The notes under the pieces are model-generated. The model was not told where the DNA came from. It searched no databases and saw only the letters and a list, made by a program, of their open reading frames with translations. A DNA stretch of 64,000 nt, taken from the NCBI RefSeq assembly GCF_016025255.1, contig NZ_CP065592.1, forward strand, positions 1,345,122 to 1,409,121, read 5' to 3'. This stretch comes from Sphingosinicella flava. GTDB taxonomy: Bacteria; Pseudomonadota; Alphaproteobacteria; Sphingomonadales; Sphingomonadaceae. Below are positions 1 to 64,000 of the stretch, piece by piece; the stretch's first letter is position 1, and each line of letters starts with the position of its first letter. A program made the translations under genes and the position numbers.

Positions 1-494
1 CCCGGGAAGTCGTAGGACGAGAGCAGCTCGCGGATTTCGAGCTCGACGAGCTCGAGCAGCTCGGGATCGTCGACCTGGTCGACCTTGTTCATGAACACGA
101 CGAGCGCCGGAACGCCGACCTGACGGGCGAGCAGGATGTGCTCACGGGTCTGCGGCATGGGGCCGTCGGCGGCCGACACGACCAGGATGCCGCCGTCCAT
201 CTGGGCGGCGCCGGTGATCATGTTCTTCACATAGTCGGCGTGACCCGGGCAGTCGACGTGCGCATAGTGGCGGGCTTCGGTTTCATATTCGACGTGCGCG
301 GTCGAAATGGTGATGCCGCGCTCGCGCTCTTCCGGAGCCTTGTCGATGTTCGCATAATCGACGAAGGTCGCGCCGCCGGTTTCGGCGAGAATCTTGGTGA
401 TCGCCGCGGTGAGCGACGTCTTGCCATGGTCGACGTGACCGATGGTGCCGATGTTGCAGTGCGGTTTCGTCCGCTCAAACTTAGCTTTCGCCAT
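1..494 (-). CDS. tuf: Elongation factor Tu, N-terminal part (cut by window edge)
   Basis: EF-Tu carries aminoacyl-tRNA to the ribosomal A site as a GTPase. The visible 164 codons cover most of the G domain. They begin [16 protein letters not shown] and hold the P-loop GHVDHGKT, the switch I motif RGITI, the DCPGH motif and NKVD. The rest of the gene lies beyond base 1. It is the last gene of the str operon, 123 nt after the fusA stop. A purine-rich AGAAGGTAGGA lies just before the ATG. I found no convincing separate promoter in the fusA-tuf gap. Identity is certain; whether a second tuf copy exists cannot be told. Confidence 0.98.
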
Positions 495-617
495 TGTGTC
501 CTACCTTCTGTTCAAATCCAATCGACCGCATCGCCCGGGCGGGCCGCTTGCCGAATCTATCGATTGCACACCCTAAGCCAGGCTTCGGATGCGCGCCCCA
601 TAACGGCTCTTTCCGGC

Positions 618-2711
<2,094 letters not shown>

Positions 2712-2727
2712 GATCTTAAACTCCAAT

Positions 2728-2758
2728 GTGGGGGAAGAGGCCCTTGCCTCTCCCCCAC
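2728..2758 (-). promoter_or_regulatory. Intercistronic hairpin between rpsG and fusA
   Basis: In the 63-nt gap between rpsG and fusA the mRNA can fold into a 12-bp stem (GTGGGGGAGAGG against CCTCTTCCCCCAC with one bulged base) closed by a 6-nt loop. No T-tract follows, so it is not a standard terminator. It could act as a processing site, modulate fusA translation or be a ribosomal-protein target. In E. coli the S7 autoregulatory site lies between rpsL and rpsG, a gap of only 12 nt here. The function is inference. Confidence 0.45.
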
Positions 2759-2774
2759 GATATAGGGACTGAAA

Positions 2775-3245
2775 TTACCAGCGGTAGTGCGAGAACGCCC
2801 GGTTGGCTTCCGCCATGCGGTGCGTGTCTTCGCGCTTCTTCACCGCGTTGCCGCGATTGTTCGAAGCGTCGAGCAGCTCGCCCGAAAGGCGGGCCGACAT
2901 CGTGTTCTCCGAGCGCGAGCGGGCGGCCGAAATGAGCCAGCGGATGGCAAGCGCCTGGGCGCGTTCCGTGCGGACTTCGACCGGCACCTGGTAGGTCGCA
3001 CCGCCGACGCGGCGGCTGCGGACCTCGATGCCCGGCTTCACATTGTTGAGCGCGTCATGGAACACGCCGATCGGATCCTTCTTGGCCTTCGCTTCGACGG
3101 TGTCGAGCGCGCCATAAACGATGCTTTCGGCGACGGCCTTCTTGCCGTCCAGCATGACGCTGTTCATGAATTTGGAAAGGACCACGTCTCCGAACTTCGG
3201 ATCGGGCAGGATTTCGCGCTTCTCTGGGCGACGACGACGAGACAT
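2775..3245 (-). CDS. rpsG: 30S ribosomal protein S7
   Basis: Primary 16S rRNA-binding protein of the small-subunit head, 156 residues as usual. It begins [20 protein letters not shown], and the conserved [12 protein letters not shown] and the ending AFSHYRW are present. It lies 12 nt after rpsL in the str operon. In E. coli S7 represses translation of its own operon; whether that applies here is not shown, but a stable hairpin lies directly downstream of the gene. Confidence 0.98.
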
Positions 3246-3257
3246 ATCTCTATTCCC

Positions 3258-3629
3258 TTACTTAGGACGCTTGGCGCCGTATTTCGAACGGCTCTGCTTG
3301 CGGTCCTTCACACCCTGCGTGTCGAGCACGCCGCGAAGCACGTGGTAGCGCACGCCCGGAAGGTCGCGCACACGGCCGCCGCGGATCAGCACAACGCTGT
3401 GCTCCTGAAGGTTGTGGCCTTCGCCGGGAATGTAGCTGATGACTTCGCGCTGGTTGGTCAGGCGAACCTTGGCCACCTTGCGAAGCGCCGAGTTCGGCTT
3501 CTTCGGGGTCGTCGTATAGACGCGGGTGCAAACGCCGCGCTTTTGCGGGTTCGCTTCCATCGCGGGAACTTTCGAGCGCGCCTTCTGCGGCTCGCGACCC
3601 TTGCGGATCAGCTGATTGATCGTTGGCAT
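3258..3629 (-). CDS. rpsL: 30S ribosomal protein S12 with Arg88
   Basis: Decoding-centre protein S12, 123 residues, start at [10 protein letters not shown]. An in-frame upstream Met (MKGF) is unlikely because S12 proteins start at MPT. Lys43 in [10 protein letters not shown] is conserved. At the position of E. coli Lys88 (GGRVKDLPG) this protein has arginine: GGRVRDLPG, codon CGC. Lys88-to-Arg is a classical streptomycin-resistance substitution in other bacteria, and sphingomonads are often reported as naturally streptomycin tolerant. This is the first gene of the str operon; a promoter and a terminator-like hairpin lie upstream. Confidence 0.98.
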
Positions 3630-3663
3630 GAAGCCCTTCACCTTACGTTACTTTACCGCATGC

Positions 3664-3711
3664 AAAAAACGCAAAAGCCCCGGCGGTCCTCATGACCCCC
3701 TGGCCTTTTGC
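3664..3711 (-). terminator. Terminator-like hairpin in the str operon leader (possible attenuator)
   Basis: On the minus strand, between the str promoter and rpsL, GCAAAAGG at the 5' side pairs with CTTTTGC at the 3' side. The imperfect stem is about 16 bp and is followed at once by G and six T residues (3669-3664). This has the form of an intrinsic terminator but lies about 35 nt upstream of the rpsL start, inside the leader. The plain reading is transcription attenuation of the ribosomal-protein operon. Termination of read-through from further upstream is also possible. Confidence 0.55.
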
Positions 3712-3799
3712 GAACATGCGGCAATGTTCAAGCTCTGCCCGTAGCTTGCGGCGCAGTTCCGAATCCGGAAACAGCGAACCACTACCCTGGGCGAGGCGG

Positions 3800-3828
3800 C
3801 CTATACGCATGAGTCCTTAAGGCGTCAA
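3800..3828 (-). promoter_or_regulatory. Sigma-70-type promoter of the str operon
   Basis: Minus-strand -35 TTGACG (3828-3823) and -10 TATAGG (3805-3800) are separated by exactly 17 nt. The expected start is near 3793, giving a leader of about 165 nt before rpsL. No other promoter of comparable match was seen between here and the gene. Confidence 0.6.
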
Positions 3829-3867
3829 CGGGCGGGAGAGTGGCAGAAATTGAGCCCCCGCTGATCG

Positions 3868-4479
3868 TCATGCCTGTTTCAGCATCGAGGAGGCCGGCGC
3901 CATTTGTTCGTGCGCTATTCTCACAACTTCAACAAAGAAGGACAAGGCATCCCCATAAAGATCATCCTTGTAGAAAATCCATGTGTCACCCTCTTTTGTA
4001 CGCAAGCTGAAGCTGACAAGCTCATTTGGAGCAATATATCCATCAAGTCGCAGTGGATCAGCATGGATATATTCTATATTGCTCCAGTTAATGCTTTTAA
4101 CTGAACCATAATCGCTCAAAATCAAGCCTTGAGAATTAATGGATATAGCAGGCTGTTCCAAAATTCTTTTATAACGATTTCTAATACGGTTAACAAGAAT
4201 AAATGAAATTAATGCCCCTGCCGCTATAATATATAAACTTTCAAGAAAGCTCAGAAATTCAACCCAGTAGGCAATGTTAACAAGAATGGGCCAGCCGAGC
4301 CAATTTCTTCTCCGATTAGGTTTACTGTCAAATTGATCGGTGTAGTATATCGCTGTATTGATCTTGGAAGATTTCTTAATCTCTCGTGAGAAGCGTATTT
4401 GTGCAAGAAATATGGCAGTTTCTACTGAAAAGACGATAGCAAAAGATAACCAAAAAATTATCCGATCTTCTTCCATCAC
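3868..4479 (-). CDS. Hypothetical AT-rich membrane protein
   Basis: 203 residues, no recognised family. An N-terminal hydrophobic helix (about residues 7-26) is followed by a basic stretch. Two more hydrophobic helices (about residues 60-95) sit inside the WPILVNIAYWVEFLSF region, and a soluble C-terminal half of about 100 residues follows. A PH-like or YcxB-like sensor tail is conceivable but not shown. The start is ATG at 4479, with a second ATG one codon later. The base composition is much richer in A+T than the flanking ribosomal operon and cupin gene, which suggests recent acquisition. It is isolated, with no operon partner. Confidence 0.6.
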   Translation of the reverse strand: MMEEDRIIFWLSFAIVFSVETAIFLAQIRFSREIKKSSKINTAIYYTDQFDSKPNRRRNWLGWPILVNIAYWVEFLSFLESLYIIAAGALISFILVNRIRNRYKRILEQPAISINSQGLILSDYGSVKSINWSNIEYIHADPLRLDGYIAPNELVSFSLRTKEGDTWIFYKDDLYGDALSFFVEVVRIAHEQMAPASSMLKQA

Positions 4480-4492
4480 TCCTCAGTAGAGG

Positions 4493-4894
4493 TTATTCCG
4501 TCGTCTCGCCATCCCAGTGATCGTTGTCGTGATCCCGCTTGGCCTGATCCTTGTCCTTGTGGACGGTGCCGTCGCGATGCTCGGGCGGGCCGTAGAGGGT
4601 GTAGAGCTTTAGCGGCTCGTCCCCCGTATTCACGACATTGTGCCGCGCGCCGGCCGGAACGATGACGGCGAAATCGTCCTCGACCTTATTCGCGACACCG
4701 TCAATGCGGACCTCGCCCGATCCTTCCTCGATCCGGAAGAATTGGTCGCGATCCTCATGGACTTCCTCGCCGATTTCCTCGCCGGGCTGCAGGGTCATGA
4801 GAACGAGCTGGAGATGCTGGCCGGTATAGAGGACGCGGCGGAAGTCCTCATTGTCCAGCGTGACCTTCTCGATATCGTCGCAATAACCCTTCAT
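4493..4894 (-). CDS. Small cupin-domain protein
   Basis: 133 residues forming a single cupin barrel. The metal-binding pattern appears as EEVHEDRDQFFRIEEGSGEV (cupin motif 1: H, acidic, E, with glycine) and later PAGARHNVVNTGDEPLKLY (motif 2, PAG-H). The C-terminal tail is highly charged (HKDKDQAKRDHDNDHWDG). Such stand-alone cupins are often annotated as mannose-6-phosphate-isomerase-like or dioxygenase-like; the substrate cannot be told. It is a single gene, 13 nt upstream of the AT-rich hypothetical gene in transcription order. Confidence 0.85.
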   Translation of the reverse strand: MKGYCDDIEKVTLDNEDFRRVLYTGQHLQLVLMTLQPGEEIGEEVHEDRDQFFRIEEGSGEVRIDGVANKVEDDFAVIVPAGARHNVVNTGDEPLKLYTLYGPPEHRDGTVHKDKDQAKRDHDNDHWDGETTE

Positions 4895-5006
4895 CGCCTG
4901 ATCTCCTTTTCCCGTTCAAAACCGCAGGGATGCCCATCCGTTCCCTTGCCAATTTGGTGGAGGGACGGCGTGGGTCAAGAAGCATGAGGGATAGTGATGT
5001 GACAAA

Positions 5007-5028
5007 GGGGCGGAGTTACCTCCGCCCC
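5007..5028 (-). terminator. Hairpin terminator after the DUF4142 gene
   Basis: A perfect 9-bp stem (GGGGCGGAG / CTCCGCCCC) with a 4-nt loop lies 30 nt past the stop of the DUF4142 gene. On the minus strand it is followed by the short T-run TTTGT. The weak T-tract lowers confidence. Confidence 0.5.
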
Positions 5029-5057
5029 TCCGATTGGTTTGCACGCCGATGGTCCGC

Positions 5058-5675
5058 TTATTGGCCCATGCTGCCCATCAGCTCGCGGGCGCGGGCGAGA
5101 TGCTTTTCGACGGGGCCGGTGGTCGCCGAGGCATGCTGCTTCAGGGACGGCACGTCGCCGCTCGCCGCATAGCCCTGGAGCATGGCGAGCGCCTTTTCGT
5201 GCGCGGGCACCTGCTGCTGCAGGTAGAGGCGATCGAATTCCGCGCCGCTGGCCCCGCGGAGGGCCTCGAGATTGGCGGTCTGCTCGGCATTCATCTGCGG
5301 CGTGACGGTGATGGCGGGCTGCGCCTGTCCGGCCGCGGTCTTGAGATCGGCGGTCGACTTCTGATGGTCCGTCACCAGCATCGCGGCAAAGGATTTGACG
5401 TCCGCATTCTGCGCCTTTTCCTGCGCGAGCCTGGAGCTTTCAATCTCGAACATGTCGCTTGCCGCCGCCATGGCCGCATAGTCCTGCCCGTTGGCGGGGA
5501 CCGCGGCCGCGCTGCCGTTCATCATCATATTGTCCATGGCCATGTCGTTCATCGCCATGTCGTTCGCCATCATGGCGTCGTTCATCGCCATGTCGTTGGC
5601 GGCGGGCGTTTCATTGTCGCCACAGGCGGCGAGCGCGCACAAGGCGGCGGTCGCGGCCAAAATCCTGATTTTCAT
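5058..5675 (-). CDS. Exported DUF4142-family protein with Met-rich linker
   Basis: 205 residues. Start at 5675 (MKIRILAATAALCALAACG), preceded by GGGAGAG. The open frame continues upstream but only as a shadow of lpdA. A lipoprotein signal ending LAAC is followed by a low-complexity run of ANDMAMND-type units (about residues 27-52). A DUF4142 helical domain comes next, with DMFEIESSRLAQEKAQNADV and MLVTDHQKSTADLK. DUF4142 proteins are ferritin-like four-helix bundles of unknown role in the envelope. It has its own hairpin terminator and lies 104 nt after lpdA, so it is probably transcribed separately. Confidence 0.88.
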   Translation of the reverse strand: MKIRILAATAALCALAACGDNETPAANDMAMNDAMMANDMAMNDMAMDNMMMNGSAAAVPANGQDYAAMAAASDMFEIESSRLAQEKAQNADVKSFAAMLVTDHQKSTADLKTAAGQAQPAITVTPQMNAEQTANLEALRGASGAEFDRLYLQQQVPAHEKALAMLQGYAASGDVPSLKQHASATTGPVEKHLARARELMGSMGQ

Positions 5676-5779
5676 GACTTCTCTCCCATTATCGCGTAGC
5701 CCGGCGACAACGAGGGAAAGGCCGCGCCGTTCCGGCCGGAGGCTGGAGAAAATCCCGCCACCAAACCGGTTCGGCCTCG

Positions 5780-7177
5780 TCAGATGTGCAGCACGCGTCC
5801 GTAAGCGGCGAGCACGCTTTCGTGCATCATTTCCGACAGGGTCGGGTGCGGGAAAACGGTGTTCATCAGCTCCGCCTCGGTGAGCTCTCCGGTCTTGCCG
5901 ATCGTATAACCCTGGATCAGCTCGGTCACTTCCGCGCCGATCATATGGGCACCGAGCAATTCGCCGGTCTTGGCGTCGAACACGGTCTTGATGAAGCCGT
6001 CCGGCTCGCCGAGCGCGATCGCCTTGCCATTGCCGATGAAGGGGAAGTTGCCGACTTTCACTTCGTAACCGGCCTCGCGCGCCTTCTCCTCGGTGAGCCC
6101 GACGCTGGCGATCTGCGGGTGGCAATAGGTGCAGCCCGGAATATTCTTCGGGTCCATGGCGTGCGGATGCTTGCCGGCAATCGCCTCGGCCGCGATCACG
6201 CCTTCATGGCTGGCCTTGTGCGCGAGCCAGGGCGGCGCGGTCACATCGCCGATGGCGTAGAGGCCCTCGACATTGGTCCGGCAGGCGCCGTCCGTCACGA
6301 TGTGCCCGCGCTCCGCCTTCACGCCAAGCGTTTCAAGGCCGATATTTTCGGTGTTCGGCACGATGCCGATGGCGACAATGACGTGGCTGTAATCGCCCTC
6401 GACGATTCTGCCGTCCTTGCCCTTGATCGCGGCCTTCACGCCATTCGCGCCCACGTCGAGCTTCTCGACGCCCGCGCTGGTCATGATCGTCATGCCCTGC
6501 TTCTTCAGAGCCTTTTCGAGATGGGCGCTGATATCCTTGTCCTCGACCGGCACGATGCGGTCGAGCATTTCGACGACCGTCACCTCGGCGCCCATGTCGT
6601 TGTAGAAGCTCGCGAATTCGATCCCGATCGCGCCCGATCCGATGACCAGCAGCTTGGTCGGCATCTCCTTCGGCGTCATCGCGTGGCGATAGGTCCAGAC
6701 GCGGTTGCCGTCCGCTTTGGCAAAGGGCAGGTCGCGGGCACGGGCGCCGGTCGCGACGATGATGTTCTTGGCTTGGAGCTCGGTGGTCTTGCCGTCCTCA
6801 CCGGTGACGGTCAGCTTGCCCTTCCCGGTCAGCTTGCCGGTGCCCATGTGCACCGCGACCTTGTTCTTTTTCATGAGGCCGGTGACGCCCTTGTTGAGCT
6901 GGCTCGCCACCCCGCGCGAGCGCTTCACCACCGCTTCCAGATCCGCGCTGATCTTCTCGGCGGCAAGGCCGTAATCCTTGGCATGCTGCATGTAATGGAA
7001 GATCTCCGCCGAACGCAGCAGCGCCTTGGTCGGGATGCAGCCCCAGTTGAGGCAGATGCCGCCAAGCAACTCCCGCTCGACGATCGCGGTCTTGAGCCCC
7101 AATTGGCTCGCCCGGATCGCGGCCACATAGCCGCCGGGACCGGAGCCGAGAACGATAAGGTCGTAGGTTTCAGACAT
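5780..7177 (-). CDS. lpdA: Dihydrolipoyl dehydrogenase (E3), pyruvate dehydrogenase-linked copy
   Basis: Flavoprotein that reoxidises dihydrolipoamide with NAD+. 465 residues with start MSETYDLIVLGSGPGG at 7177, preceded by AGAAGG; the open frame upstream (MAASSKKAN) is not needed. Visible are the FAD-binding GSGPGGYVAA, the redox disulphide GGICLNWGCIPTKAL, the NAD-binding GSGAIGIEFASF and the C-terminal active-site His in HPTLSEMMHE. It is the last gene of the pdhC operon, so it most likely serves pyruvate dehydrogenase. A second E3 in the suc cluster (32150-33544) serves oxoglutarate dehydrogenase. Confidence 0.95.
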   Translation of the reverse strand: MSETYDLIVLGSGPGGYVAAIRASQLGLKTAIVERELLGGICLNWGCIPTKALLRSAEIFHYMQHAKDYGLAAEKISADLEAVVKRSRGVASQLNKGVTGLMKKNKVAVHMGTGKLTGKGKLTVTGEDGKTTELQAKNIIVATGARARDLPFAKADGNRVWTYRHAMTPKEMPTKLLVIGSGAIGIEFASFYNDMGAEVTVVEMLDRIVPVEDKDISAHLEKALKKQGMTIMTSAGVEKLDVGANGVKAAIKGKDGRIVEGDYSHVIVAIGIVPNTENIGLETLGVKAERGHIVTDGACRTNVEGLYAIGDVTAPPWLAHKASHEGVIAAEAIAGKHPHAMDPKNIPGCTYCHPQIASVGLTEEKAREAGYEVKVGNFPFIGNGKAIALGEPDGFIKTVFDAKTGELLGAHMIGAEVTELIQGYTIGKTGELTEAELMNTVFPHPTLSEMMHESVLAAYGRVLHI

Positions 7178-7203
7178 ATTTGCCTTCTTTGATGAAGCCG
7201 CCA

Positions 7204-7590
7204 TTAGAGGCCCAGCTGTCTTCTAATGATGGTGACGAATATCAGGCTTGGAATAGAGGTCGCCACAATTCCCAGAACGAGCGAATTTTCCAAACCCAGG
7301 AATGGGAATAGCGCGACTATGCTGCATGCAAGACCAAGAGGAATGAGCCAGGCAGCTTTACGGATATAGCGCGACGCCAGGAACATGGCGGCCATAGCCA
7401 TGCCACACGTAATTAACGATAGCGCAAAGCCTAAACCAAGCACTGCCCATGCGAAATCCTGGCGCTCGCTATAATTCATGCCATCGTCGCCTGGCGTCGT
7501 AGGCATGGTGTACGCGAAGTAGGCGCCCACGCTTGAAATCAGAATGCACCAACCAACAGTCAGCAAGATTGCTTTACGTTTGGTGCTCAA
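7204..7590 (-). CDS. Small four-helix membrane protein between thioesterase and lpdA
   Basis: 128 residues, no recognised family. Four hydrophobic segments are visible, at about residues 7-29, 48-70, 80-98 and 104-122. The start is TTG at 7590, whose codon overlaps the thioesterase stop (TTGA), a 4-nt coupling; the next Met would remove the first helix. It lies 26 nt upstream of lpdA. Base composition is visibly less GC-rich than pdhC and lpdA. It resembles in kind, not in sequence, the small membrane genes at 7990 and 33537, which also sit between E2 and E3 genes. Confidence 0.65.
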   Translation of the reverse strand: MSTKRKAILLTVGWCILISSVGAYFAYTMPTTPGDDGMNYSERQDFAWAVLGLGFALSLITCGMAMAAMFLASRYIRKAAWLIPLGLACSIVALFPFLGLENSLVLGIVATSIPSLIFVTIIRRQLGL

Positions 7591-7997
7591 GCGTCCGCCT
7601 CCACCAAGGGTGCAACCCGCCGTGGCTGACGATCCTCGCCCACGGCAACGAAGGTGAAGGTCGCTTGCGTTACCTTATAGGCATCGTCGCTGTGGCGGCC
7701 GCGGCGCCAGGCCTCGACGTCGATCTTCATGGATGTGCGGCCGACCGCGATCAGGCGCGCAAAGACAGACACTTCGTCGCCAACGAAAACCGGGCGGTGG
7801 AAGGCCATGCCCTCGACCGCGATCGTCACCGCACGGCCTCCGCTGTGCAGCGAAGCCACAGAGCCCGCGGCAAGGTCCATCTGCGACATAAGCCAGCCGC
7901 CGAAAATGTCGCCATATGGATTTGCGTCGGCGGGCATGGCGGTAACGCGGATAGCGGGCGCGCCTTGCGGCATGATTTCATCATGATGATTAGACAT
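7587..7997 (-). CDS. Acyl-CoA thioesterase, YciA-type hotdog fold
   Basis: 136 residues. The hotdog-thioesterase core is visible as NPYGDIFGGWLMSQMDLAAG, where the Asp of GGW..MD is the family's catalytic position. It is followed by VEGMAFHRPVFVGDEV and the RTSMKIDVEAW strand. Such enzymes hydrolyse short- to long-chain acyl-CoA, often acetyl-CoA-related substrates. It is embedded between pdhC and lpdA and overlaps both neighbouring small membrane genes by a few bases, so it is co-translated with the pyruvate dehydrogenase genes. A role in balancing the CoA or acyl-CoA pool is inference. Confidence 0.9.
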   Translation of the reverse strand: MSNHHDEIMPQGAPAIRVTAMPADANPYGDIFGGWLMSQMDLAAGSVASLHSGGRAVTIAVEGMAFHRPVFVGDEVSVFARLIAVGRTSMKIDVEAWRRGRHSDDAYKVTQATFTFVAVGEDRQPRRVAPLVEADA

Positions 7998-8391
7998 TGC
8001 CGGCTTTTAATTTTGATTTGGGGAAGAACAGCAGGCCTAACATAAATCCAATACAGCCGCCCGAAGTGGCGGCAAGAAACTCAAACCCTTCGAAGGTCAC
8101 GGCCATCAGCAATCCACCTATTACGGCACCGCCAAGTAACAGAGCGAAGATAGCAGGCAACCGATCAATGCCACATTTTCTTAGGAAAATTATTGCCGGA
8201 ACTCCTATCACAAGTGCTGGCAAGGTACCGAACATCAAGATAGTTACCGCCCAGCCTGCAAATATCAGTGGGTAAATTGGATCTTGGTGCATGATCACGC
8301 CTTTCAGCCCGACCAACACGCTGGCGAGCAGACATCCTAGCACCAAGGCTAATAGCCAATAGGAAATACCCTTTCCTATTTGGCGCGCCAT
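7990..8391 (-). CDS. Small membrane protein between pdhC and thioesterase
   Basis: 133 residues from ATG 8391 (MARQIGKGISYWLLALVLGC); a TTG two codons upstream overlaps the pdhC stop and could be used. Four hydrophobic segments lie at about 10-32, 40-66, 74-95 and 100-125, with glycine-rich faces (GGAVIGGLL, GGCIGFMLGLLF). No family is recognised. It starts 2 nt after the pdhC stop and its end overlaps the thioesterase start by 8 nt. The composition is AT-richer than pdhC. Function unknown. Confidence 0.65.
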   Translation of the reverse strand: MARQIGKGISYWLLALVLGCLLASVLVGLKGVIMHQDPIYPLIFAGWAVTILMFGTLPALVIGVPAIIFLRKCGIDRLPAIFALLLGGAVIGGLLMAVTFEGFEFLAATSGGCIGFMLGLLFFPKSKLKAGNV

Positions 8392-8393
8392 AT

Positions 8394-9713
8394 TCAAGCC
8401 AGCATCCCCAAGGGCGCTTCCACAAGGCGCTTGAAAGCGGCCATCAGCTCGGCACCTACCGCACCATCAATCGCACGATGGTCGAAGCTGCCGGTGGCGG
8501 TCATCACCGTGGCAACGGACAATGCATCATTCACCACGTACGGCCGTTTCTCGCCCGCGCCGACGGCCATGATCATGGCTTGGGGCGGGTTGATGACGGC
8601 ATCGAACTGCTTGATTCCGTACATGCCGAGGTTGGAGATGGAGGCGGTGCCGCCCTGATATTCGTGGGGCTGGAGCTTGCCGTCGCGGGCGCGCAAGGCG
8701 AGATCCTTGGCTTCCTGCGCGATTCTGGACAGCGGCTTGTTCGCGACATCGGTGATGACCGGGGTGATGAGCCCGCCCTCGATCGCCACCGCCATCGAGA
8801 TGTCGGCGCGGCTATACTTGATGAGGTTGTCGCCCGCGAAAGCGACATTGGCGTTCGGCACTTCGGTGAGCGCGACGCCTAGCGCCTTGATCAGGAGATC
8901 GTTGACCGACAGCTTGATGCCGCGCCCTTCCAGGCCCTTGTTGAGCTCGCCGCGCAGCTTCAGCAGTGCGTCGAGGTTGCAATCCACGGTGAGGTAGAAA
9001 TGCGGCACCGTCTGCTTCGATTCCGTCAGGCGGCGCGCGATCGTCTTGCGCATGTTGGAGAGCTTGATCGCCTCGCCAGGAATGTCGCCCGCAACCGGCA
9101 TCGCGGCCTGCGGCTGAGCGGTGGGTGCCTGGGCCGGCGCGGCTGGACGCGGGGCAAGGCCGCCCGCATTTTCGATATCGGCCTTCACGATCCGGCCGTT
9201 CGGGCCGGAACCGGTGATGCCGGATAGATCGATGCCCTTCTGCTCGGCAATGCGGCGGGCGAGCGGGCTGGCCTTTACGCGGTCGCCGCCCGCGCCCGGC
9301 TGCGGCTGGGCCTTGACAAGCGGCGCGTCGTCCTTGGGAGAGGCGCCATAGCCCTTTTCCTGCGGTTCTGGAGTCGGGGCCTTGGCAGGCTGACCGGCGC
9401 CCGTTTCGCCTGCATCCGTCGCGACCGGCTGCTTGGCGGCGGGAGCGGAAGCGGCAGCACCTGCGTCTTCGCCCTCTTCCGCGATCATCGCGATCACGGT
9501 GCCGACCTTCACGCCGTCCGTGCCTTCGGCAACCAGCAGCTTGGCGATCGTCCCTTCATCGACCGCCTCGAATTCCATCGTCGCCTTGTCCGTCTCGATC
9601 TCGGCAAGGAGATCGCCGGACTTTACGATGTCCCCTTCCTTCACCAGCCATTTGGCAAGCGTGCCTTCCTCCATGGTCGGGGACAGAGCGGGCATCTTCA
9701 GTTCGATGGGCAT
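8394..9713 (-). CDS. pdhC: Pyruvate dehydrogenase E2, dihydrolipoamide acetyltransferase
   Basis: 439 residues, start [20 protein letters not shown] at 9713. One lipoyl domain (about 1-80) carries the lipoylation Lys in [12 protein letters not shown] flexible Ala/Pro linker follows, then the E3-binding domain (about 150-185, [20 protein letters not shown]), a second linker, and the catalytic domain ending in [15 protein letters not shown] with the active-site His-Asp pair. It transfers acetyl groups from E1 to CoA. The genes for E1 alpha and beta, often directly upstream in alphaproteobacteria, are not here; a divergent stress-protein gene lies upstream. Confidence 0.95.
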
Positions 9714-9843
9714 AAGGCCGGTGCTTTCCTCTTGGGCGCTTCTCAAGCGCCGTCCAAACAGCAAGTCGGGGCTTTGGGTCAAGGGCAACGCTTGCGTCAA
9801 CCGCCAATATAGCGCAGCTTTCCGGGGAAAAGGGAGAGGCGCA

Positions 9844-10293
9844 TTGCGCACATATCTGGTGGTGATCGACGATAGCGCGGAATCCCGCGTGGCCTTGCGC
9901 TTCGCCGCCCGCCGCGCCGCAAGGACCGGAAGCGCGGTGGAAATCCTCGCCCTCATCGACCCGCCCGAATTCGTGCAATGGGGCGGCGTGCAGGCGGCGA
10001 TGGAAGAGGAGGCGCGGCTCCGCGCCGAAGCGATGGTGCTGGAGGCTTCGGGCGCGATCCTGGACGAAGCGGGGATCCAGCCCTCCGTCATCACCCGTCA
10101 GGGCGATCCAGTGAAGGTGATCGGCGAATTGCTGGCGGAACGGGAGGTCGCCGCCCTTGTCCTCGCGACATCGTCGAACGGGGGGCCCGGTCCGCTGGTC
10201 GCGCATTTCTCCAATGTCGCGGCGAGCCTCCCCTGCCCGCTGATGATCGTGCCGGGCGGCCTCAGCGAAGAGGCGCTGGACCGGATCAGCTAA
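9844..10293 (+). CDS. Universal stress protein (UspA) family, TTG start
   Basis: 149 residues. A TTG start at 9844 is chosen because GGGAGAGG lies just upstream and the UspA fold begins immediately ([20 protein letters not shown]). The ATP-binding signature region near the C-terminus reads [19 protein letters not shown] followed by [10 protein letters not shown], close to the usual G-x2-G-x9-G(S/T) pattern. The longer open frame upstream is antisense to pdhC and not real. It is monocistronic and divergent from pdhC (130 nt between starts), followed by a palindromic repeat. Confidence 0.85.
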
Positions 10294-10296
10294 CCA

Positions 10297-10371
10297 CATT
10301 GTGTTCCGGCGGAGGCCGGAACCCAGTGGCGCTGATGGACCGGCTGGACCTGCTTTCGCAGGAACACAATG
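10297..10371. repeat. REP-like inverted hairpin pair, copy 1 (diverged)
   Basis: Two hairpin arms in inverted orientation: TTCCGGC-GGAG-GCCGGAA at the left and CCTGC-TTTC-GCAGG at the right. The outer ends are also complementary (CATTGTGTTCC / GGAACACAATG). It lies in the convergent gap between the stress-protein gene and the fRMsr gene. The left arm differs in sequence from the family consensus but keeps full base-pairing. Confidence 0.85.
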
Positions 10372-10373
10372 GA

Positions 10374-10856
10374 CTAGATCAACCGATCCGCGATCCGCGC
10401 GATCAGAGCCTCGCAACCCCGCGCATCTTCCGGGTCGAAGCGCGCCGGGCTGGGACTGTCGAGATCGAGCACACCGATCAGCCGCCCGTCATGGACGATC
10501 GGCACGACCAATTCCGAAGCCGATGCGCTGTCGCAGGCGATATGGCCGGGAAAGGCATGGACATCGGCCACCACCTGCGTCTCGCGGCTTTCCGCGACCG
10601 TGCCGCATACGCCCTTCCCAAACGGTATGCGGATGCAGGCCGTCCTGCCTTGGAAGGGGCCGAGGACGAGTTCGCCCCCCACATTGCGATAGAAGCCCGC
10701 CCAGTTCAGATCCGGCATGGCCTCCCACAGCAGAGCCGCAATATTGGCCATGTTGGCGATGGCGTCCGGCTCGCCTAAGGTCAACGCGTCAGCGGCATCG
10801 CCGATCTGGCGGTAAAGCTCCGCCTTGTCCGTGGCCGCGATTTCGAAATTGAACAT
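10374..10856 (-). CDS. msrC: Free methionine-(R)-sulfoxide reductase, GAF domain
   Basis: 160 residues, the whole protein being one GAF domain. The three cysteines of the fRMsr family are present at 74, 84 and 108 (RTACIRIP, GKGVCGTV, GHIACDS), with the same 10- and 24-residue spacing as E. coli fRMsr (84, 94, 118). It reduces free Met-R-sulfoxide with thioredoxin. It lies 8 nt after arfB in a three-gene minus-strand operon (RluA-type, arfB, msrC). Its proximity to the methionine-cycle genes is probably coincidental. Confidence 0.92.
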   Translation of the reverse strand: MFNFEIAATDKAELYRQIGDAADALTLGEPDAIANMANIAALLWEAMPDLNWAGFYRNVGGELVLGPFQGRTACIRIPFGKGVCGTVAESRETQVVADVHAFPGHIACDSASASELVVPIVHDGRLIGVLDLDSPSPARFDPEDARGCEALIARIADRLI

Positions 10857-10864
10857 CTTTACTC

Positions 10865-11278
10865 CTAGTCGAACCGGATCTTGCCCCGGCCCTGCTTCAC
10901 GCCGCTGCGCTTCTTCTTTTCGTCCACCCGTTTCGCCTTGGCGGCCCGCGTGGGTTTCGTCTTCACCCGCTTGGGCTGGCGGATATGGGCCTTGGCGATG
11001 AGTTCCGCCAGCCGGGCGCGGGCTTCTTCCCGGTTCGCCTCCTGCGTGCGCCAGGTACGGGCGGTGATGACGATCTCGCCGCCGCTCGTCATCTTGCTCC
11101 CGGCCAATTCCTTCAGGCGTTGATAAACGGCGGGATGGAGGCCGAGCTTGTAGACGTCGCAGCGCAATTGAACGGCGGTCGCCACCTTGTTGACATTCTG
11201 TCCGCCGGGACCGCTCGCGGCGATAAAAGTCTCGCTGAGCGCCTCATCCGGGATCGGGATGGGATCAGAGGTCGTCAT
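10865..11278 (-). CDS. arfB: Ribosome-rescue peptidyl-tRNA hydrolase ArfB
   Basis: 137 residues from MTTSDPIPIPDEAL at 11278. The longer open frame runs out of phase over the neighbouring gene. The catalytic GGQ motif is at residues 25-27 (ASGPGGQNVNKVATAVQL). A typical basic C-terminal tail (about 105-137, rich in Lys and Arg) would enter the empty mRNA channel of a stalled ribosome. It releases the nascent chain on non-stop complexes. Its first 14 nt overlap the end of the pseudouridine synthase gene, showing translational coupling. Confidence 0.95.
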   Translation of the reverse strand: MTTSDPIPIPDEALSETFIAASGPGGQNVNKVATAVQLRCDVYKLGLHPAVYQRLKELAGSKMTSGGEIVITARTWRTQEANREEARARLAELIAKAHIRQPKRVKTKPTRAAKAKRVDEKKKRSGVKQGRGKIRFD

Positions 11279-11921
11279 CGCCGAACCCGGCCTGGATGAA
11301 GGTCGGCGGCAGCGGCGCCGTCGCCTCGATGGCGGGCTTCCCTTCCCGTTCGACCTTGAGCGAGAGGGCATGAAGCAGCATCGGCCCCCTCCCCGTGCCA
11401 TATATGGGATCGCCCGAAATGGCGTAGCCGAGGCCCTCGGCCGCATGCACCCTGAGCTGATGGGTGCGGCCGGTTTCCGGCTTGAACAGGACGAGCGCAC
11501 GGCCCTCCTTCACCGTGAGAAGGCGCCAATGGGTGACGGCGGGCTGCCCCTGTGCCCGAGAAACCATGCGCCAGCCTGCCTCTGCCGAAGAGATTTTGGC
11601 GAGAGGAAGATCGATCCGTCCTTCCGTCCCGGGCGGCACGCCATCCACTATCGCGACATAACGCTTTTCCACCCGCCTGGCCTCGAAGGCTTGGGCGAAC
11701 CGCTTATGCGCCTTGGGGTTGCGGGAGAGAAGGAGGCAGCCGCTGGTATCCTTGTCGAGGCGATGGACAGGATGGGGGAAGCGCTGGAAGCCGAAGCGCA
11801 GGGCGTCGAGATAATTTTCGAGGCTCTCGCCACCCGCCTTGCCGGGCGTCACGGCCAGACCCGCCGGCTTGTCCAGCACGATCGCCTCGGCGTCGATATA
11901 AAGGATCTTGTCGGCCCACAT
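11265..11921 (-). CDS. RluA-family pseudouridine synthase
   Basis: 218 residues from MWADKILYIDAEAIVLDKPA at 11921, after an AGGGG sequence; a longer start with an Arg-rich extension (MRRRHGHG) is possible. The catalytic motif is HRLDKDTSGCLLLSRN with the nucleophilic Asp, and the binding-loop Arg-Leu-His region is RTHQLRVHAAEGLGYAISGD. There is no S4 domain. The enzyme isomerises uridine in rRNA or tRNA; the target base cannot be told. It is first gene of the operon with arfB and msrC. Confidence 0.92.
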   Translation of the reverse strand: MWADKILYIDAEAIVLDKPAGLAVTPGKAGGESLENYLDALRFGFQRFPHPVHRLDKDTSGCLLLSRNPKAHKRFAQAFEARRVEKRYVAIVDGVPPGTEGRIDLPLAKISSAEAGWRMVSRAQGQPAVTHWRLLTVKEGRALVLFKPETGRTHQLRVHAAEGLGYAISGDPIYGTGRGPMLLHALSLKVEREGKPAIEATAPLPPTFIQAGFGDDDL

Positions 11922-11982
11922 CGGCAAGCCCCTGCCATGACCGTGGCGTCTGCGCAACGCATGCCGACATGATGACGACGCC

Positions 11983-12044
11983 GTTAACTTTCATACCAAA
12001 TTAACCTTTTAACTTCATTTATCGGCTTGTTAACGAAAGTTACC
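11983..12044 (+). promoter_or_regulatory. Cluster of TTAAC half-sites upstream of ctrA
   Basis: Four TTAA cores (11984, 12001, 12009 and 12030) and a GTTACC lie within 62 bp, starting 107 nt before the ctrA ATG in an otherwise GC-rich region. CtrA binds TTAA-N7-TTAA or single TTAACC half-sites in other alphaproteobacteria. None of the pairs here has the exact 7-nt spacing, so these are half-sites only. Autoregulation of ctrA is well known in Caulobacter; here it is inference. Confidence 0.35.
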
Positions 12045-12090
12045 AGGCGCACGATGTGTGCCGTGACGGTACAGAATTGGGGCTGAACTT

Positions 12091-12801
12091 ATGCGCGTCC
12101 TGCTGATCGAAGACGAACCGACCATGGCGAAAAGCATCGAACTGATGCTCAATAACGAAGGCTTCAACGTCTATACGACAGACCTTGGCGAAGAGGGCTT
12201 GGACCTCGGCAAGCTCTACGATTACGACATCATCTGCCTCGACCTCAATTTGCCGGATATGCATGGTTACGACGTGCTGAAGAAGCTCCGTGCGGCGAAG
12301 GTCGGCACGCCCGTCCTCATCCTCTCCGGCATCGGCGAGATGGACAGCAAGGTCCGCGCTTTGGGCTTCGGCGCCGACGATTACGTCACCAAGCCTTTCC
12401 ACCGCGACGAGCTTATCGCCCGGATTCACGCCATCGTCCGCCGTTCCAAGGGCCACAGCCAGTCGGTGATCAAAACCGGCAAGCTCGCCGTGAACCTCGA
12501 CGCCAAGACGGTCGAAGTGGACGGCAGCCGCGTGCATTTGACCGGCAAGGAATATGCGATGCTGGAGCTTCTTTCGCTCCGCAAGGGCACGACCTTGACG
12601 AAAGAGATGTTCCTCAATCACCTTTACGGCGGGATGGACGAGCCGGAGCTGAAGATCATCGACGTCTTCATCTGCAAGCTCCGCAAGAAACTCTCCTCGG
12701 CCTGCGCAGGCGAGAATTATATCGAGACCGTCTGGGGCCGCGGCTACGTGCTGCGCGATCCGGAGGAAATCGCCGCGGCTCCGGTCGCCGAACTCGCCTA
12801 A
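12091..12801 (+). CDS. ctrA: Cell-cycle response regulator CtrA
   Basis: 236 residues: a receiver domain (1-118) with acidic pocket Glu7/Asp8 (LLIEDEPTM), phospho-acceptor Asp51 ([12 protein letters not shown]) and Lys in TKPFHRDEL, then an OmpR-type winged helix (about 130-228). [20 protein letters not shown] and the [20 protein letters not shown] stretch are typical of CtrA. It controls cell-cycle, motility and envelope genes in alphaproteobacteria. The C-terminus ends in an Ala/Val-rich tail (AAAPVAELA) that would suit ClpXP-type turnover as in Caulobacter. It stands alone with a TTAA-rich upstream region. Confidence 0.96.
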
Positions 12802-12879
12802 GTCCCTTGCGTCCCCGGGCGGCGGCCGGGAACGCTATAGGCCCAATCGGCATTCTCCCCTGTCAGGAGACGTGCGCGG

Positions 12880-13650
12880 ATGACCTATTGCATTGGAATG
12901 CTGCTCGACGGCGGCCTCGTGCTGATGGCCGACACGCGGACCAATGCCGGCGTCGACAATTTCTCCTGCTACAAGAAGCTCCACACCCTCGCCAATGGCG
13001 GCGACCGCTACATCTTCGCCGCGACATCCGGCAGCTTGTCAGTCACCCAATCGGTCGTCGGCTTGCTGGACGAAGGATTGCCGGGCCATGACGGCAGCGA
13101 CGGCATCCGTCATCTCGATTCCGTGCCGTCCATGTTTCGCGCGGCGCAACTGGTGGGTGAAGCGGTGCAAACGGTGCGCGCCATCATGGAGCCCGCACTC
13201 TCCCGGCAGGATGTCAACAGCAATGTCTCGCTGCTGCTCGGCGGGCGTGTCGGCACGGAACAGCCGCGCCTGTTCCTTATCTATTCGGCCGGCAATTTCA
13301 TCGAGTGCCAGCCGGAATCGCCATTCTTCCAGATTGGGGAAACCAAATATGGCCGCCCCATCCTCGACCGCGGCGTCAATTGGTCGACGCCGTTGCCGCT
13401 GGCGGTGAAGATCGCTTTCCTGTCCTTCGATTCGACGATGCGCTCCAACCTCGGCGTCGCAAGGCCGATCGACCTCGTCGTCCTGCCTGCGGACACCCGC
13501 GCCCCTCTTCTCACTCGCCGCATCCAGGCCGACGACGAGTATTTCAATACCCTGTCGATGGACTGGGCCCAGGCGCTCGCCAAGGCGGCCCTTGCCATAC
13601 CCAATCCGCCCTTCATGGAGGGTTTCGACGCGCCAGACTCTTCAGCGTGA
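12880..13650 (+). CDS. Anbu (proteasome beta-subunit ancestor-like) peptidase
   Basis: 256 residues. It starts MTYCIGMLLDGGLVLMADTR, so Thr2 becomes the N-terminal nucleophile after Met removal, and Asp18 and Arg20 follow the Ntn-hydrolase pattern. The second region GGRVGTEQPRLFLIYSAGNF and the overall length match Anbu proteins, which assemble into open helical or ring arrays. AGGAGA precedes the ATG. In many genomes Anbu sits with an ATP-grasp protein, an alpha-E protein and a transglutaminase-like protease; none is here. Its neighbours are ctrA and, convergently, bpt. Confidence 0.9.
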   Translation: MTYCIGMLLDGGLVLMADTRTNAGVDNFSCYKKLHTLANGGDRYIFAATSGSLSVTQSVVGLLDEGLPGHDGSDGIRHLDSVPSMFRAAQLVGEAVQTVRAIMEPALSRQDVNSNVSLLLGGRVGTEQPRLFLIYSAGNFIECQPESPFFQIGETKYGRPILDRGVNWSTPLPLAVKIAFLSFDSTMRSNLGVARPIDLVVLPADTRAPLLTRRIQADDEYFNTLSMDWAQALAKAALAIPNPPFMEGFDAPDSSA

Positions 13651-13708
13651 CGCGCGGAACGAACGTGACGAAAGCAAGAGGGCAGAACCGGGATGAAGCA
13701 GCCTTGGC

Positions 13709-14467
13709 TTAATTCAGCGGCAGTTCGCCCTGATCGGGCTCGAAACGGCGCCAGCCGTCGGCGCCGAGGCGCTCGATCGGCTTGAAGCGCGCCTTATACG
13801 CCATGCGCCGCGCCTCGGCGACCCAATAGCCGAGATAGACGTAGGGCAGCTTCGCACGGCCCGCGCGAAGCAGATGGTCGAGAATGATATAGGTGCCAAG
13901 GCCTTGCCGGGCGGGATCGTCGGTTTCGAAGAAGCTGTAGATCATCGAGAGCCCGTCGCCCTGCTGGTCGGTCAAACAGGCGCCGACCAGCTTGCCCGGG
14001 CGCCCGTCGGCGCTCGGTTCGCGATATTCGACGAGGAAGGTCTTGACCGGGCTTTGCTCGACCATGTCGGCGAAATCGCTTTCGTCCATGCCGACCATGC
14101 CGCCAACCGGATGCCGTGCCTTCAAATAACGGCACAGGAGTTCATATTGCTCCTCCGTCGTCCACGGCTTGCACGCGGTGACCTCCAGGTCGGAATGGCG
14201 GCGGATGAGCTTGCGCTGGGTGGCGTTCGGCTGAAATTCGCTGGCCACGACGCGCACCGACACGCAGGCCGCGCAATCGATGCAGCTCGGCCGGTAGGCG
14301 ACGCCCTGGCTGCGCCGGAAGCCGATGCGGCCCAGCGCATCGTTGAGCTCAGCCGCATTCGGCCCGCTAAGCTCGGTAAAAACCTTCCGTTCGGTCTTGC
14401 CCGGCAGATAGGGACACGGCGCGGGCGTCGTGACAAAGAATCGGGGAAAACGAAACGGTGCGCTCAC
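13709..14467 (-). CDS. bpt: Aspartate/glutamate leucyltransferase (N-end rule)
   Basis: 252 residues. The N-terminal ATE domain carries the cysteine cluster [13 protein letters not shown] (about 61-73). The C-terminal ATE domain contains [20 protein letters not shown] and YVYLGYWV. Bpt adds Leu to N-terminal Asp or Glu and so marks proteins for ClpS/ClpAP. It is a single gene convergent with the Anbu protease, which places two protein-turnover genes tail to tail. The first residues ([18 protein letters not shown]) are normal for the family. Confidence 0.93.
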
Positions 14468-14607
14468 CGCGACTCCAGCCTTGGTTCGATCCTGCAGGGA
14501 TAACGCATTATGCGCCGCGCAGGCTCCCTTTAAAAGAGGCGGGCGCCTAGACTGTTCCGCCAGTGCCAGGACGGCACAGATCGCGCTTCGCGACGAGTGC
14601 GGATAAC

Positions 14608-15837
14608 TTACTGAATTTTAACGGCGTGAACGTGGAAACCCGCCTCACGCAGCCCCGCCATCAGCTTCTCCATCTGGGCCGCGTCGCGTGCCTCGCATTC
14701 GATATCGATGAACGTGTCCTTCGCGGGCAAGGGCGTGAAGATACGCTGGTGATAGACTTCGACGATATTGATCTGGTGCTGCTCGAACAGGCGGATGACG
14801 GAGAAGAGCGCGCCGGGACGATCCTGAAGCTCGATGCGCAGCCGCGCGAGGCGGCCCGAGCGGGCAAGGTCGCGGAGCAGCACGGTCGCGAGCAGGCGCG
14901 GATCGATATTGCCGCCCGACAGGACGATGCCCACGGTCCGCCCCTTCAATCGCTCCGGATGGGTGAGCAAGGCGGCGAAGCTGGTCGCGCCCGCGCCTTC
15001 GGCCACCGTTTTCTCGATCTGGACGAGAAGGCTCACCGCCGTCTCGATATCGCGTTCGGGCACCAGCAGCATCTCGTCCACCGCCTCACGGATGATGGCC
15101 GAGGTAATCGCGCCGGGCTTCTTGACCGCGATCCCTTCCGCGATCGTGTCGCCCGCAGAGGGCATGTCCTTGCCTGTCATCGCGCAATACATGGACGGGT
15201 AGAGCTCCGCCTGCGCGCCGATCACGTCGATGCCGGGCTTCAGCGCCTTCGCCGCGATCGCCATGCCGGAGATGAGGCCGCCGCCGCCAACCGGCACGAC
15301 CAGCGCGTCGATATCCGGCGCGTCGGCGAGCATTTCGAGCGCCACCGTCCCCTGTCCCGCGATGATCGCCGGATCGTCGAAGGGATGGACGAAGGTGAGG
15401 CAGCGTTCCTCGGCCAGTGTCCGGGCATGGGCATAAGCCTCGTCGAACAATTCGCCGTGGAGGACGATCTCGGCGCCATGGCTTTCGGTCTGCATCACCT
15501 TCACCGTAGGCGTCGGCTTCGGCATCACGATGGTGGCCGGAATGCCAAGGCGTTTCGCGTGATAGGCAAGCCCCTGGGCGTGGTTCCCGGCCGACGCCGC
15601 GATCACGCCCCGCGTCTCCCCCATCGTCAGCAATTTGTTGAGCGCGCCGCGCTCCTTGTAGGCGGCGGTGAATTGGAGGTTTTCGAATTTTACATAGACC
15701 GTCGCACCGGTCAGGTCGGACAGCGTCTTCGACAGCAAGGTCGGCGTACGCACGACCGCGCCTTCGATCCGCTTCGCCGCCGCCTCGATATCGGCGAGGC
15801 TGACGGGAAAGTCCTGACGGGAAACGAGGCTGGCCAT
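14608..15837 (-). CDS. ilvA: Threonine ammonia-lyase
   Basis: 409 residues. A fold-II PLP domain (about 1-325) has the cofactor Lys in [14 protein letters not shown] and the glycine loop [18 protein letters not shown] single ACT domain (about 335-409, [19 protein letters not shown]) lies at the C-terminus. It deaminates threonine to 2-oxobutyrate for isoleucine synthesis. One ACT domain and this length fit the short, TdcB-like or alphaproteobacterial IlvA rather than the two-ACT enterobacterial form. Divergent from the next dehydrogenase gene. Confidence 0.93.
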
Positions 15838-15893
15838 GGCCCGCGCTTATCCCATCTGGCGCGCCGCGCAAACTGCCCTTATGCGGGGTGGCC

Positions 15894-16763
15894 ATGGCAC
15901 GGATCGCATATTTGGGCTTGGGCGTGATGGGCGCCCCGATGGCGCGGCACCTCGCGGCGGCGGGGCACCAGGTCACCGTCTACAATCGCACCGCCGAAAA
16001 GGCGCGGGCATGGGTCGAGGCGCATGGCGGCAGTCACGCGCCGACCCCGGCTGCCGCGGCGGGCAATGCCGATGTCGTGATTTCCTGCGTCGGCGCCGAC
16101 AAGGATCTGGACGAAGTGACGCTCGGCCCGGACGGCGCGTTCCGCAACATGCGGCCGGGCACGCTCTTTATCGATCACACCACCGTGTCCGCCCGCATCG
16201 CGCGCCGCATCGCCGACGAAGGCCGGGGCCGGGACATTCTCTGTCTCGACGCGCCGGTTTCGGGCGGCCAGGCGGGCGCCGAGAACGGCCAGCTCGCGAT
16301 CATGTGCGGCGGCACCGACATCGCCTTCGCGTCGGCCGAACCGGTCATGCGCGCTTATGGCGCCCGCATCGTCCATGTCGGGCCGGACGGCCACGGACAG
16401 CTCGCCAAGATGGCGAACCAGATCGCCATTGCGGGCGCGGTGCAGGGCGCGGCCGAGGCGCTTCACTTCGCCGAGCAGGCGGCGCTCGATACCGCTAAGG
16501 TGTTCGAAGCGATTTCCGGCGGATCGGCACAAAGCTGGCAGATGGTCAATCGCTGGCAGACGATGAGCGAGGACAGGTTCGACTTCGGCTTCGCGGTCGA
16601 TTGGATGCGCAAGGATTTGGGACTGACGTTGGAGGAAGGGCGCGCGAACGGCGCGACGCTTCCCGTCACGGCCCTTATCGATCAATTCTATGCGGACGTT
16701 CAGGCCATGGGCGGCGGGCGGTTCGACACATCCTCGCTGATCAAAAGGCTCCGGAAATCATGA
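15894..16763 (+). CDS. Beta-hydroxyacid dehydrogenase (3-hydroxyisobutyrate dehydrogenase family)
   Basis: 289 residues from ATG 15894; GTG 15888 is an alternative. The N-terminal Rossmann motif is YLGLGVMGAPMARHLAAAGH, with the substrate-binding DAPVSGGQAGAENGQLAIM and the catalytic Lys in GHGQLAKMANQIAIAG. Members reduce or oxidise 3-hydroxyisobutyrate, tartronate semialdehyde or glyoxylate with NAD(P). Substrate not decidable from sequence. Its stop overlaps the start of the exported amidohydrolase (ATGA), so the two are co-translated. Confidence 0.92.
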   Translation: MARIAYLGLGVMGAPMARHLAAAGHQVTVYNRTAEKARAWVEAHGGSHAPTPAAAAGNADVVISCVGADKDLDEVTLGPDGAFRNMRPGTLFIDHTTVSARIARRIADEGRGRDILCLDAPVSGGQAGAENGQLAIMCGGTDIAFASAEPVMRAYGARIVHVGPDGHGQLAKMANQIAIAGAVQGAAEALHFAEQAALDTAKVFEAISGGSAQSWQMVNRWQTMSEDRFDFGFAVDWMRKDLGLTLEEGRANGATLPVTALIDQFYADVQAMGGGRFDTSSLIKRLRKS

Positions 16764-18403
16764 AGAAACTGTTGGGGGGGCTCGCGGCCCTGCTTTGCGC
16801 GCAGGCGGCGACGGCCGACGTGCTGATCGACAATGTGAACGGTTATACGCTCAACCAGAAGGGCGAACTCGTCCGCTTTACCGGTCTCGTCGTGGGCGAT
16901 GACGGCAAGGTCGAGAAATTGCTCGACAAGAAGGACAAGAGACCGCGCACCGATTTCCTCACCGACGGCAAGGGCCGCACGCTCGTCCCCGGCCTGATCG
17001 ACGCGCACGGTCATTTCATCGGCCTTGGCCAGATGGCGCTGCAACTCGACCTTAGCGGCACTCGCTCCCTGGCCGAGGCGCAGGCGAAGATCGCCGCTTA
17101 TGCCGCCGCCAACCCAAGCCCGCGCTGGATCATCGGGCGCGGCTGGAACCAGGAAAGCTGGGGCCTCGGCCGCTTCCCGACCGCCGCTGAACTCGACGCG
17201 GTGGTCGCCAACCGTCCGGTCTGGCTGGAACGCGTCGACGGCCACGCCGGATGGGCAAACAGCCTCGCCATGAAGGAAGCGGGGATCGACGCGAGCACCA
17301 AGGCGCCCGGGGGCGGCCGTATCGAAATGACGGGCAAGCAGCCGTCCGGAATCTTCGTCGACGCGGCGATGCCGCTCGTTCAGCGCATCATCCCAGCGCC
17401 CCTTCCCCGCAATCTCGACCAGGCGCTGCTGAAGGCGCAAGAGATCATGCTGTCCCAGGGGCTGACCACCGTCGCCGACATGGGCACGCAGACCGCCGAC
17501 TGGCTGACCATCCGCCGCGCGGGCGACCGGGGCGCGCTCGACGTGCGCGTCCTCGCCTACAGCGCGGGCGTCGAACCGCTGCTCGAAATCGCGGGGACCG
17601 GGCCCACGCCTTGGCTCTACGGCAACAAGCTGCGCATGGCGGGCATGAAGCTCTATAGCGACGGCGCGCTCGGATCGCGCGGCGCTTATCTGAAGCAGGA
17701 TTATCACGACATGCCGGGCCAGCGCGGCCTGGCTTTTCACAGCGATGCGGAGCTCAAGAATTTGATGAGCCGCGCCGCGATGGACGGCTTCCAGGTCGCC
17801 GTCCACGCCATCGGCGACGGCGCCAACGCCCAGCTGTTGTCGGCGATCGAGGAATTGTCGGAAACCTATACCGGCGACCGGCGCTGGCGGATCGAGCATG
17901 CCCAGATCGTCGACCCCGCCGACCTCGCCCGCTTCGCCCGCCACGGCATCATCGCGTCGATGCAGCCGGTGCACGAAACCTCGGACTGGCGCATGGCCGA
18001 AGCGCGCATGGGTCTCGACCGTTTGGGCGGTGCCTATGCCTGGCGCTCGATGCTGGACAACAAGGTGCCACTCGCCTTCGGCTCCGACTTCCCGGTCGAG
18101 CATCCCAATCCCTTCATGGGCCTCGCCGCCGCCGTCAGCCGCGAGGATCCGAGCGGCAACCCGCCCGGCGGTTGGCTGCCCCAGCAAAAGGTGAGCATGG
18201 TCGAGGCCTTCGACGCCTTCACCCGCGGCGCGGCCTATGCGAGTTTCGCGGAGGATCGGCTCGGCACGCTGGAGAAAGGCCGCATGGCCGACTTCATCTT
18301 CATCGACCGCGACCTGTTCGGCACGATCACCCCCGCCCAGATCCGCGACACCCAGGTTCTCGAAACCTGGGTCGCCGGCAAGAAGGTGTGGGAACGAAAG
18401 TAA
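16760..18403 (+). CDS. Exported YtcJ-type amidohydrolase
   Basis: 547 residues, start at 16760 overlapping the dehydrogenase stop. A cleavable signal peptide (MKKLLGGLAALLCAQAAT, cut near Ala-Asp) is followed by the amidohydrolase-3 barrel. Metal ligands are visible as IDAHGHFIGLG, a central LYSDGALGSRGAYL, AVHAIGDGANAQLL, RIEHAQIV and SDFPVEHPNP. Family members deacylate N-acyl amines or cyclic amides; the substrate is unknown. The stop is followed after about 10 nt by a palindromic repeat that probably ends the transcript. Confidence 0.93.
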   Translation: MKKLLGGLAALLCAQAATADVLIDNVNGYTLNQKGELVRFTGLVVGDDGKVEKLLDKKDKRPRTDFLTDGKGRTLVPGLIDAHGHFIGLGQMALQLDLSGTRSLAEAQAKIAAYAAANPSPRWIIGRGWNQESWGLGRFPTAAELDAVVANRPVWLERVDGHAGWANSLAMKEAGIDASTKAPGGGRIEMTGKQPSGIFVDAAMPLVQRIIPAPLPRNLDQALLKAQEIMLSQGLTTVADMGTQTADWLTIRRAGDRGALDVRVLAYSAGVEPLLEIAGTGPTPWLYGNKLRMAGMKLYSDGALGSRGAYLKQDYHDMPGQRGLAFHSDAELKNLMSRAAMDGFQVAVHAIGDGANAQLLSAIEELSETYTGDRRWRIEHAQIVDPADLARFARHGIIASMQPVHETSDWRMAEARMGLDRLGGAYAWRSMLDNKVPLAFGSDFPVEHPNPFMGLAAAVSREDPSGNPPGGWLPQQKVSMVEAFDAFTRGAAYASFAEDRLGTLEKGRMADFIFIDRDLFGTITPAQIRDTQVLETWVAGKKVWERK

Positions 18404-18413
18404 CCTGGTCCTC

Positions 18414-18483
18414 GTGCTCCTGCGAAAGCAGGAGCCCAGGTGAAATATTCCGCGCCGCTGGGTTCCTGCCTTCGCAGGAACAC
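18414..18483. repeat. REP-like inverted hairpin pair, copy 2
   Basis: Left arm CTCCTGC-GAAA-GCAGGAG; right arm TTCCTGC-CTTC-GCAGGAA. The right-arm stem differs from the left at both outer positions, but in a compensating way. It lies between the convergent ends of the amidohydrolase and the DsbD-like gene, 2 nt from the latter's stop. Confidence 0.9.
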
Positions 18484-18485
18484 AA

Positions 18486-20531
18486 TCAGGAACCCAAGCC
18501 GGTCAACCGCCCTACCGTCAGTATCTGCGGCAGGATTTCCGGGGGCTTGCCAGGCGCGTAATAGAGGTAGAGCGGCACGCCGGACCGGCCATGCCGTTCC
18601 AGGAAACGCCCGATCTTCGGATCGCCGCGCGTCCAGTCGCCAACCATCACCACGACGTTCTTCGCCGCGAAGGCATTGGCCACTTCGTCGCGGTTCAGCG
18701 CGGTCTTTTCATTCGCCTTGCAGGTGATGCACCAGTCGGCGGTGAAATAGAGGAAAACCGGCCGGCCCTCCGTCCGCAACGCGGCAAGGCGTGCTTCGTC
18801 GAACGGCTCGGCATTGAGCAACCTCCTTGCCTGGGCCTGCGCGGGGGGCGCGATTGGCAGGTAGAGGATGGCGGCGGTGGCGGCGATCGCAGCGGGCAGC
18901 AGGGCGACGAGCGCATAGCCGCGCCGCCGCCGGTTCGCCGACCACCAAAGAGAGAGGCCAAGGACGAGTGCGACGCCGATGCCGGTCGTCATGCCGTCGG
19001 TGCCGGTCTGCTGTCCCAAGATCCAGATAAGGCCGAAGGCGGTGGCGAACATCGGCAGGGACAGGAAACGGCGGAAGCCCGCCATCCATGGCCCCGGTTT
19101 TGGCAGCCGCCGCCGGAGCGCGGGCACGAAACCGAGTAGCAGGAAGGGCAAGGCCAGCCCGAAGCCGAGTCCGCCGAACACCGCCAGCGCGGCGGCGGCA
19201 GGCAGAACCAGGGCAGCGCCGATCGCCGCGCCCATGAACGGACCGGTGCACGGCGTTGAGACGAAGGCCGCGAGGGCGCCGGTCCAGAAAGCCCCGGCAT
19301 TCCCCGTCTTGCGCGTCAGCCGATCCCCCGCGACGATCGAGGGCAGATCGAACAAGCCTGCGAGGTTGAGCGCGATCGCGGTGACGAGCAGCAGCAGAAC
19401 CAGGATGACTCGCGGATCCTGCAATTGAAAGGCCCAGCCAGCCGCCACGCCGCTCGCCCGCAAGGCGAGGATCAGGCCGCCGAGCGCAAGACAGACCAAT
19501 ACCGCTCCCGCCGCATAAGCCAGCGCTTCATGCCGCGCCCGCGCCTCGTCCTCGCCGGACCGGGCGAGGCTCAATGCCTTGAGGCTGAGAATCGGAAATA
19601 CGCAGGGCATGATGTTGAGGATGAGCCCGCCGAGGATCGCGCCGCCCAAGGCCGCGAGGATCGTGCCGATCCCGCTCGCCCCTCCCTTGCCGGTGAGGCC
19701 GATCGGTTCTCCAACCGGCGGCACGGGGCCTGGAGTGGCGGTCAGCAGTAGCCCCTGCCCCGCGCCGGTTTTGAGAAGCCCGCCGATCTTCCCCAGTTTC
19801 GCCGCGCCGGGCCCCGCCTTGGTCTCCACGATGAGCAGGTCATCGTTCCGGCTTGTTGTCTGGACCGCGCCATGGTCGAGACTGCCGGGATCGAGCGGAA
19901 AGAAATAAGGATCCACCACCTGCGCGGCGGCGGGCAGGGGCACTCCGATGCGGACGCGTCCATTTTCGACAACGAATTGCCCATTGGCGCGTAATGGCTT
20001 CGGCATCGCCGCTTCGAACGCATCGAAGCGGGCGTCAAGCACGGTTGTCCCCCCCGCCGGGCCCACCACGACCTGGGCCGACACCTCGGCGCTTTCCGGA
20101 ACGCAAATCTTGTCCGTGCAGGCCAGGTAATCCAGCTTCGCCTTCAAGGGCAGCCGCGTCCCCGGGGCGATATTGCCCGCGATTTTCACGTCCGCGAGCA
20201 GGGCATAATCCTTCTCGAAGACGTAATTCATGATGCCGGACACGACGAGGCGGCCGGGCACTGGATAACGCAGCGGTCCGGCGCTCACGCCGTCCGGCAA
20301 GACCCATTCAACCTTCGCCTCGGTGCCCGCATCGCCGGGATTTTGCCAATAACCGTGCCAGCCGGGTTTCGGCCGCATCACAAAGGCGATGGGGAGGGTG
20401 CCGCCTTGCGGCGCCCGGGCCGCGCCCGGAAGAAGCGAGACCTGGATATTGTTGCCGCCCGCATGCGCAGCGCCTGCGTGCCCGAAGCCAAGCAACAGGG
20501 CCAATACCAGCCTGTATAAGATCGCGGCCAT
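18486..20531 (-). CDS. DsbD/ScsB-type thiol:disulfide interchange membrane protein
   Basis: 681 residues from MAAILYRLVLALLLGFGHAG at 20531; the longer frame upstream is unlikely. Order: signal peptide (1-25), periplasmic DsbD-alpha-like immunoglobulin domain (about 30-290), eight-helix DsbD core with the two redox Cys regions NIMPCVFPILSLKAL and VSTPCTGPFMGAAIG, then a C-terminal periplasmic thioredoxin domain with WCITCK. It passes electrons from cytoplasmic thioredoxin to periplasmic acceptors. Unlike E. coli DsbD it has a longer N-terminal domain of the ScsB type. Single gene, 125 nt after metH2. Confidence 0.9.
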   Translation of the reverse strand: MAAILYRLVLALLLGFGHAGAAHAGGNNIQVSLLPGAARAPQGGTLPIAFVMRPKPGWHGYWQNPGDAGTEAKVEWVLPDGVSAGPLRYPVPGRLVVSGIMNYVFEKDYALLADVKIAGNIAPGTRLPLKAKLDYLACTDKICVPESAEVSAQVVVGPAGGTTVLDARFDAFEAAMPKPLRANGQFVVENGRVRIGVPLPAAAQVVDPYFFPLDPGSLDHGAVQTTSRNDDLLIVETKAGPGAAKLGKIGGLLKTGAGQGLLLTATPGPVPPVGEPIGLTGKGGASGIGTILAALGGAILGGLILNIMPCVFPILSLKALSLARSGEDEARARHEALAYAAGAVLVCLALGGLILALRASGVAAGWAFQLQDPRVILVLLLLVTAIALNLAGLFDLPSIVAGDRLTRKTGNAGAFWTGALAAFVSTPCTGPFMGAAIGAALVLPAAAALAVFGGLGFGLALPFLLLGFVPALRRRLPKPGPWMAGFRRFLSLPMFATAFGLIWILGQQTGTDGMTTGIGVALVLGLSLWWSANRRRRGYALVALLPAAIAATAAILYLPIAPPAQAQARRLLNAEPFDEARLAALRTEGRPVFLYFTADWCITCKANEKTALNRDEVANAFAAKNVVVMVGDWTRGDPKIGRFLERHGRSGVPLYLYYAPGKPPEILPQILTVGRLTGLGS

Positions 20532-20656
20532 CAAAGCTCCCTGTCGATTCCCGCGGCTCCTATAGCATGGCGCAAGGCCTGCTGATCTAGCCCCCGGCGA
20601 ATGAATGACGGCCCTGCCGGAACAGGCGGCCATCCGGCTCCGTGATCCGAACGGGT

Positions 20657-23257
20657 TCAATCCAGGTTCGGCCGGAGCCAGCGTTCCGCCTGCTCTAGCG
20701 ACACGCCGCGCCGCGCGGCATAATCTTCCAGCTGATCCGGACCGATGCGGGCAACGCCGAAATATTGGCTGTCCTTGTGCCCGAAATAGAAGCCCGACAC
20801 GGCGGAGGTCGGCAGCATCGCGAAACTTTCGGTCAGCGTCACGCCGCCCGCCGGATCGCCGCCCAACATGTCGAACAGCACCGGCTTCAGGCTGTGATCG
20901 GGACAGGCCGGATAGCCGGGCGCGGGGCGAATGCCGGTATAGGTTTCGCGGATCAGCTGCTCGTTGGTGAAATGTTCGTCCGCATAGCCCCAGATGCTGT
21001 TCCGCACCTGCGCGTGCAGCAATTCCGCCAAGGCTTCGGCAAGCCGGTCGGCAAGCGCTTTCAGGAGAATGTCCGAATAATCGTCATTCTGCGCCTTGAA
21101 CCGCTCCAGATGCGGCTCGATGCCGTGAATGCCGACAGTGAAGCCGCCGATCCAGTCCTCGTCATCGGGATCGATGAAGTCGGCGAGACACATATTGGCG
21201 CGGCCCTCCCGCTTCTTCACCTGCTGGCGAAGGAAGGGGAGCTTCGTTTCCTCGTTGCTAGCAAGGACGTAGACGTCGTCCCCTTCCCGGCGGCAGCGCC
21301 ACAATCCCACCGTGGCATTGGCGTGAAGCCAATGTTCGGCGATGATCCTATCGAGCATTGCCTGCGCGTCCTCGAACAGCGCGCGGGCGCTCTCGCCCAC
21401 CACCGCGTCGTCGAGGATCGCGGGATAGGTGCCCGCCAGCTCCCAGGCGCGGAAGAAGGGCGTCCAGTCGATCACCGAACGCAGCTCGCGGATCGGCCAG
21501 TCCCGGAAATGCTGGACGCCGGGCCGCTTGGGCGGCGGCGCCTTGCCGGAAGGATCGTAGGGAAAGCCGTTGGCGCGTGCCTCGCCCAAGGTCGCGAGCT
21601 CGTTCTGGCCCTTATTGGCGCGCGTTTCGCGGACTTGAAGGTAATCGGCGGCGGTCTTCTCGACGAAAGGATGGCGCTGCGTGTCGGACACGAGGGTCGA
21701 AGCGACGCCCACGGCGCGGCTGGCGTCGAGGACATGGATCACCGGGCCGTCATAAGCCGGATCGATCTTCAACGCCGTATGCACCTTGCTGGTCGTCGCG
21801 CCGCCGATCAGGAGCGGCCGGGTCATGCCCTGGCGCTGCATCTCGGTCGCGACGGTCACCATTTCGTCCAGCGAAGGGGTGATGAGGCCGCTGAGGCCGA
21901 TCATGTCGGCATTGTGATCGTCGGCGGCCTTCAGGATGTCCTGCCATGGCACCATGACGCCAAGGTCGACGATCTCGAAGCCGTTGCACTGCAGGACAAC
22001 GCCGACGATGTTCTTGCCGATATCGTGCACGTCGCCTTTGACGGTCGCCATCACGACCTTGCCCTTGCCCTGCGCGGCGCCGGTCCGCTCCTTTTCCTCC
22101 TCGATGAAGGGGATGAGATGGGCGACCGCCTTCTTCATGACGCGGGCTGATTTGACGACCTGGGGCAGGAACATCTTGCCCGATCCGAACAGGTCGCCAA
22201 CGACGTTCATGCCGTCCATCAACGGCCCTTCGATCACTTCGATCGGCCGGGCGGCCTGCTGGCGCGCTTCCTCGGCATCCTCGACGACGAAGGCGTCGAT
22301 GCCCTTGACGAGCGCATGTTCCAACCGCTTTTCGACCGGCCAGCCGCGCCATTCGGCGGCTTCCTTTTCCTTGGCGGGATCGGAGCCGAGATACTTCTCG
22401 GCAAGCGTCACCAGCCGCTCGGTCGCATCGTCACGCCGGTCGAGGATCACATCCTCGCACGCCTCGCGAAGCTCCGGATCGATCGTGTCATAGACGTCCA
22501 GCTGCCCGGCATTGACGATGGCCATGTCGAGGCCGGCCGGAATGGCGTGGTAGAGGAAGACCGAGTGCATCGCGCGGCGCACCGGCTCGTTGCCCCGGAA
22601 CGAGAAGCTGAGGTTCGACAGGCCGCCCGAAATATGGGCGTGGGGGCAGCGCTTGCGGATTTCCTTGCACGCCTCGATGAAATCGACCGCATAGGTGCGA
22701 TGCTCCTCGATCCCCGTCGCGACGGCGAAGATGTTGGGATCGAAGATGATGTCCTCGGGCGGAAAATCGTTGGCGACGAGCAAATTGTAGGCCCGTTCGC
22801 AAATCTCGACCTTGCGATGCTTCGTATCGGCCTGGCCTGTTTCGTCAAAGGCCATGACGACCACGGCGGCGCCATAGGCCATGACCTTGCGGGCATGGGC
22901 GAGGAACTCTTCCTCCCCTTCCTTCAGGCTGATCGAATTGACGATCGGCTTGCCCGACACGCATTTGAGGCCCGCCTCGATCACGCTCCATTTGGAGCTG
23001 TCGATCATGAACGGCACGCGGGCGATGTCCGGCTCGGCGGCGATCAGCTTCAGGAAGGTCGTCATCGCCGCTTCGGCGTCGAGCAAGCCTTCGTCCATAT
23101 TGATGTCGATCACCTGCGCGCCATTCTCAACCTGCTGGCGCGCCACTTCCACGGCAGCGGCATAATCGCCCGCCATGATCAATTTCTTGAACTTGGCCGA
23201 TCCGGTGACGTTCGTGCGCTCGCCGATATTGACGAAGGTGGAGCTAAGCTGGGTCAT
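20657..23257 (-). CDS. metH: Methionine synthase, folate/B12/AdoMet-activation part
   Basis: 866 residues, the second half of a split cobalamin-dependent methionine synthase. Pterin-binding domain (about 1-290, begins [19 protein letters not shown]), B12 cap and Rossmann domain with the cobalt-ligand motif [12 protein letters not shown] (His near 411), and the C-terminal activation domain ending [12 protein letters not shown]. It takes methyl from methyl-THF via cobalamin to homocysteine bound on the separate protein at 23300-24346. The 42-nt gap to that gene has no strong ribosome site. Last gene of the sahR-metF-metH1-metH2 operon. Confidence 0.95.
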
Positions 23258-23299
23258 CTGGAAAACAATAATCCGTTCGTGTCGCGCGGGTATGGAAGG

Positions 23300-24346
23300 T
23301 CAAGCGGCCAGATTCATCGCTTCCAAGCCAGCCAGTCGAGTCACCACGGGAGGATCCGGCAAAGTGCGCGGCGGCAGGCCTTTCACCACCTTGGCGATGG
23401 CCGCGATATGGGCTGGAGTCGACCCACAGCAGCCGCCGAGGATGTTGACGAGGCCCTGCTCGGCCCATTCGCCGACAAGCGAGGCCGTGATGTCGGGCAG
23501 CTCGTCATACTCGCCGAGCTCGTTGGGAAGCCCCGCATTGGGATAAGCCATCAGCAGGGCATCGGCGGTTCGCGCCAGCGTCTGCACGTGCGGACGAAGC
23601 TGCTGCGCGCCGAACGAGCAATTGAGCCCGATCGTCACGGGCCGGGCATGCCGCACCGCATTCCAAAAGGCCTCGACCGTGTGGCCCGACAGGTTGCGGC
23701 CGGACAGGTCGGTGATGGTCATGGAGATCATCAGCGGCACATCCTTGCCCATGGCTTCCGACGCCTCCTGCGCGGCCACGATCCCCGCCTTGGCATTCAG
23801 CGTGTCGAAAATGGTTTCGATCAGGATGAAGTCGGCGCCGCCCTCGATCAGACCCTCGGCCTGTTCGCGATAGACCTGCTTCATCTCGTCGAAATCGACC
23901 TCGCGATATCCGGGATCGTTCACGTCCGGCGAAAGCGAGAGGGTCTTGTTGGTCGGCCCGATCGCGCCCGCGACGAAGCGCGGACGCCCGTCCGCCGTCT
24001 CCGCTTCGTCCGCCGCCGTCCGTGCGATGCGCGCGGATTGCACGTTGATCTCGCGCGCCAGATGTTCGGCGGCATAATCGGCCTGGCTGATCCGGTTGGC
24101 ACTGAACGTGTTGGTCGACACGATGTCCGATCCGGCGGTGAGATAGGCGCGGGTGATCTCGTCCACCACCCCTGGCCGGGTAATCGCGAGGATGTCGTTA
24201 TTGCCCTTCTGGTCGCGGGGCAAATCCAGGCTGCCGCGATAGGCGGCTTCGTCCAGGCCGTAGCTTTGGATTTGCGTCCCGAAGGCGCCGTCGGTCAGCA
24301 GGATGCGCTCCCGCGCCGCCGCGATCAGCCGTTCCCGCGCGCTCAT
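23300..24346 (-). CDS. Methionine synthase, homocysteine-binding part
   Basis: 348 residues forming one homocysteine S-methyltransferase barrel, equivalent to the N-terminal domain of single-chain MetH. It begins after a short helix with [20 protein letters not shown]. The three zinc-binding cysteines are in [10 protein letters not shown] and [11 protein letters not shown]. In E. coli MetH this barrel is fused to the folate domain; here a stop codon and a 42-nt gap separate it from the remainder. Such splitting is known in several alphaproteobacteria. A complex hairpin repeat lies directly upstream, between it and metF. Confidence 0.94.
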
Positions 24347-24350
24347 TGCA

Positions 24351-24472
24351 AATCCTCCCCGGCACGGGGAGGGGGACCATGCGAGGCATGGTGGAGGGGT
24401 CGCACCGCCCCATCCATCTCGCCAGCCCCTCCGTCAGGCTGCGCCTGCCACCTCCCCGTACCGGGGAGGATC
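24351..24472. repeat. Multi-hairpin dispersed repeat (family B) between metF and metH1
   Basis: Five potential stems in 122 bp: CCTCCCC/GGGGAGG at each end, ACCATGC-GAG-GCATGGT, GGAGGGG/CCCCTCC and CAGGC-TGC-GCCTG. The layout resembles a branched fold. Elements of this look are common between genes in Sphingomonadales, from memory. It sits inside the methionine operon, 4 nt before the metH1 start, and could affect processing or read-through. Confidence 0.75.
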
Positions 24473-24485
24473 TGGAAAGTTGCAC

Positions 24486-25403
24486 TCATGCTGCAAACTC
24501 CGCCGGACGCAGGCCGAGCAGGTGGCAGATGGCGTAGGACAGCTCGGCCCGGTTGAGGGTGTAGAAATGGAAATGCCGGACGCCGCCCGCGTAAAGCTGG
24601 CCGCACAATTCCGCCGCCACCGTGGCGGCGACGAGCTGGCGCGCGGCGGGCAAATTGTCGAGCCCTTCGAACAACCGGTCCATCCAGATCGGGATGCTCG
24701 CTCCGCACATGCCCGCGAACTTGCGCGTCTGGGCGACGTTCGACACCGGCAGGATGCCCGGCACGATCTCCGCGGCGATGCCCGCCGCCGCGGCATCGTC
24801 GCGGAAGCGGAAGAAGCATTCGGGCGAGAAGAAGAATTGCGTGATGGCCCGGTCCGCGCCCGCGTCGATCTTGCGCTTGAGATTGTCGAGGTCGGCGCTC
24901 TTGTCCGCGGAATCCGGATGGCATTCGGGATAGGCCGCGACCGAAATCTCGAACGGCGCAATGGCTTTCAGGCCCGCGACCAGATCGGCGGCATTGGCAT
25001 AACCGTCAGGGTGCGGCTGGAACGCCTTGCCCGCTTCCGGCGCATCGCCGCGCAGGGCGACGATATGGCGGACGCCAGCCGCCCAATAATCGCGGGCGAT
25101 TTCCTCGATCTCCGCCCGGCTCGCCTCGACGCAGGTGAGGTGCGCGGCTGCGGCGAGCCTCGTTTCCTTGGCGATCCGTTCCACCGTCGCGTGGGTCCGC
25201 GCCCGGGTCGATCCCCCCGCGCCATAAGTAACGGAGACGAAGCGCGGCCCCAAAGGCTCCAGGGTCTTCACCGACTCCCACAGCGTCTCTTCCATCTTCT
25301 CCGTCTTGGGCGGGAAGAATTCGAACGACACCTGGATGTCGCCCTGGACATCCTCGAACAGGGGCTTGCCGTTATGGGCGAAAGCGGGCGCGGCCGGGCT
25401 CAT
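24486..25403 (-). CDS. metF: Methylenetetrahydrofolate reductase
   Basis: 305 residues from MSPAAPAFAHNGKPLFEDVQ at 25403; the stop of the regulator gene overlaps this start by 4 nt (ATGA). The flavin barrel motifs are VSFEFFPPKTEKMEE, RFVSVTYGAGGSTRART, HIVALRGDAPE and ITQFFFSPECFFRF. It makes 5-methyl-THF for methionine synthase, whose two genes follow in the same operon. Nothing unusual in the protein. Confidence 0.95.
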   Translation of the reverse strand: MSPAAPAFAHNGKPLFEDVQGDIQVSFEFFPPKTEKMEETLWESVKTLEPLGPRFVSVTYGAGGSTRARTHATVERIAKETRLAAAAHLTCVEASRAEIEEIARDYWAAGVRHIVALRGDAPEAGKAFQPHPDGYANAADLVAGLKAIAPFEISVAAYPECHPDSADKSADLDNLKRKIDAGADRAITQFFFSPECFFRFRDDAAAAGIAAEIVPGILPVSNVAQTRKFAGMCGASIPIWMDRLFEGLDNLPAARQLVAATVAAELCGQLYAGGVRHFHFYTLNRAELSYAICHLLGLRPAEFAA

Positions 25404-26353
25404 GCGACGGCCTTCAGGCGACGGCGCGACCGCTCGCCGATCCAAACGGTCACGGTCAGCGCGCCGCCTTCCAGATGCTCGACGACCCGGCCATCGAGCC
25501 CCGCCGCATCCATATATTTCAGCATCGTCGCGTCCGCGAATCCCAAGCGGGTGTGCGCGTCGCTTGTCCGCAGTTCCTCGCGCTCATGCGGCGCGAAATC
25601 GACGACGACCAGGCGCCCGCCCGCCGACAAGAGGCGCGCTGCCTCTGCAACCGCCGCCGCGGGCTGCTGCGCATAATGGAGCACCTGGTGGATGATGATC
25701 GTGTCCGCCGATTCGGATGGCAGCGGCAGGGCATACATGTCGCCTTGCCTCAGGTCGGCGGATAGGCCCGCATTGCCGAGCTTCGCCCGCGCGAGCCGCA
25801 GCATTTCGGGTGACCGGTCGATGCCAACCGCGCTGTCGGCGCCGGGCGCGAACAGCTCCAGCATTCGGCCCGTGCCGGTGCCGATGTCGATCAGGCGGCC
25901 GATCGTGCCGCCGCCAAGCGCACGGCCGATGGCGGCTTCCACTTCGCTTTCGGGAATATGGAGCGAGCGGATTTCGTCCCAGTTCGCGGCATGGACGGCG
26001 AAATAGCGTTCGGCCGCGGCGGTTCGGTCGGCGCGGACCGCCGCGAGCCGGGCGGCATCGGCGATCGCCCACGGATCGGCACCGTCGATCGCGGTCCAGG
26101 CATCGAGCGTGCCGAACAGGGGATCGAGCCGGGCGCGCTCGCCAAGGCTCAGGAAGACCCAGCTTCCTTCCTTGCGCCGCTCGACCAGCCCCGAATCGAT
26201 CAGGATCTTCACATGGCGCGAAACGCGCGGCTGGCTTTGCCCCAAGACCTGCGCGACTTCGCCGACCGACAATTCCATGGCGCGCAGCAAGGCGAGGATG
26301 CGAAGCCGCGTCGGATCGCCCAATGCACGGAATATCTCTGGGGTATCAGCCAT
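25400..26353 (-). CDS. ArsR-type regulator fused to a methyltransferase fold (SahR-like)
   Basis: 317 residues. N-terminal ArsR winged helix (about 1-95: RALGDPTRLRILALLRAMEL, SQPRVSRHVKILIDSGLVER), then a SAM/SAH-binding Rossmann fold (motif I DIGTGTGRMLELFAPGADS near 165-183; later ADTIIIHQVLHYAQQP). The same architecture is known in SahR, an S-adenosylhomocysteine-responsive repressor of the methionine cycle in proteobacteria. It heads the metF-metH1-metH2 operon with ATGA coupling to metF, and a perfect palindrome covers its promoter. Catalytic activity of the methyltransferase domain is not implied. Confidence 0.9.
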   Translation of the reverse strand: MADTPEIFRALGDPTRLRILALLRAMELSVGEVAQVLGQSQPRVSRHVKILIDSGLVERRKEGSWVFLSLGERARLDPLFGTLDAWTAIDGADPWAIADAARLAAVRADRTAAAERYFAVHAANWDEIRSLHIPESEVEAAIGRALGGGTIGRLIDIGTGTGRMLELFAPGADSAVGIDRSPEMLRLARAKLGNAGLSADLRQGDMYALPLPSESADTIIIHQVLHYAQQPAAAVAEAARLLSAGGRLVVVDFAPHEREELRTSDAHTRLGFADATMLKYMDAAGLDGRVVEHLEGGALTVTVWIGERSRRRLKAVA

Positions 26354-26360
26354 ATTTGCG

Positions 26361-26390
26361 GATATAAAGATATCTTTATATGCTGGTCAA
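26361..26390 (-). promoter_or_regulatory. Leaderless promoter with 20-bp palindromic operator for the sahR-met operon
   Basis: Minus strand: -35 TTGACC (26390-26385), 18-nt spacer, -10 TATATC (26366-26361). The ATG of the regulator gene begins only 7 nt past the -10, so the transcript would start at or within a base or two of the ATG. A perfect palindrome, ATATAAAGATATCTTTATAT (26362-26381), fills the spacer and -10. This is the layout of repressor autoregulation, most simply by the ArsR-type protein encoded directly downstream. Confidence 0.7.
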
Positions 26391-26549
26391 GGCAGGCTGG
26401 CCCGATCTTTTACAACCTTGTCGGTAGACAAAGCTATGGACATGCCCTCCGGCTTGTCATAATGGGGGCAGCTGCTGGACGCCTAGGGTTCAAAACCGAT
26501 GGCACCTCGCCCAGCAGAACAGTTACCCAATTCGAATAGGGGAATGCTC

Positions 26550-26798
26550 GTGAAGAAGATCGCTCTTTCGCTCGTCGCGGTTGCCGCGCTTGCCGCTTGC
26601 AACAACGCCGAAACCACCAACGACACCAACGCCGCTGACGCGATGACCGTCAACGAAGCGGTGACCGACGTCAACGCTGCCGCGACCGACGCTCTGAACG
26701 CTGCCGACACCGCCCTCACCAACGCTGGTGAGTCGGTCGACAACGCTGCTGAAGCCGTCGAGAACGCTGCTGAAGCCACGACCACGAACGCTCAGTAA
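26550..26798 (+). CDS. Tiny Ala/Asn-rich lipoprotein
   Basis: 82 residues from GTG 26550, which has AGGGGA at the right distance; ATG 26544 adds two residues but overlaps that site. A lipoprotein signal ends in VAALAAC. The rest is nearly all Ala, Asn, Asp, Thr, Glu and Val in short helical repeats (VNEAVTDVNAAATDALNAAD, then DNAAEAVENAAEA). No family is recognised; it resembles short periplasmic helical lipoproteins. It is followed by a very strong terminator, suggesting an abundant, independent transcript. Confidence 0.75.
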   Translation: MKKIALSLVAVAALAACNNAETTNDTNAADAMTVNEAVTDVNAAATDALNAADTALTNAGESVDNAAEAVENAAEATTTNAQ

Positions 26799-26825
26799 GC
26801 CTCGCGCTTTCTAGCATTCGAAGAA

Positions 26826-26857
26826 GGGCCGGACACCTCGGGTGTCCGGCCCTTTTT
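26826..26857 (+). terminator. Strong intrinsic terminator of the small lipoprotein gene
   Basis: A perfect 12-bp GC-rich stem (GGGCCGGACACC / GGTGTCCGGCCC) with a 3-nt TCG loop is followed by TTTTT. It lies 28 nt after the stop codon. Confidence 0.92.
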
Positions 26858-26926
26858 ATATGCCTGAAGGACGTTGCGGCGCATGTTCGATGCGCTAATC
26901 TTCGCGCCTTAGCAACAGGGGAACCT

Positions 26927-27145
26927 ATGCGTCCTACCATAGCCTTCACCGCCCTTCTTCTTCTCGCCGCCTGTGGACGCGGAGACGAAAACCTGCCGAC
27001 CGCCGAGGAATCGCAGAGGCTGAATGAGGCCGCCGCCATGCTGGACGAGGCGCCGGATGTCCTCGAGGCCGCAGCTACGGCGAAGGTGGAGGGCAACTTG
27101 GTCGAAACGGGCGACGCACCGGTTACCGATACCAACGGTCAGTAA
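26927..27145 (+). CDS. Tiny lipoprotein, unknown function
   Basis: 72 residues: a lipoprotein signal (MRPTIAFTALLLLAAC) and a short acidic tail of about 55 residues with one probable amphipathic helix (AEESQRLNEAAAMLDEAPDV). AGGGGAAC precedes the ATG. No family is recognised. It sits between a strong terminator upstream and a bidirectional one shared with groL, so it has its own transcript. Confidence 0.65.
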   Translation: MRPTIAFTALLLLAACGRGDENLPTAEESQRLNEAAAMLDEAPDVLEAAATAKVEGNLVETGDAPVTDTNGQ

Positions 27146-27174
27146 CGAATCCGCTATCCGTGCACATACAAAAA

Positions 27175-27205
27175 GGCCGGGGATCGCTCCCCGGCCTTCA
27201 TTTTG
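27175..27205. terminator. Bidirectional terminator between small lipoprotein gene and groL
   Basis: A 9-bp stem GGCCGGGGA / TCCCCGGCC with a 4-nt loop (27175-27196). On the plus strand TTCATTTT follows; on the minus strand, after groL, TTTTTGTATG follows. It can end both convergent transcripts, better for groL. Confidence 0.85.
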
Positions 27206-27221
27206 AGAATGAGGTTTGGAC

Positions 27222-28953
<1,732 letters not shown>

Positions 28954-28963
28954 ATCCGCTAAT

Positions 28964-29251
28964 TCAGCCGATGATGCCGAGGATGTCGGATTCCTTCATG
29001 ATAAGGAGATCCTCGCCATTCACCTTCACTTCGGTACCCGACCACTTGCCGAACAGGATGCGGTCGCCCGCCTTGACGTCGAGCGGGGTCACCTTGCCGT
29101 CTTCGGAACGAGCACCGGTGCCGGCGGCGACGACTTCGCCTTCCTGCGGCTTTTCCTTGGCCGTGTCGGGAATGATAATCCCCCCGGCAGTCTTTTCCTC
29201 GGCCTCGACGCGGCGGACGAGGACGCGGTCGTGCAACGGACGAAAGTTCAT
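28964..29251 (-). CDS. groS: 10-kDa co-chaperonin GroES
   Basis: 95 residues from [20 protein letters not shown] at 29251; the upstream in-frame extension covers the CIRCE region and is not coding. It includes the mobile loop ([20 protein letters not shown]) and ends [13 protein letters not shown]. First gene of the operon. Confidence 0.97.
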
Positions 29252-29283
29252 GTGCGTTACCCCAATGGTTGAATGAATGTGTC

Positions 29284-29310
29284 TTAGCACTCACCTCCCG
29301 CGAGTGCTAA
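29284..29310 (-). promoter_or_regulatory. CIRCE element (HrcA operator)
   Basis: TTAGCACTC and GAGTGCTAA separated by exactly 9 nt, an exact match to the CIRCE consensus. It lies 32 nt upstream of the groES start and immediately downstream of a promoter. HrcA repression with heat induction is the established function. Confidence 0.97.
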
Positions 29311-29318
29311 CGATGGCG

Positions 29319-29347
29319 CATATGTGTGGAGCTGGCCGACGGGTCAA
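29319..29347 (-). promoter_or_regulatory. groESL promoter
   Basis: Minus strand TTGACC (29347-29342), 17-nt spacer, CATATG (29324-29319). The expected transcript start falls next to the CIRCE element. The -35 also fits the CTTGAC element of alphaproteobacterial RpoH promoters; the -10 is a weak match to either class. Confidence 0.5.
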
Positions 29348-29473
29348 GAACCCGCGCGGCAAAAAATTTCACGTGGATGAACAGAATCATCTTCCTTCGA
29401 GCGGAGGGCCTGAGGATTTACACTCACCGCTCCAATCTCTACCTCCTAATCCCATATTCTAAGGAGACACCCT

Positions 29474-31342
29474 TTGTCCTTCGTGCGTGGTGCCTGGAAG
29501 CTGCTCGTCGGGATCAAGGATGCCTTCGTCCTCCTCCTGATGCTCCTGTTCTTCGGCATGCTCTATGCCCTCCTCACCGCCATTCCCAATGCCGGCAGTG
29601 TCGATGACGGCGCCCTGCTCCTCGACCTGTCCGGGAGCATCGTCGAACAGCCGGCGGAGGCCGATCCGCTGGCGCTCGCGATGGGCGGCTCCTCGCTCGC
29701 CCGCGAATATAGCCGCCGCGATGTGGTGCGGGCGCTGACCCTGGCGGCGGATGACAGCCGAGTGAAGGCCGTGGCCGTCGACCTCGATGTCTTCACCGGC
29801 GGCGGACAGGTGGCGATCGGCGACGTCGCCGACGCGATGGAAAAGGTGAAGAAGGCGGGCAAGCCGGTGGTCGCCTATGCCACCGGATATGGCGACGACA
29901 GCTATCTCCTCGCCGCGCATGCGAGCGAAGTGTGGCTCAATCCCCTGGGCGCGGTGCTGATCGCCGGCCCGGGCGGCCAGAACCTTTATTATAAAGGCTT
30001 GATGGACAAATTGGGTGTCACCGCGAACATCTATCGCGTCGGCACTTACAAGGCGGCCGTGGAGCCTTATTCGCGCACCGATATGTCGCCCGAATCACGG
30101 CAGGCGAGCCAGGCGCTCGCCGACGCGCTGTGGGAGCAGTGGCTGGATGATGTCGCCAAGGCGCGGCCGAAGGCGGCGAACGTCGCGGCCTATGCCATGC
30201 AACCGGCCGAAGCCCTTGCCGCGACAAGAGGCGACATGGCCCAGGCCGCGCTCCGCGCGGGCCTCGTCGACAAGATTGGCGACCGCTCCGCCTTCGGCGC
30301 GCGCATGGCGCAGCTCGCCGGGGCCGACGAAGAGAATCTGGCGGGCGGGTATAAGGCAATCGCCTATGACGATTGGATCGCCGCCAACCCTGCGGCCACG
30401 ACCGGCAAGATCGGCGTCGTCACCGTCGCCGGAACCATCGTCGACGGCGAAGCGGGACCGGGCACTGCCGGGGGCACCACCATCGCCGACATCATCCGGA
30501 AGGGGCTAAGCGAACAAAATCTAAGCGCGCTTGTGGTGCGCGTCGATTCGCCCGGCGGCTCGGTCCTTGCCTCCGAAGAAATCAGGCTGGCGGTGCTGGA
30601 AGCGAAGAAAAAGGGCCTTCCCGTCGTCGTCTCGATGGGTTCGGTCGCCGCGAGCGGCGGTTATTGGGTCGCCACGACCGGCGACCGCATCTTCGCGGAA
30701 CCGGGCACGATCACCGGCTCGATCGGTGTCTTCGGCATCATCCCCAGCTTCGAAGGCCTGGCGCAAAAGATCGGCGTGAATGCCGATGGCGTGGGGACGA
30801 CTCCGCTGTCGGGGGAACCCAACGTCTTCAAGGGGCCGTCCGACACCGTCGACCGCCTGCTCCAGATGGGCGTGGAAAACACCTATCGCCGCTTCCTCGC
30901 CCTCGTCGCCAACACCCGGAAGCTGCCGGTGGAGCGCGTCGACCGGATCGCCCAAGGCAGGGTTTGGGACGGTGGCACGGCACGCCAGATCGGTCTCGTC
31001 GACCAGTTCGGCTCCATCGACGACGCCATAGCCGACGCCGCGCGCCGCGCGAAGCTCGATCCGGGCGCAGCGGAAACCGTCTATCTCGAACATGAGAAAA
31101 CTTTCCTCGAAACGCTGATGGCCGATCTCTCGTCGGAAACGCCGGAGGGCGCGCGCGACGCCTTTTCTCGTCTTGCGCTGCGGCCCGAATGGCTGATGGC
31201 CCGGGCGCTGTCTGATGCGCGGGAGATGATGAGCGGGCCCGCCATCCAGGCGCGCTGCCTCGATTGCCCGATACCCGCCGTGCCCACGCACAGTTCCGGC
31301 AAAGAGGGATTATGGGCGCTCGTCGCGAAGTGGATCAGCTAA
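29474..31342 (+). CDS. sppA: Signal peptide peptidase SppA, 67-kDa type
   Basis: 622 residues. TTG start at 29474 with AAGGAG 8 nt upstream. A single membrane anchor (about 17-40) is followed by two tandem S49 domains. The catalytic Lys is in GTYKAAVEPYSRTDM (near 193) in the first domain and the Ser is in SVAASGGYWVATTG (near 393) in the second, the arrangement of E. coli SppA. It cleaves signal peptides left in the membrane. The last 40 residues contain CLDCPIPAVP, not a family hallmark. Single gene, convergent with the channel gene. Confidence 0.94.
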   Translation: MSFVRGAWKLLVGIKDAFVLLLMLLFFGMLYALLTAIPNAGSVDDGALLLDLSGSIVEQPAEADPLALAMGGSSLAREYSRRDVVRALTLAADDSRVKAVAVDLDVFTGGGQVAIGDVADAMEKVKKAGKPVVAYATGYGDDSYLLAAHASEVWLNPLGAVLIAGPGGQNLYYKGLMDKLGVTANIYRVGTYKAAVEPYSRTDMSPESRQASQALADALWEQWLDDVAKARPKAANVAAYAMQPAEALAATRGDMAQAALRAGLVDKIGDRSAFGARMAQLAGADEENLAGGYKAIAYDDWIAANPAATTGKIGVVTVAGTIVDGEAGPGTAGGTTIADIIRKGLSEQNLSALVVRVDSPGGSVLASEEIRLAVLEAKKKGLPVVVSMGSVAASGGYWVATTGDRIFAEPGTITGSIGVFGIIPSFEGLAQKIGVNADGVGTTPLSGEPNVFKGPSDTVDRLLQMGVENTYRRFLALVANTRKLPVERVDRIAQGRVWDGGTARQIGLVDQFGSIDDAIADAARRAKLDPGAAETVYLEHEKTFLETLMADLSSETPEGARDAFSRLALRPEWLMARALSDAREMMSGPAIQARCLDCPIPAVPTHSSGKEGLWALVAKWIS

Positions 31343-31354
31343 GAACCCTGCGCA

Positions 31355-31978
31355 TCAGGCCTTGTAAGCGGGGAGCGACCACCCCCGCCAGATGGCAAGG
31401 CCCCGGAGCAAAAAGCCTGCGAGCGCGGCCAGCGGACCGGCGATGAACCCGGGCAAGCCGGCTAAGGTCAGCGCCACCATCAGGGCGGCCGACAATGCCG
31501 CGGCGGTCACATAGAGCTCGGGCCGCATCAGGATCGACGGCTCGCCCGCCAAGAGGTCGCGGATGATCCCGCCGACGCATGCGGTGAGAACGCCCATCGC
31601 CATGGCCGGGAGCGGCGCTACGCCCCACGCAAGCCCCTTGGCCGCGCCGAAGGTCGCATAGGCCGCGAGCCCCACCGCATCGAGCCAGTCCAGCGTCTTG
31701 CCCCGCCACAATCGCGCGGGCGTCGCCCACACGATCAAGGCCGCGGCGAAGCAGATGAACAATATGACGTTGCTGTGGACCCAAAAGACCGGCGCCCCGA
31801 TCAGCAGGTCGCGCACGGTTCCGCCGCCGGTCCCGGTGATCACCGCGAAGAAAAGAAACGTGACGAGCGTCTGCCTCTTCGCCCCCGCCGCGAGCGCGCC
31901 GGACAAGGCGAAGACAAGGATGCCCGCAAGGTCGAGCCATTGCAGCACGAGGCCAAGCTGTTCGGCGGCAATGGGCAT
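31355..31978 (-). CDS. TRIC-family cation channel protein (YadS/YicG type)
   Basis: 207 residues with seven hydrophobic helices built as two repeats of three plus one. The glycine signature of the family appears twice: GTGGGTVRDLLIGA in the first repeat and CVGGIIRDLLAGEPSIL in the second. Prokaryotic members form trimeric potassium-permeable channels; the E. coli homologues were linked to glycine transport. Start at MPIAAEQLGLVLQWLDLAG. It ends 12 nt from the sppA stop (convergent) and a long inverted repeat lies upstream. Confidence 0.9.
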   Translation of the reverse strand: MPIAAEQLGLVLQWLDLAGILVFALSGALAAGAKRQTLVTFLFFAVITGTGGGTVRDLLIGAPVFWVHSNVILFICFAAALIVWATPARLWRGKTLDWLDAVGLAAYATFGAAKGLAWGVAPLPAMAMGVLTACVGGIIRDLLAGEPSILMRPELYVTAAALSAALMVALTLAGLPGFIAGPLAALAGFLLRGLAIWRGWSLPAYKA

Positions 31979-32013
31979 GGCGTTACTCCCATGGTCGAAC
32001 CCGCACTATAAAG

Positions 32014-32118
32014 CCCTCCCCCTTGATGGGGGAGGGTTGGGTGGGGGTGATGCTTCCTGAAGTACACCGCCCTACGTCGTAGATCACCCCCACCCAACCT
32101 CACCCATCAAGGGGAGGG
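32014..32118. repeat. Long inverted repeat (family C)
   Basis: Two arms of about 37 nt, nearly perfect reverse complements (left arm begins CCCTCCCCCTTGATGG and ends GGGTGGGGGTGAT; right arm begins ATCACCCCCACCCAACC), flank a 31-nt centre. Each arm also contains its own small hairpin (CCCTCCCCC-TTGAT-GGGGGAGGG on the left). It lies between the lpd stop and the TRIC gene start and may terminate the suc transcript. Confidence 0.85.
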
Positions 32119-32149
32119 AATAAGAGGCACTTCCTAAGTGGGAGTGCAA

Positions 32150-33544
32150 TCAAATATGGATGGGCTTGCCGGTCACCGCCATCGCTGCTTCCTTCAGCGC
32201 TTCCGAATGGGTCGGATGCGCATGGCAAGTATAGGCGATGTCCTCGCTCGTCGCGCCGAATTCCATCGCCTGCGCGGCCTGGGCGATCATCGTGCCTGCG
32301 AGCGATGAGACGATGTGGACGCCGAGCACGCGGTCGGTCTTGGCGTCGGCGACGATCTTCACGAAACCGTCTGTGTCGTTGATCGCCTTGGCGCGGCTGT
32401 TCGCCATCATCGGGAACTTGCCGACCTTCACCTCGCCCTTTTCCTTCGCCTGCTCCTCGGTAAGGCCGACGCCGGCGATCTCCGGGTGAGTGTAGACGAC
32501 CGACGGGATCACATCATGGTTCACAATGCCGGTGAGGCCCGCGATATTCTCCGCCACCGCAATGCCTTCATCCTCAGCCTTGTGGGCCAGCATCGGGCCG
32601 GGGATCACGTCGCCGATCGCCCAAATGCCGGGCACCCCTGTCGCGAAATCGTGATCCGTCTCGATCTGTCCGCGATTGTTGACGGTCAAACCCGCTTTAT
32701 CGAGGCCAAGGCCGTCCGTATTGGGGCGGCGGCCGATGGAGACCAGCACGACATCCGCCTCGATCGTCTCGGCCGCGCCGCCGGCTGCAGGTTCCATGGT
32801 GACGGTCGCCTTGCCGCCATTCACCGTGACGCCAGTGACCTTGGTCGACGTCCGCAATTCGAAGCCCTGCTTCTTGAAAATCTTCGCCGCCTCCTTGCGG
32901 ACTTCGGCGTCCATGCCCGGCAGGATCTGGTCGACATATTCGACTACGGTCACCTTGGCGCCGAGCCGCTTCCACACCGATCCCAGCTCCAGTCCGATCA
33001 CCCCGCCGCCGATGACGACGAGATGCTCCGGCACCTTCGGCAGTTCGAGCGCACTGGTGGAATCGACGACCACTTCATGGTCGATTTCGACACCCGGCAG
33101 TGACATGACCGACGAACCGGTCGCGATCACGATATTCTTGGCACGAACGGTGCGGCCCGCGACCTCCACGGTGTCCTTACCGGTGAAGGTGGCGAGACCC
33201 TTCAGCCATTCGACCTTGTTCTTCTTGAACAGAAATTCGATGCCGCCAGTAAGGCCCGTCACGGCATCCGTGCGCTGCTTGTGCATGGCATCGAGGTCGA
33301 GGCTGACCTTCTCCGCCTTCACGCCATATTTGGCGAGCGCGCCCGAATTGGCTTCCGCGAACAATTCCGACGCATGGAGCAAGGCCTTCGAAGGAATACA
33401 GCCGACATTGAGGCAGGTGCCGCCCAGCGTCGCCCGGCTTTCCGCGCACGCCGTCTTGAGGCCCAGCTGCGCCGCCCGGATCGCCGCGACATAACCGCCC
33501 GGCCCCGCGCCGATCACCAGAACGTCGAAATCATAGTCAGCCAT
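32150..33544 (-). CDS. lpd: Dihydrolipoyl dehydrogenase (E3), oxoglutarate dehydrogenase-linked copy
   Basis: 464 residues with the FAD motif VIGAGPGGYVAAIRAAQLG, the redox disulphide GGTCLNVGCIPSKALL, the NAD motif IGGGVIGLELGSVW and the C-terminal HPTHSEALKE. It differs from the pdh-linked E3 around the disulphide (CLNVGC against CLNWGC). It ends the mdh-sucD-sucA-sucB cluster, so it most likely serves 2-oxoglutarate dehydrogenase. Its start overlaps the end of a small membrane-protein gene by 8 nt. Confidence 0.96.
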   Translation of the reverse strand: MADYDFDVLVIGAGPGGYVAAIRAAQLGLKTACAESRATLGGTCLNVGCIPSKALLHASELFAEANSGALAKYGVKAEKVSLDLDAMHKQRTDAVTGLTGGIEFLFKKNKVEWLKGLATFTGKDTVEVAGRTVRAKNIVIATGSSVMSLPGVEIDHEVVVDSTSALELPKVPEHLVVIGGGVIGLELGSVWKRLGAKVTVVEYVDQILPGMDAEVRKEAAKIFKKQGFELRTSTKVTGVTVNGGKATVTMEPAAGGAAETIEADVVLVSIGRRPNTDGLGLDKAGLTVNNRGQIETDHDFATGVPGIWAIGDVIPGPMLAHKAEDEGIAVAENIAGLTGIVNHDVIPSVVYTHPEIAGVGLTEEQAKEKGEVKVGKFPMMANSRAKAINDTDGFVKIVADAKTDRVLGVHIVSSLAGTMIAQAAQAMEFGATSEDIAYTCHAHPTHSEALKEAAMAVTGKPIHI

Positions 33545-33764
33545 TTTCTACCTCATGCGAGCGTTGCTTTGCTCTAGACTGTTCGTACGCGCGCCAAGAT
33601 TGTCGGCCTTCTATGCCCAGGACAAACATAAGCGCCACATAGAAAATCATAGGTATCATCACGTCGGAAACAGATTGGGCATTCCGAATAAAGAAAACCA
33701 AACCTCCAAAACCCAGCAATGATGCCAAGTATATATATCTCAGCGGTATAACCCGGCGGCGCAT
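33537..33764 (-). CDS. Small two-helix membrane protein between sucB and lpd
   Basis: 75 residues from ATG 33764, whose A is preceded by the sucB stop in the form TGATG. Two hydrophobic helices (about 9-27 and 35-53) are followed by a charged tail (QSWRAYEQSRAKQRSHEVEN). No family is recognised. The local base composition is AT-richer than sucB and lpd. It overlaps lpd by 8 nt. Position between the E2 and E3 genes parallels the small membrane genes of the pdh cluster. Confidence 0.65.
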   Translation of the reverse strand: MRRRVIPLRYIYLASLLGFGGLVFFIRNAQSVSDVMIPMIFYVALMFVLGIEGRQSWRAYEQSRAKQRSHEVENG

Positions 33765-35032
33765 CAAAGATCGATCAGCAACCGCGTCGGATCTTCCAGC
33801 GCTTCCTTCATGCGGACGAGGAAGGTCACCGCCTCGCGGCCGTCAACCAGGCGGTGGTCGTAGCTCAATGCCAGATACATCATCGGACGAACCACGATCT
33901 CGCCGTTCCGCACGACCGGCCGTTCCTCGATCCGGTGCATGCCGAGAACCGCCGATTGCGGCGGGTTGATGATCGGGGTCGACAGGAGCGAGCCGAACAC
34001 GCCGCCATTGGAGATGGTGAAGGTGCCGCCCTTCATATCGTCCATGCTGAGCGTGCCGTCTTTGGCGCGACGCCCAAAATCGGCGATCGTCTTTTCGATC
34101 TCGGCAAAACTCATCTTGTCGGCGTTGCGGATCACCGGAACGACGAGGCCGTTCGGCGCCGACACCGCGACCGACACGTCGAGATAGTCGTGATAGACGA
34201 TCTCGTCGCCCTCGATATAGGCGTTGACGGAAGGCACGTCGCGGGCAGCCAAGGCCGCCGCCTTCACGAAGAAGCCCATGAAGCCGAGGCGGATCTGGTG
34301 CTTCTTTTCGAACAGGTCCTTATATTTGGCCCGCGCCTCCATGACCGCGCTCATGTCGAGGTCGTTGAAGGTGGTGAGAAGCGCGGCGGTATTCTGCGCT
34401 TCCTTCAGCCGCTTGGCGATGGTCTGGCGCAGGCGCGTCATGCGGACGCGCTCTTCCTTGCGCTCTTGTGTTCCTGCGGAAGCAGGAACCCAGTCCTGCG
34501 CCGAAGTCTGGGCTCCTGCTTTCGCAGGAGCACTCGGTGCGTTCTGCGCGGCAGCCAACACGTCGTCCTTCGTCAAGCGCCCGTCCTTGCCTGTGCCCTT
34601 GATCCTCGACGGGTCGAGGCCATGCTCGAGCACCAGGCGGCGCACGGCGGGAGACAGGGTGAGGCTGCTGTCCTGCGACGCCTCGGCAGCGTCGCGAAGC
34701 TCGATATTTTCTCCGGCACCTTGCGGGTTCACCGGCGTCGCGGCGACTTCCGGCGCCTTCGCCGCGGCTTGCGGCTGCGCGGAGGCAGCACCCGAACCAG
34801 CCTCGATCCGGGCGATCAGCGCGCCGACCTGCACGGTATCCCCTTCGGCAACCACGGGCTCACCCATCGTGCCGGCCACCGGCGAAGGCACTTCGACCGC
34901 GACCTTGTCGGTCTCCAGGCTGGCGATCGGCTCGTCGGCCTTCACGGGATCGCCGGGCTTCTTCAGCCATTGGCCCAAGGTGGCTTCGGTGATCGATTCG
35001 CCCAGAGTGGGGACGGTTACGTCGGTCGCCAT
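33764..35032 (-). CDS. sucB: 2-Oxoglutarate dehydrogenase E2, dihydrolipoamide succinyltransferase
   Basis: 422 residues from [20 protein letters not shown] at 35032 with AAGAGG upstream. Lipoyl domain (1-75, Lys in [12 protein letters not shown]), linker, E3-binding domain (about 118-155, [20 protein letters not shown]), second linker (about 160-195), catalytic domain ending with [13 protein letters not shown]. The second linker contains residues about 167-189 (PAKAGAQ...WVPASAGTQ), which are the translation of a REP-like palindromic repeat sitting in frame (34468-34533). The repeat is 66 bp, a multiple of three, and leaves the reading frame open. Confidence 0.96.
34468..34533. repeat. REP-like inverted hairpin pair, copy 4, in frame inside sucB
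   Basis: Two arms, TTCCTGC-GGAA-GCAGGAA and CTCCTGC-TTTC-GCAGGAG, 66 bp in total, exactly 22 codons. It adds no stop in the sucB frame and is translated into an Ala/Gly/Ser/Gln-rich stretch placed in the unstructured linker before the catalytic domain. Confidence 0.92.
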
Positions 35033-35060
35033 TCTCATTGCCTCTTTTCAGTGCCAAAAC

Positions 35061-35150
35061 CCGTTCGGGCCGAGCTTGTCGAAGCCCTGCCCTTACTTCC
35101 CCTGGCATGAAGAAGGAAGGACAGCCCGTCGACCGGCTCAGGGCAAGCGG
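35061..35150. repeat. Imperfect inverted repeat (family D) between sucA and sucB
   Basis: Left arm CCGTTCGGGCCGAGCTTGTC continuing GAAGCCCTGCCCTTAC; right arm starts GGAAGGACAGCCCGTCGACC and ends GGCAAGCGG. The arms are about 36 nt and imperfectly complementary around a 14-nt centre. Similar dispersed elements with CGAGCTTGTCGAAGCCCTG are familiar from sphingomonads. It lies inside the sucA-sucB transcript. Confidence 0.7.
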
Positions 35151-35175
35151 TGCCTATGTTTGCGCCGGGTGCCAA

Positions 35176-37995
35176 TTACCCCGCCTTGCGTTGTTCGGGC
35201 GCGTCGCCGCCATGGCCGAGCGCTTCCGCGATCAATGCCGCCTGCTCCGCCGCGTGACGCTTGGCAAGGCCCGTCGCGGGCGATGCGGCGGCGGCGCGGC
35301 CGGCATAGGCCGGACGCTGCGGCTTTGCCCCTGCGTCCACCAGGCATTGCTCGACATAATCGCGGACGAAATTCCAATAGCCGTTATTCTTCGGCTCTTC
35401 CTGCGCCCACACCACCTCTTCGAGGTTCGTCATGCGCCGCAGGCGCGCAATGAGCGGCTCGGACGGGAAAGGATAGAGCTGTTCGATGCGGATGATCGCC
35501 GTGTTCCTGTCGCCCGCCTTGTCGCGCGCGTCGATCAGGTCATAGGCGACCTTGCCCGAACACAGGACCAGCCGCTTCACATCCTGGTCCGCAGGCGCCG
35601 AAGGATCGGAGAGGATCCGCATGAAGTGGCTCTCGCCGGTAAAGTCCGCCGCGCTCGACACCGCCGCCTTGTGCCGCAGCAGCGATTTGGGCGTCATGAT
35701 GACCAGCGGCTTCCTGAAACCACGCAGCATCTGACGGCGCAGGATGTGGAAGTAATTGGCCGGGGTCGTGCAGTTCGCGACCTGCATATTGTCCTCGGCG
35801 CAGAGCTGCAGATAGCGCTCCGGACGCGCCGAGCTATGCTCCGGTCCCTGGCCTTCATAACCGTGCGGCAGGAGCATCACGAGGCCGTTGGCGCGCAGCC
35901 ATTTGGCTTCACCCGCCGACAGGAACTGGTCGATCATAACCTGCGCGCCGTTGGCGAAATCGCCGAACTGCGCTTCCCAGAGGACGAGGGTCTTCGGGTC
36001 GGTGAGCGCATAGCCATATTCGAAACCGAGCACCCCGAATTCGGAGAGCGGGCTGTCGCGCACCTCGAACCGGCCGCCTTCGATCCTCGTCAGCGGAATA
36101 TATTTGGCGCCGGTCTGCTGATCGACCCACACGGCGTGGCGATGGCTGAAGGTGCCGCGTCCGCTGTCCTGGCCGGACAGGCGGATATTATAGGCTTCCT
36201 TCATGAGCGAGCCGAAAGCCAAGGCCTCACCGGTCGCCCAGTCGAACCCCTGGCCGGACGCGAACATCTCGCGCTTGGCATCGAGGATGCGGGTGAGGGT
36301 CTTGTGGACGCTCACCCCTTCCGGAACCGTGGTCAGCGTCCGCCCAAGCTCCTGAAGCGTATCCGTGTCGATCGCCGTCGAAACGTTGCGGCGTTCCGTC
36401 TCCGGCGTGCCGGGCTTGTTGAAGCCCGCCCAGCGGCCTTCGAACCAGTCCGCCTTGTTCGGCAGATAGGATTTCGCCGCTTCGAACTCGCCTTCGAGCA
36501 AATTCGTGAACTGCTCCACCTGCCTATCCACCCACGCCTGGTCGATCACGCCTTCCGCGATCAGCCGGCGGGCGTAGATTTCGGAAATCGGCGGGTGCTG
36601 GCGGATCGCCGCATACATGACCGGCTGCGTGAAGCTCGGTTCGTCGCCTTCATTATGGCCGAAGCGGCGGTAGCACCACATGTCGATCACGATGTCGCGA
36701 TTGAACTGCTGGCGATATTCGATGGCTAGCTTGCAGGCGAAGGTGACGGCTTCGGGATCGTCGCCGTTCACGTGCAGGATCGGCGCCTGGACGCTCTTCG
36801 CGATGTCCGACGGATAAGGCGAGGACCGCGCGAATTGCGGGCTCGTCGTAAAGCCGACCTGGTTGTTGATCACGAAATGGATCGTGCCGCCGGTCGCATA
36901 GCCCGGCAGGCCGGAGAAGCCGAAGCATTCCGCGACGATCCCCTGCCCGGCAAAGGCCGCGTCGCCGTGGAGCAGCACCGGAAGGACGGTGTCGCCTTCC
37001 TTGTCGTCGATCATCGTCTGGATCGCGCGCACCTTGCCCAGAACGACCGGGTCGACCGCCTCGAGATGGCTGGGGTTCGGGACCAGCGACATATGCACCT
37101 TGATCCCGTCGAACTCGCGGTCCGACGAGGTGCCAAGGTGGTACTTCACGTCGCCCGATCCGCCGACATCGGCCGGGTTGGTCGCACCGCCCGCAAATTC
37201 ATTGAAGATGGCGCGATAGGGCTTGCCCATGACATTGGCGAGGACGTTCAGGCGGCCGCGATGGGCCATGCCGAACACGATCTCGCGCACGCCATATTGG
37301 CCGCCATATTTGATGACGCTTTCCAGCGCTGGGATCATCGATTCCCCGCCGTCGAGGCCGAAGCGCTTCGTGCCCACATATTTCTTGGCGAGGAAGCGTT
37401 CCCACTGCTCGCCCTGGATAACCTTGGCGAGGATGGCCTGCTTGCCCTCGGGCGTGAAATGGATCTCTGCGTCGCGGCCTTCCATCCGGTCCTGAAGGAA
37501 GCGCCGCTCCTCCAGGTCGTTGATGTGCATATATTCGAGGCCGACATTGCCGCAATAATTGCGGCGCAGCACGTCGACGATCTCCCGCACGGTGGCATAT
37601 TCGAAGCCGAGCGTGCCGCAGAGATAGACGGGCCGGTCGAGCGCTTCGCCCGTAAAGCCGTGAAATTCCGGCGTCAGATCGGCGGGAAGATCGCGGTGAG
37701 ACAGGCCCAAGGGATCGAGGTTGGCGGCAAGATGCCCCCGCACGCGATAGGTGCGGATCAGCATCATCGCGCGAATGCTGTCGTCTGCGGCCTGCTTGAC
37801 TTCGGCATCGGACTTTCCGGCCGACACGGCCTTGTCCTTCGCCTTGGCGGCAACCTTGTCTAGCGCCATCAGCGTCGGGTCGAGGCCCTGATTGACCTCG
37901 TCAAGCTGCGTCAGCGGCCAGTTGTCACGCGCCCAACTGGGGCCTTGCTCCCGTTCGCTGTCACCGAACATGTCCACGCTCATCGTCTTTCCCAT
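35176..37995 (-). CDS. sucA: 2-Oxoglutarate dehydrogenase E1
   Basis: 939 residues from MGKTMSVDMFGDSEREQG; MSVDMFGD at 37983 is an alternative, but GAGGG fits the longer start. N-terminal E2-interaction helix, thiamine-diphosphate domain with GMAHRGRLNVLANV and HGDAAFAGQGIVAE, transketolase-like domain with FSHRHAVWVDQQTG, and the C-terminal ending LARLRRMTNLEEVVWAQEEP. The final 30 residues are Ala-rich. It decarboxylates 2-oxoglutarate and loads succinyl onto SucB. Gap to sucD is 35 nt. Confidence 0.97.
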   Translation of the reverse strand: MGKTMSVDMFGDSEREQGPSWARDNWPLTQLDEVNQGLDPTLMALDKVAAKAKDKAVSAGKSDAEVKQAADDSIRAMMLIRTYRVRGHLAANLDPLGLSHRDLPADLTPEFHGFTGEALDRPVYLCGTLGFEYATVREIVDVLRRNYCGNVGLEYMHINDLEERRFLQDRMEGRDAEIHFTPEGKQAILAKVIQGEQWERFLAKKYVGTKRFGLDGGESMIPALESVIKYGGQYGVREIVFGMAHRGRLNVLANVMGKPYRAIFNEFAGGATNPADVGGSGDVKYHLGTSSDREFDGIKVHMSLVPNPSHLEAVDPVVLGKVRAIQTMIDDKEGDTVLPVLLHGDAAFAGQGIVAECFGFSGLPGYATGGTIHFVINNQVGFTTSPQFARSSPYPSDIAKSVQAPILHVNGDDPEAVTFACKLAIEYRQQFNRDIVIDMWCYRRFGHNEGDEPSFTQPVMYAAIRQHPPISEIYARRLIAEGVIDQAWVDRQVEQFTNLLEGEFEAAKSYLPNKADWFEGRWAGFNKPGTPETERRNVSTAIDTDTLQELGRTLTTVPEGVSVHKTLTRILDAKREMFASGQGFDWATGEALAFGSLMKEAYNIRLSGQDSGRGTFSHRHAVWVDQQTGAKYIPLTRIEGGRFEVRDSPLSEFGVLGFEYGYALTDPKTLVLWEAQFGDFANGAQVMIDQFLSAGEAKWLRANGLVMLLPHGYEGQGPEHSSARPERYLQLCAEDNMQVANCTTPANYFHILRRQMLRGFRKPLVIMTPKSLLRHKAAVSSAADFTGESHFMRILSDPSAPADQDVKRLVLCSGKVAYDLIDARDKAGDRNTAIIRIEQLYPFPSEPLIARLRRMTNLEEVVWAQEEPKNNGYWNFVRDYVEQCLVDAGAKPQRPAYAGRAAAASPATGLAKRHAAEQAALIAEALGHGGDAPEQRKAG

Positions 37996-38030
37996 CGCGC
38001 CCTCTATAGCGCGCTGTTCTTACCTGCGGG

Positions 38031-38915
38031 TTAGCCCTTGAGGACTTCGACCAATGTCTTGCCAAGCTCAGATGGGCTCGGGGAGACGCGAATTCCAGCC
38101 GCTTCCATCGCCGCGATCTTGTCGTCCGCGCCGCCCTGGCCGCCCGACACGATCGCGCCGGCATGGCCCATGCGGCGGCCCGGAGGCGCCGTGCGGCCGG
38201 CGATGAAGCCGACCATCGGCTTCTTGCGGCCGCGCTTGGCTTCGTCCTTCAGGAATTGCGCGGCTTCCTCTTCGGCCGATCCGCCGATTTCGCCGATCAT
38301 GATGATCGACTTGGTCTCGTCGTCGGCGAGGAACAGCTCGAGCACGTCGATGAAGTTGGTGCCGTTGACCGGATCGCCGCCGATGCCGACAGCCGTGGTC
38401 TGGCCAAGGCCTTCGTTCGTCGTCTGGAACACCGCTTCGTAGGTGAGCGTGCCCGAACGCGACACGACGCCGACCGAGCCCTTGGAAAAGATGTTACCCG
38501 GCATGATGCCGATCTTGCACTCGTTCGGCGTCAACACGCCCGGGCAGTTCGGCCCGATGAGGCGCGACTTGGAACCGGAAAGCGCCCGCTTCACCTTCAC
38601 CATGTCGAGCACCGGAATGCCTTCGGTGATGCAGACGATCAGCGGCACTTCCGCGTCGATCGCCTCGAGGATCGAGTCGGCCGCGAAGGGCGGCGGCACG
38701 TAGATGACGGACGCGTCGGCGCCAGTCGCCTTCACCGCTTCATCGACGGTGTTGAAGACAGGAAGGCCGATATGCGTCTGACCGCCCTTGCCCGGCGTCA
38801 CGCCGCCGACAACCTGCGTGCCGTAAGCAATAGCCTGTTCCGAATGGAACGTCCCCTGCGCGCCGGTGAAACCCTGCGTGATGACCTTGGTATTCTTATT
38901 GACGAGAATGGACAT
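38031..38915 (-). CDS. sucD: Succinyl-CoA ligase, alpha subunit
   Basis: 294 residues. CoA-binding N-terminus ([20 protein letters not shown]), active-site phosphohistidine in [20 protein letters not shown], and the CoA-ligase fold throughout. It needs the beta subunit SucC, whose gene usually precedes sucD but is absent here and from the whole window. The sucD ATG shares one base with the stop of the exported protein gene upstream (TAATG), so the two are translationally coupled. Confidence 0.96.
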
Positions 38916-39484
38916 TATTCGAGTGTTCCCTGCGCTTTGGCAACAAGACTGATCCCGGATACGCCCAGCGCTTGTTTGGCGGGACTTTCCTTGGGAATGT
39001 GGTACAATTCCATCGCTTCATGCTCTGCTTTATAGCCCGGTTCCCAAACCGTCTTGGCCAGCACGCCCGCCCGCTCGATGGTTTCGGCGGGATCGCGGTG
39101 CAGCCCTGCGGTGACGAGCGCGGGATCGATCCGGCGCTCTTCCTCAAAGTCATACAGCCTGCAGCCGTTCAGCCAGATGCCTTCCATCTCCACCCCGGAC
39201 AGGATGAGGTGAAGGCTTTCGCCCGCGACGGTCCGGCGAAAGGCATGAGTGGGCCGCATCTTGATGGAATCGCCCAGCATCTCCTTGCCGAGGGAGATCA
39301 GTTTTTCGACGGGCGTGCCGACTTCGGGCGTGAATTCCTGCCATTCCGTCTTGCCGAGTTCCCGGCGCGCCAGATCGAGATCGACGACATTCGCGCACGC
39401 CTCCTCGAACGCCGTCAGTACGGCGTCGGCGGGATAAGCCGAAGGCGCGGCGGCGATTAAAGCAAGGACGGCCGTGACCGACAT
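38915..39484 (-). CDS. Exported hypothetical protein coupled to sucD
   Basis: 189 residues, no family recognised. A short signal-like hydrophobic N-terminus ([20 protein letters not shown]) suggests export. The body is soluble, with two Cys (ACANVV and [11 protein letters not shown]) that could pair in the periplasm. It lies at the place normally held by sucC, 40 nt after mdh, and its stop overlaps the sucD start. It is not a degraded SucC: no ATP-grasp features are present. Role unknown. Confidence 0.75.
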
Positions 39485-39524
39485 TACCGGGCCATATCTG
39501 TGTTAGGATGTTTCCGCGAACCCA

Positions 39525-40508
<984 letters not shown>

Positions 40509-40615
40509 TCACAAGCGGGATCGGGCTGCGATGCGCAGCCGCGAAGATATGGGCGCCCGCTTAGACCCCTCGCGCGCTTGGGGCAACCGTTTGGCGGCGG
40601 ATTTTTGGGAGGTTT

Positions 40616-40683
40616 GTGCTCCTGCGAAAGCAGAAGCCCGGCGGCACATGCAGCGCGTCTGGATTCCTGCTTCCGCAGGAACA
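40616..40683. repeat. REP-like inverted hairpin pair, copy 5
   Basis: Left arm CTCCTGC-GAAA-GCAGAAG (one mismatch) and right arm TTCCTGC-TTCC-GCAGGAA. It lies between zapE and mdh, ending 5 nt before the zapE stop. Confidence 0.88.
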
Positions 40684-40687
40684 TATT

Positions 40688-41797
40688 TCAGGCCTCGCCG
40701 TGCCCCTGTGCGAGATAGTCGGCCGATTGCATTTCCATGAGGCGAGACACGGTGCGCTCAAATTCGAAGGCACCGTCGCCCTTCGTGTAAAGATCGGGCG
40801 GGGCGGCATCGGCGGCGGCGAGCAATTTCACCTTATTCTCGTAAAGCGCGTCGACTAAAGTCACGAAGCGCGCCGCCTCGTTCCTGTTCTCCGGCCCCAG
40901 TTTCGGAATTCCGACGATGATCACGCTATGATAGCGGCGCGCGACGGCGAGATAATCGGGCGCCCCCCGCGCTTCCCCGCACAGCCGCTTGAAGGAGAAG
41001 ACGGCGACGCCCTTCAGCGCCTTGGGCACGCGCAGCGTCCGCCCGCCCTGCACGGGGATATCCTCCGAGGGCACGTGCGCCGCATCCTCGGGCGGATAAT
41101 CGGTCAGGCGGAAGAAGGCGCGGGACAGGGCCACCGTCGCTTCGACTCCGTTCGGCACATACCAGGTCGGAAAGCCGCCCAGCCGCTCCAACCGGTAGTC
41201 GGTGGGCCCATTCAACGCCGCCACGTCCAGTTCCCGCTCGATCAGGTCGATGAAGGGCAGGAACAATTCGCGGTTGAGGCCGTGCTTGTAGAGATCGCGC
41301 GGCGGGCGGTTCGATGTGGTGATGACCGTCACTCCCCGCTCCAGCAGCTGCGCGAAGAGCCGCGACAGGATCATCGCATCCGCGCTGTTGTTGATGACCA
41401 TTTCGTCGAACGCCAGCAGCCGCGCCTCGGCGGCGATGGCGGCGGCGACGGGCGGAATGGGATCGCCGCCCTCGCGCAGCCGTTCGATCCGCAGCCGTTC
41501 GTGCACCTCCAGCATGAATTCGTGGAAATGGACGCGGCGCTTGGCGGGAATGGTGACCGCCGCGAAGGCGAGGTCCATCAGCATGGATTTGCCGCGGCCG
41601 ACCCCGCCCCAGAGGTAGAGCCCGCGTGGCGCCGGCGCCTCCCGCCCCAGCAGGCGGGAGACGAAGCCAACTCGGGCCGGGGCGTTCACCGCACACACAA
41701 GCCGGTCGAGAAGCACGGCCGCCTGACGCTGATCGGCATCGGCGCGCAGCTCCCCGGCGGCGAGCAGCGCCTCATAACGCTGGAGAACCCCGCTCAT
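40688..41797 (-). CDS. zapE: AFG1-family cell-division ATPase ZapE
   Basis: 369 residues of one AAA-type ATPase. Walker A LWGGVGRGKSMLMDLAF, Walker B LLAFDEMVINNSADAMI, and the family block ITTSNRPPRDLYKHGLNREL. ZapE associates with the Z-ring in E. coli, and mitochondrial AFG1 helps inner-membrane protein quality control. Start MSGVLQRYEALLAAGELRAD. Separated from mdh by a REP-like repeat. Confidence 0.94.
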   Translation of the reverse strand: MSGVLQRYEALLAAGELRADADQRQAAVLLDRLVCAVNAPARVGFVSRLLGREAPAPRGLYLWGGVGRGKSMLMDLAFAAVTIPAKRRVHFHEFMLEVHERLRIERLREGGDPIPPVAAAIAAEARLLAFDEMVINNSADAMILSRLFAQLLERGVTVITTSNRPPRDLYKHGLNRELFLPFIDLIERELDVAALNGPTDYRLERLGGFPTWYVPNGVEATVALSRAFFRLTDYPPEDAAHVPSEDIPVQGGRTLRVPKALKGVAVFSFKRLCGEARGAPDYLAVARRYHSVIIVGIPKLGPENRNEAARFVTLVDALYENKVKLLAAADAAPPDLYTKGDGAFEFERTVSRLMEMQSADYLAQGHGEA

Positions 41798-41928
41798 GGG
41801 TGCGGCTTCCAGCGCACCTTCCCTGTGCGCCAGCCCGTCCGGGCGGGGCTGGCTTTAGTACGGATCGGCATCTGCATGGCGGCGCCATTGCAGAATAAGG
41901 GCGGGAAGAAAAGCCGGAGACCGCTCGT

Positions 41929-42792
41929 TTAAAATGGCTCCCAGGCATCGGCTATGGCCGCGATGCCGGGCGGCATGTCGGCCCGCGCCAAGGCCAGGAA
42001 ACTGGCCGAGCGCGTCGCGCGGCGCAAATGATCGACGAACCATTCGCCGTTTTCGAACTTCGCGTCGGCTCCGGGGGTGAGAGAGACGCCCAGCGGATAA
42101 TCGTCATCCTCTGGATTGGCGACCAGCTCCACCGTGAAATCGTCACCGCTGCCATTATCCTCGACATATTCCTCATACTCTTCGACGAGGCCGAGGCAGG
42201 GGAGCACGAAGAAAGGCTGCCAGGATGCCGTGTCGTGGCCGGGCAGCGCTCCTTCGAAATCGGCATGGCCGATCGTCTTCCAGAACGCGCCAAGGGCAAG
42301 GGGAAGCTTATGAACCTTGCGTTCGAATTGTTTGACGTGACGAACCGAGATGCCGTTGTCGCCGAGCGGGCGCTGAACGCCTTTGAAGCCCGGCCCGGGA
42401 ATGCCGGGAAAGGCCGGCAGGGGCTGAGATGCGCGCTCGACCATGGCTTGAAGATATTGCGCCATGTCGCCCATCATGGCCATGCTGTCGGCGGGCAGCC
42501 CCATCTTGTCCAGATTGGCGAGCATTGCGGCCGTCTGCGCCTGGGCGTCCTTCGCAGATTGCATGATCGCGGGATCGATCTGGCTGCTCGGGGCGGGAGG
42601 TTCGAATGCATAGCCGAGCTCTTTCAGGCCCGCGGCGATGCGCTCAAGATTGGCGCGTGCGCGCGACATGAGGAGGTCGGCCACCGCCTCGGCCTCTTGC
42701 GCCAGGGCATCGTCCGTGCCGATGCCGATGTGCCGCAATTCGTTCCAAACGGCCTCGTGATCGCCGGCGCGATACCGCTCCAGATAGCCCAT
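41929..42792 (-). CDS. Hypothetical cytoplasmic protein
   Basis: 287 residues, no family recognised. The N-terminal third is helical (YLERYRAGDHEAVWNELRHI, then an Ala-rich coiled region), followed by a Met- and Pro-rich linker (PADSMAMMGDMAQYL, PAFPGIPGPG). An alpha/beta C-terminal part carries a very acidic patch (LGLVEEYEEYVEDNGSGDD, ANPEDDDYP). It has no signal peptide or membrane helix. The shape, a helical adaptor with an acidic face, resembles immunity or SMI1-like folds only loosely; I do not claim that. Single gene 61 nt after sdhB's start side. Confidence 0.65.
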   Translation of the reverse strand: MGYLERYRAGDHEAVWNELRHIGIGTDDALAQEAEAVADLLMSRARANLERIAAGLKELGYAFEPPAPSSQIDPAIMQSAKDAQAQTAAMLANLDKMGLPADSMAMMGDMAQYLQAMVERASQPLPAFPGIPGPGFKGVQRPLGDNGISVRHVKQFERKVHKLPLALGAFWKTIGHADFEGALPGHDTASWQPFFVLPCLGLVEEYEEYVEDNGSGDDFTVELVANPEDDDYPLGVSLTPGADAKFENGEWFVDHLRRATRSASFLALARADMPPGIAAIADAWEPF

Positions 42793-42853
42793 CTCTTCTC
42801 CCCCTCTATCAGAGGAGGCGGGCTAGCCGGCTAGTCCTAAGACCGGGTTAAGA

Positions 42854-43639
42854 TCAGAGCGCCCGTTCGACCAGCAGCTTCTTGGTCTCGGCGATCGCCT
42901 TGGCGGGATTGAGGCCCTTCGGGCATACGTTCGCGCAGTTCATGATCGTGTGGCAGCGATAGAGGCGGAACGGATCCTCCAGCTCGTCGAGGCGCTCGCC
43001 GGTATATTCATCGCGGCTGTCGGCGAGCCAGCGATAGGCCTGGAGCAGGATGGCCGGGCCGAGGAACCGGTCGGAATTCCACCAATAGCTCGGGCAGGAC
43101 GTCGAACAGCAAGCGCACAGAATGCATTCGTACAGGCCGTCCAGCTTCGCGCGATCTTCCGGCGACTGGAGGCGCTCCTTGCCCGACGGTGTCGGCGTCT
43201 TCGTCTTCAGCCACGGCTCGATGGACGCATATTGCGCATAGAAATGGGTGAAGTCCGGCACCAGATCCTTTACCACGTCCATGTGCGGCAGCGGCGTGAT
43301 GCGGACGTCGCCCTTGATGTCCTCGATGGCGGTGGTGCAGGCGAGGCCGTTGCGCCCGTCGATGTTCATCGAACAGGAACCGCAAATCCCCTCGCGGCAG
43401 GAGCGGCGGAAGGTGAGGCTCGGATCCTGCTCGCTCTTCATCTTGATGAGCGCGTCGAGCACCATCGGCCCGCAGCTGTCGAGATCGACCTCGAACGTGT
43501 CGTAGCGCGGATTTTCGCCGCTGTCCGGATCGTAGCGATAGACCTTGAACGTCTTGATCCGGCCCGCATCGGCCGGCGCTTCGTGCGTCTTGCCCTTGCC
43601 CTTGATCTTGCTGTTCTTCGGGAGCGTGAATTCAGCCAT
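42854..43639 (-). CDS. sdhB: Succinate dehydrogenase iron-sulfur subunit
   Basis: 261 residues. 2Fe-2S cluster ligands [12 protein letters not shown] with the later Cys in RNGLACTTA, 4Fe-4S motif [16 protein letters not shown], 3Fe-4S motif [20 protein letters not shown]. It carries electrons from SdhA to ubiquinone. It is 3.8 kb away from sdhA on the same strand; three unrelated surface-polymer genes lie between, so it must be expressed from its own promoter or through the two glycerophosphotransferase-like genes directly upstream (53-nt gap). Confidence 0.97.
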
Positions 43640-43692
43640 GGTCCATCCTTTGCGGCGCCTCGATAGCCAAAGAGCGGCTGGGGGAAAAGCCC

Positions 43693-44859
43693 CTAAGCCG
43701 CTCCGCCGTTCCGGCTTAGAAAATCCAGGATCGCCCGCGCCGCGCGATCGGCCGAACGCTCCCCCGTCAACGAGAATGTTTCCTGGAATGCCGCACGCTG
43801 GATCGCGGCATGGTCGTCCGGCCGTTCCGCGACGCGGGCAAGGGCTTCAGGCAGCGCCTCAACCCTGTCGATCACCTGCCCCAACCGCCAATGCGCATAA
43901 TTCGCATTCCCCTGCCACTCCGCCCCATGGGCGTTCAGGAAGATGGCCGGACGCGGGCGGGCGATCCATTCGTAAATCTGGCTCGAAACGTCGCCGAGAT
44001 AGATGTCGGCGCTGAGCGTGTAGGTCATGTCGACGCTGCGCTGGCTTTCCGTGTCGATGATGATGTTGGGATAACGGCGATAGATTTCGGAAAGCCCGCC
44101 CGTGAACCGCAGCCGCGCATGCTCGACCGACCCATGCAGCTGCCGCCGGAACAGCATGACGTGCGGCGCGAAGATCAGGTTGTAGCGATCCTGCTCGGCG
44201 AACCAGTCCAGCACTGAGCGCCCCAGATCGTACCAAGACGACAATTTCGGATCGAAATGCGGATTGTAAAGCACGACCGGCTTGTCGTCGCCGAACAGGC
44301 GCGGCCGGGCGCTAAGGTCCACCGTGTCGAATTTCGGATAGCCGACAATCGCATGCCCGTCCTCGCGGATGAGGCCCGCCGCCAGCATCCGGTCCCGCAC
44401 CTTCCGGCCCGACAAGAGAACAAGATCGAAGGCTTTCGTCACCTCTCGAAATCCGACGGATCGGTCCCCCGCGCCGTGCGGCAGGTAGATGAGCTTAGGC
44501 CCGGTAACGCCGAAGCGGGTCTTCAGGAAGGCGCTCGTCGTTTCGGGCACCACCAGCGCATCGAAACCGGCAAGGAGATCGAGATTGTTCCTGAGCACCG
44601 CGAGCCGTCTGTACGGGGCAACGGCATTGGCGATCCAGCCGAACGAGGCCTGGAGGAGCCCGGGCTTCAGCCTCGTCATCGTCACCGACGCCATGACCTC
44701 GCTCGAGAGCAGCAGCCGCACCCGCGCCTCCTGCGCCCGCGTCGAAGTCAGGATCGAGACCGAAACCTCCGGCGCCATCGCCCTGAGCGCCGCCACGATC
44801 GGCGCGGTATGCGCGATCTGGTGGATGGCGTCGTGATTGTAGAGGAAGGCGATCTTCAT
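43693..44859 (-). CDS. CDP-glycerol glycerophosphotransferase-like protein, gene 1
   Basis: 388 residues of GT-B-like fold. Visible blocks: [36 protein letters not shown] (His next to Gly as in TagF-type enzymes), [27 protein letters not shown] and [19 protein letters not shown], which matches the S/D-x-S-S signature near the C-terminus of the family. These enzymes polymerise or attach glycerol- or ribitol-phosphate. It starts inside the stop of its paralogue (ATGA overlap) and lies 53 nt before sdhB. The acceptor and substrate are unknown. Confidence 0.82.
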
Positions 44860-45983
44860 GCAGGTTCCGCCTCATGCCCGAAGCGATCGAGGATCGCATC
44901 GGCCGCGCGTCTCACGGCTCCGGGACTGCGGTCACCAAGGGTATAGGCGGAAAGTGCCTCCTGCGTGTCGCGATAAAGGGCATGCCGTTCCCTGGCGGCA
45001 CCGATAGCGGGCATCAGTTGCGCCGGATCGTCAATGACATCGCCCAAATGCCAGAAACGGAAGTTGGGATCCTCCTTCCAGTCGATGCCATGCGCATTGA
45101 GGAACAGACAGGGCCGGGGCTTGGCGAGAAATTCATAAACTTGGCTGCTAATGTCTCCGACATATATATCGGCGACATCGGTATAGCTGTTATCAAGCGA
45201 ACGGTCCGAGCCCAGATCGATAAGGATGGTATCGGTGCTGCGCGCCTCCCATTGGCGGCGCAGGCGAGCAGAACGGCGGCGGAACATCTTCACATGGGGA
45301 GCGACGATCAGGTTGAACTCATCCTGCTCCGCAAAGGCCTTCAGCAAAGGTTCGATGAAGCGGCTCCAGGATTCCATGCCAGGGGCCTTATGGGGATTAT
45401 AAAGCACGATCGGACGATCATTCCGGAACAACCTGCCTTCGGCCCGTGACAGCCGCGCCGCCGTTTCCATCTTTACATAACCGGTACAGACATAATTTTC
45501 AGGCTTCAGCACCCCTGCATCCATCATCCGATCGGCCGTCTTCTGCCCCGCTGGCAAAACAAGGTCGAATACTGCCACCCGAGGTAGAAAACCCACCGCC
45601 CGGTCGCCATAGCCATGCGGCATGTACACCATCTTGGGCCGCGTCATGCCCATGCTCTTTAAAGGTGCTACGGTATTTTCCACAGTGATGACGACATCAT
45701 AGCCGTTCAGCATCCGCCAGTTGGCGCGCAGGACGAGCTTCTTCCACATGCCGAAAATCTTAAGGCCCTGAAGAAACTTCGTGAGCGGCGAGCGTTTCAG
45801 CCGCTCGATCTTCAGCTTCGGCCCATTATAAGCCTTGCGGATGCGTTCGTGATGGCGCGGCGTTTCGGGATCGTTGTAGAAAAGATCGACCTCAACCCCC
45901 GGCCGCGACGCCAATTCCAGCGCCACGGCAGCGCCATGGTAGCATTGATAGGCTTCGGCGATGTAGAGGAAGGCGATCTTCAT
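44856..45983 (-). CDS. CDP-glycerol glycerophosphotransferase-like protein, gene 2
   Basis: 375 residues, paralogous to the downstream gene. MKIAFLYIAEAYQCYHGAAV, YMPHGYGDRAVGFLPRV, LYNPHKAPGMESWSRFIEP, VAPHVKMFRRRSARLRRQW and ADIYVGDISSQVYEFLAKP align block for block. A positively charged region (about 80-95) suits membrane association. It is divergent from the flippase gene with only 44 nt between the starts, and overlaps the next gene by 4 nt. The pair plus flippase suggests synthesis and export of a phosphodiester-linked envelope polymer or modification. Confidence 0.82.
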   Translation of the reverse strand: MKIAFLYIAEAYQCYHGAAVALELASRPGVEVDLFYNDPETPRHHERIRKAYNGPKLKIERLKRSPLTKFLQGLKIFGMWKKLVLRANWRMLNGYDVVITVENTVAPLKSMGMTRPKMVYMPHGYGDRAVGFLPRVAVFDLVLPAGQKTADRMMDAGVLKPENYVCTGYVKMETAARLSRAEGRLFRNDRPIVLYNPHKAPGMESWSRFIEPLLKAFAEQDEFNLIVAPHVKMFRRRSARLRRQWEARSTDTILIDLGSDRSLDNSYTDVADIYVGDISSQVYEFLAKPRPCLFLNAHGIDWKEDPNFRFWHLGDVIDDPAQLMPAIGAARERHALYRDTQEALSAYTLGDRSPGAVRRAADAILDRFGHEAEPA

Positions 45984-46027
45984 GGGCGCTCTCTCTACCG
46001 GGAGCCGGGCAAAGTGGGAATCGGGAT

Positions 46028-47419
46028 TTGATCGTCGACTTCTGGCGTGAACGGGTGAGGCGGATGCGCGCCGGGGGGGCGTCCCGGAACGGCACGATCG
46101 CGCGCGTGCTGGAAAATGCGGGCTGGCTGCTTGCCGGTAAAGGCGTGGGCGCCGCGCTCAGTCTCGTCTATCTTGGGCTCGCCACCCGCACGCTGGGCGC
46201 GGCAGGCTTCGGCCAGTTCGTCCTCATCCTCGGCATCGCACAGGCCATCGCGTCCTTCGTCGGCTTCCAGACCTGGCAGGGGGTGGTGCGCTTCGGCATG
46301 CCCCACCTTCAGGCCGGGCGGAGGGACAGCCTCGGCGGCGTGCTCGCGTTGGCCCTGGCGCTCGATTTCGGCGGCGCGCTTGCGGGCTGCCTGATCGCGA
46401 TCGCCAGCATCGGCTTCCTCGGCAATCATTTCGGCTGGGATGCGGCGGTGCGGACGGAGGCCCTGCTGTTCGCCTTCGTTATCCTGCTCAGCGTCCGGTC
46501 GACCGCGATCGGCGTGCTGCGCCTGCACGACCGCTTCGGCATGGGCGCGACGGCCGATACGGTGACGCCCATCGTCCGCCTGATCGGCGCGGGAATCGCG
46601 GTCGCGGCGGGCGCCTCGATCAAAGGGTTTCTGATCGCCTGGGCCGCGTCCGAAATCGCCACCGCCGCCGTCTATTGGTGGTTCGCCGCGAAGGTTTCGA
46701 AAGGAACGATGAGCCCCGCTTACTGGCCAAAGATCGGGCGGGTCGGACGCGACAATCCCGGTATCCTCAAATTTGTCCTCATCACCAATGCAAACACGAC
46801 GCTTGGCGGAGCGGCCAAGCAGGTCACCGTCCTGCTCGTCGGCTTCTTCGCGGGCGCGGCGGCGGCGGGCCATTACCGCCTCGCCCATCAGCTCGGCGAA
46901 GCGCTCGCCCGCGTGTCGGAAATGCTGTCCCGTTCCGTTTATGCCGAGCTCACCCGGGTTCATTTCAACAATATGGGCCAGAATATCGCCAAGCTCTTCC
47001 GCAGCTCGGTGCGGCTGGCCGCGATCGGTGCGGCGGTCATCATCGTCCTGATGCTGCTGATCGGAAAGCCGGCCCTGACGCTCATCGCCGGCCCCCAATT
47101 TGCCGATGCTTATCCGCTGTTGATGCTGCTCGGCACGGCAGCGGCACTGGGCCTTGGGGGCACCAGCTTCGAACCGGCCTTGATGGCGACAGGCCGGGCC
47201 GGCCTTGCCCTCCAGCTCCGCTTCGTGTCGACGGCGGTATTGGCGGGCCTGCTCGCCCTGCTCCTTCCCCATCTTGGCGCAACTGGCGCGGGCATCGCGA
47301 CGCTCGTTTCGGCTGGGATCAGCTTATTGCTGTTCGGCGCCGCCGCATGGAGGGTCGTGCACAAGGACGATGCGAAAAAGGCGCGGAACCTTGAGCCCGC
47401 ACCTTCCGCCGATCAATAA
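46028..47419 (+). CDS. Polysaccharide-type flippase (Wzx/MOP superfamily)
   Basis: 463 residues, about twelve to fourteen hydrophobic helices. The N-terminal half has [20 protein letters not shown] and a typical [20 protein letters not shown]; the centre has [20 protein letters not shown]. It fits oligosaccharide or lipid-linked-unit exporters. Start uncertain: TTG 46028, GTG 46055 or ATG 46064 are all open. Its last 7 nt overlap the tail of sdhA on the other strand. It is the plus-strand partner of the two glycerophosphotransferase-like genes across a 44-nt divergent gap. Confidence 0.85.
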
Positions 47420-49200
47420 ACCCGCGCCTTCGGCTTGATGTAACCGATCTCGTCGGTCAGCGTGTAATCGTGGACCGGGCGGTAGTCGATGCCGACCTTG
47501 CCCCCGTCGAACCAAGAAATCGTGTGCTTCATCCAGTTCGCGTCGTCGCGATTGGGATAATCCTCGTGCATGTGCGCGCCGCGGCTTTCCTTGCGGTTGG
47601 CGGCGCTATGCATCGTGACGACGGCCTGCGGGAGCATGTTGTCGAGCTCCAGCGTCTCGATGAGGTCGGTGTTCCAGATGAGGCTGCGGTCGGTGACCTG
47701 CACGTCGTCCATCCGCTTATAGACGGCGTCGATCTTCTCCATGCCCTCCGCCAGCGTCTTTTCGGTGCGGAAGACGGCGCAATCGGCCTGCATCGTCTTC
47801 TGCATCTGCGCGCGAATGTCCGCCGTCGGGCTGCCGCCCTTGGCATGGCGCCGCGCATCGATGCGGGAGAGGGCCATTTCTTCCGATCCCTTGGGCAGCG
47901 GGCGGCCCTTGACGTTGGGCGTCAGGATTTCGCCAAGGCGAATGCCCGTCGCGCGGCCGAAGACGACTAGGTCGATCAGCGAGTTGGAGCCGAGGCGGTT
48001 GGCGCCGTGCACCGACACGCAAGCCGCCTCGCCGACCGCGAACAGGCCGGGCACGACCGCGTCCGGATTGCCGTCCTTCAGCGTCACCACCTCGCCATGA
48101 TAATTGGTCGGGATGCCGCCCATATTATAGTGGACAGTCGGCACGACGGGGAGAGGCTGGCGGGTGAGGTCCACGCCCGCGAAAATCTTGCCGGTCTCGG
48201 TAATGCCGGGAAGGCGTTCGGCCAGGATCTTGGCGTCGATATGGTCGAGGTGAAGGTAGATATGGTCCTTCTCCTTGCCGACGCCGCGCCCTTCGCGGAT
48301 CTCCATCGCCATCGAGCGCGAGACGACGTCGCGCGACGCCAGATCCTTCGCGGACGGCGCATAACGCTCCATGAAGCGCTCGCCTTCGGAGTTGGTGAGG
48401 TATCCGCCCTCGCCGCGCGCGCCCTCGGTGATCAGCACGCCCGCGCCGTAAATGCCGGTCGGGTGGAACTGGACGAACTCCATGTCCTGCAACGGGAGCC
48501 CGGCGCGCAGCACCATACCGCCGCCGTCGCCGGTGCAGGTATGGGCCGATGTTGCGGAGAAATAGCAGCGGCCATAGCCGCCTGTCGCGAGCACCACGGC
48601 CTGCGCGGTGAAGCGATGGATGGAGCCGTCCTCCATGCACAAAGCAATGAGGCCGCGGCATTCGCCATCTTCCATGATGAGGTCGATGGCGAAATATTCG
48701 ATGAAGAAGTCCGCGTCATATTTCAGCGATTGCTGGTAGAGCGCGTGGAGCATGGCGTGGCCGGTGCGGTCGGCGGCGGCGCAGGTGCGCTGGGCGGCCG
48801 GGCCTTCGCCCATATTCTGCGTCATGCCGCCGAATGCGCGCTGGTAGATCTTGCCTTCGTTGGTGCGGCTGAACGGCACGCCATAATGTTCGAGCTCATA
48901 GACGGCGGCGGGCGCCTCCCGGCACAGATATTCGATTGCGTCCTGGTCGCCGAGCCAGTCGGAGCCCTTCACCGTATCATACATGTGCCAGGTCCAGTGA
49001 TCCGGACCCATATTGCCGAGGCTGGCCGCGATGCCGCCTTGCGCGGCGACGGTATGGCTGCGGGTCGGGAAGACCTTGGTGACGCAAGCCGTCTTCAGCC
49101 CCTTTTCGGCGGCGCCCATCGTCGCGCGCAGGCCGGAGCCGCCCGCGCCCACCACGACGACGTCATAAACATGGTCGATGATCTTGTAAGCGTCAGCCAT
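47413..49200 (-). CDS. sdhA: Succinate dehydrogenase flavoprotein subunit
   Basis: 595 residues from [20 protein letters not shown] at 49200. FAD attachment His in [20 protein letters not shown], active-site regions [20 protein letters not shown] and [21 protein letters not shown]-terminal REDYPNRD-like [16 protein letters not shown]. It oxidises succinate. It follows sdhC and sdhD closely (1-nt gap after sdhD) but is not followed by sdhB; its stop overlaps a convergent flippase gene by 7 nt. Confidence 0.97.
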
Positions 49201-49201
49201 T

Positions 49202-49588
49202 TTATTGAGCCTCTGCGCCAAAGGCGATCTTGAGAACGGAGAAGAAGGCGAGCGCGCCGACGCCGATCACCAGGAAATTGGTGAGGGTGATGGCGAACAC
49301 CTTGGTCGATTCATGGATATAATCTTCCCAGACGACCTGCATGCCCAATTTGATGTGCCAGAAGGTCGACAGGATGAAGAGCAGCATCGGCACCGCGTTG
49401 AGCGGCGACCGCAGCCATGTCGTCACGCTTTCATAGCCAAGGTCCGGCAGGCGCAGGATCGACACGAAGAACCAGACGAAGAGGACGAGGGTGGAGATCG
49501 ACGTCAGCCGCTCCAGCCACCAATGATGGGCGCCGGTCTTCGCGGAGCCGAGGCCGCGCACATGCCCAAGTGCGGTCTTGCTGCGCAT
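49202..49588 (-). CDS. sdhD: Succinate dehydrogenase membrane anchor subunit
   Basis: 128 residues from [20 protein letters not shown] at 49588; ATG shares one base with the sdhC stop (TGATG). Three membrane helices (about 28-48, 59-80, 98-120). [17 protein letters not shown] matches the conserved quinone/heme-site region of SdhD (His and Asp/Tyr). It binds heme and ubiquinone with SdhC. Confidence 0.93.
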
Positions 49589-49992
49589 CACTTCACCTCC
49601 AGGATATAGAACCACAGCAAGGCGGTCGCGAGCACGGAGCCGACGATCGTCATCTGCGCCCAGAATTTGTTGGCCTTGAGCTCGAAGCCCGCGCCGATGT
49701 CCATGACGAGATGGCGGAGGCCGGAGAAAGTATGCTGGAACAAGGCCCAGGTAAGCCCGATGCCCACGATCAGGCCCAACCACAGGCCCCAGCCTTCGGT
49801 CAAAAACGCAGTGAATTTCCCATAAGCCTCTTCGCCCGAAGCCGCCGCCGCCAGCCACCAGGCCAGCGCGAGGCCGCCGACGATGGAAAGCCCGGATCCG
49901 GTCACGCGGTGGAGGATCGAGACCAGCATGTGCGGTCCCCATTTCCAGATGGTGAGATGCGGCGACAGCGGTCTTGTCGAATTGCGGCTCAT
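49588..49992 (-). CDS. sdhC: Succinate dehydrogenase cytochrome b556 subunit
   Basis: 134 residues from MSRNSTRPLSPHLTIWKWGP at 49992; the longer open frame upstream is not coding. Ser25 and Arg29 (SILHRVTG) correspond to quinone-site Ser27/Arg31 of E. coli SdhC, and His87 (FQHTFSGLRHLVMD) to the heme ligand. Three membrane helices. First gene of sdhCDA. Confidence 0.94.
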   Translation of the reverse strand: MSRNSTRPLSPHLTIWKWGPHMLVSILHRVTGSGLSIVGGLALAWWLAAAASGEEAYGKFTAFLTEGWGLWLGLIVGIGLTWALFQHTFSGLRHLVMDIGAGFELKANKFWAQMTIVGSVLATALLWFYILEVK

Positions 49993-50026
49993 GGTCGCTT
50001 CGGCTCCGTTCGGGTCAATCGGGGCG

Positions 50027-50054
50027 CTTTTAGGACAAAAGCCCGATGTTGCAA
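50027..50054 (-). promoter_or_regulatory. Possible sdhCDA promoter
   Basis: Minus strand TTGCAA (50054-50049), 16-nt spacer, TAAAAG (50032-50027), about 35 nt upstream of the sdhC start. Four of six bases match at each hexamer; spacing is one base short of optimal. It lies in the 200-nt divergent region shared with the chemoreceptor gene. Confidence 0.35.
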
Positions 50055-50192
50055 GCTGGTCTCGCATCCCGGTCCCTCCCCGCTCATCGTCAGTGCTGAC
50101 CGGCGTCCGCGCGCCGAGAAAAGGAAAAGCCAAAACTTTGTTTACCATTTCGCTTTAAGGCCGGCTGAAATCGCGACAAATGGTGGACGTGA

Positions 50193-51491
50193 ATGAACGC
50201 TTATTCTCCCGCTTCAACACCGGTTCAGAAGCTTTCCCCGCAGCAGATGGCCGTGCGCCTCGCCGCCTATAACGAAAATGGCGGGCTGGAACGCGATCTG
50301 AAATCCTTGTGGGCCAAGGCGGGGGACGTCATTGCCGAAGCCGCCCGGGCCGAGGCCGGAGACGATGCCGCCAACGTCATCGAACGCCGCTTCACCAAGG
50401 ACATCAACGAGGATTGGATCCAGGAAGTCGCCAATTACGGCATCAACCTGTTCGTCAAGAAACAGGCGCTGCCCGTGATCATGCAGCGCCGCGCCCAGAT
50501 CATATCCCGCACGTGCGAAGCCCTTCGCCGGCATTTCGCGGGCGACGACGAGAATTGCAGGCAGGCGATCGACGTCATGATTCGCCTGTCCCTCTATGAA
50601 AATGAGATCATTCTTAGCCAGATCGCCCTCCTCGAGGCCAATGAAGCCGCCGAGGCCCGGGGCCGGCAGAGCGAGCATTTCAAGAAAAGCGTCAGCACGA
50701 TGATGAGCGGCGCGACCGATGAAACGGCCAGCCTGCGCGAGCGGACCGCTTCGACGGCCACCGCCACGCGCGGCATGCTCGGCAAGACCAGCGAAGTCGC
50801 CGCCGCCGCCGAACAGTCCGCTGTCGCGATGCGCGAAGCCGCGCAAACCGCCGCCGGCCTCATCCGCGCCATTGAGGATGCCCGCAGCGAGGTGGAGGTC
50901 GCAGCCGGCGTCGCTACCCGCGCCGGAGATCAAGCGGCCGAAGCGGTCAAGGTAAGCCAGGCCCTGTCCGCCCATGTCGAGGCGATCGAATCGATCCTCG
51001 GCCTGATCCGCGACATTGCGGGCCAGACCAATCTCCTCGCCCTCAACGCGACGATCGAAGCGGCGCGCGCGGGCGATGCGGGCCGCGGTTTCGCCGTCGT
51101 CGCGCAGGAAGTGAAATCGCTCGCCGACCAGACGGCGCGCGCCACCGACGACATTCACGGCAAGATCGCCGCCATCCAGCAGGCCACCCGGCAGACCCTG
51201 GGCGCCAACGATTCGATCAAGCAAACGGTCGAAGAGGTCCAGGTTTCGGCCCAGCGCATCCGCGAGGCGATGGAAGTTCAGGCGCAGACGGTGACGATGA
51301 TCACCGCCGCCGTCGACGAAACCGCATTGGCGGCCGATTCCATGTCGTCGACGATCGCCGCGATCCGCACCGATACCGAGGGCGTTGCCAGCGAGATCGA
51401 CGAGGTCGAAAACGGCTTCATCCGCGTTCACGACCAGCTTGGCGAATTCCGCGCCAAGACCGCCGAATTCATCAACAGCTTCGCGGCCTGA
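50193..51491 (+). CDS. Soluble methyl-accepting chemotaxis-type protein
   Basis: 432 residues without any membrane helix. The N-terminal helical domain (about 20-160) is followed by a long coiled-coil signalling domain (about 190-430). The CheA-contact tip is clear: [20 protein letters not shown] followed by [20 protein letters not shown]. The N-terminal domain has the size and helix pattern of a globin-coupled sensor, but I cannot place a heme-binding His with confidence (it may be degenerate). GGTGGACG precedes the ATG. No other chemotaxis gene is in the window. Confidence 0.85.
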
Positions 51492-51495
51492 CCTT

Positions 51496-51564
51496 GTGCT
51501 CCTGCGAAAGCAGGAGCCCAGTTCTTCCTTGAGTGCCGCTGGACTCCTGCTTTCGCAGGAGCAC
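51496..51564. repeat. REP-like inverted hairpin pair, copy 6
   Basis: Arms CTCCTGC-GAAA-GCAGGAG and CTCCTGC-TTTC-GCAGGAG, consensus on both sides, starting 5 nt after the chemoreceptor stop. The hairpins probably also protect the 3' end of that message. Confidence 0.93.
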
Positions 51565-51608
51565 GATCCGGCTTTCCCTCCTGCCAATCCAGCCTTATTC
51601 CGCCGTTC

Positions 51609-52307
51609 ATGAGCAAGAACATCCTCGTCACCGGCACCAGCCGGGGCATCGGCGCCGCCATCCTCTCCGCACTTGCGGGCAGCAAAGCCGTCGGCCATTC
51701 GAGCAAAGGCGGCGACAATCAGATCGCCGCCGACCTCTCCCGGCCCGGTGCCGCGGAGGCGCTGTGGGGCGAGGCCCTCTCCCGCCTCGGCCATATCGAT
51801 GTCCTCATCAACAATGCGGGCGTTTTCGAAGCCTCGCCAATCGAGGATGGGCATGACGCCTGGCTTGCCCAGTGGGAGCGCACGATGCGCATCAATCTCA
51901 CCGCCTCGGCCGAGCTGTGCCGCCTCGCCGTCCTTCATTTCCGCGACCGTGGCGGCGGCCGCATCGTCAACGTCGCCAGCCGCGCCGCCTATCGCGGCGA
52001 CAGCCCGCAGCATTGGCATTATGCCGCTTCGAAGGCGGGCATGATCGGCATGACCAAGTCGATCGCGCGCGGCTATGCGGGCGAGAATATTCTCGCCTTC
52101 GCCGTCTGCCCGGGCTTCACGATGACGGGCATGGCGGAGGATTATTTGGAAAGCCGGGGCGGCGCGAAGCTCCTTGCCGATATCCCCCTCGGCCGCGTCG
52201 CGGGGCCGGAGGAAGTTGCCGAAACCGTCCGCTGGCTCGCCCTCGACGCGCCGCCGTCCGCGACCGGCGCGGTCATCGATGTGAATGGAGCGAGCTATGT
52301 GCGCTAA
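51609..52307 (+). CDS. Short-chain dehydrogenase/reductase
   Basis: 232 residues, classical SDR. NAD(P)-binding TGTSRGIGAAILSALAG, NNAG motif (VLINNAGVFEASP), active-site Ser in NVASRAAYRG and Tyr-x3-Lys in HYAASKAGMIGMTKS, and the C-terminal ATGAVIDVNGASYVR. It is flanked on both sides by REP-like repeats. Substrate unknown; a fatty-acyl or sugar substrate is equally possible. Confidence 0.92.
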   Translation: MSKNILVTGTSRGIGAAILSALAGSKAVGHSSKGGDNQIAADLSRPGAAEALWGEALSRLGHIDVLINNAGVFEASPIEDGHDAWLAQWERTMRINLTASAELCRLAVLHFRDRGGGRIVNVASRAAYRGDSPQHWHYAASKAGMIGMTKSIARGYAGENILAFAVCPGFTMTGMAEDYLESRGGAKLLADIPLGRVAGPEEVAETVRWLALDAPPSATGAVIDVNGASYVR

Positions 52308-52314
52308 GCCCTTT

Positions 52315-52384
52315 GTGCTCCTGCGAAAGCAGGAGCTCAGTTTCGCGAGGCCGTGCCGCTGGGCTCCCGCTTTCGCGGGAGCAC
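52315..52384. repeat. REP-like inverted hairpin pair, copy 7
   Basis: Left arm CTCCTGC-GAAA-GCAGGAG; right arm CTCCCGC-TTTC-GCGGGAG. The right-arm stem shows a T-to-C change balanced by A-to-G, keeping the pair. Its final GGGAGCAC lies just before the prmA GTG start and provides the likely ribosome-binding site. Confidence 0.93.
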
Positions 52385-52388
52385 AAGA

Positions 52389-53309
52389 GTGAGCAGCTGG
52401 AAGATTACCCTCCCCTGCACCAAGGCGGAGGCGGAAGCGGTGGAGCGGGAGGAAAGCCCTTTCGCGGCTTTCGAGAACCCGCCCGTCCTGATGTCGAGCG
52501 AGCCCGACGAGACGAAGCCCGACGAATGGCGCCTCGACGGCTATTTCGAAACCGCGCCCACGCCGGACGACATCGCCCTGTTCCGCACCCTCGCGCCCAG
52601 CGCGGAGCGTATCGAGCCCAGCATCGAGCAGCTTGCCGACGAGGATTGGGTGACGATGAGCCAGCAGGGCCTTGAGCCCATTCGCGCGGGCCGCTTCTTC
52701 GTCCATACCCCCGCGCACCGGGATGCCATTCCCGCCGATGCCATCGCGCTGGAGATCGACGCCGGTCGTGCCTTCGGGACCGGCCAGCACGAAACCACGA
52801 CCGGCTGCCTGCTGGCCATGGACCGCCTGAAGGAGGGGGCGATCAGCTTCGACAACATCCTCGATCTCGGCACCGGCACCGGCCTCCTCGCCTTCGCCGC
52901 ACTGAAGCTCTGGCCGGACGCGAAGGTCGCCGCGTCCGACATCGATCCCGTCTCCATCGACGTGTCCGCGGAAAATGCCGCGATCAACGGGATCCCGACG
53001 GGCACCGGCAAGGGTGAAGTCGAGCTGATCGTGGCCGCCGGCATGGAGCACCCCCGCCTCGCCGCCCGCGCACCTTATGACCTCATCGTCGCCAACATCC
53101 TCGCCGGGCCGCTCATCGACCTCGCCCCCTCCGTTGCTGCGGCGCTCGCGCCCGGCGGCCGCCTGATCCTCGCCGGACTCCTCAACACCCAGGCGGAAGC
53201 GGTGACGTCCGCTTATCGCCGCCAAGGCCTGATGGGCAGCTTCGACATCGTGCGCGGCGACTGGACGATCCTGACGATGCGGAAAAGGAAGGCGCTCGGC
53301 TGGCAGTGA
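52389..53309 (+). CDS. prmA: Ribosomal protein L11 methyltransferase, GTG start
   Basis: 306 residues from GTG 52389 (VSSWKITLPCTKAEAEAVER). N-terminal substrate-recognition domain, then the SAM-binding Rossmann fold: FGTGQHETTTGCLLAM, NILDLGTGTGLLAFAALKL and LIVANILAGPLIDLAP. It trimethylates ribosomal protein L11. Upstream in-frame codons come only from the palindromic repeat. The start is 4 nt after the repeat, whose GGGAG is the only plausible Shine-Dalgarno. Confidence 0.93.
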   Translation: MSSWKITLPCTKAEAEAVEREESPFAAFENPPVLMSSEPDETKPDEWRLDGYFETAPTPDDIALFRTLAPSAERIEPSIEQLADEDWVTMSQQGLEPIRAGRFFVHTPAHRDAIPADAIALEIDAGRAFGTGQHETTTGCLLAMDRLKEGAISFDNILDLGTGTGLLAFAALKLWPDAKVAASDIDPVSIDVSAENAAINGIPTGTGKGEVELIVAAGMEHPRLAARAPYDLIVANILAGPLIDLAPSVAAALAPGGRLILAGLLNTQAEAVTSAYRRQGLMGSFDIVRGDWTILTMRKRKALGWQ

Positions 53310-53311
53310 TC

Positions 53312-53379
53312 GTGTTCCTGCGAAAGCAGGAACCCAGGGGCGCCGAACCTTTCATTTGGGCTCCTGCTTGCGCAGGAGC
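53312..53379. repeat. REP-like inverted hairpin pair, copy 8
   Basis: Left arm TTCCTGC-GAAA-GCAGGAA; right arm CTCCTGC-TTGC-GCAGGAG, whose loop on the other strand is GCAA, still GNRA type. It lies between the convergent ends of prmA and ligA. Confidence 0.92.
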
Positions 53380-53387
53380 CCGAAAAG

Positions 53388-56622
<3,235 letters not shown>

Positions 56623-56623
<1 letters not shown>

Positions 56624-58284
56624 CACGCCGCCTCCAAAAGCCTGCTCGCTTGCGCCCGCGCTTCGTCCGTCACTTCGGCGCCGGACAGCATCCGCGCAAT
56701 TTCCTCCCGCCGCCGCGCCGCATCCAACGCCTGAACGCCGGTGCGGGTCACCGTGCCGTCATGGCTCTTTTCGATGAAATAATGCTGGCCGCCGCGCGCC
56801 GCGACCTGCGGGCTGTGCGTCACGACCAGCACCTGCGCCCCCTGCGCCAAGCGATGGAGCCGTTCGCCGATCGCGCTCGCCACCGCGCCGCCGACGCCCC
56901 GGTCGATCTCGTCGAAGATCATCGTCGCGACGCCGCCACGCTCGGCGAGCGCCACTTTGAGGGCCAGGATGAAGCGCGACAATTCGCCGCCCGACGCGAT
57001 CTTGGCGAGCGGCGCAAAGGGCGCGCCCGGATTGGTGGCGATTTCGAATTCCACCCTGTCCTTGCCCTTGGCGCTCCATTGCCCCTCGGCCAGCGGCTCG
57101 ATCACCGTGCGGAACTTCGCCGCATCGAGCTTCAAGGGCTGAAGCTCCGCCGCCACCGCCATGTCGAGCCGCGCCGCCGCTTGCGTCCGCAGCCGGGTCA
57201 ATTCAGCCGCCGCCGCGTCGAACGCCGCGCGATGCTCCGCCACCTGGCGCTCGAGCGCCGCGAGCCCCTCGCCGCCCGCATGGATCGCGCCCAATTTCGC
57301 CGCCATCTCCTCGGCCAGCGCGGGAAGCGCGTCGCAGTCCACGCGATGCTTGCGGGCCATGGCGCGCAGGTCGAACAGCCGCGCCTCGGCCTCTTCCAGC
57401 CGCGCCGGATCATAGGCCATCGCCTCGGCCGCTTCGCTTAAGCGGTCCTCGGCTTCCGAAGCCTCGATCACCGCCCGGTCGATGGCGGCGAGCGCCTCGG
57501 CCAATTTGTCATGCTCGCTCGCGATGCGGTCCAGCCGCCGTGCCGCCTGGCGCAGTTGGGCAAGGCCGCCCTCCGATCCTTCAAGCAAAGCCGCCGCCGC
57601 CGCGATATCCTCGGCGAGCCGCGCCCCCTTCTGCATATTGGCGCGAAGGCCCGCCAACTCCTCTTCCTCGCCGGGCTGCGGCGCCAATGCCCTCAGCTCG
57701 GCGACGGCATGCTCCAGATATTCACGATCGCGCTCGGCATGGTCGAGGTCGGCCCGCGCCGCCGTCAGCTTCTCCTCCGCCGCGCGCCAGCCGCGATAGG
57801 CGGCTTCCGCCGCGCTCGTGTCGATGCCGCCATAGATGTCGAGCAGCGTCCGGTGCCCGCGCGCATTCAAGAGTCCGCGATCGTCGTGCTGGCCGTGAAT
57901 TTCGACGAGCATCCCGCCAAGCTCGCGGAGCAATGCCACCGACACCGCCTGATCGTTGACCAATGCCCGGCTGCCGCCATCGGCCTTGAGGATGCGGCGG
58001 ATGGTGATCGGCTCGCCCGGCTCCACCGAAATTCCGCCATCGCCCAGCAAAATGTGCGCCGGATGATCGCGCCCCACGTCGAAGCTGACGCTCACCACCG
58101 CCTGCGCCTGTCCGGCACGCACCAACCCGCTGTCCGCCCGCGCGCCCAGCGCCAGCCCCAGCGAATCGAGCAGGATCGACTTCCCCGCCCCTGTTTCGCC
58201 CGTCAGCACGCCGAGCCCGGGGCCGAATTCGAGATCCAGCGTCTCGATCAGCACCACGTCGCGAATGGAAAGGCCGGTCAGCAT
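56623..58284 (-). CDS. recN: DNA repair ATPase RecN
   Basis: 553 residues from MLTGLSIRDVVLIETLDLEF at 58284. The open frame continues upstream through a palindromic repeat, but RecN proteins start here. Walker A LTGETGAGKSILLDSLGLAL, long coiled-coil arms (about 155-370, Ala/Glu-rich), signature and Walker B IASGGELSRFILALKVAL and TMIFDEIDRGVGG, D-loop VVTHSPQVAARGGQHY. SMC-like protein for double-strand break repair. Heads the recN-dlh-ligA operon. Confidence 0.95.
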
Positions 58285-58347
58285 GGGGAGATGTATAGTC
58301 GGAACGCCGATACCCTCAACGCTCTTGATGTTATTGCTGAGCAGGAT

Positions 58348-58413
58348 GTGCTCCTGCGAAAGCGGGAGCCTAGAAAGGCCGGTGCCACTGGGTTCCTGCT
58401 TTCGCAGGAACAC
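58348..58413. repeat. REP-like inverted hairpin pair, copy 9
   Basis: Left arm CTCCTGC-GAAA-GCGGGAG keeps pairing through a T-G wobble, an intermediate between the two compensated forms seen elsewhere. Right arm TTCCTGC-TTTC-GCAGGAA. Between bamD and recN. Confidence 0.92.
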
Positions 58414-58426
58414 TCAAGCGTCCGCC

Positions 58427-59218
58427 TCACGCCGCCGGAGCATGCTCCTGGATGAGGGCATAAGCGCGCTCATACCATTTGGTGCCCGGATAATTGGCCG
58501 CCAGCACCGCCGCCGCCTTCTTCGCTTCCTCGGGGATGCCGAGCGCGAGATAGGATTCGGTGAGGCGCATCAAGGCTTCCGGCGTATGGGTCGTCGTCTG
58601 ATAGTCGTCGATCACGGTGCGGAAGCGGATGACGGACGCCAGCCACTGGTGGCGATTCTGGTAGAAGCGGCCGATCTCCATTTCCTTGCCCGCCAAATGA
58701 TCGTTGACGAGGTCGATCTTGAGGCGCGCGTCGGCGGCATATTCGGTGTTCGGATAGCGGCGGGCGAGTTCGTTCAGCGCATCCAAGGCCTGGCGCGTGA
58801 TGCTCTGGTCGCGGGTCACATCCTCGATCTGCTCGTAATGATTGAGCGCGATCAGATAATAAGCGTAGGGCGCATCCTTGTTGCCCGGATGGATCGACAG
58901 GAAGCGGCGCGCCGCATCGATCGATTTCTGGTGATCCTTGGCGGCATAATAGGAAAAGGCGCTCATCAGCTGCGCGCGGCGCGCCCAGATCGAATAAGGA
59001 TGCTGGCGCTCCACCTCGTCGAAGAGGGCGGCGGCGAGCTTGTACTGGCCGCGGTCCAGCTTGTCCTTGCCGGCATTGTAGAGCGTGTTGACGTCGCGGG
59101 CGACATATTGCGTGTCGGCCGCCCCGCCCTGTGCGCGATTGGAGGCGCAACCGGCCAGCGGCACGAAAGCGGCCGAAACGAGGAGCAGGGTCAGCGGACG
59201 GGAAATCTTGAGGAGCAT
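58427..59218 (-). CDS. bamD: Outer-membrane assembly lipoprotein BamD
   Basis: 263 residues. Lipoprotein signal ending LAGC, then five TPR-like helix pairs: LYNAGKDKLDRGQYKLAAAL, RAQLMSAFSYYAAKDHQKSI, LIALNHYEQIEDVTRDQS, LKIDLVNDHLAGKEMEIGRF and TTTHTPEALMRLTESYLALG. BamD links BamA to the other Bam lipoproteins. Single gene between two REP-like repeats. Confidence 0.94.
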   Translation of the reverse strand: MLLKISRPLTLLLVSAAFVPLAGCASNRAQGGAADTQYVARDVNTLYNAGKDKLDRGQYKLAAALFDEVERQHPYSIWARRAQLMSAFSYYAAKDHQKSIDAARRFLSIHPGNKDAPYAYYLIALNHYEQIEDVTRDQSITRQALDALNELARRYPNTEYAADARLKIDLVNDHLAGKEMEIGRFYQNRHQWLASVIRFRTVIDDYQTTTHTPEALMRLTESYLALGIPEEAKKAAAVLAANYPGTKWYERAYALIQEHAPAA

Positions 59219-59319
59219 GAGGGGCTCTTAGCTGAGGCTGTGGCGGAGGCCAAGCGGGAAGGCGATAGCCTGGCATTTCACCGCCCAGCGGCTGAACGGG
59301 GCTTTAACCGCTTCTCTCG

Positions 59320-59386
59320 CGTTCTGCGAAAGCAGGAACCCAGCCGTTCCGCCAGTGCCGCTGGGCTCCTGCTTCCGCAGGAGCAC
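59320..59386. repeat. REP-like inverted hairpin pair, copy 10
   Basis: Left arm has lost one base (GTT-CTGC-GAAA-GCAGGAAC), right arm CTCCTGC-TTCC-GCAGGAG. Between the Mth938-type gene and bamD. Confidence 0.88.
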
Positions 59387-59395
59387 AAGGACAGT

Positions 59396-59770
59396 TCATA
59401 ACGGCATCAGCGCCGCGGCGATCCAGCGTCCCTCGCCGCGCAGCATGCCCCAGGTGCGGGCGGCGGCCTTGCTGTCCATCGCTTCGACGCCGATCCCCTG
59501 CGCTTCCAACGCCTTGACGAAGGCCCGGGGCGGGAAGGCCATGGCCGGGCCGGTGCCGAGGATCAGGAATTCCGGCGGCGGCTGCAGGGCGAGGAGCGGC
59601 GACACATGGCTGGCGTCCAGCATGTCGAGGGGCGGGGGCATCCATTCCTCCGCCCAGTCGGGCGTCATCAGAACCGACCGGACGATCCCGCCGCTGACGA
59701 TGAACTGCCCGTCCGCAAAGCCCGTGACGAGGGGGCCCGATGCCGCGTCATCCTGGGTGAAGCGCGGCAT
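59396..59770 (-). CDS. Mth938-domain protein (NDUFAF3-like)
   Basis: 124 residues of the Mth938/DUF498 fold. The family core is EFLILGTGPAMAFPPRAFVK followed by GIGVEAMDSKAAARTWGML. Its mitochondrial homologue NDUFAF3 helps assemble complex I. In alphaproteobacteria it is typically found after secDF as here (6-nt gap to secF). Confidence 0.9.
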   Translation of the reverse strand: MPRFTQDDAASGPLVTGFADGQFIVSGGIVRSVLMTPDWAEEWMPPPLDMLDASHVSPLLALQPPPEFLILGTGPAMAFPPRAFVKALEAQGIGVEAMDSKAAARTWGMLRGEGRWIAAALMPL

Positions 59771-59776
59771 GGCCCC

Positions 59777-60739
59777 TCAATAGCCTTCGTTGCGCGGCGC
59801 CGTCCGTTCAGCCGCCGGCGCCGATTTGGCGAGGAAGCTGTCCGGCCCCACCTTCAGCCACACCAGCATCGGCGCGGAGATGTAGATGGACGAATAGGTG
59901 CCGACGAAGATGCCGACGAAGATCGCGATGGTGAGGCCGAAAATCACGTCCGGCCCGAAGATCAGCAGCATGGCGAGCGCCAGCATGATCGACAGACTGG
60001 TGACGATCGTGCGCGACAGCGTCTCGTTCAGGGAGACGTTGAGGAGCGGCACGATCTCCATCTTCCGGTATTTGCGCAGATTCTCGCGGATGCGGTCATA
60101 GATGACGACCGTGTCGTTCAATGAATAGCCGACGATGGTCAGGATCGCCGCGACGACATTCAGGTTGAATTCGAGCTGGGTCAGCGAGAAAAAGCCGAGC
60201 GTCATCACCACGTCGTGGAACAGGGTGGTGAGCGCCCCGACCCCGAATTGCCATTCGAAGCGGAACCAGATGTAGATGGCGATGCCGAGCATGGCGAGCG
60301 CGATGGCGAGGCCGCCCGAGCGGAACAATTCGCCCGAAACCTTGCCGGACACGGTTTCGACCGCGTCGAACTTGGCGCTCGGGTACGCGGCGGACACCGC
60401 GTCCTTCACCCGCTCCGCCGCGACGTTGGCCGCCGCCTCGCCGCCTTCGGGCAGCGGCATGCGGATCGACACGGTCTGTGGCCCGCCAAATTCCTGGATC
60501 GTCGCCTCGCCCAGGTTGAGCGCGCCGATGCGCTCGCGCAGCGTATCGATCTGGACCGGCTCGCTGAACGACACGCGCACCATCTGGCCGCCGACGAAAT
60601 CGACGCCGAGATTGAGGCCGCGCGTCGCGACGAGCGCGATGGAGGCGAGCGTCACGAGGATGGACAGGATCAGCGCGACGTTCCGCCAGCGCATGAAATC
60701 GACATTGGTATTGTCGGGGACCAGCTTCAAAAGGCGCAT
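59777..60739 (-). CDS. secF: Protein translocase subunit SecF
   Basis: 320 residues. Six membrane helices; N-terminal LNLGVDFVGGQMVRVSF, and the RND-type core YSLNDTVVIYDRIRENLRKY followed by SLNETLSRTIVTSLS. With SecD it pulls preproteins across the membrane using the proton gradient. 12-nt gap to secD. Confidence 0.96.
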   Translation of the reverse strand: MRLLKLVPDNTNVDFMRWRNVALILSILVTLASIALVATRGLNLGVDFVGGQMVRVSFSEPVQIDTLRERIGALNLGEATIQEFGGPQTVSIRMPLPEGGEAAANVAAERVKDAVSAAYPSAKFDAVETVSGKVSGELFRSGGLAIALAMLGIAIYIWFRFEWQFGVGALTTLFHDVVMTLGFFSLTQLEFNLNVVAAILTIVGYSLNDTVVIYDRIRENLRKYRKMEIVPLLNVSLNETLSRTIVTSLSIMLALAMLLIFGPDVIFGLTIAIFVGIFVGTYSSIYISAPMLVWLKVGPDSFLAKSAPAAERTAPRNEGY

Positions 60740-60751
60740 GGGTCCGGTTCC

Positions 60752-62350
60752 TTAAATATGAAGTTCTTTGGGCCGCGCACGGCGCGCCCAGAGCGCCACG
60801 AGCATCCGCGTGAAGTTGACCGCGGTGAAGACGGACGTGACGATGCCGATCATCAGCACGACCGCGAAGCCGCGGATCGGGCCGGTGCCGAAATAGAACA
60901 TCAGCACCGCCGCGATCACGTTGGTGATGTTGGCGTCGAAAATGGCGGTGGACGCTTCCTTATAGCCGGTGTCGAGCGCGTCGAGTACCCGCCGCCCTCG
61001 CTTCAGCTCCTCGCGGATGCGCTCGTTGATCAGCACGTTGGCGTCGACCGCCGCGCCGATGGTGAGCACGAAGCCCGCAATACCTGGAAGCGTCAGCGTC
61101 GCGTTGAAGATCGCCATGATGCCGAGGATCATCAGCGCGTTGAGGATCAGCGCCAGCGTCGCGTAGAAGCCGAACCGGCCATAGGTCATCAACATGAAGG
61201 CGATGACCGCCGCCGTCGCGATGATCGACGCGATCGCCCCGGACTTGATCGAATCGGCGCCAAGGTCGGGACCGACCGTCCGCTCCTCGATCACCTTCAA
61301 TTCGACCGGGAGCTTGCCCGATCGCAGGGAGATGGCGAGCTGGTTGGCGCTTTCCACCGTGAAATTGCCGCTGATCTGCGCGGTGCCGCCCAGGATCGGC
61401 TCGTTGATGTTCGGCGCGGAAAGAACGACGTCGTCGAGGATGATGGCGAAGGGCTTACCGACATTCTCCTGCGTCACCTTGGCGAAGCGGCGGCCGCCCG
61501 CCCCGTCGAAGCGGATCGTCACGACCGGCTCGTTGGTGGTCGGATCATAAGCCTGCTGCGCGTCGACGAGCTGGTCGCCTGTTACCATCGCGCGGCGCTG
61601 CACCGCGATCGCGCCGCCCGGACCGTCCGGATAGGGGAGAACCTGGCTGCCGACGGGCGCGCGGCCTTGCGCGACTTGCGCAGGATCGGCGTTCAGGTCG
61701 ACGAGCTTGAAATCGAGCCGCGCGGTCTTGCCGAGCAGCGCCTTCAACCCTTCCGGATCCTGGAGGCCCGGCACCTGGACGAGAATGCGGTCCTCGCCCT
61801 GGCGGATGACGGTCACTTCCTTGGTGCCGTCCGGATCGACGCGATTGTAGACGACCTCGCGCGCCGTATCCATCGCCTGGTCGAGCGCGGTTTCGATCCC
61901 CGCCTCGGTCGGCTGCATGACGATGCGGCTGGTGTCGACGACGTTGACCGACCAGTCGCGCTGGCCGGTAAGGCCCGCGGGCTGGGTCAGCGAACGGACC
62001 AGTTCCATCGCCGCGTCGACCTGGGCGGGATTGCGGACCATGAAGGCGAGCCGTCCGCCGGCGGTCGAAATGTCGCCGATCTCGATGCGCGGGTTTGCCC
62101 GGCGCATTTCGGTGCGGATCGTTTCTTCCATCGTCGCGATGCGCTGGTTCGCCACATCGCTGGTATCCGCTTCAAGAAGGATGTGGCTCCCGCCCGCCAG
62201 GTCGAGACCCAGGTTGATGCGGGCATTGGGCAGCCAGCCCGGAATCTGATTGGCGACGCGCTCGGGAAGCAGGCTGGGGATCGCGAAGGCGATGCCGATC
62301 AGGCAGATGAGGGTGATCCCCCACACTTTCCAGCGGGAAATGTCGAGCAT
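60752..62350 (-). CDS. secD: Protein translocase subunit SecD
   Basis: 532 residues. N-terminal helix and LGLDLAGGSHILLEADT, large periplasmic P1 domain, then six-helix core with GFVLTIGAAVDANVLINERI and AIFDANITNVIAAVLMFYFG. ATG shares one base with the yajC stop (TGATG). Standard length. Confidence 0.96.
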   Translation of the reverse strand: MLDISRWKVWGITLICLIGIAFAIPSLLPERVANQIPGWLPNARINLGLDLAGGSHILLEADTSDVANQRIATMEETIRTEMRRANPRIEIGDISTAGGRLAFMVRNPAQVDAAMELVRSLTQPAGLTGQRDWSVNVVDTSRIVMQPTEAGIETALDQAMDTAREVVYNRVDPDGTKEVTVIRQGEDRILVQVPGLQDPEGLKALLGKTARLDFKLVDLNADPAQVAQGRAPVGSQVLPYPDGPGGAIAVQRRAMVTGDQLVDAQQAYDPTTNEPVVTIRFDGAGGRRFAKVTQENVGKPFAIILDDVVLSAPNINEPILGGTAQISGNFTVESANQLAISLRSGKLPVELKVIEERTVGPDLGADSIKSGAIASIIATAAVIAFMLMTYGRFGFYATLALILNALMILGIMAIFNATLTLPGIAGFVLTIGAAVDANVLINERIREELKRGRRVLDALDTGYKEASTAIFDANITNVIAAVLMFYFGTGPIRGFAVVLMIGIVTSVFTAVNFTRMLVALWARRARPKELHI

Positions 62351-62682
62351 CAGTCGTTCGCCGGCTTGCCGCCCGCCGGGCGGATGTCCGAAAGCATGCT
62401 CTTGACGACGCGGACCTTGACGCCGGACGCGATCTCAAGCTCGATCTCGGCCTCGTCGACCTTCGTCACCTTGCCGATCAGGCCGCCGCTGGTCACTGCC
62501 ACGTCGCCCTTCTTCACGCCTTCGACCATCGAGCGATGCTGCTGCATGCGCTTCTGCTGCGGCCGGATGAGCAGGAAGTAGAAGACGACGAAGATCAGGA
62601 CGAGCGGCAAAACCTGGACGATGAATCCCGCGCCCGAAGGCGCCGCGCCGGTGGTGGCTGCATAAGCGGGTGTCACGAGCAT
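62350..62682 (-). CDS. yajC: Preprotein translocase accessory subunit YajC
   Basis: 110 residues. One membrane helix (about 20-41, VQVLPLVLIFVVFYFLLIRP), then RPQQKRMQQHRSMVEGVKKG and the SH3-like tail (VAVTSGGLIGKVTKVDEAEI). First gene of yajC-secD-secF-Mth938. Upstream are 187 nt without a gene, which hold a repeat copy. Confidence 0.95.
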   Translation of the reverse strand: MLVTPAYAATTGAAPSGAGFIVQVLPLVLIFVVFYFLLIRPQQKRMQQHRSMVEGVKKGDVAVTSGGLIGKVTKVDEAEIELEIASGVKVRVVKSMLSDIRPAGGKPAND

Positions 62683-62791
62683 CTTATCTTTAGTCCCTGA
62701 TTAGGGCCGGCGCCCCCCTGGGTGCCGTGAAAGGTTGCGCGCCTATCATGGTGACGCCCCCGCGCGCAAGCAAGGGCGCGCATTCGCTCTA

Positions 62792-62862
62792 ATGGGCTCC
62801 TGCGGAAGCAGGAGCTCAGCAGCACCGGTCTCTCAACTGGGCTCCTGCTTTCGCAGGAGCAC
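62792..62862. repeat. REP-like inverted hairpin pair, copy 11
   Basis: Left arm CTCCTGC-GGAA-GCAGGAG, right arm CTCCTGC-TTTC-GCAGGAG. It lies between the yajC start and the stop of the PaaI-type gene. Confidence 0.92.
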
Positions 62863-62870
62863 GAATGGGA

Positions 62871-63344
62871 TCATCGCCCGCTCAATATGATCAATGTCGA
62901 CGTTCCGTGCGCCAGCACCCGGCCTTCGCCGTCCCGCAGATAGGCTTCCGCCGTCGCGATCTGCCGTCCCATGGACACCACCCGGCCTTCGCAGAAGACC
63001 GTGCCGCAGTCCGCGCGGATGGGCCGGGTGAAATTGGCCTTGGTCTCGACCGTCGCATAGCCGACGCCCGCATCCAGCATCGTATGGACCGCACAGCCGG
63101 TGGCACTGTCGATCAGGGTCAGCGCGAAGCCGCCATGCACACCGCCCAAAGGGTTGAGCAGCGTTTCGTCCGGCGTGCCGGTGAAGACCACGCGTCCTTT
63201 CTCCACTTCCGTCACCGCCATCCGCATCGGCTGCGCGATGGGCGGCGCGGGCAGCTTTCCGGCTGCCAGCGCCTCGATCATTTCAAGCCCGCTCATCCCC
63301 GCCGCTTCTTCCGGCGTGGCGACGCCGTACCGCGTTGCACCCAT
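62871..63344 (-). CDS. PaaI-type thioesterase (hotdog fold)
   Basis: 157 residues from MGATRYGVATPEEAAGMSGL at 63344, with a perfect AGGAGG 7 nt upstream; the longer open frame is rejected. Hotdog core LLNPLGGVHGGFALTLIDSA, where the His-Gly-Gly and downstream Asp are typical of PaaI thioesterases, and ETKANFTRPIRADCGTV. Hydrolyses acyl-CoA; substrate unknown. Single gene. Confidence 0.9.
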   Translation of the reverse strand: MGATRYGVATPEEAAGMSGLEMIEALAAGKLPAPPIAQPMRMAVTEVEKGRVVFTGTPDETLLNPLGGVHGGFALTLIDSATGCAVHTMLDAGVGYATVETKANFTRPIRADCGTVFCEGRVVSMGRQIATAEAYLRDGEGRVLAHGTSTLIILSGR

Positions 63345-63453
63345 CGGCTTCCTCCTAGATTTCGGATAGCAGCTATCCTGCGCCATCCCGCTGTCAATAT
63401 GATCGACATGCCTTGCCTTCGCGGCCAAGTAGACCTAGAGGCGCTTTTCCGGT

Positions 63454-63530
63454 CGGAGCGTAGCGCAGCCTGGTAGCGCATCACACTGGGGGTGTGGGGG
63501 TCGCAGGTTCGAATCCTGTCGCTCCGACCA
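63454..63530 (+). tRNA. tRNA-Pro (anticodon GGG)
   Basis: A complete 77-nt cloverleaf with encoded CCA. Acceptor stem CGGAGCG / CGCTCCG, D-stem GCGC / GCGC with loop AGCCTGGTA, anticodon stem TCACA / TGTGG (one T-G pair) with loop CTGGGGG, T-arm CGCAGGTTCGAATCCTGTC. Anticodon GGG reads CCC and CCU. Confidence 0.96.
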
Positions 63531-63552
63531 TCCTTCTCTCCCCATTCCTACA

Positions 63553-63635
63553 CCCGTCATTCCGGCGAAAGCTGGAATCTCGTGACGAAGAATGCACTTT
63601 CCTGCCGAGCCTCCGGCTTCCGCTGGGACGACGGG
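63553..63635. repeat. Imperfect inverted repeat (family E) next to tRNA-Pro
   Basis: Left arm CCCGTCATTCCGGCGAAAGC, right arm ending TTCCGCTGGGACGACGGG; the arms are imperfect reverse complements about 30 nt apart. It begins 23 nt after the tRNA. Similar GTCATTCCGGCGAAAGC elements are common in proteobacterial intergenic DNA. Confidence 0.7.
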
Positions 63636-63711
63636 CAGGACACAAATTCATTTTCCTACACGAACCTTTATGGTTATCTAACTTCGCTCCTCTTCACCAA
63701 GGAGCATGAAA

Positions 63712-64000
63712 ATGGATCCCATCCCCCTCATTGACGAAGTCATCGCCCGCGAAGGCGGTTATTCCCATCATCCCGCCGATAAGGGCGGACCGACACGCTG
63801 GGGCGTGACCGAGGCGGTCGCCCGCAGTCACGGCTATCGCGGCGACATGAAGGCTTTTCCGCGCGAAGAGGCCGTCGCCATCTACCGCCGCCTCTATTGG
63901 CTGCGCCCCGGCTTCGACCGCATCGCCATCCACGCGCCCAGGCTGGCCGCCGAATTGTTCGATACCGGCGTCAACATGGGCCCGCCCATCGCGGCGGGCT
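63712..64000 (+). CDS. Glycoside hydrolase 108-type endolysin, 5' part (cut by window edge)
   Basis: Start ATG 63712 with AAGGAG 7 nt upstream; an ATG two codons earlier (63706) is too close to that site. 96 codons are visible: catalytic Glu in IAREGGYSHHPADKGGPT, RWGVTEAVAR, then YRRLYWLRPGFD and LFDTGVNMGPP, the order of the GH108 lysozyme family. These are phage endolysins or chromosomal zliS-like secretion genes. No signal peptide is seen. It continues past base 64000. Confidence 0.9.
   Translation, partial: MDPIPLIDEVIAREGGYSHHPADKGGPTRWGVTEAVARSHGYRGDMKAFPREEAVAIYRRLYWLRPGFDRIAIHAPRLAAELFDTGVNMGPPIAAG

Follow-up and report, generated by a model that had tools for sequence, protein, structure and literature searches.

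AT-rich ORFans and the insertion of genes into conserved operons are general phenomena. The genes described here resemble such insertions in being short, AT-rich and lineage-specific, and in lying with overlapping ends among neighbours that are read in one direction; they differ in that one slot in central metabolism has been struck repeatedly, often by membrane proteins. A comparable arrangement is the pdhB-orf2-lpd cluster of Zymomonas mobilis, with an extra ORF between the E2 and E3 genes of pyruvate dehydrogenase (PDH) and the E1 genes elsewhere. It may differ from our locus in that orf2 could be the thioesterase, not a membrane protein. In the literature, judged by titles and abstract openings, we found nothing on membrane genes in the E2-E3 gap.

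We analysed a window of 64,000 nucleotides, the whole stretch of DNA under study, which lies within the 2.42-Mb, one-contig genome of Sphingosinicella flava. The original prediction, that two four-helix membrane proteins and a thioesterase lie between pdhC and lpdA, was borne out and proved right in nearly all details. Transmembrane (TM) segments were called with a simple hydropathy window. The genes E2, P3, THI, P1 and E3 follow one another in this order on the minus strand, and a second dehydrogenase cluster, that of 2-oxoglutarate dehydrogenase, contains a further small membrane gene, P4:

8394..9713, minus strand: E2, dihydrolipoamide acetyltransferase of pyruvate dehydrogenase (pdhC; Pfam PF00198, PF00364, PF02817; NCBIfam TIGR01349)
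7990..8397, minus strand: P3, AT-rich 4-TM protein of 135 aa with 4 hydrophobic segments
7587..7997, minus strand: THI, hotdog (4HBT) acyl-CoA thioesterase, YciA-like (PF03061)
7204..7590, minus strand: P1, AT-rich 4-TM ORFan of 128 aa with 4 hydrophobic segments, above no Pfam cutoff
5780..7177, minus strand: E3, dihydrolipoyl dehydrogenase of pyruvate dehydrogenase (lpdA; TIGR01350)
33764..35038, minus strand: sucB, E2 of 2-oxoglutarate dehydrogenase (TIGR01347, NF004309)
33537..33767, minus strand: P4, AT-rich 2-TM ORFan of 76 aa between sucB and lpd
32150..33544, minus strand: lpd, the E3 ORF beside sucB, with strong matches in family genomes

E2 scores 527 bits for TIGR01349 (cutoff 445) and E3 576 bits for TIGR01350 (cutoff 409). 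The E2 start at 9713 was placed by the onset of homology in many relatives. The E3 ORF is open from 7204, and homology in most relatives starts near residue 10, which makes 7177 the probable E3 start; it lies about 26 bases past the end of P1 and without contact to it. At the other junctions, E2 and P3 overlap by 4 bases (TTGA; an alternative P3 ATG lies at 8391), P3 and THI by 8, and THI and P1 by 4 (TTGA), with the P1 start on the THI stop. The overlapping or touching ends that had been claimed throughout are thus present everywhere except, probably, between P1 and E3. Such overlaps fit translational coupling. A consensus scan of 5700-10000 for promoters and terminators returned none, including in front of E2, and fewer than in shuffles; it therefore has no bearing on co-transcription. 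No E1-like ORF adjoins E2 and E3 in the ORF list, judged by eye and not by a family search, and what had been called a pdh operon is therefore better described as an E2-E3 cluster. THI carries the 4HBT hotdog domain (PF03061, E = 1.7e-19, 70.3 bits, cutoff 20.6) as do the YciA thioesterases (PF03061, NF007970), from which it differs by falling under the NF007970 equivalog cutoff (122.8 versus 162 bits) and by its linkage to PDH genes.

The lower GC that had been noticed for the membrane genes is evident: P3, P1 and P4 have values of 0.48, 0.52 and 0.47 against 0.635 for the window, and GC3 is 0.51 in P3 and 0.58 in P1, with 0.72-0.86 in THI, E2 and E3. Four ORFs of the window combine a length of at least 60 aa with a GC below 0.57 and at least two TM segments, namely P1, P3, P4 and an ORF at 3868-4479. 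A sample of 19 stretches of 20 kb, which represents 16% of the remaining genome (380 kb; ORFs of 55-260 aa), contained one AT-rich multi-TM ORF (L201, 18979-19380, 133 aa, 4 TM). The two E2-E3 gaps hold three of the five AT-rich multi-TM ORFs in these 444 kb, a comparison that is post hoc because the finding was chosen for looking striking. The ORF at 3868-4479 (minus strand, 203 aa, two TM) has a GC of 0.39, lower than any other listed window ORF of 60 aa or more, and weakly matches the NCBIfam family STM3941_fam (E = 0.009, under cutoff); by eye, a 188-aa ORF at 7883-8449 of locus L237 resembles it.

Among the matches listed, the best named one for E3 comes from Sphingomonas sp. AOB5 (90% identity), and the nearest relative is genome G019, with E3 94-95%, E2 92% and THI 81% identical. 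Its PDH locus reads E2-THI-E3 without a membrane gene, and its sucB-lpd spacer consists of 102 bases without P4. Since G019 has THI and lacks P1, P3 and P4, the thioesterase is probably the older resident of the slot, and the three membrane genes would most simply be gains in the host lineage, with loss in the sister as the less simple alternative. To place this difference in a wider context, we surveyed the best 80 named E3 loci and the first 100 further places from family genomes in the E3 ranking, which left 170 non-redundant PDH loci after 10 duplicates were dropped, 167 of them with E2 upstream. THI has a match in the gap of 111 of the 170 loci and is the usual resident of the slot. By eye, four Novosphingobium loci (L065, L076, L080, L084) have a second thioesterase-like ORF beside THI, apparently through tandem duplication. 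DUF559 genes also occur in the gap, in L020 (6595-7020, Pfam) and, by eye, in L019, L028, L031 and L040.

The PDH slot is a hotspot for membrane genes, and the sucB-lpd slot is not. Counting co-directional ORFs of at least 45 aa within the gap that have at least two TM segments, we found a membrane ORF in 42 of 167 PDH slots versus 0 of 68 sucB-lpd slots (from 69 relatives, of which one gave no sucB match; Fisher p = 1.2e-7), and, where the slot offers at least 200 bp of room, in 41/93 versus 0/24 (p = 7.7e-6; PDH side counted from a set with ORFs of at least 55 aa); both tests count every locus as an independent case although the species are related. The other 125 of the 167 PDH slots are without a small multi-pass ORF. 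We counted 14 AT-rich TM ORFs (GC at least 5 points under that of the locus) across 100.5 kb of slot and 16 across 1.93 Mb outside, where several resemble antisense artefacts and were kept in the count; in another count, one of five 'outside' ORFs (L081) lies directly upstream of E3 in an E2-less locus. Roomy sucB-lpd gaps carry GIY-YIG and other ORFs instead of membrane ORFs. A GIY-YIG gene lies between sucB and lpd in L162 (1664-1954, PF01541), and small GIY-YIG-like genes were seen by eye in the same gap of L129, L138, L143, L149, L158, L185 and L192. It had been proposed that absence from sister species together with random positions would mark neutral insertions; P1, P3 and P4 are indeed absent from the sister genome, but the positions of membrane ORFs are non-random (42/167 versus 0/68).

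P4 overlaps sucB by 4 bases and lpd by 8. Strong matches to the lpd gene (E<=1e-150) came from 110 of 119 family genomes, and its product is about 42% identical to the PDH E3. A gene similar to the PDH inserts had been reported at this position; there is a small membrane gene, but it is smaller than P1 and P3, has two TM segments and shows no evident sequence relation to either by eye. A search of 296 family genomes gave its own hit and three weak ones (E 6e-4 to 0.01), and no convincing ortholog of P4 among them. Among the genomes examined, the parallel between the two clusters is peculiar to this one.

P1 gave weak matches in single-sequence searches in 22 of 297 other family genomes (best E = 1.1e-4), with 17 of the 25 matching rows falling within ORFs of 238 aa or longer; P3 matched in 3 of 297 other family genomes (best E = 0.0026). 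Neither had a tblastn match at E<=1e-3 in any of the 170 PDH loci, a hit at E<=0.01 among plasmids and phages, or a match among viral contigs. P1, P3 and P4 exceeded no Pfam or NCBIfam cutoff (lowest E 0.015; P1 was without any NCBIfam match) and had no significant match in PHROGs and PADLOC (lowest E 0.07). The AlphaFold2 model of P1, built from P1 alone, reached a pLDDT of 66.5 and was judged too weak for structure search. That of P3, from a 26-row alignment, has four helices (pLDDT 83); Foldseek returned nothing at E<=0.001 (best E = 0.85), which leaves room for a fold that is not listed, and a search of PDB sequences with the A2 profile gave no confident relative (best E = 0.17). P3 has a weak four-helix similarity to FtsX and to NDUFA11-like subunits of complex I, but the VIA-align Z of at most 7.1 is within the tool's range for unrelated helical bundles.

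P3 does have relatives in an undescribed 4-TM family, which we call F2 and first noticed among AT-rich slot ORFs. With ten slot ORFs chosen by eye as seeds, leave-one-out searches among 11,331 ORFs recovered seven at E<=2.4e-4, two marginally (0.12, 0.27) and lost L056. A narrower first profile placed P3 at E = 1.7; a 24-sequence profile built without P3 or L056 found P3 as its top non-seed hit (E = 2.3e-4, about 13,400 ORFs), with L056 ranking next (E = 0.0025). P65, G92 and G111 of P3 fall into invariant or near-invariant F2 columns. Leu118 stands in the last helix at the column of a near-invariant Trp, present in at least 90% of F2 rows, and we therefore refer to P3 as a divergent relative of F2, not as a typical member. 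We also considered P1 and P3 as one family and rejected this; P1 is absent among the 69 best F2-profile hits listed (to E = 12), in agreement with the original prediction that the two are unrelated.

F2 is centred on Sphingomonadaceae and patchy. A whole-genome search with nine seeds picked up 29 of 249 family genomes (E<=0.01), and the profile including P3 matched 25 of 149 at E<=0.001, mostly in single copy and in the host genome P3 only. In a class-level sample of 190 genomes, seven had a match; apart from the host genome itself, the six matches were all weak. In about a dozen relatives an F2 gene occupies the PDH slot (beyond the seeds, L322 and L367), in both the E2-THI and the THI-E3 position, and these slot genes are 18-31% identical to the reference member L265. 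Elsewhere, with Pfam-confirmed neighbours, F2 genes follow coproporphyrinogen oxidase/hemF (L339, L366), MarR-type regulators (L358, L360), glycine dehydrogenase (gcvPB, L325) and a TauD-type gene (L364), or lie near IF-3/infC (L329, opposite strand) and DNA polymerase III beta/dnaN (L323). With six kinds of non-PDH neighbours, F2 is thus not specific to the PDH complex. Counting sites called partly by eye, F2 recurs at hemF (L339, L366, L370), at MarR-type genes (L333, L341, L358, L360) and at infC (L324, L326, L329), which suggests that further recurrent sites for the family exist. Compared with the DNA around them, slot F2 genes deviate further towards AT (-0.099, n = 12) than F2 genes at other sites (-0.028, n = 19; p = 3.3e-4; non-slot L366, L370 and weaker hits left out). 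Because the seeds come from slots, the slot share of F2 is biased, and this comparison is so in part.

The membrane genes of the slot are diverse, and the AT-rich ones are replaced within genera. Lenient clustering sorted the 48 slot TM ORFs into 13 sequence groups, which link some 2-TM and larger ORFs that are possibly non-homologous. In many Sphingomonas loci a 2-TM family separates E2 from THI; a second 2-TM family precedes E3 (L077, L232, L260, L269, L271). These 2-TM residents have a GC3 of 0.73-0.92, near that of the host, and dN < dS in all eight pairs tested, and some slot genes therefore matter. We rejected low GC as a mere by-product of hydrophobic codons; the 2-TM residents of the same slot keep their near-host GC3. 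The AT-rich inserts mostly have 3-4 TM segments, and GC3 is 0.37-0.67 in the ten slot F2 members, with 0.43-0.90 in the E3 genes of their loci. The 3-4-TM slot ORFs of L015, L031, L066, L224 and L314 have a near-host GC. Within single genera, E3 is conserved and inserts are not: L263 and L265 share 92% identity in E3 and 28% in the inserts, and the two Qipengyuania loci L056 and L078 (the latter from Qipengyuania citrea H150) 86% and 26%. In L226 and L230, E3 is 98% identical and the inserts are without meaningful alignment; L030, of the same genus, has 23 bases in the slot and no insert. Two loci (L066, 5686-6950; L270, 5159-6488) carry a pair of ORFs between THI and E3, one with 4 TM segments (157-158 aa) and one with 7 (283-291 aa). 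A 4-base NTGA overlap with the upstream stop, found in 10 of the 48 slot ORFs, is suggestive and not proof of coupling, since the ORF caller picks the most upstream start and any TGA after A, G or T offers one.

The absence of P1, P3 and P4 from G019, the missing matches of P1 and P3 in the loci and element collections searched, their base composition, the turnover of inserts and the dispersal of F2 lead us to read the PDH E2-E3 gap as a permissive operon slot that repeatedly acquires AT-rich membrane ORFans, with P1 and P3 as passengers, at a probability of roughly 60%. The gap in Sphingomonadaceae would be a permissive site within a co-transcribed, translationally coupled cluster, with a YciA-like thioesterase as its usual resident and, in certain lineages, small conserved 2-TM genes beside it. 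In addition, membrane ORFans of AT-rich composition, chiefly with 3-4 TM segments, may be gained and lost again and again. P3 would be such an ORFan, related to a dispersed 4-TM family that adjoins many kinds of housekeeping genes, P1 another, and P4 an independent, genome-specific case at sucB-lpd. Coupling to an upstream stop codon could provide expression without an own promoter while the downstream gene, E3, is still translated, and could hence explain the persistence of the inserts. The original prediction had offered tethering of a complex to the membrane or a tolerant landing site, and the latter is the better-fitting half of this suggestion.

A merely tolerant site, however, should accept any kind of gene, and the roomy slots (41/93 versus 0/24) make tolerance alone insufficient. 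Because tolerance is unable to explain the contrast between the PDH and sucB-lpd slots, a second reading stays alive, in which the inserts are functional membrane adaptors: unrelated families would have the same role in different lineages and attach E2/E3 or THI to the inner membrane. The 13 leniently clustered groups in the PDH slot against none in 68 sucB-lpd slots would agree with such a role, as would the conserved 2-TM residents with their GC3 near that of the host and the many slot-ORF ends that overlap or almost touch. Yet the family of P3 also adjoins unrelated genes, the nearest relative listed lacks P1 and P3, 125 of 167 slots do without an ORF of two or more TM segments, and many inserts have no detectable common sequence, even where E3 is 98% identical. 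These points weaken the tethering idea, and we consider adaptors an unlikely alternative. That the gap is under recurrent selection for a small polytopic membrane protein, recruited from unrelated, fast-replaced families because it holds the E2/E3 core or its thioesterase in place at the inner membrane, or acts there as its regulator, seems improbable to us.

Survivorship could also produce the pattern: any short gene may arise or land in the gap and only hydrophobic ORFs prove harmless or selectable, AT-rich DNA encoding TM segments by default, so that the inserts would be born de novo or nearly so. The AT-rich composition, the fast turnover of inserts and the weak relatives of P1 and P4 are what such a process would leave behind. 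P3, however, matches a real homologous family (seven of ten seeds at E<=2.4e-4, P3 at 2.3e-4), which makes its de novo birth unlikely, and the lack of membrane ORFs in roomy sucB-lpd slots is left unexplained; we give this explanation little credence. One purpose for the membrane inserts of both 2-oxoacid dehydrogenase clusters, as originally suggested, may draw on the fact that P1, P3 and P4 account for three of the window's four AT-rich multi-TM ORFs, but is hardly credible given 0 of 68 relatives with an ORF of at least two TM segments between sucB and lpd and the weak matches, none a convincing ortholog, of P4 in 296 family genomes; on the same 0/68, we also rejected the sucB-lpd insert as a parallel class. 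P1 and P3 might also be old inhabitants of the slot that the sister and other genomes have since lost; in favour of this, some dozen relatives have an F2 gene in the E2-E3 gap. These F2 genes, however, occupy two different positions, are AT-rich and 18-31% identical to L265, and F2 is patchy (25/149 genomes), so that we regard this reading as very improbable.

Our results reveal a hotspot within a core-metabolism cluster, in which membrane genes vary among close relatives while the flanking E3 is 86-98% identical. They also describe F2, a previously undescribed 4-TM family that recurs in the PDH slot and beside other housekeeping genes. The difference in content between PDH and sucB-lpd slots makes it testable whether the slot content is selected or merely tolerated, and it also bears on the role of small AT-rich membrane ORFans once they are coupled to an essential gene.
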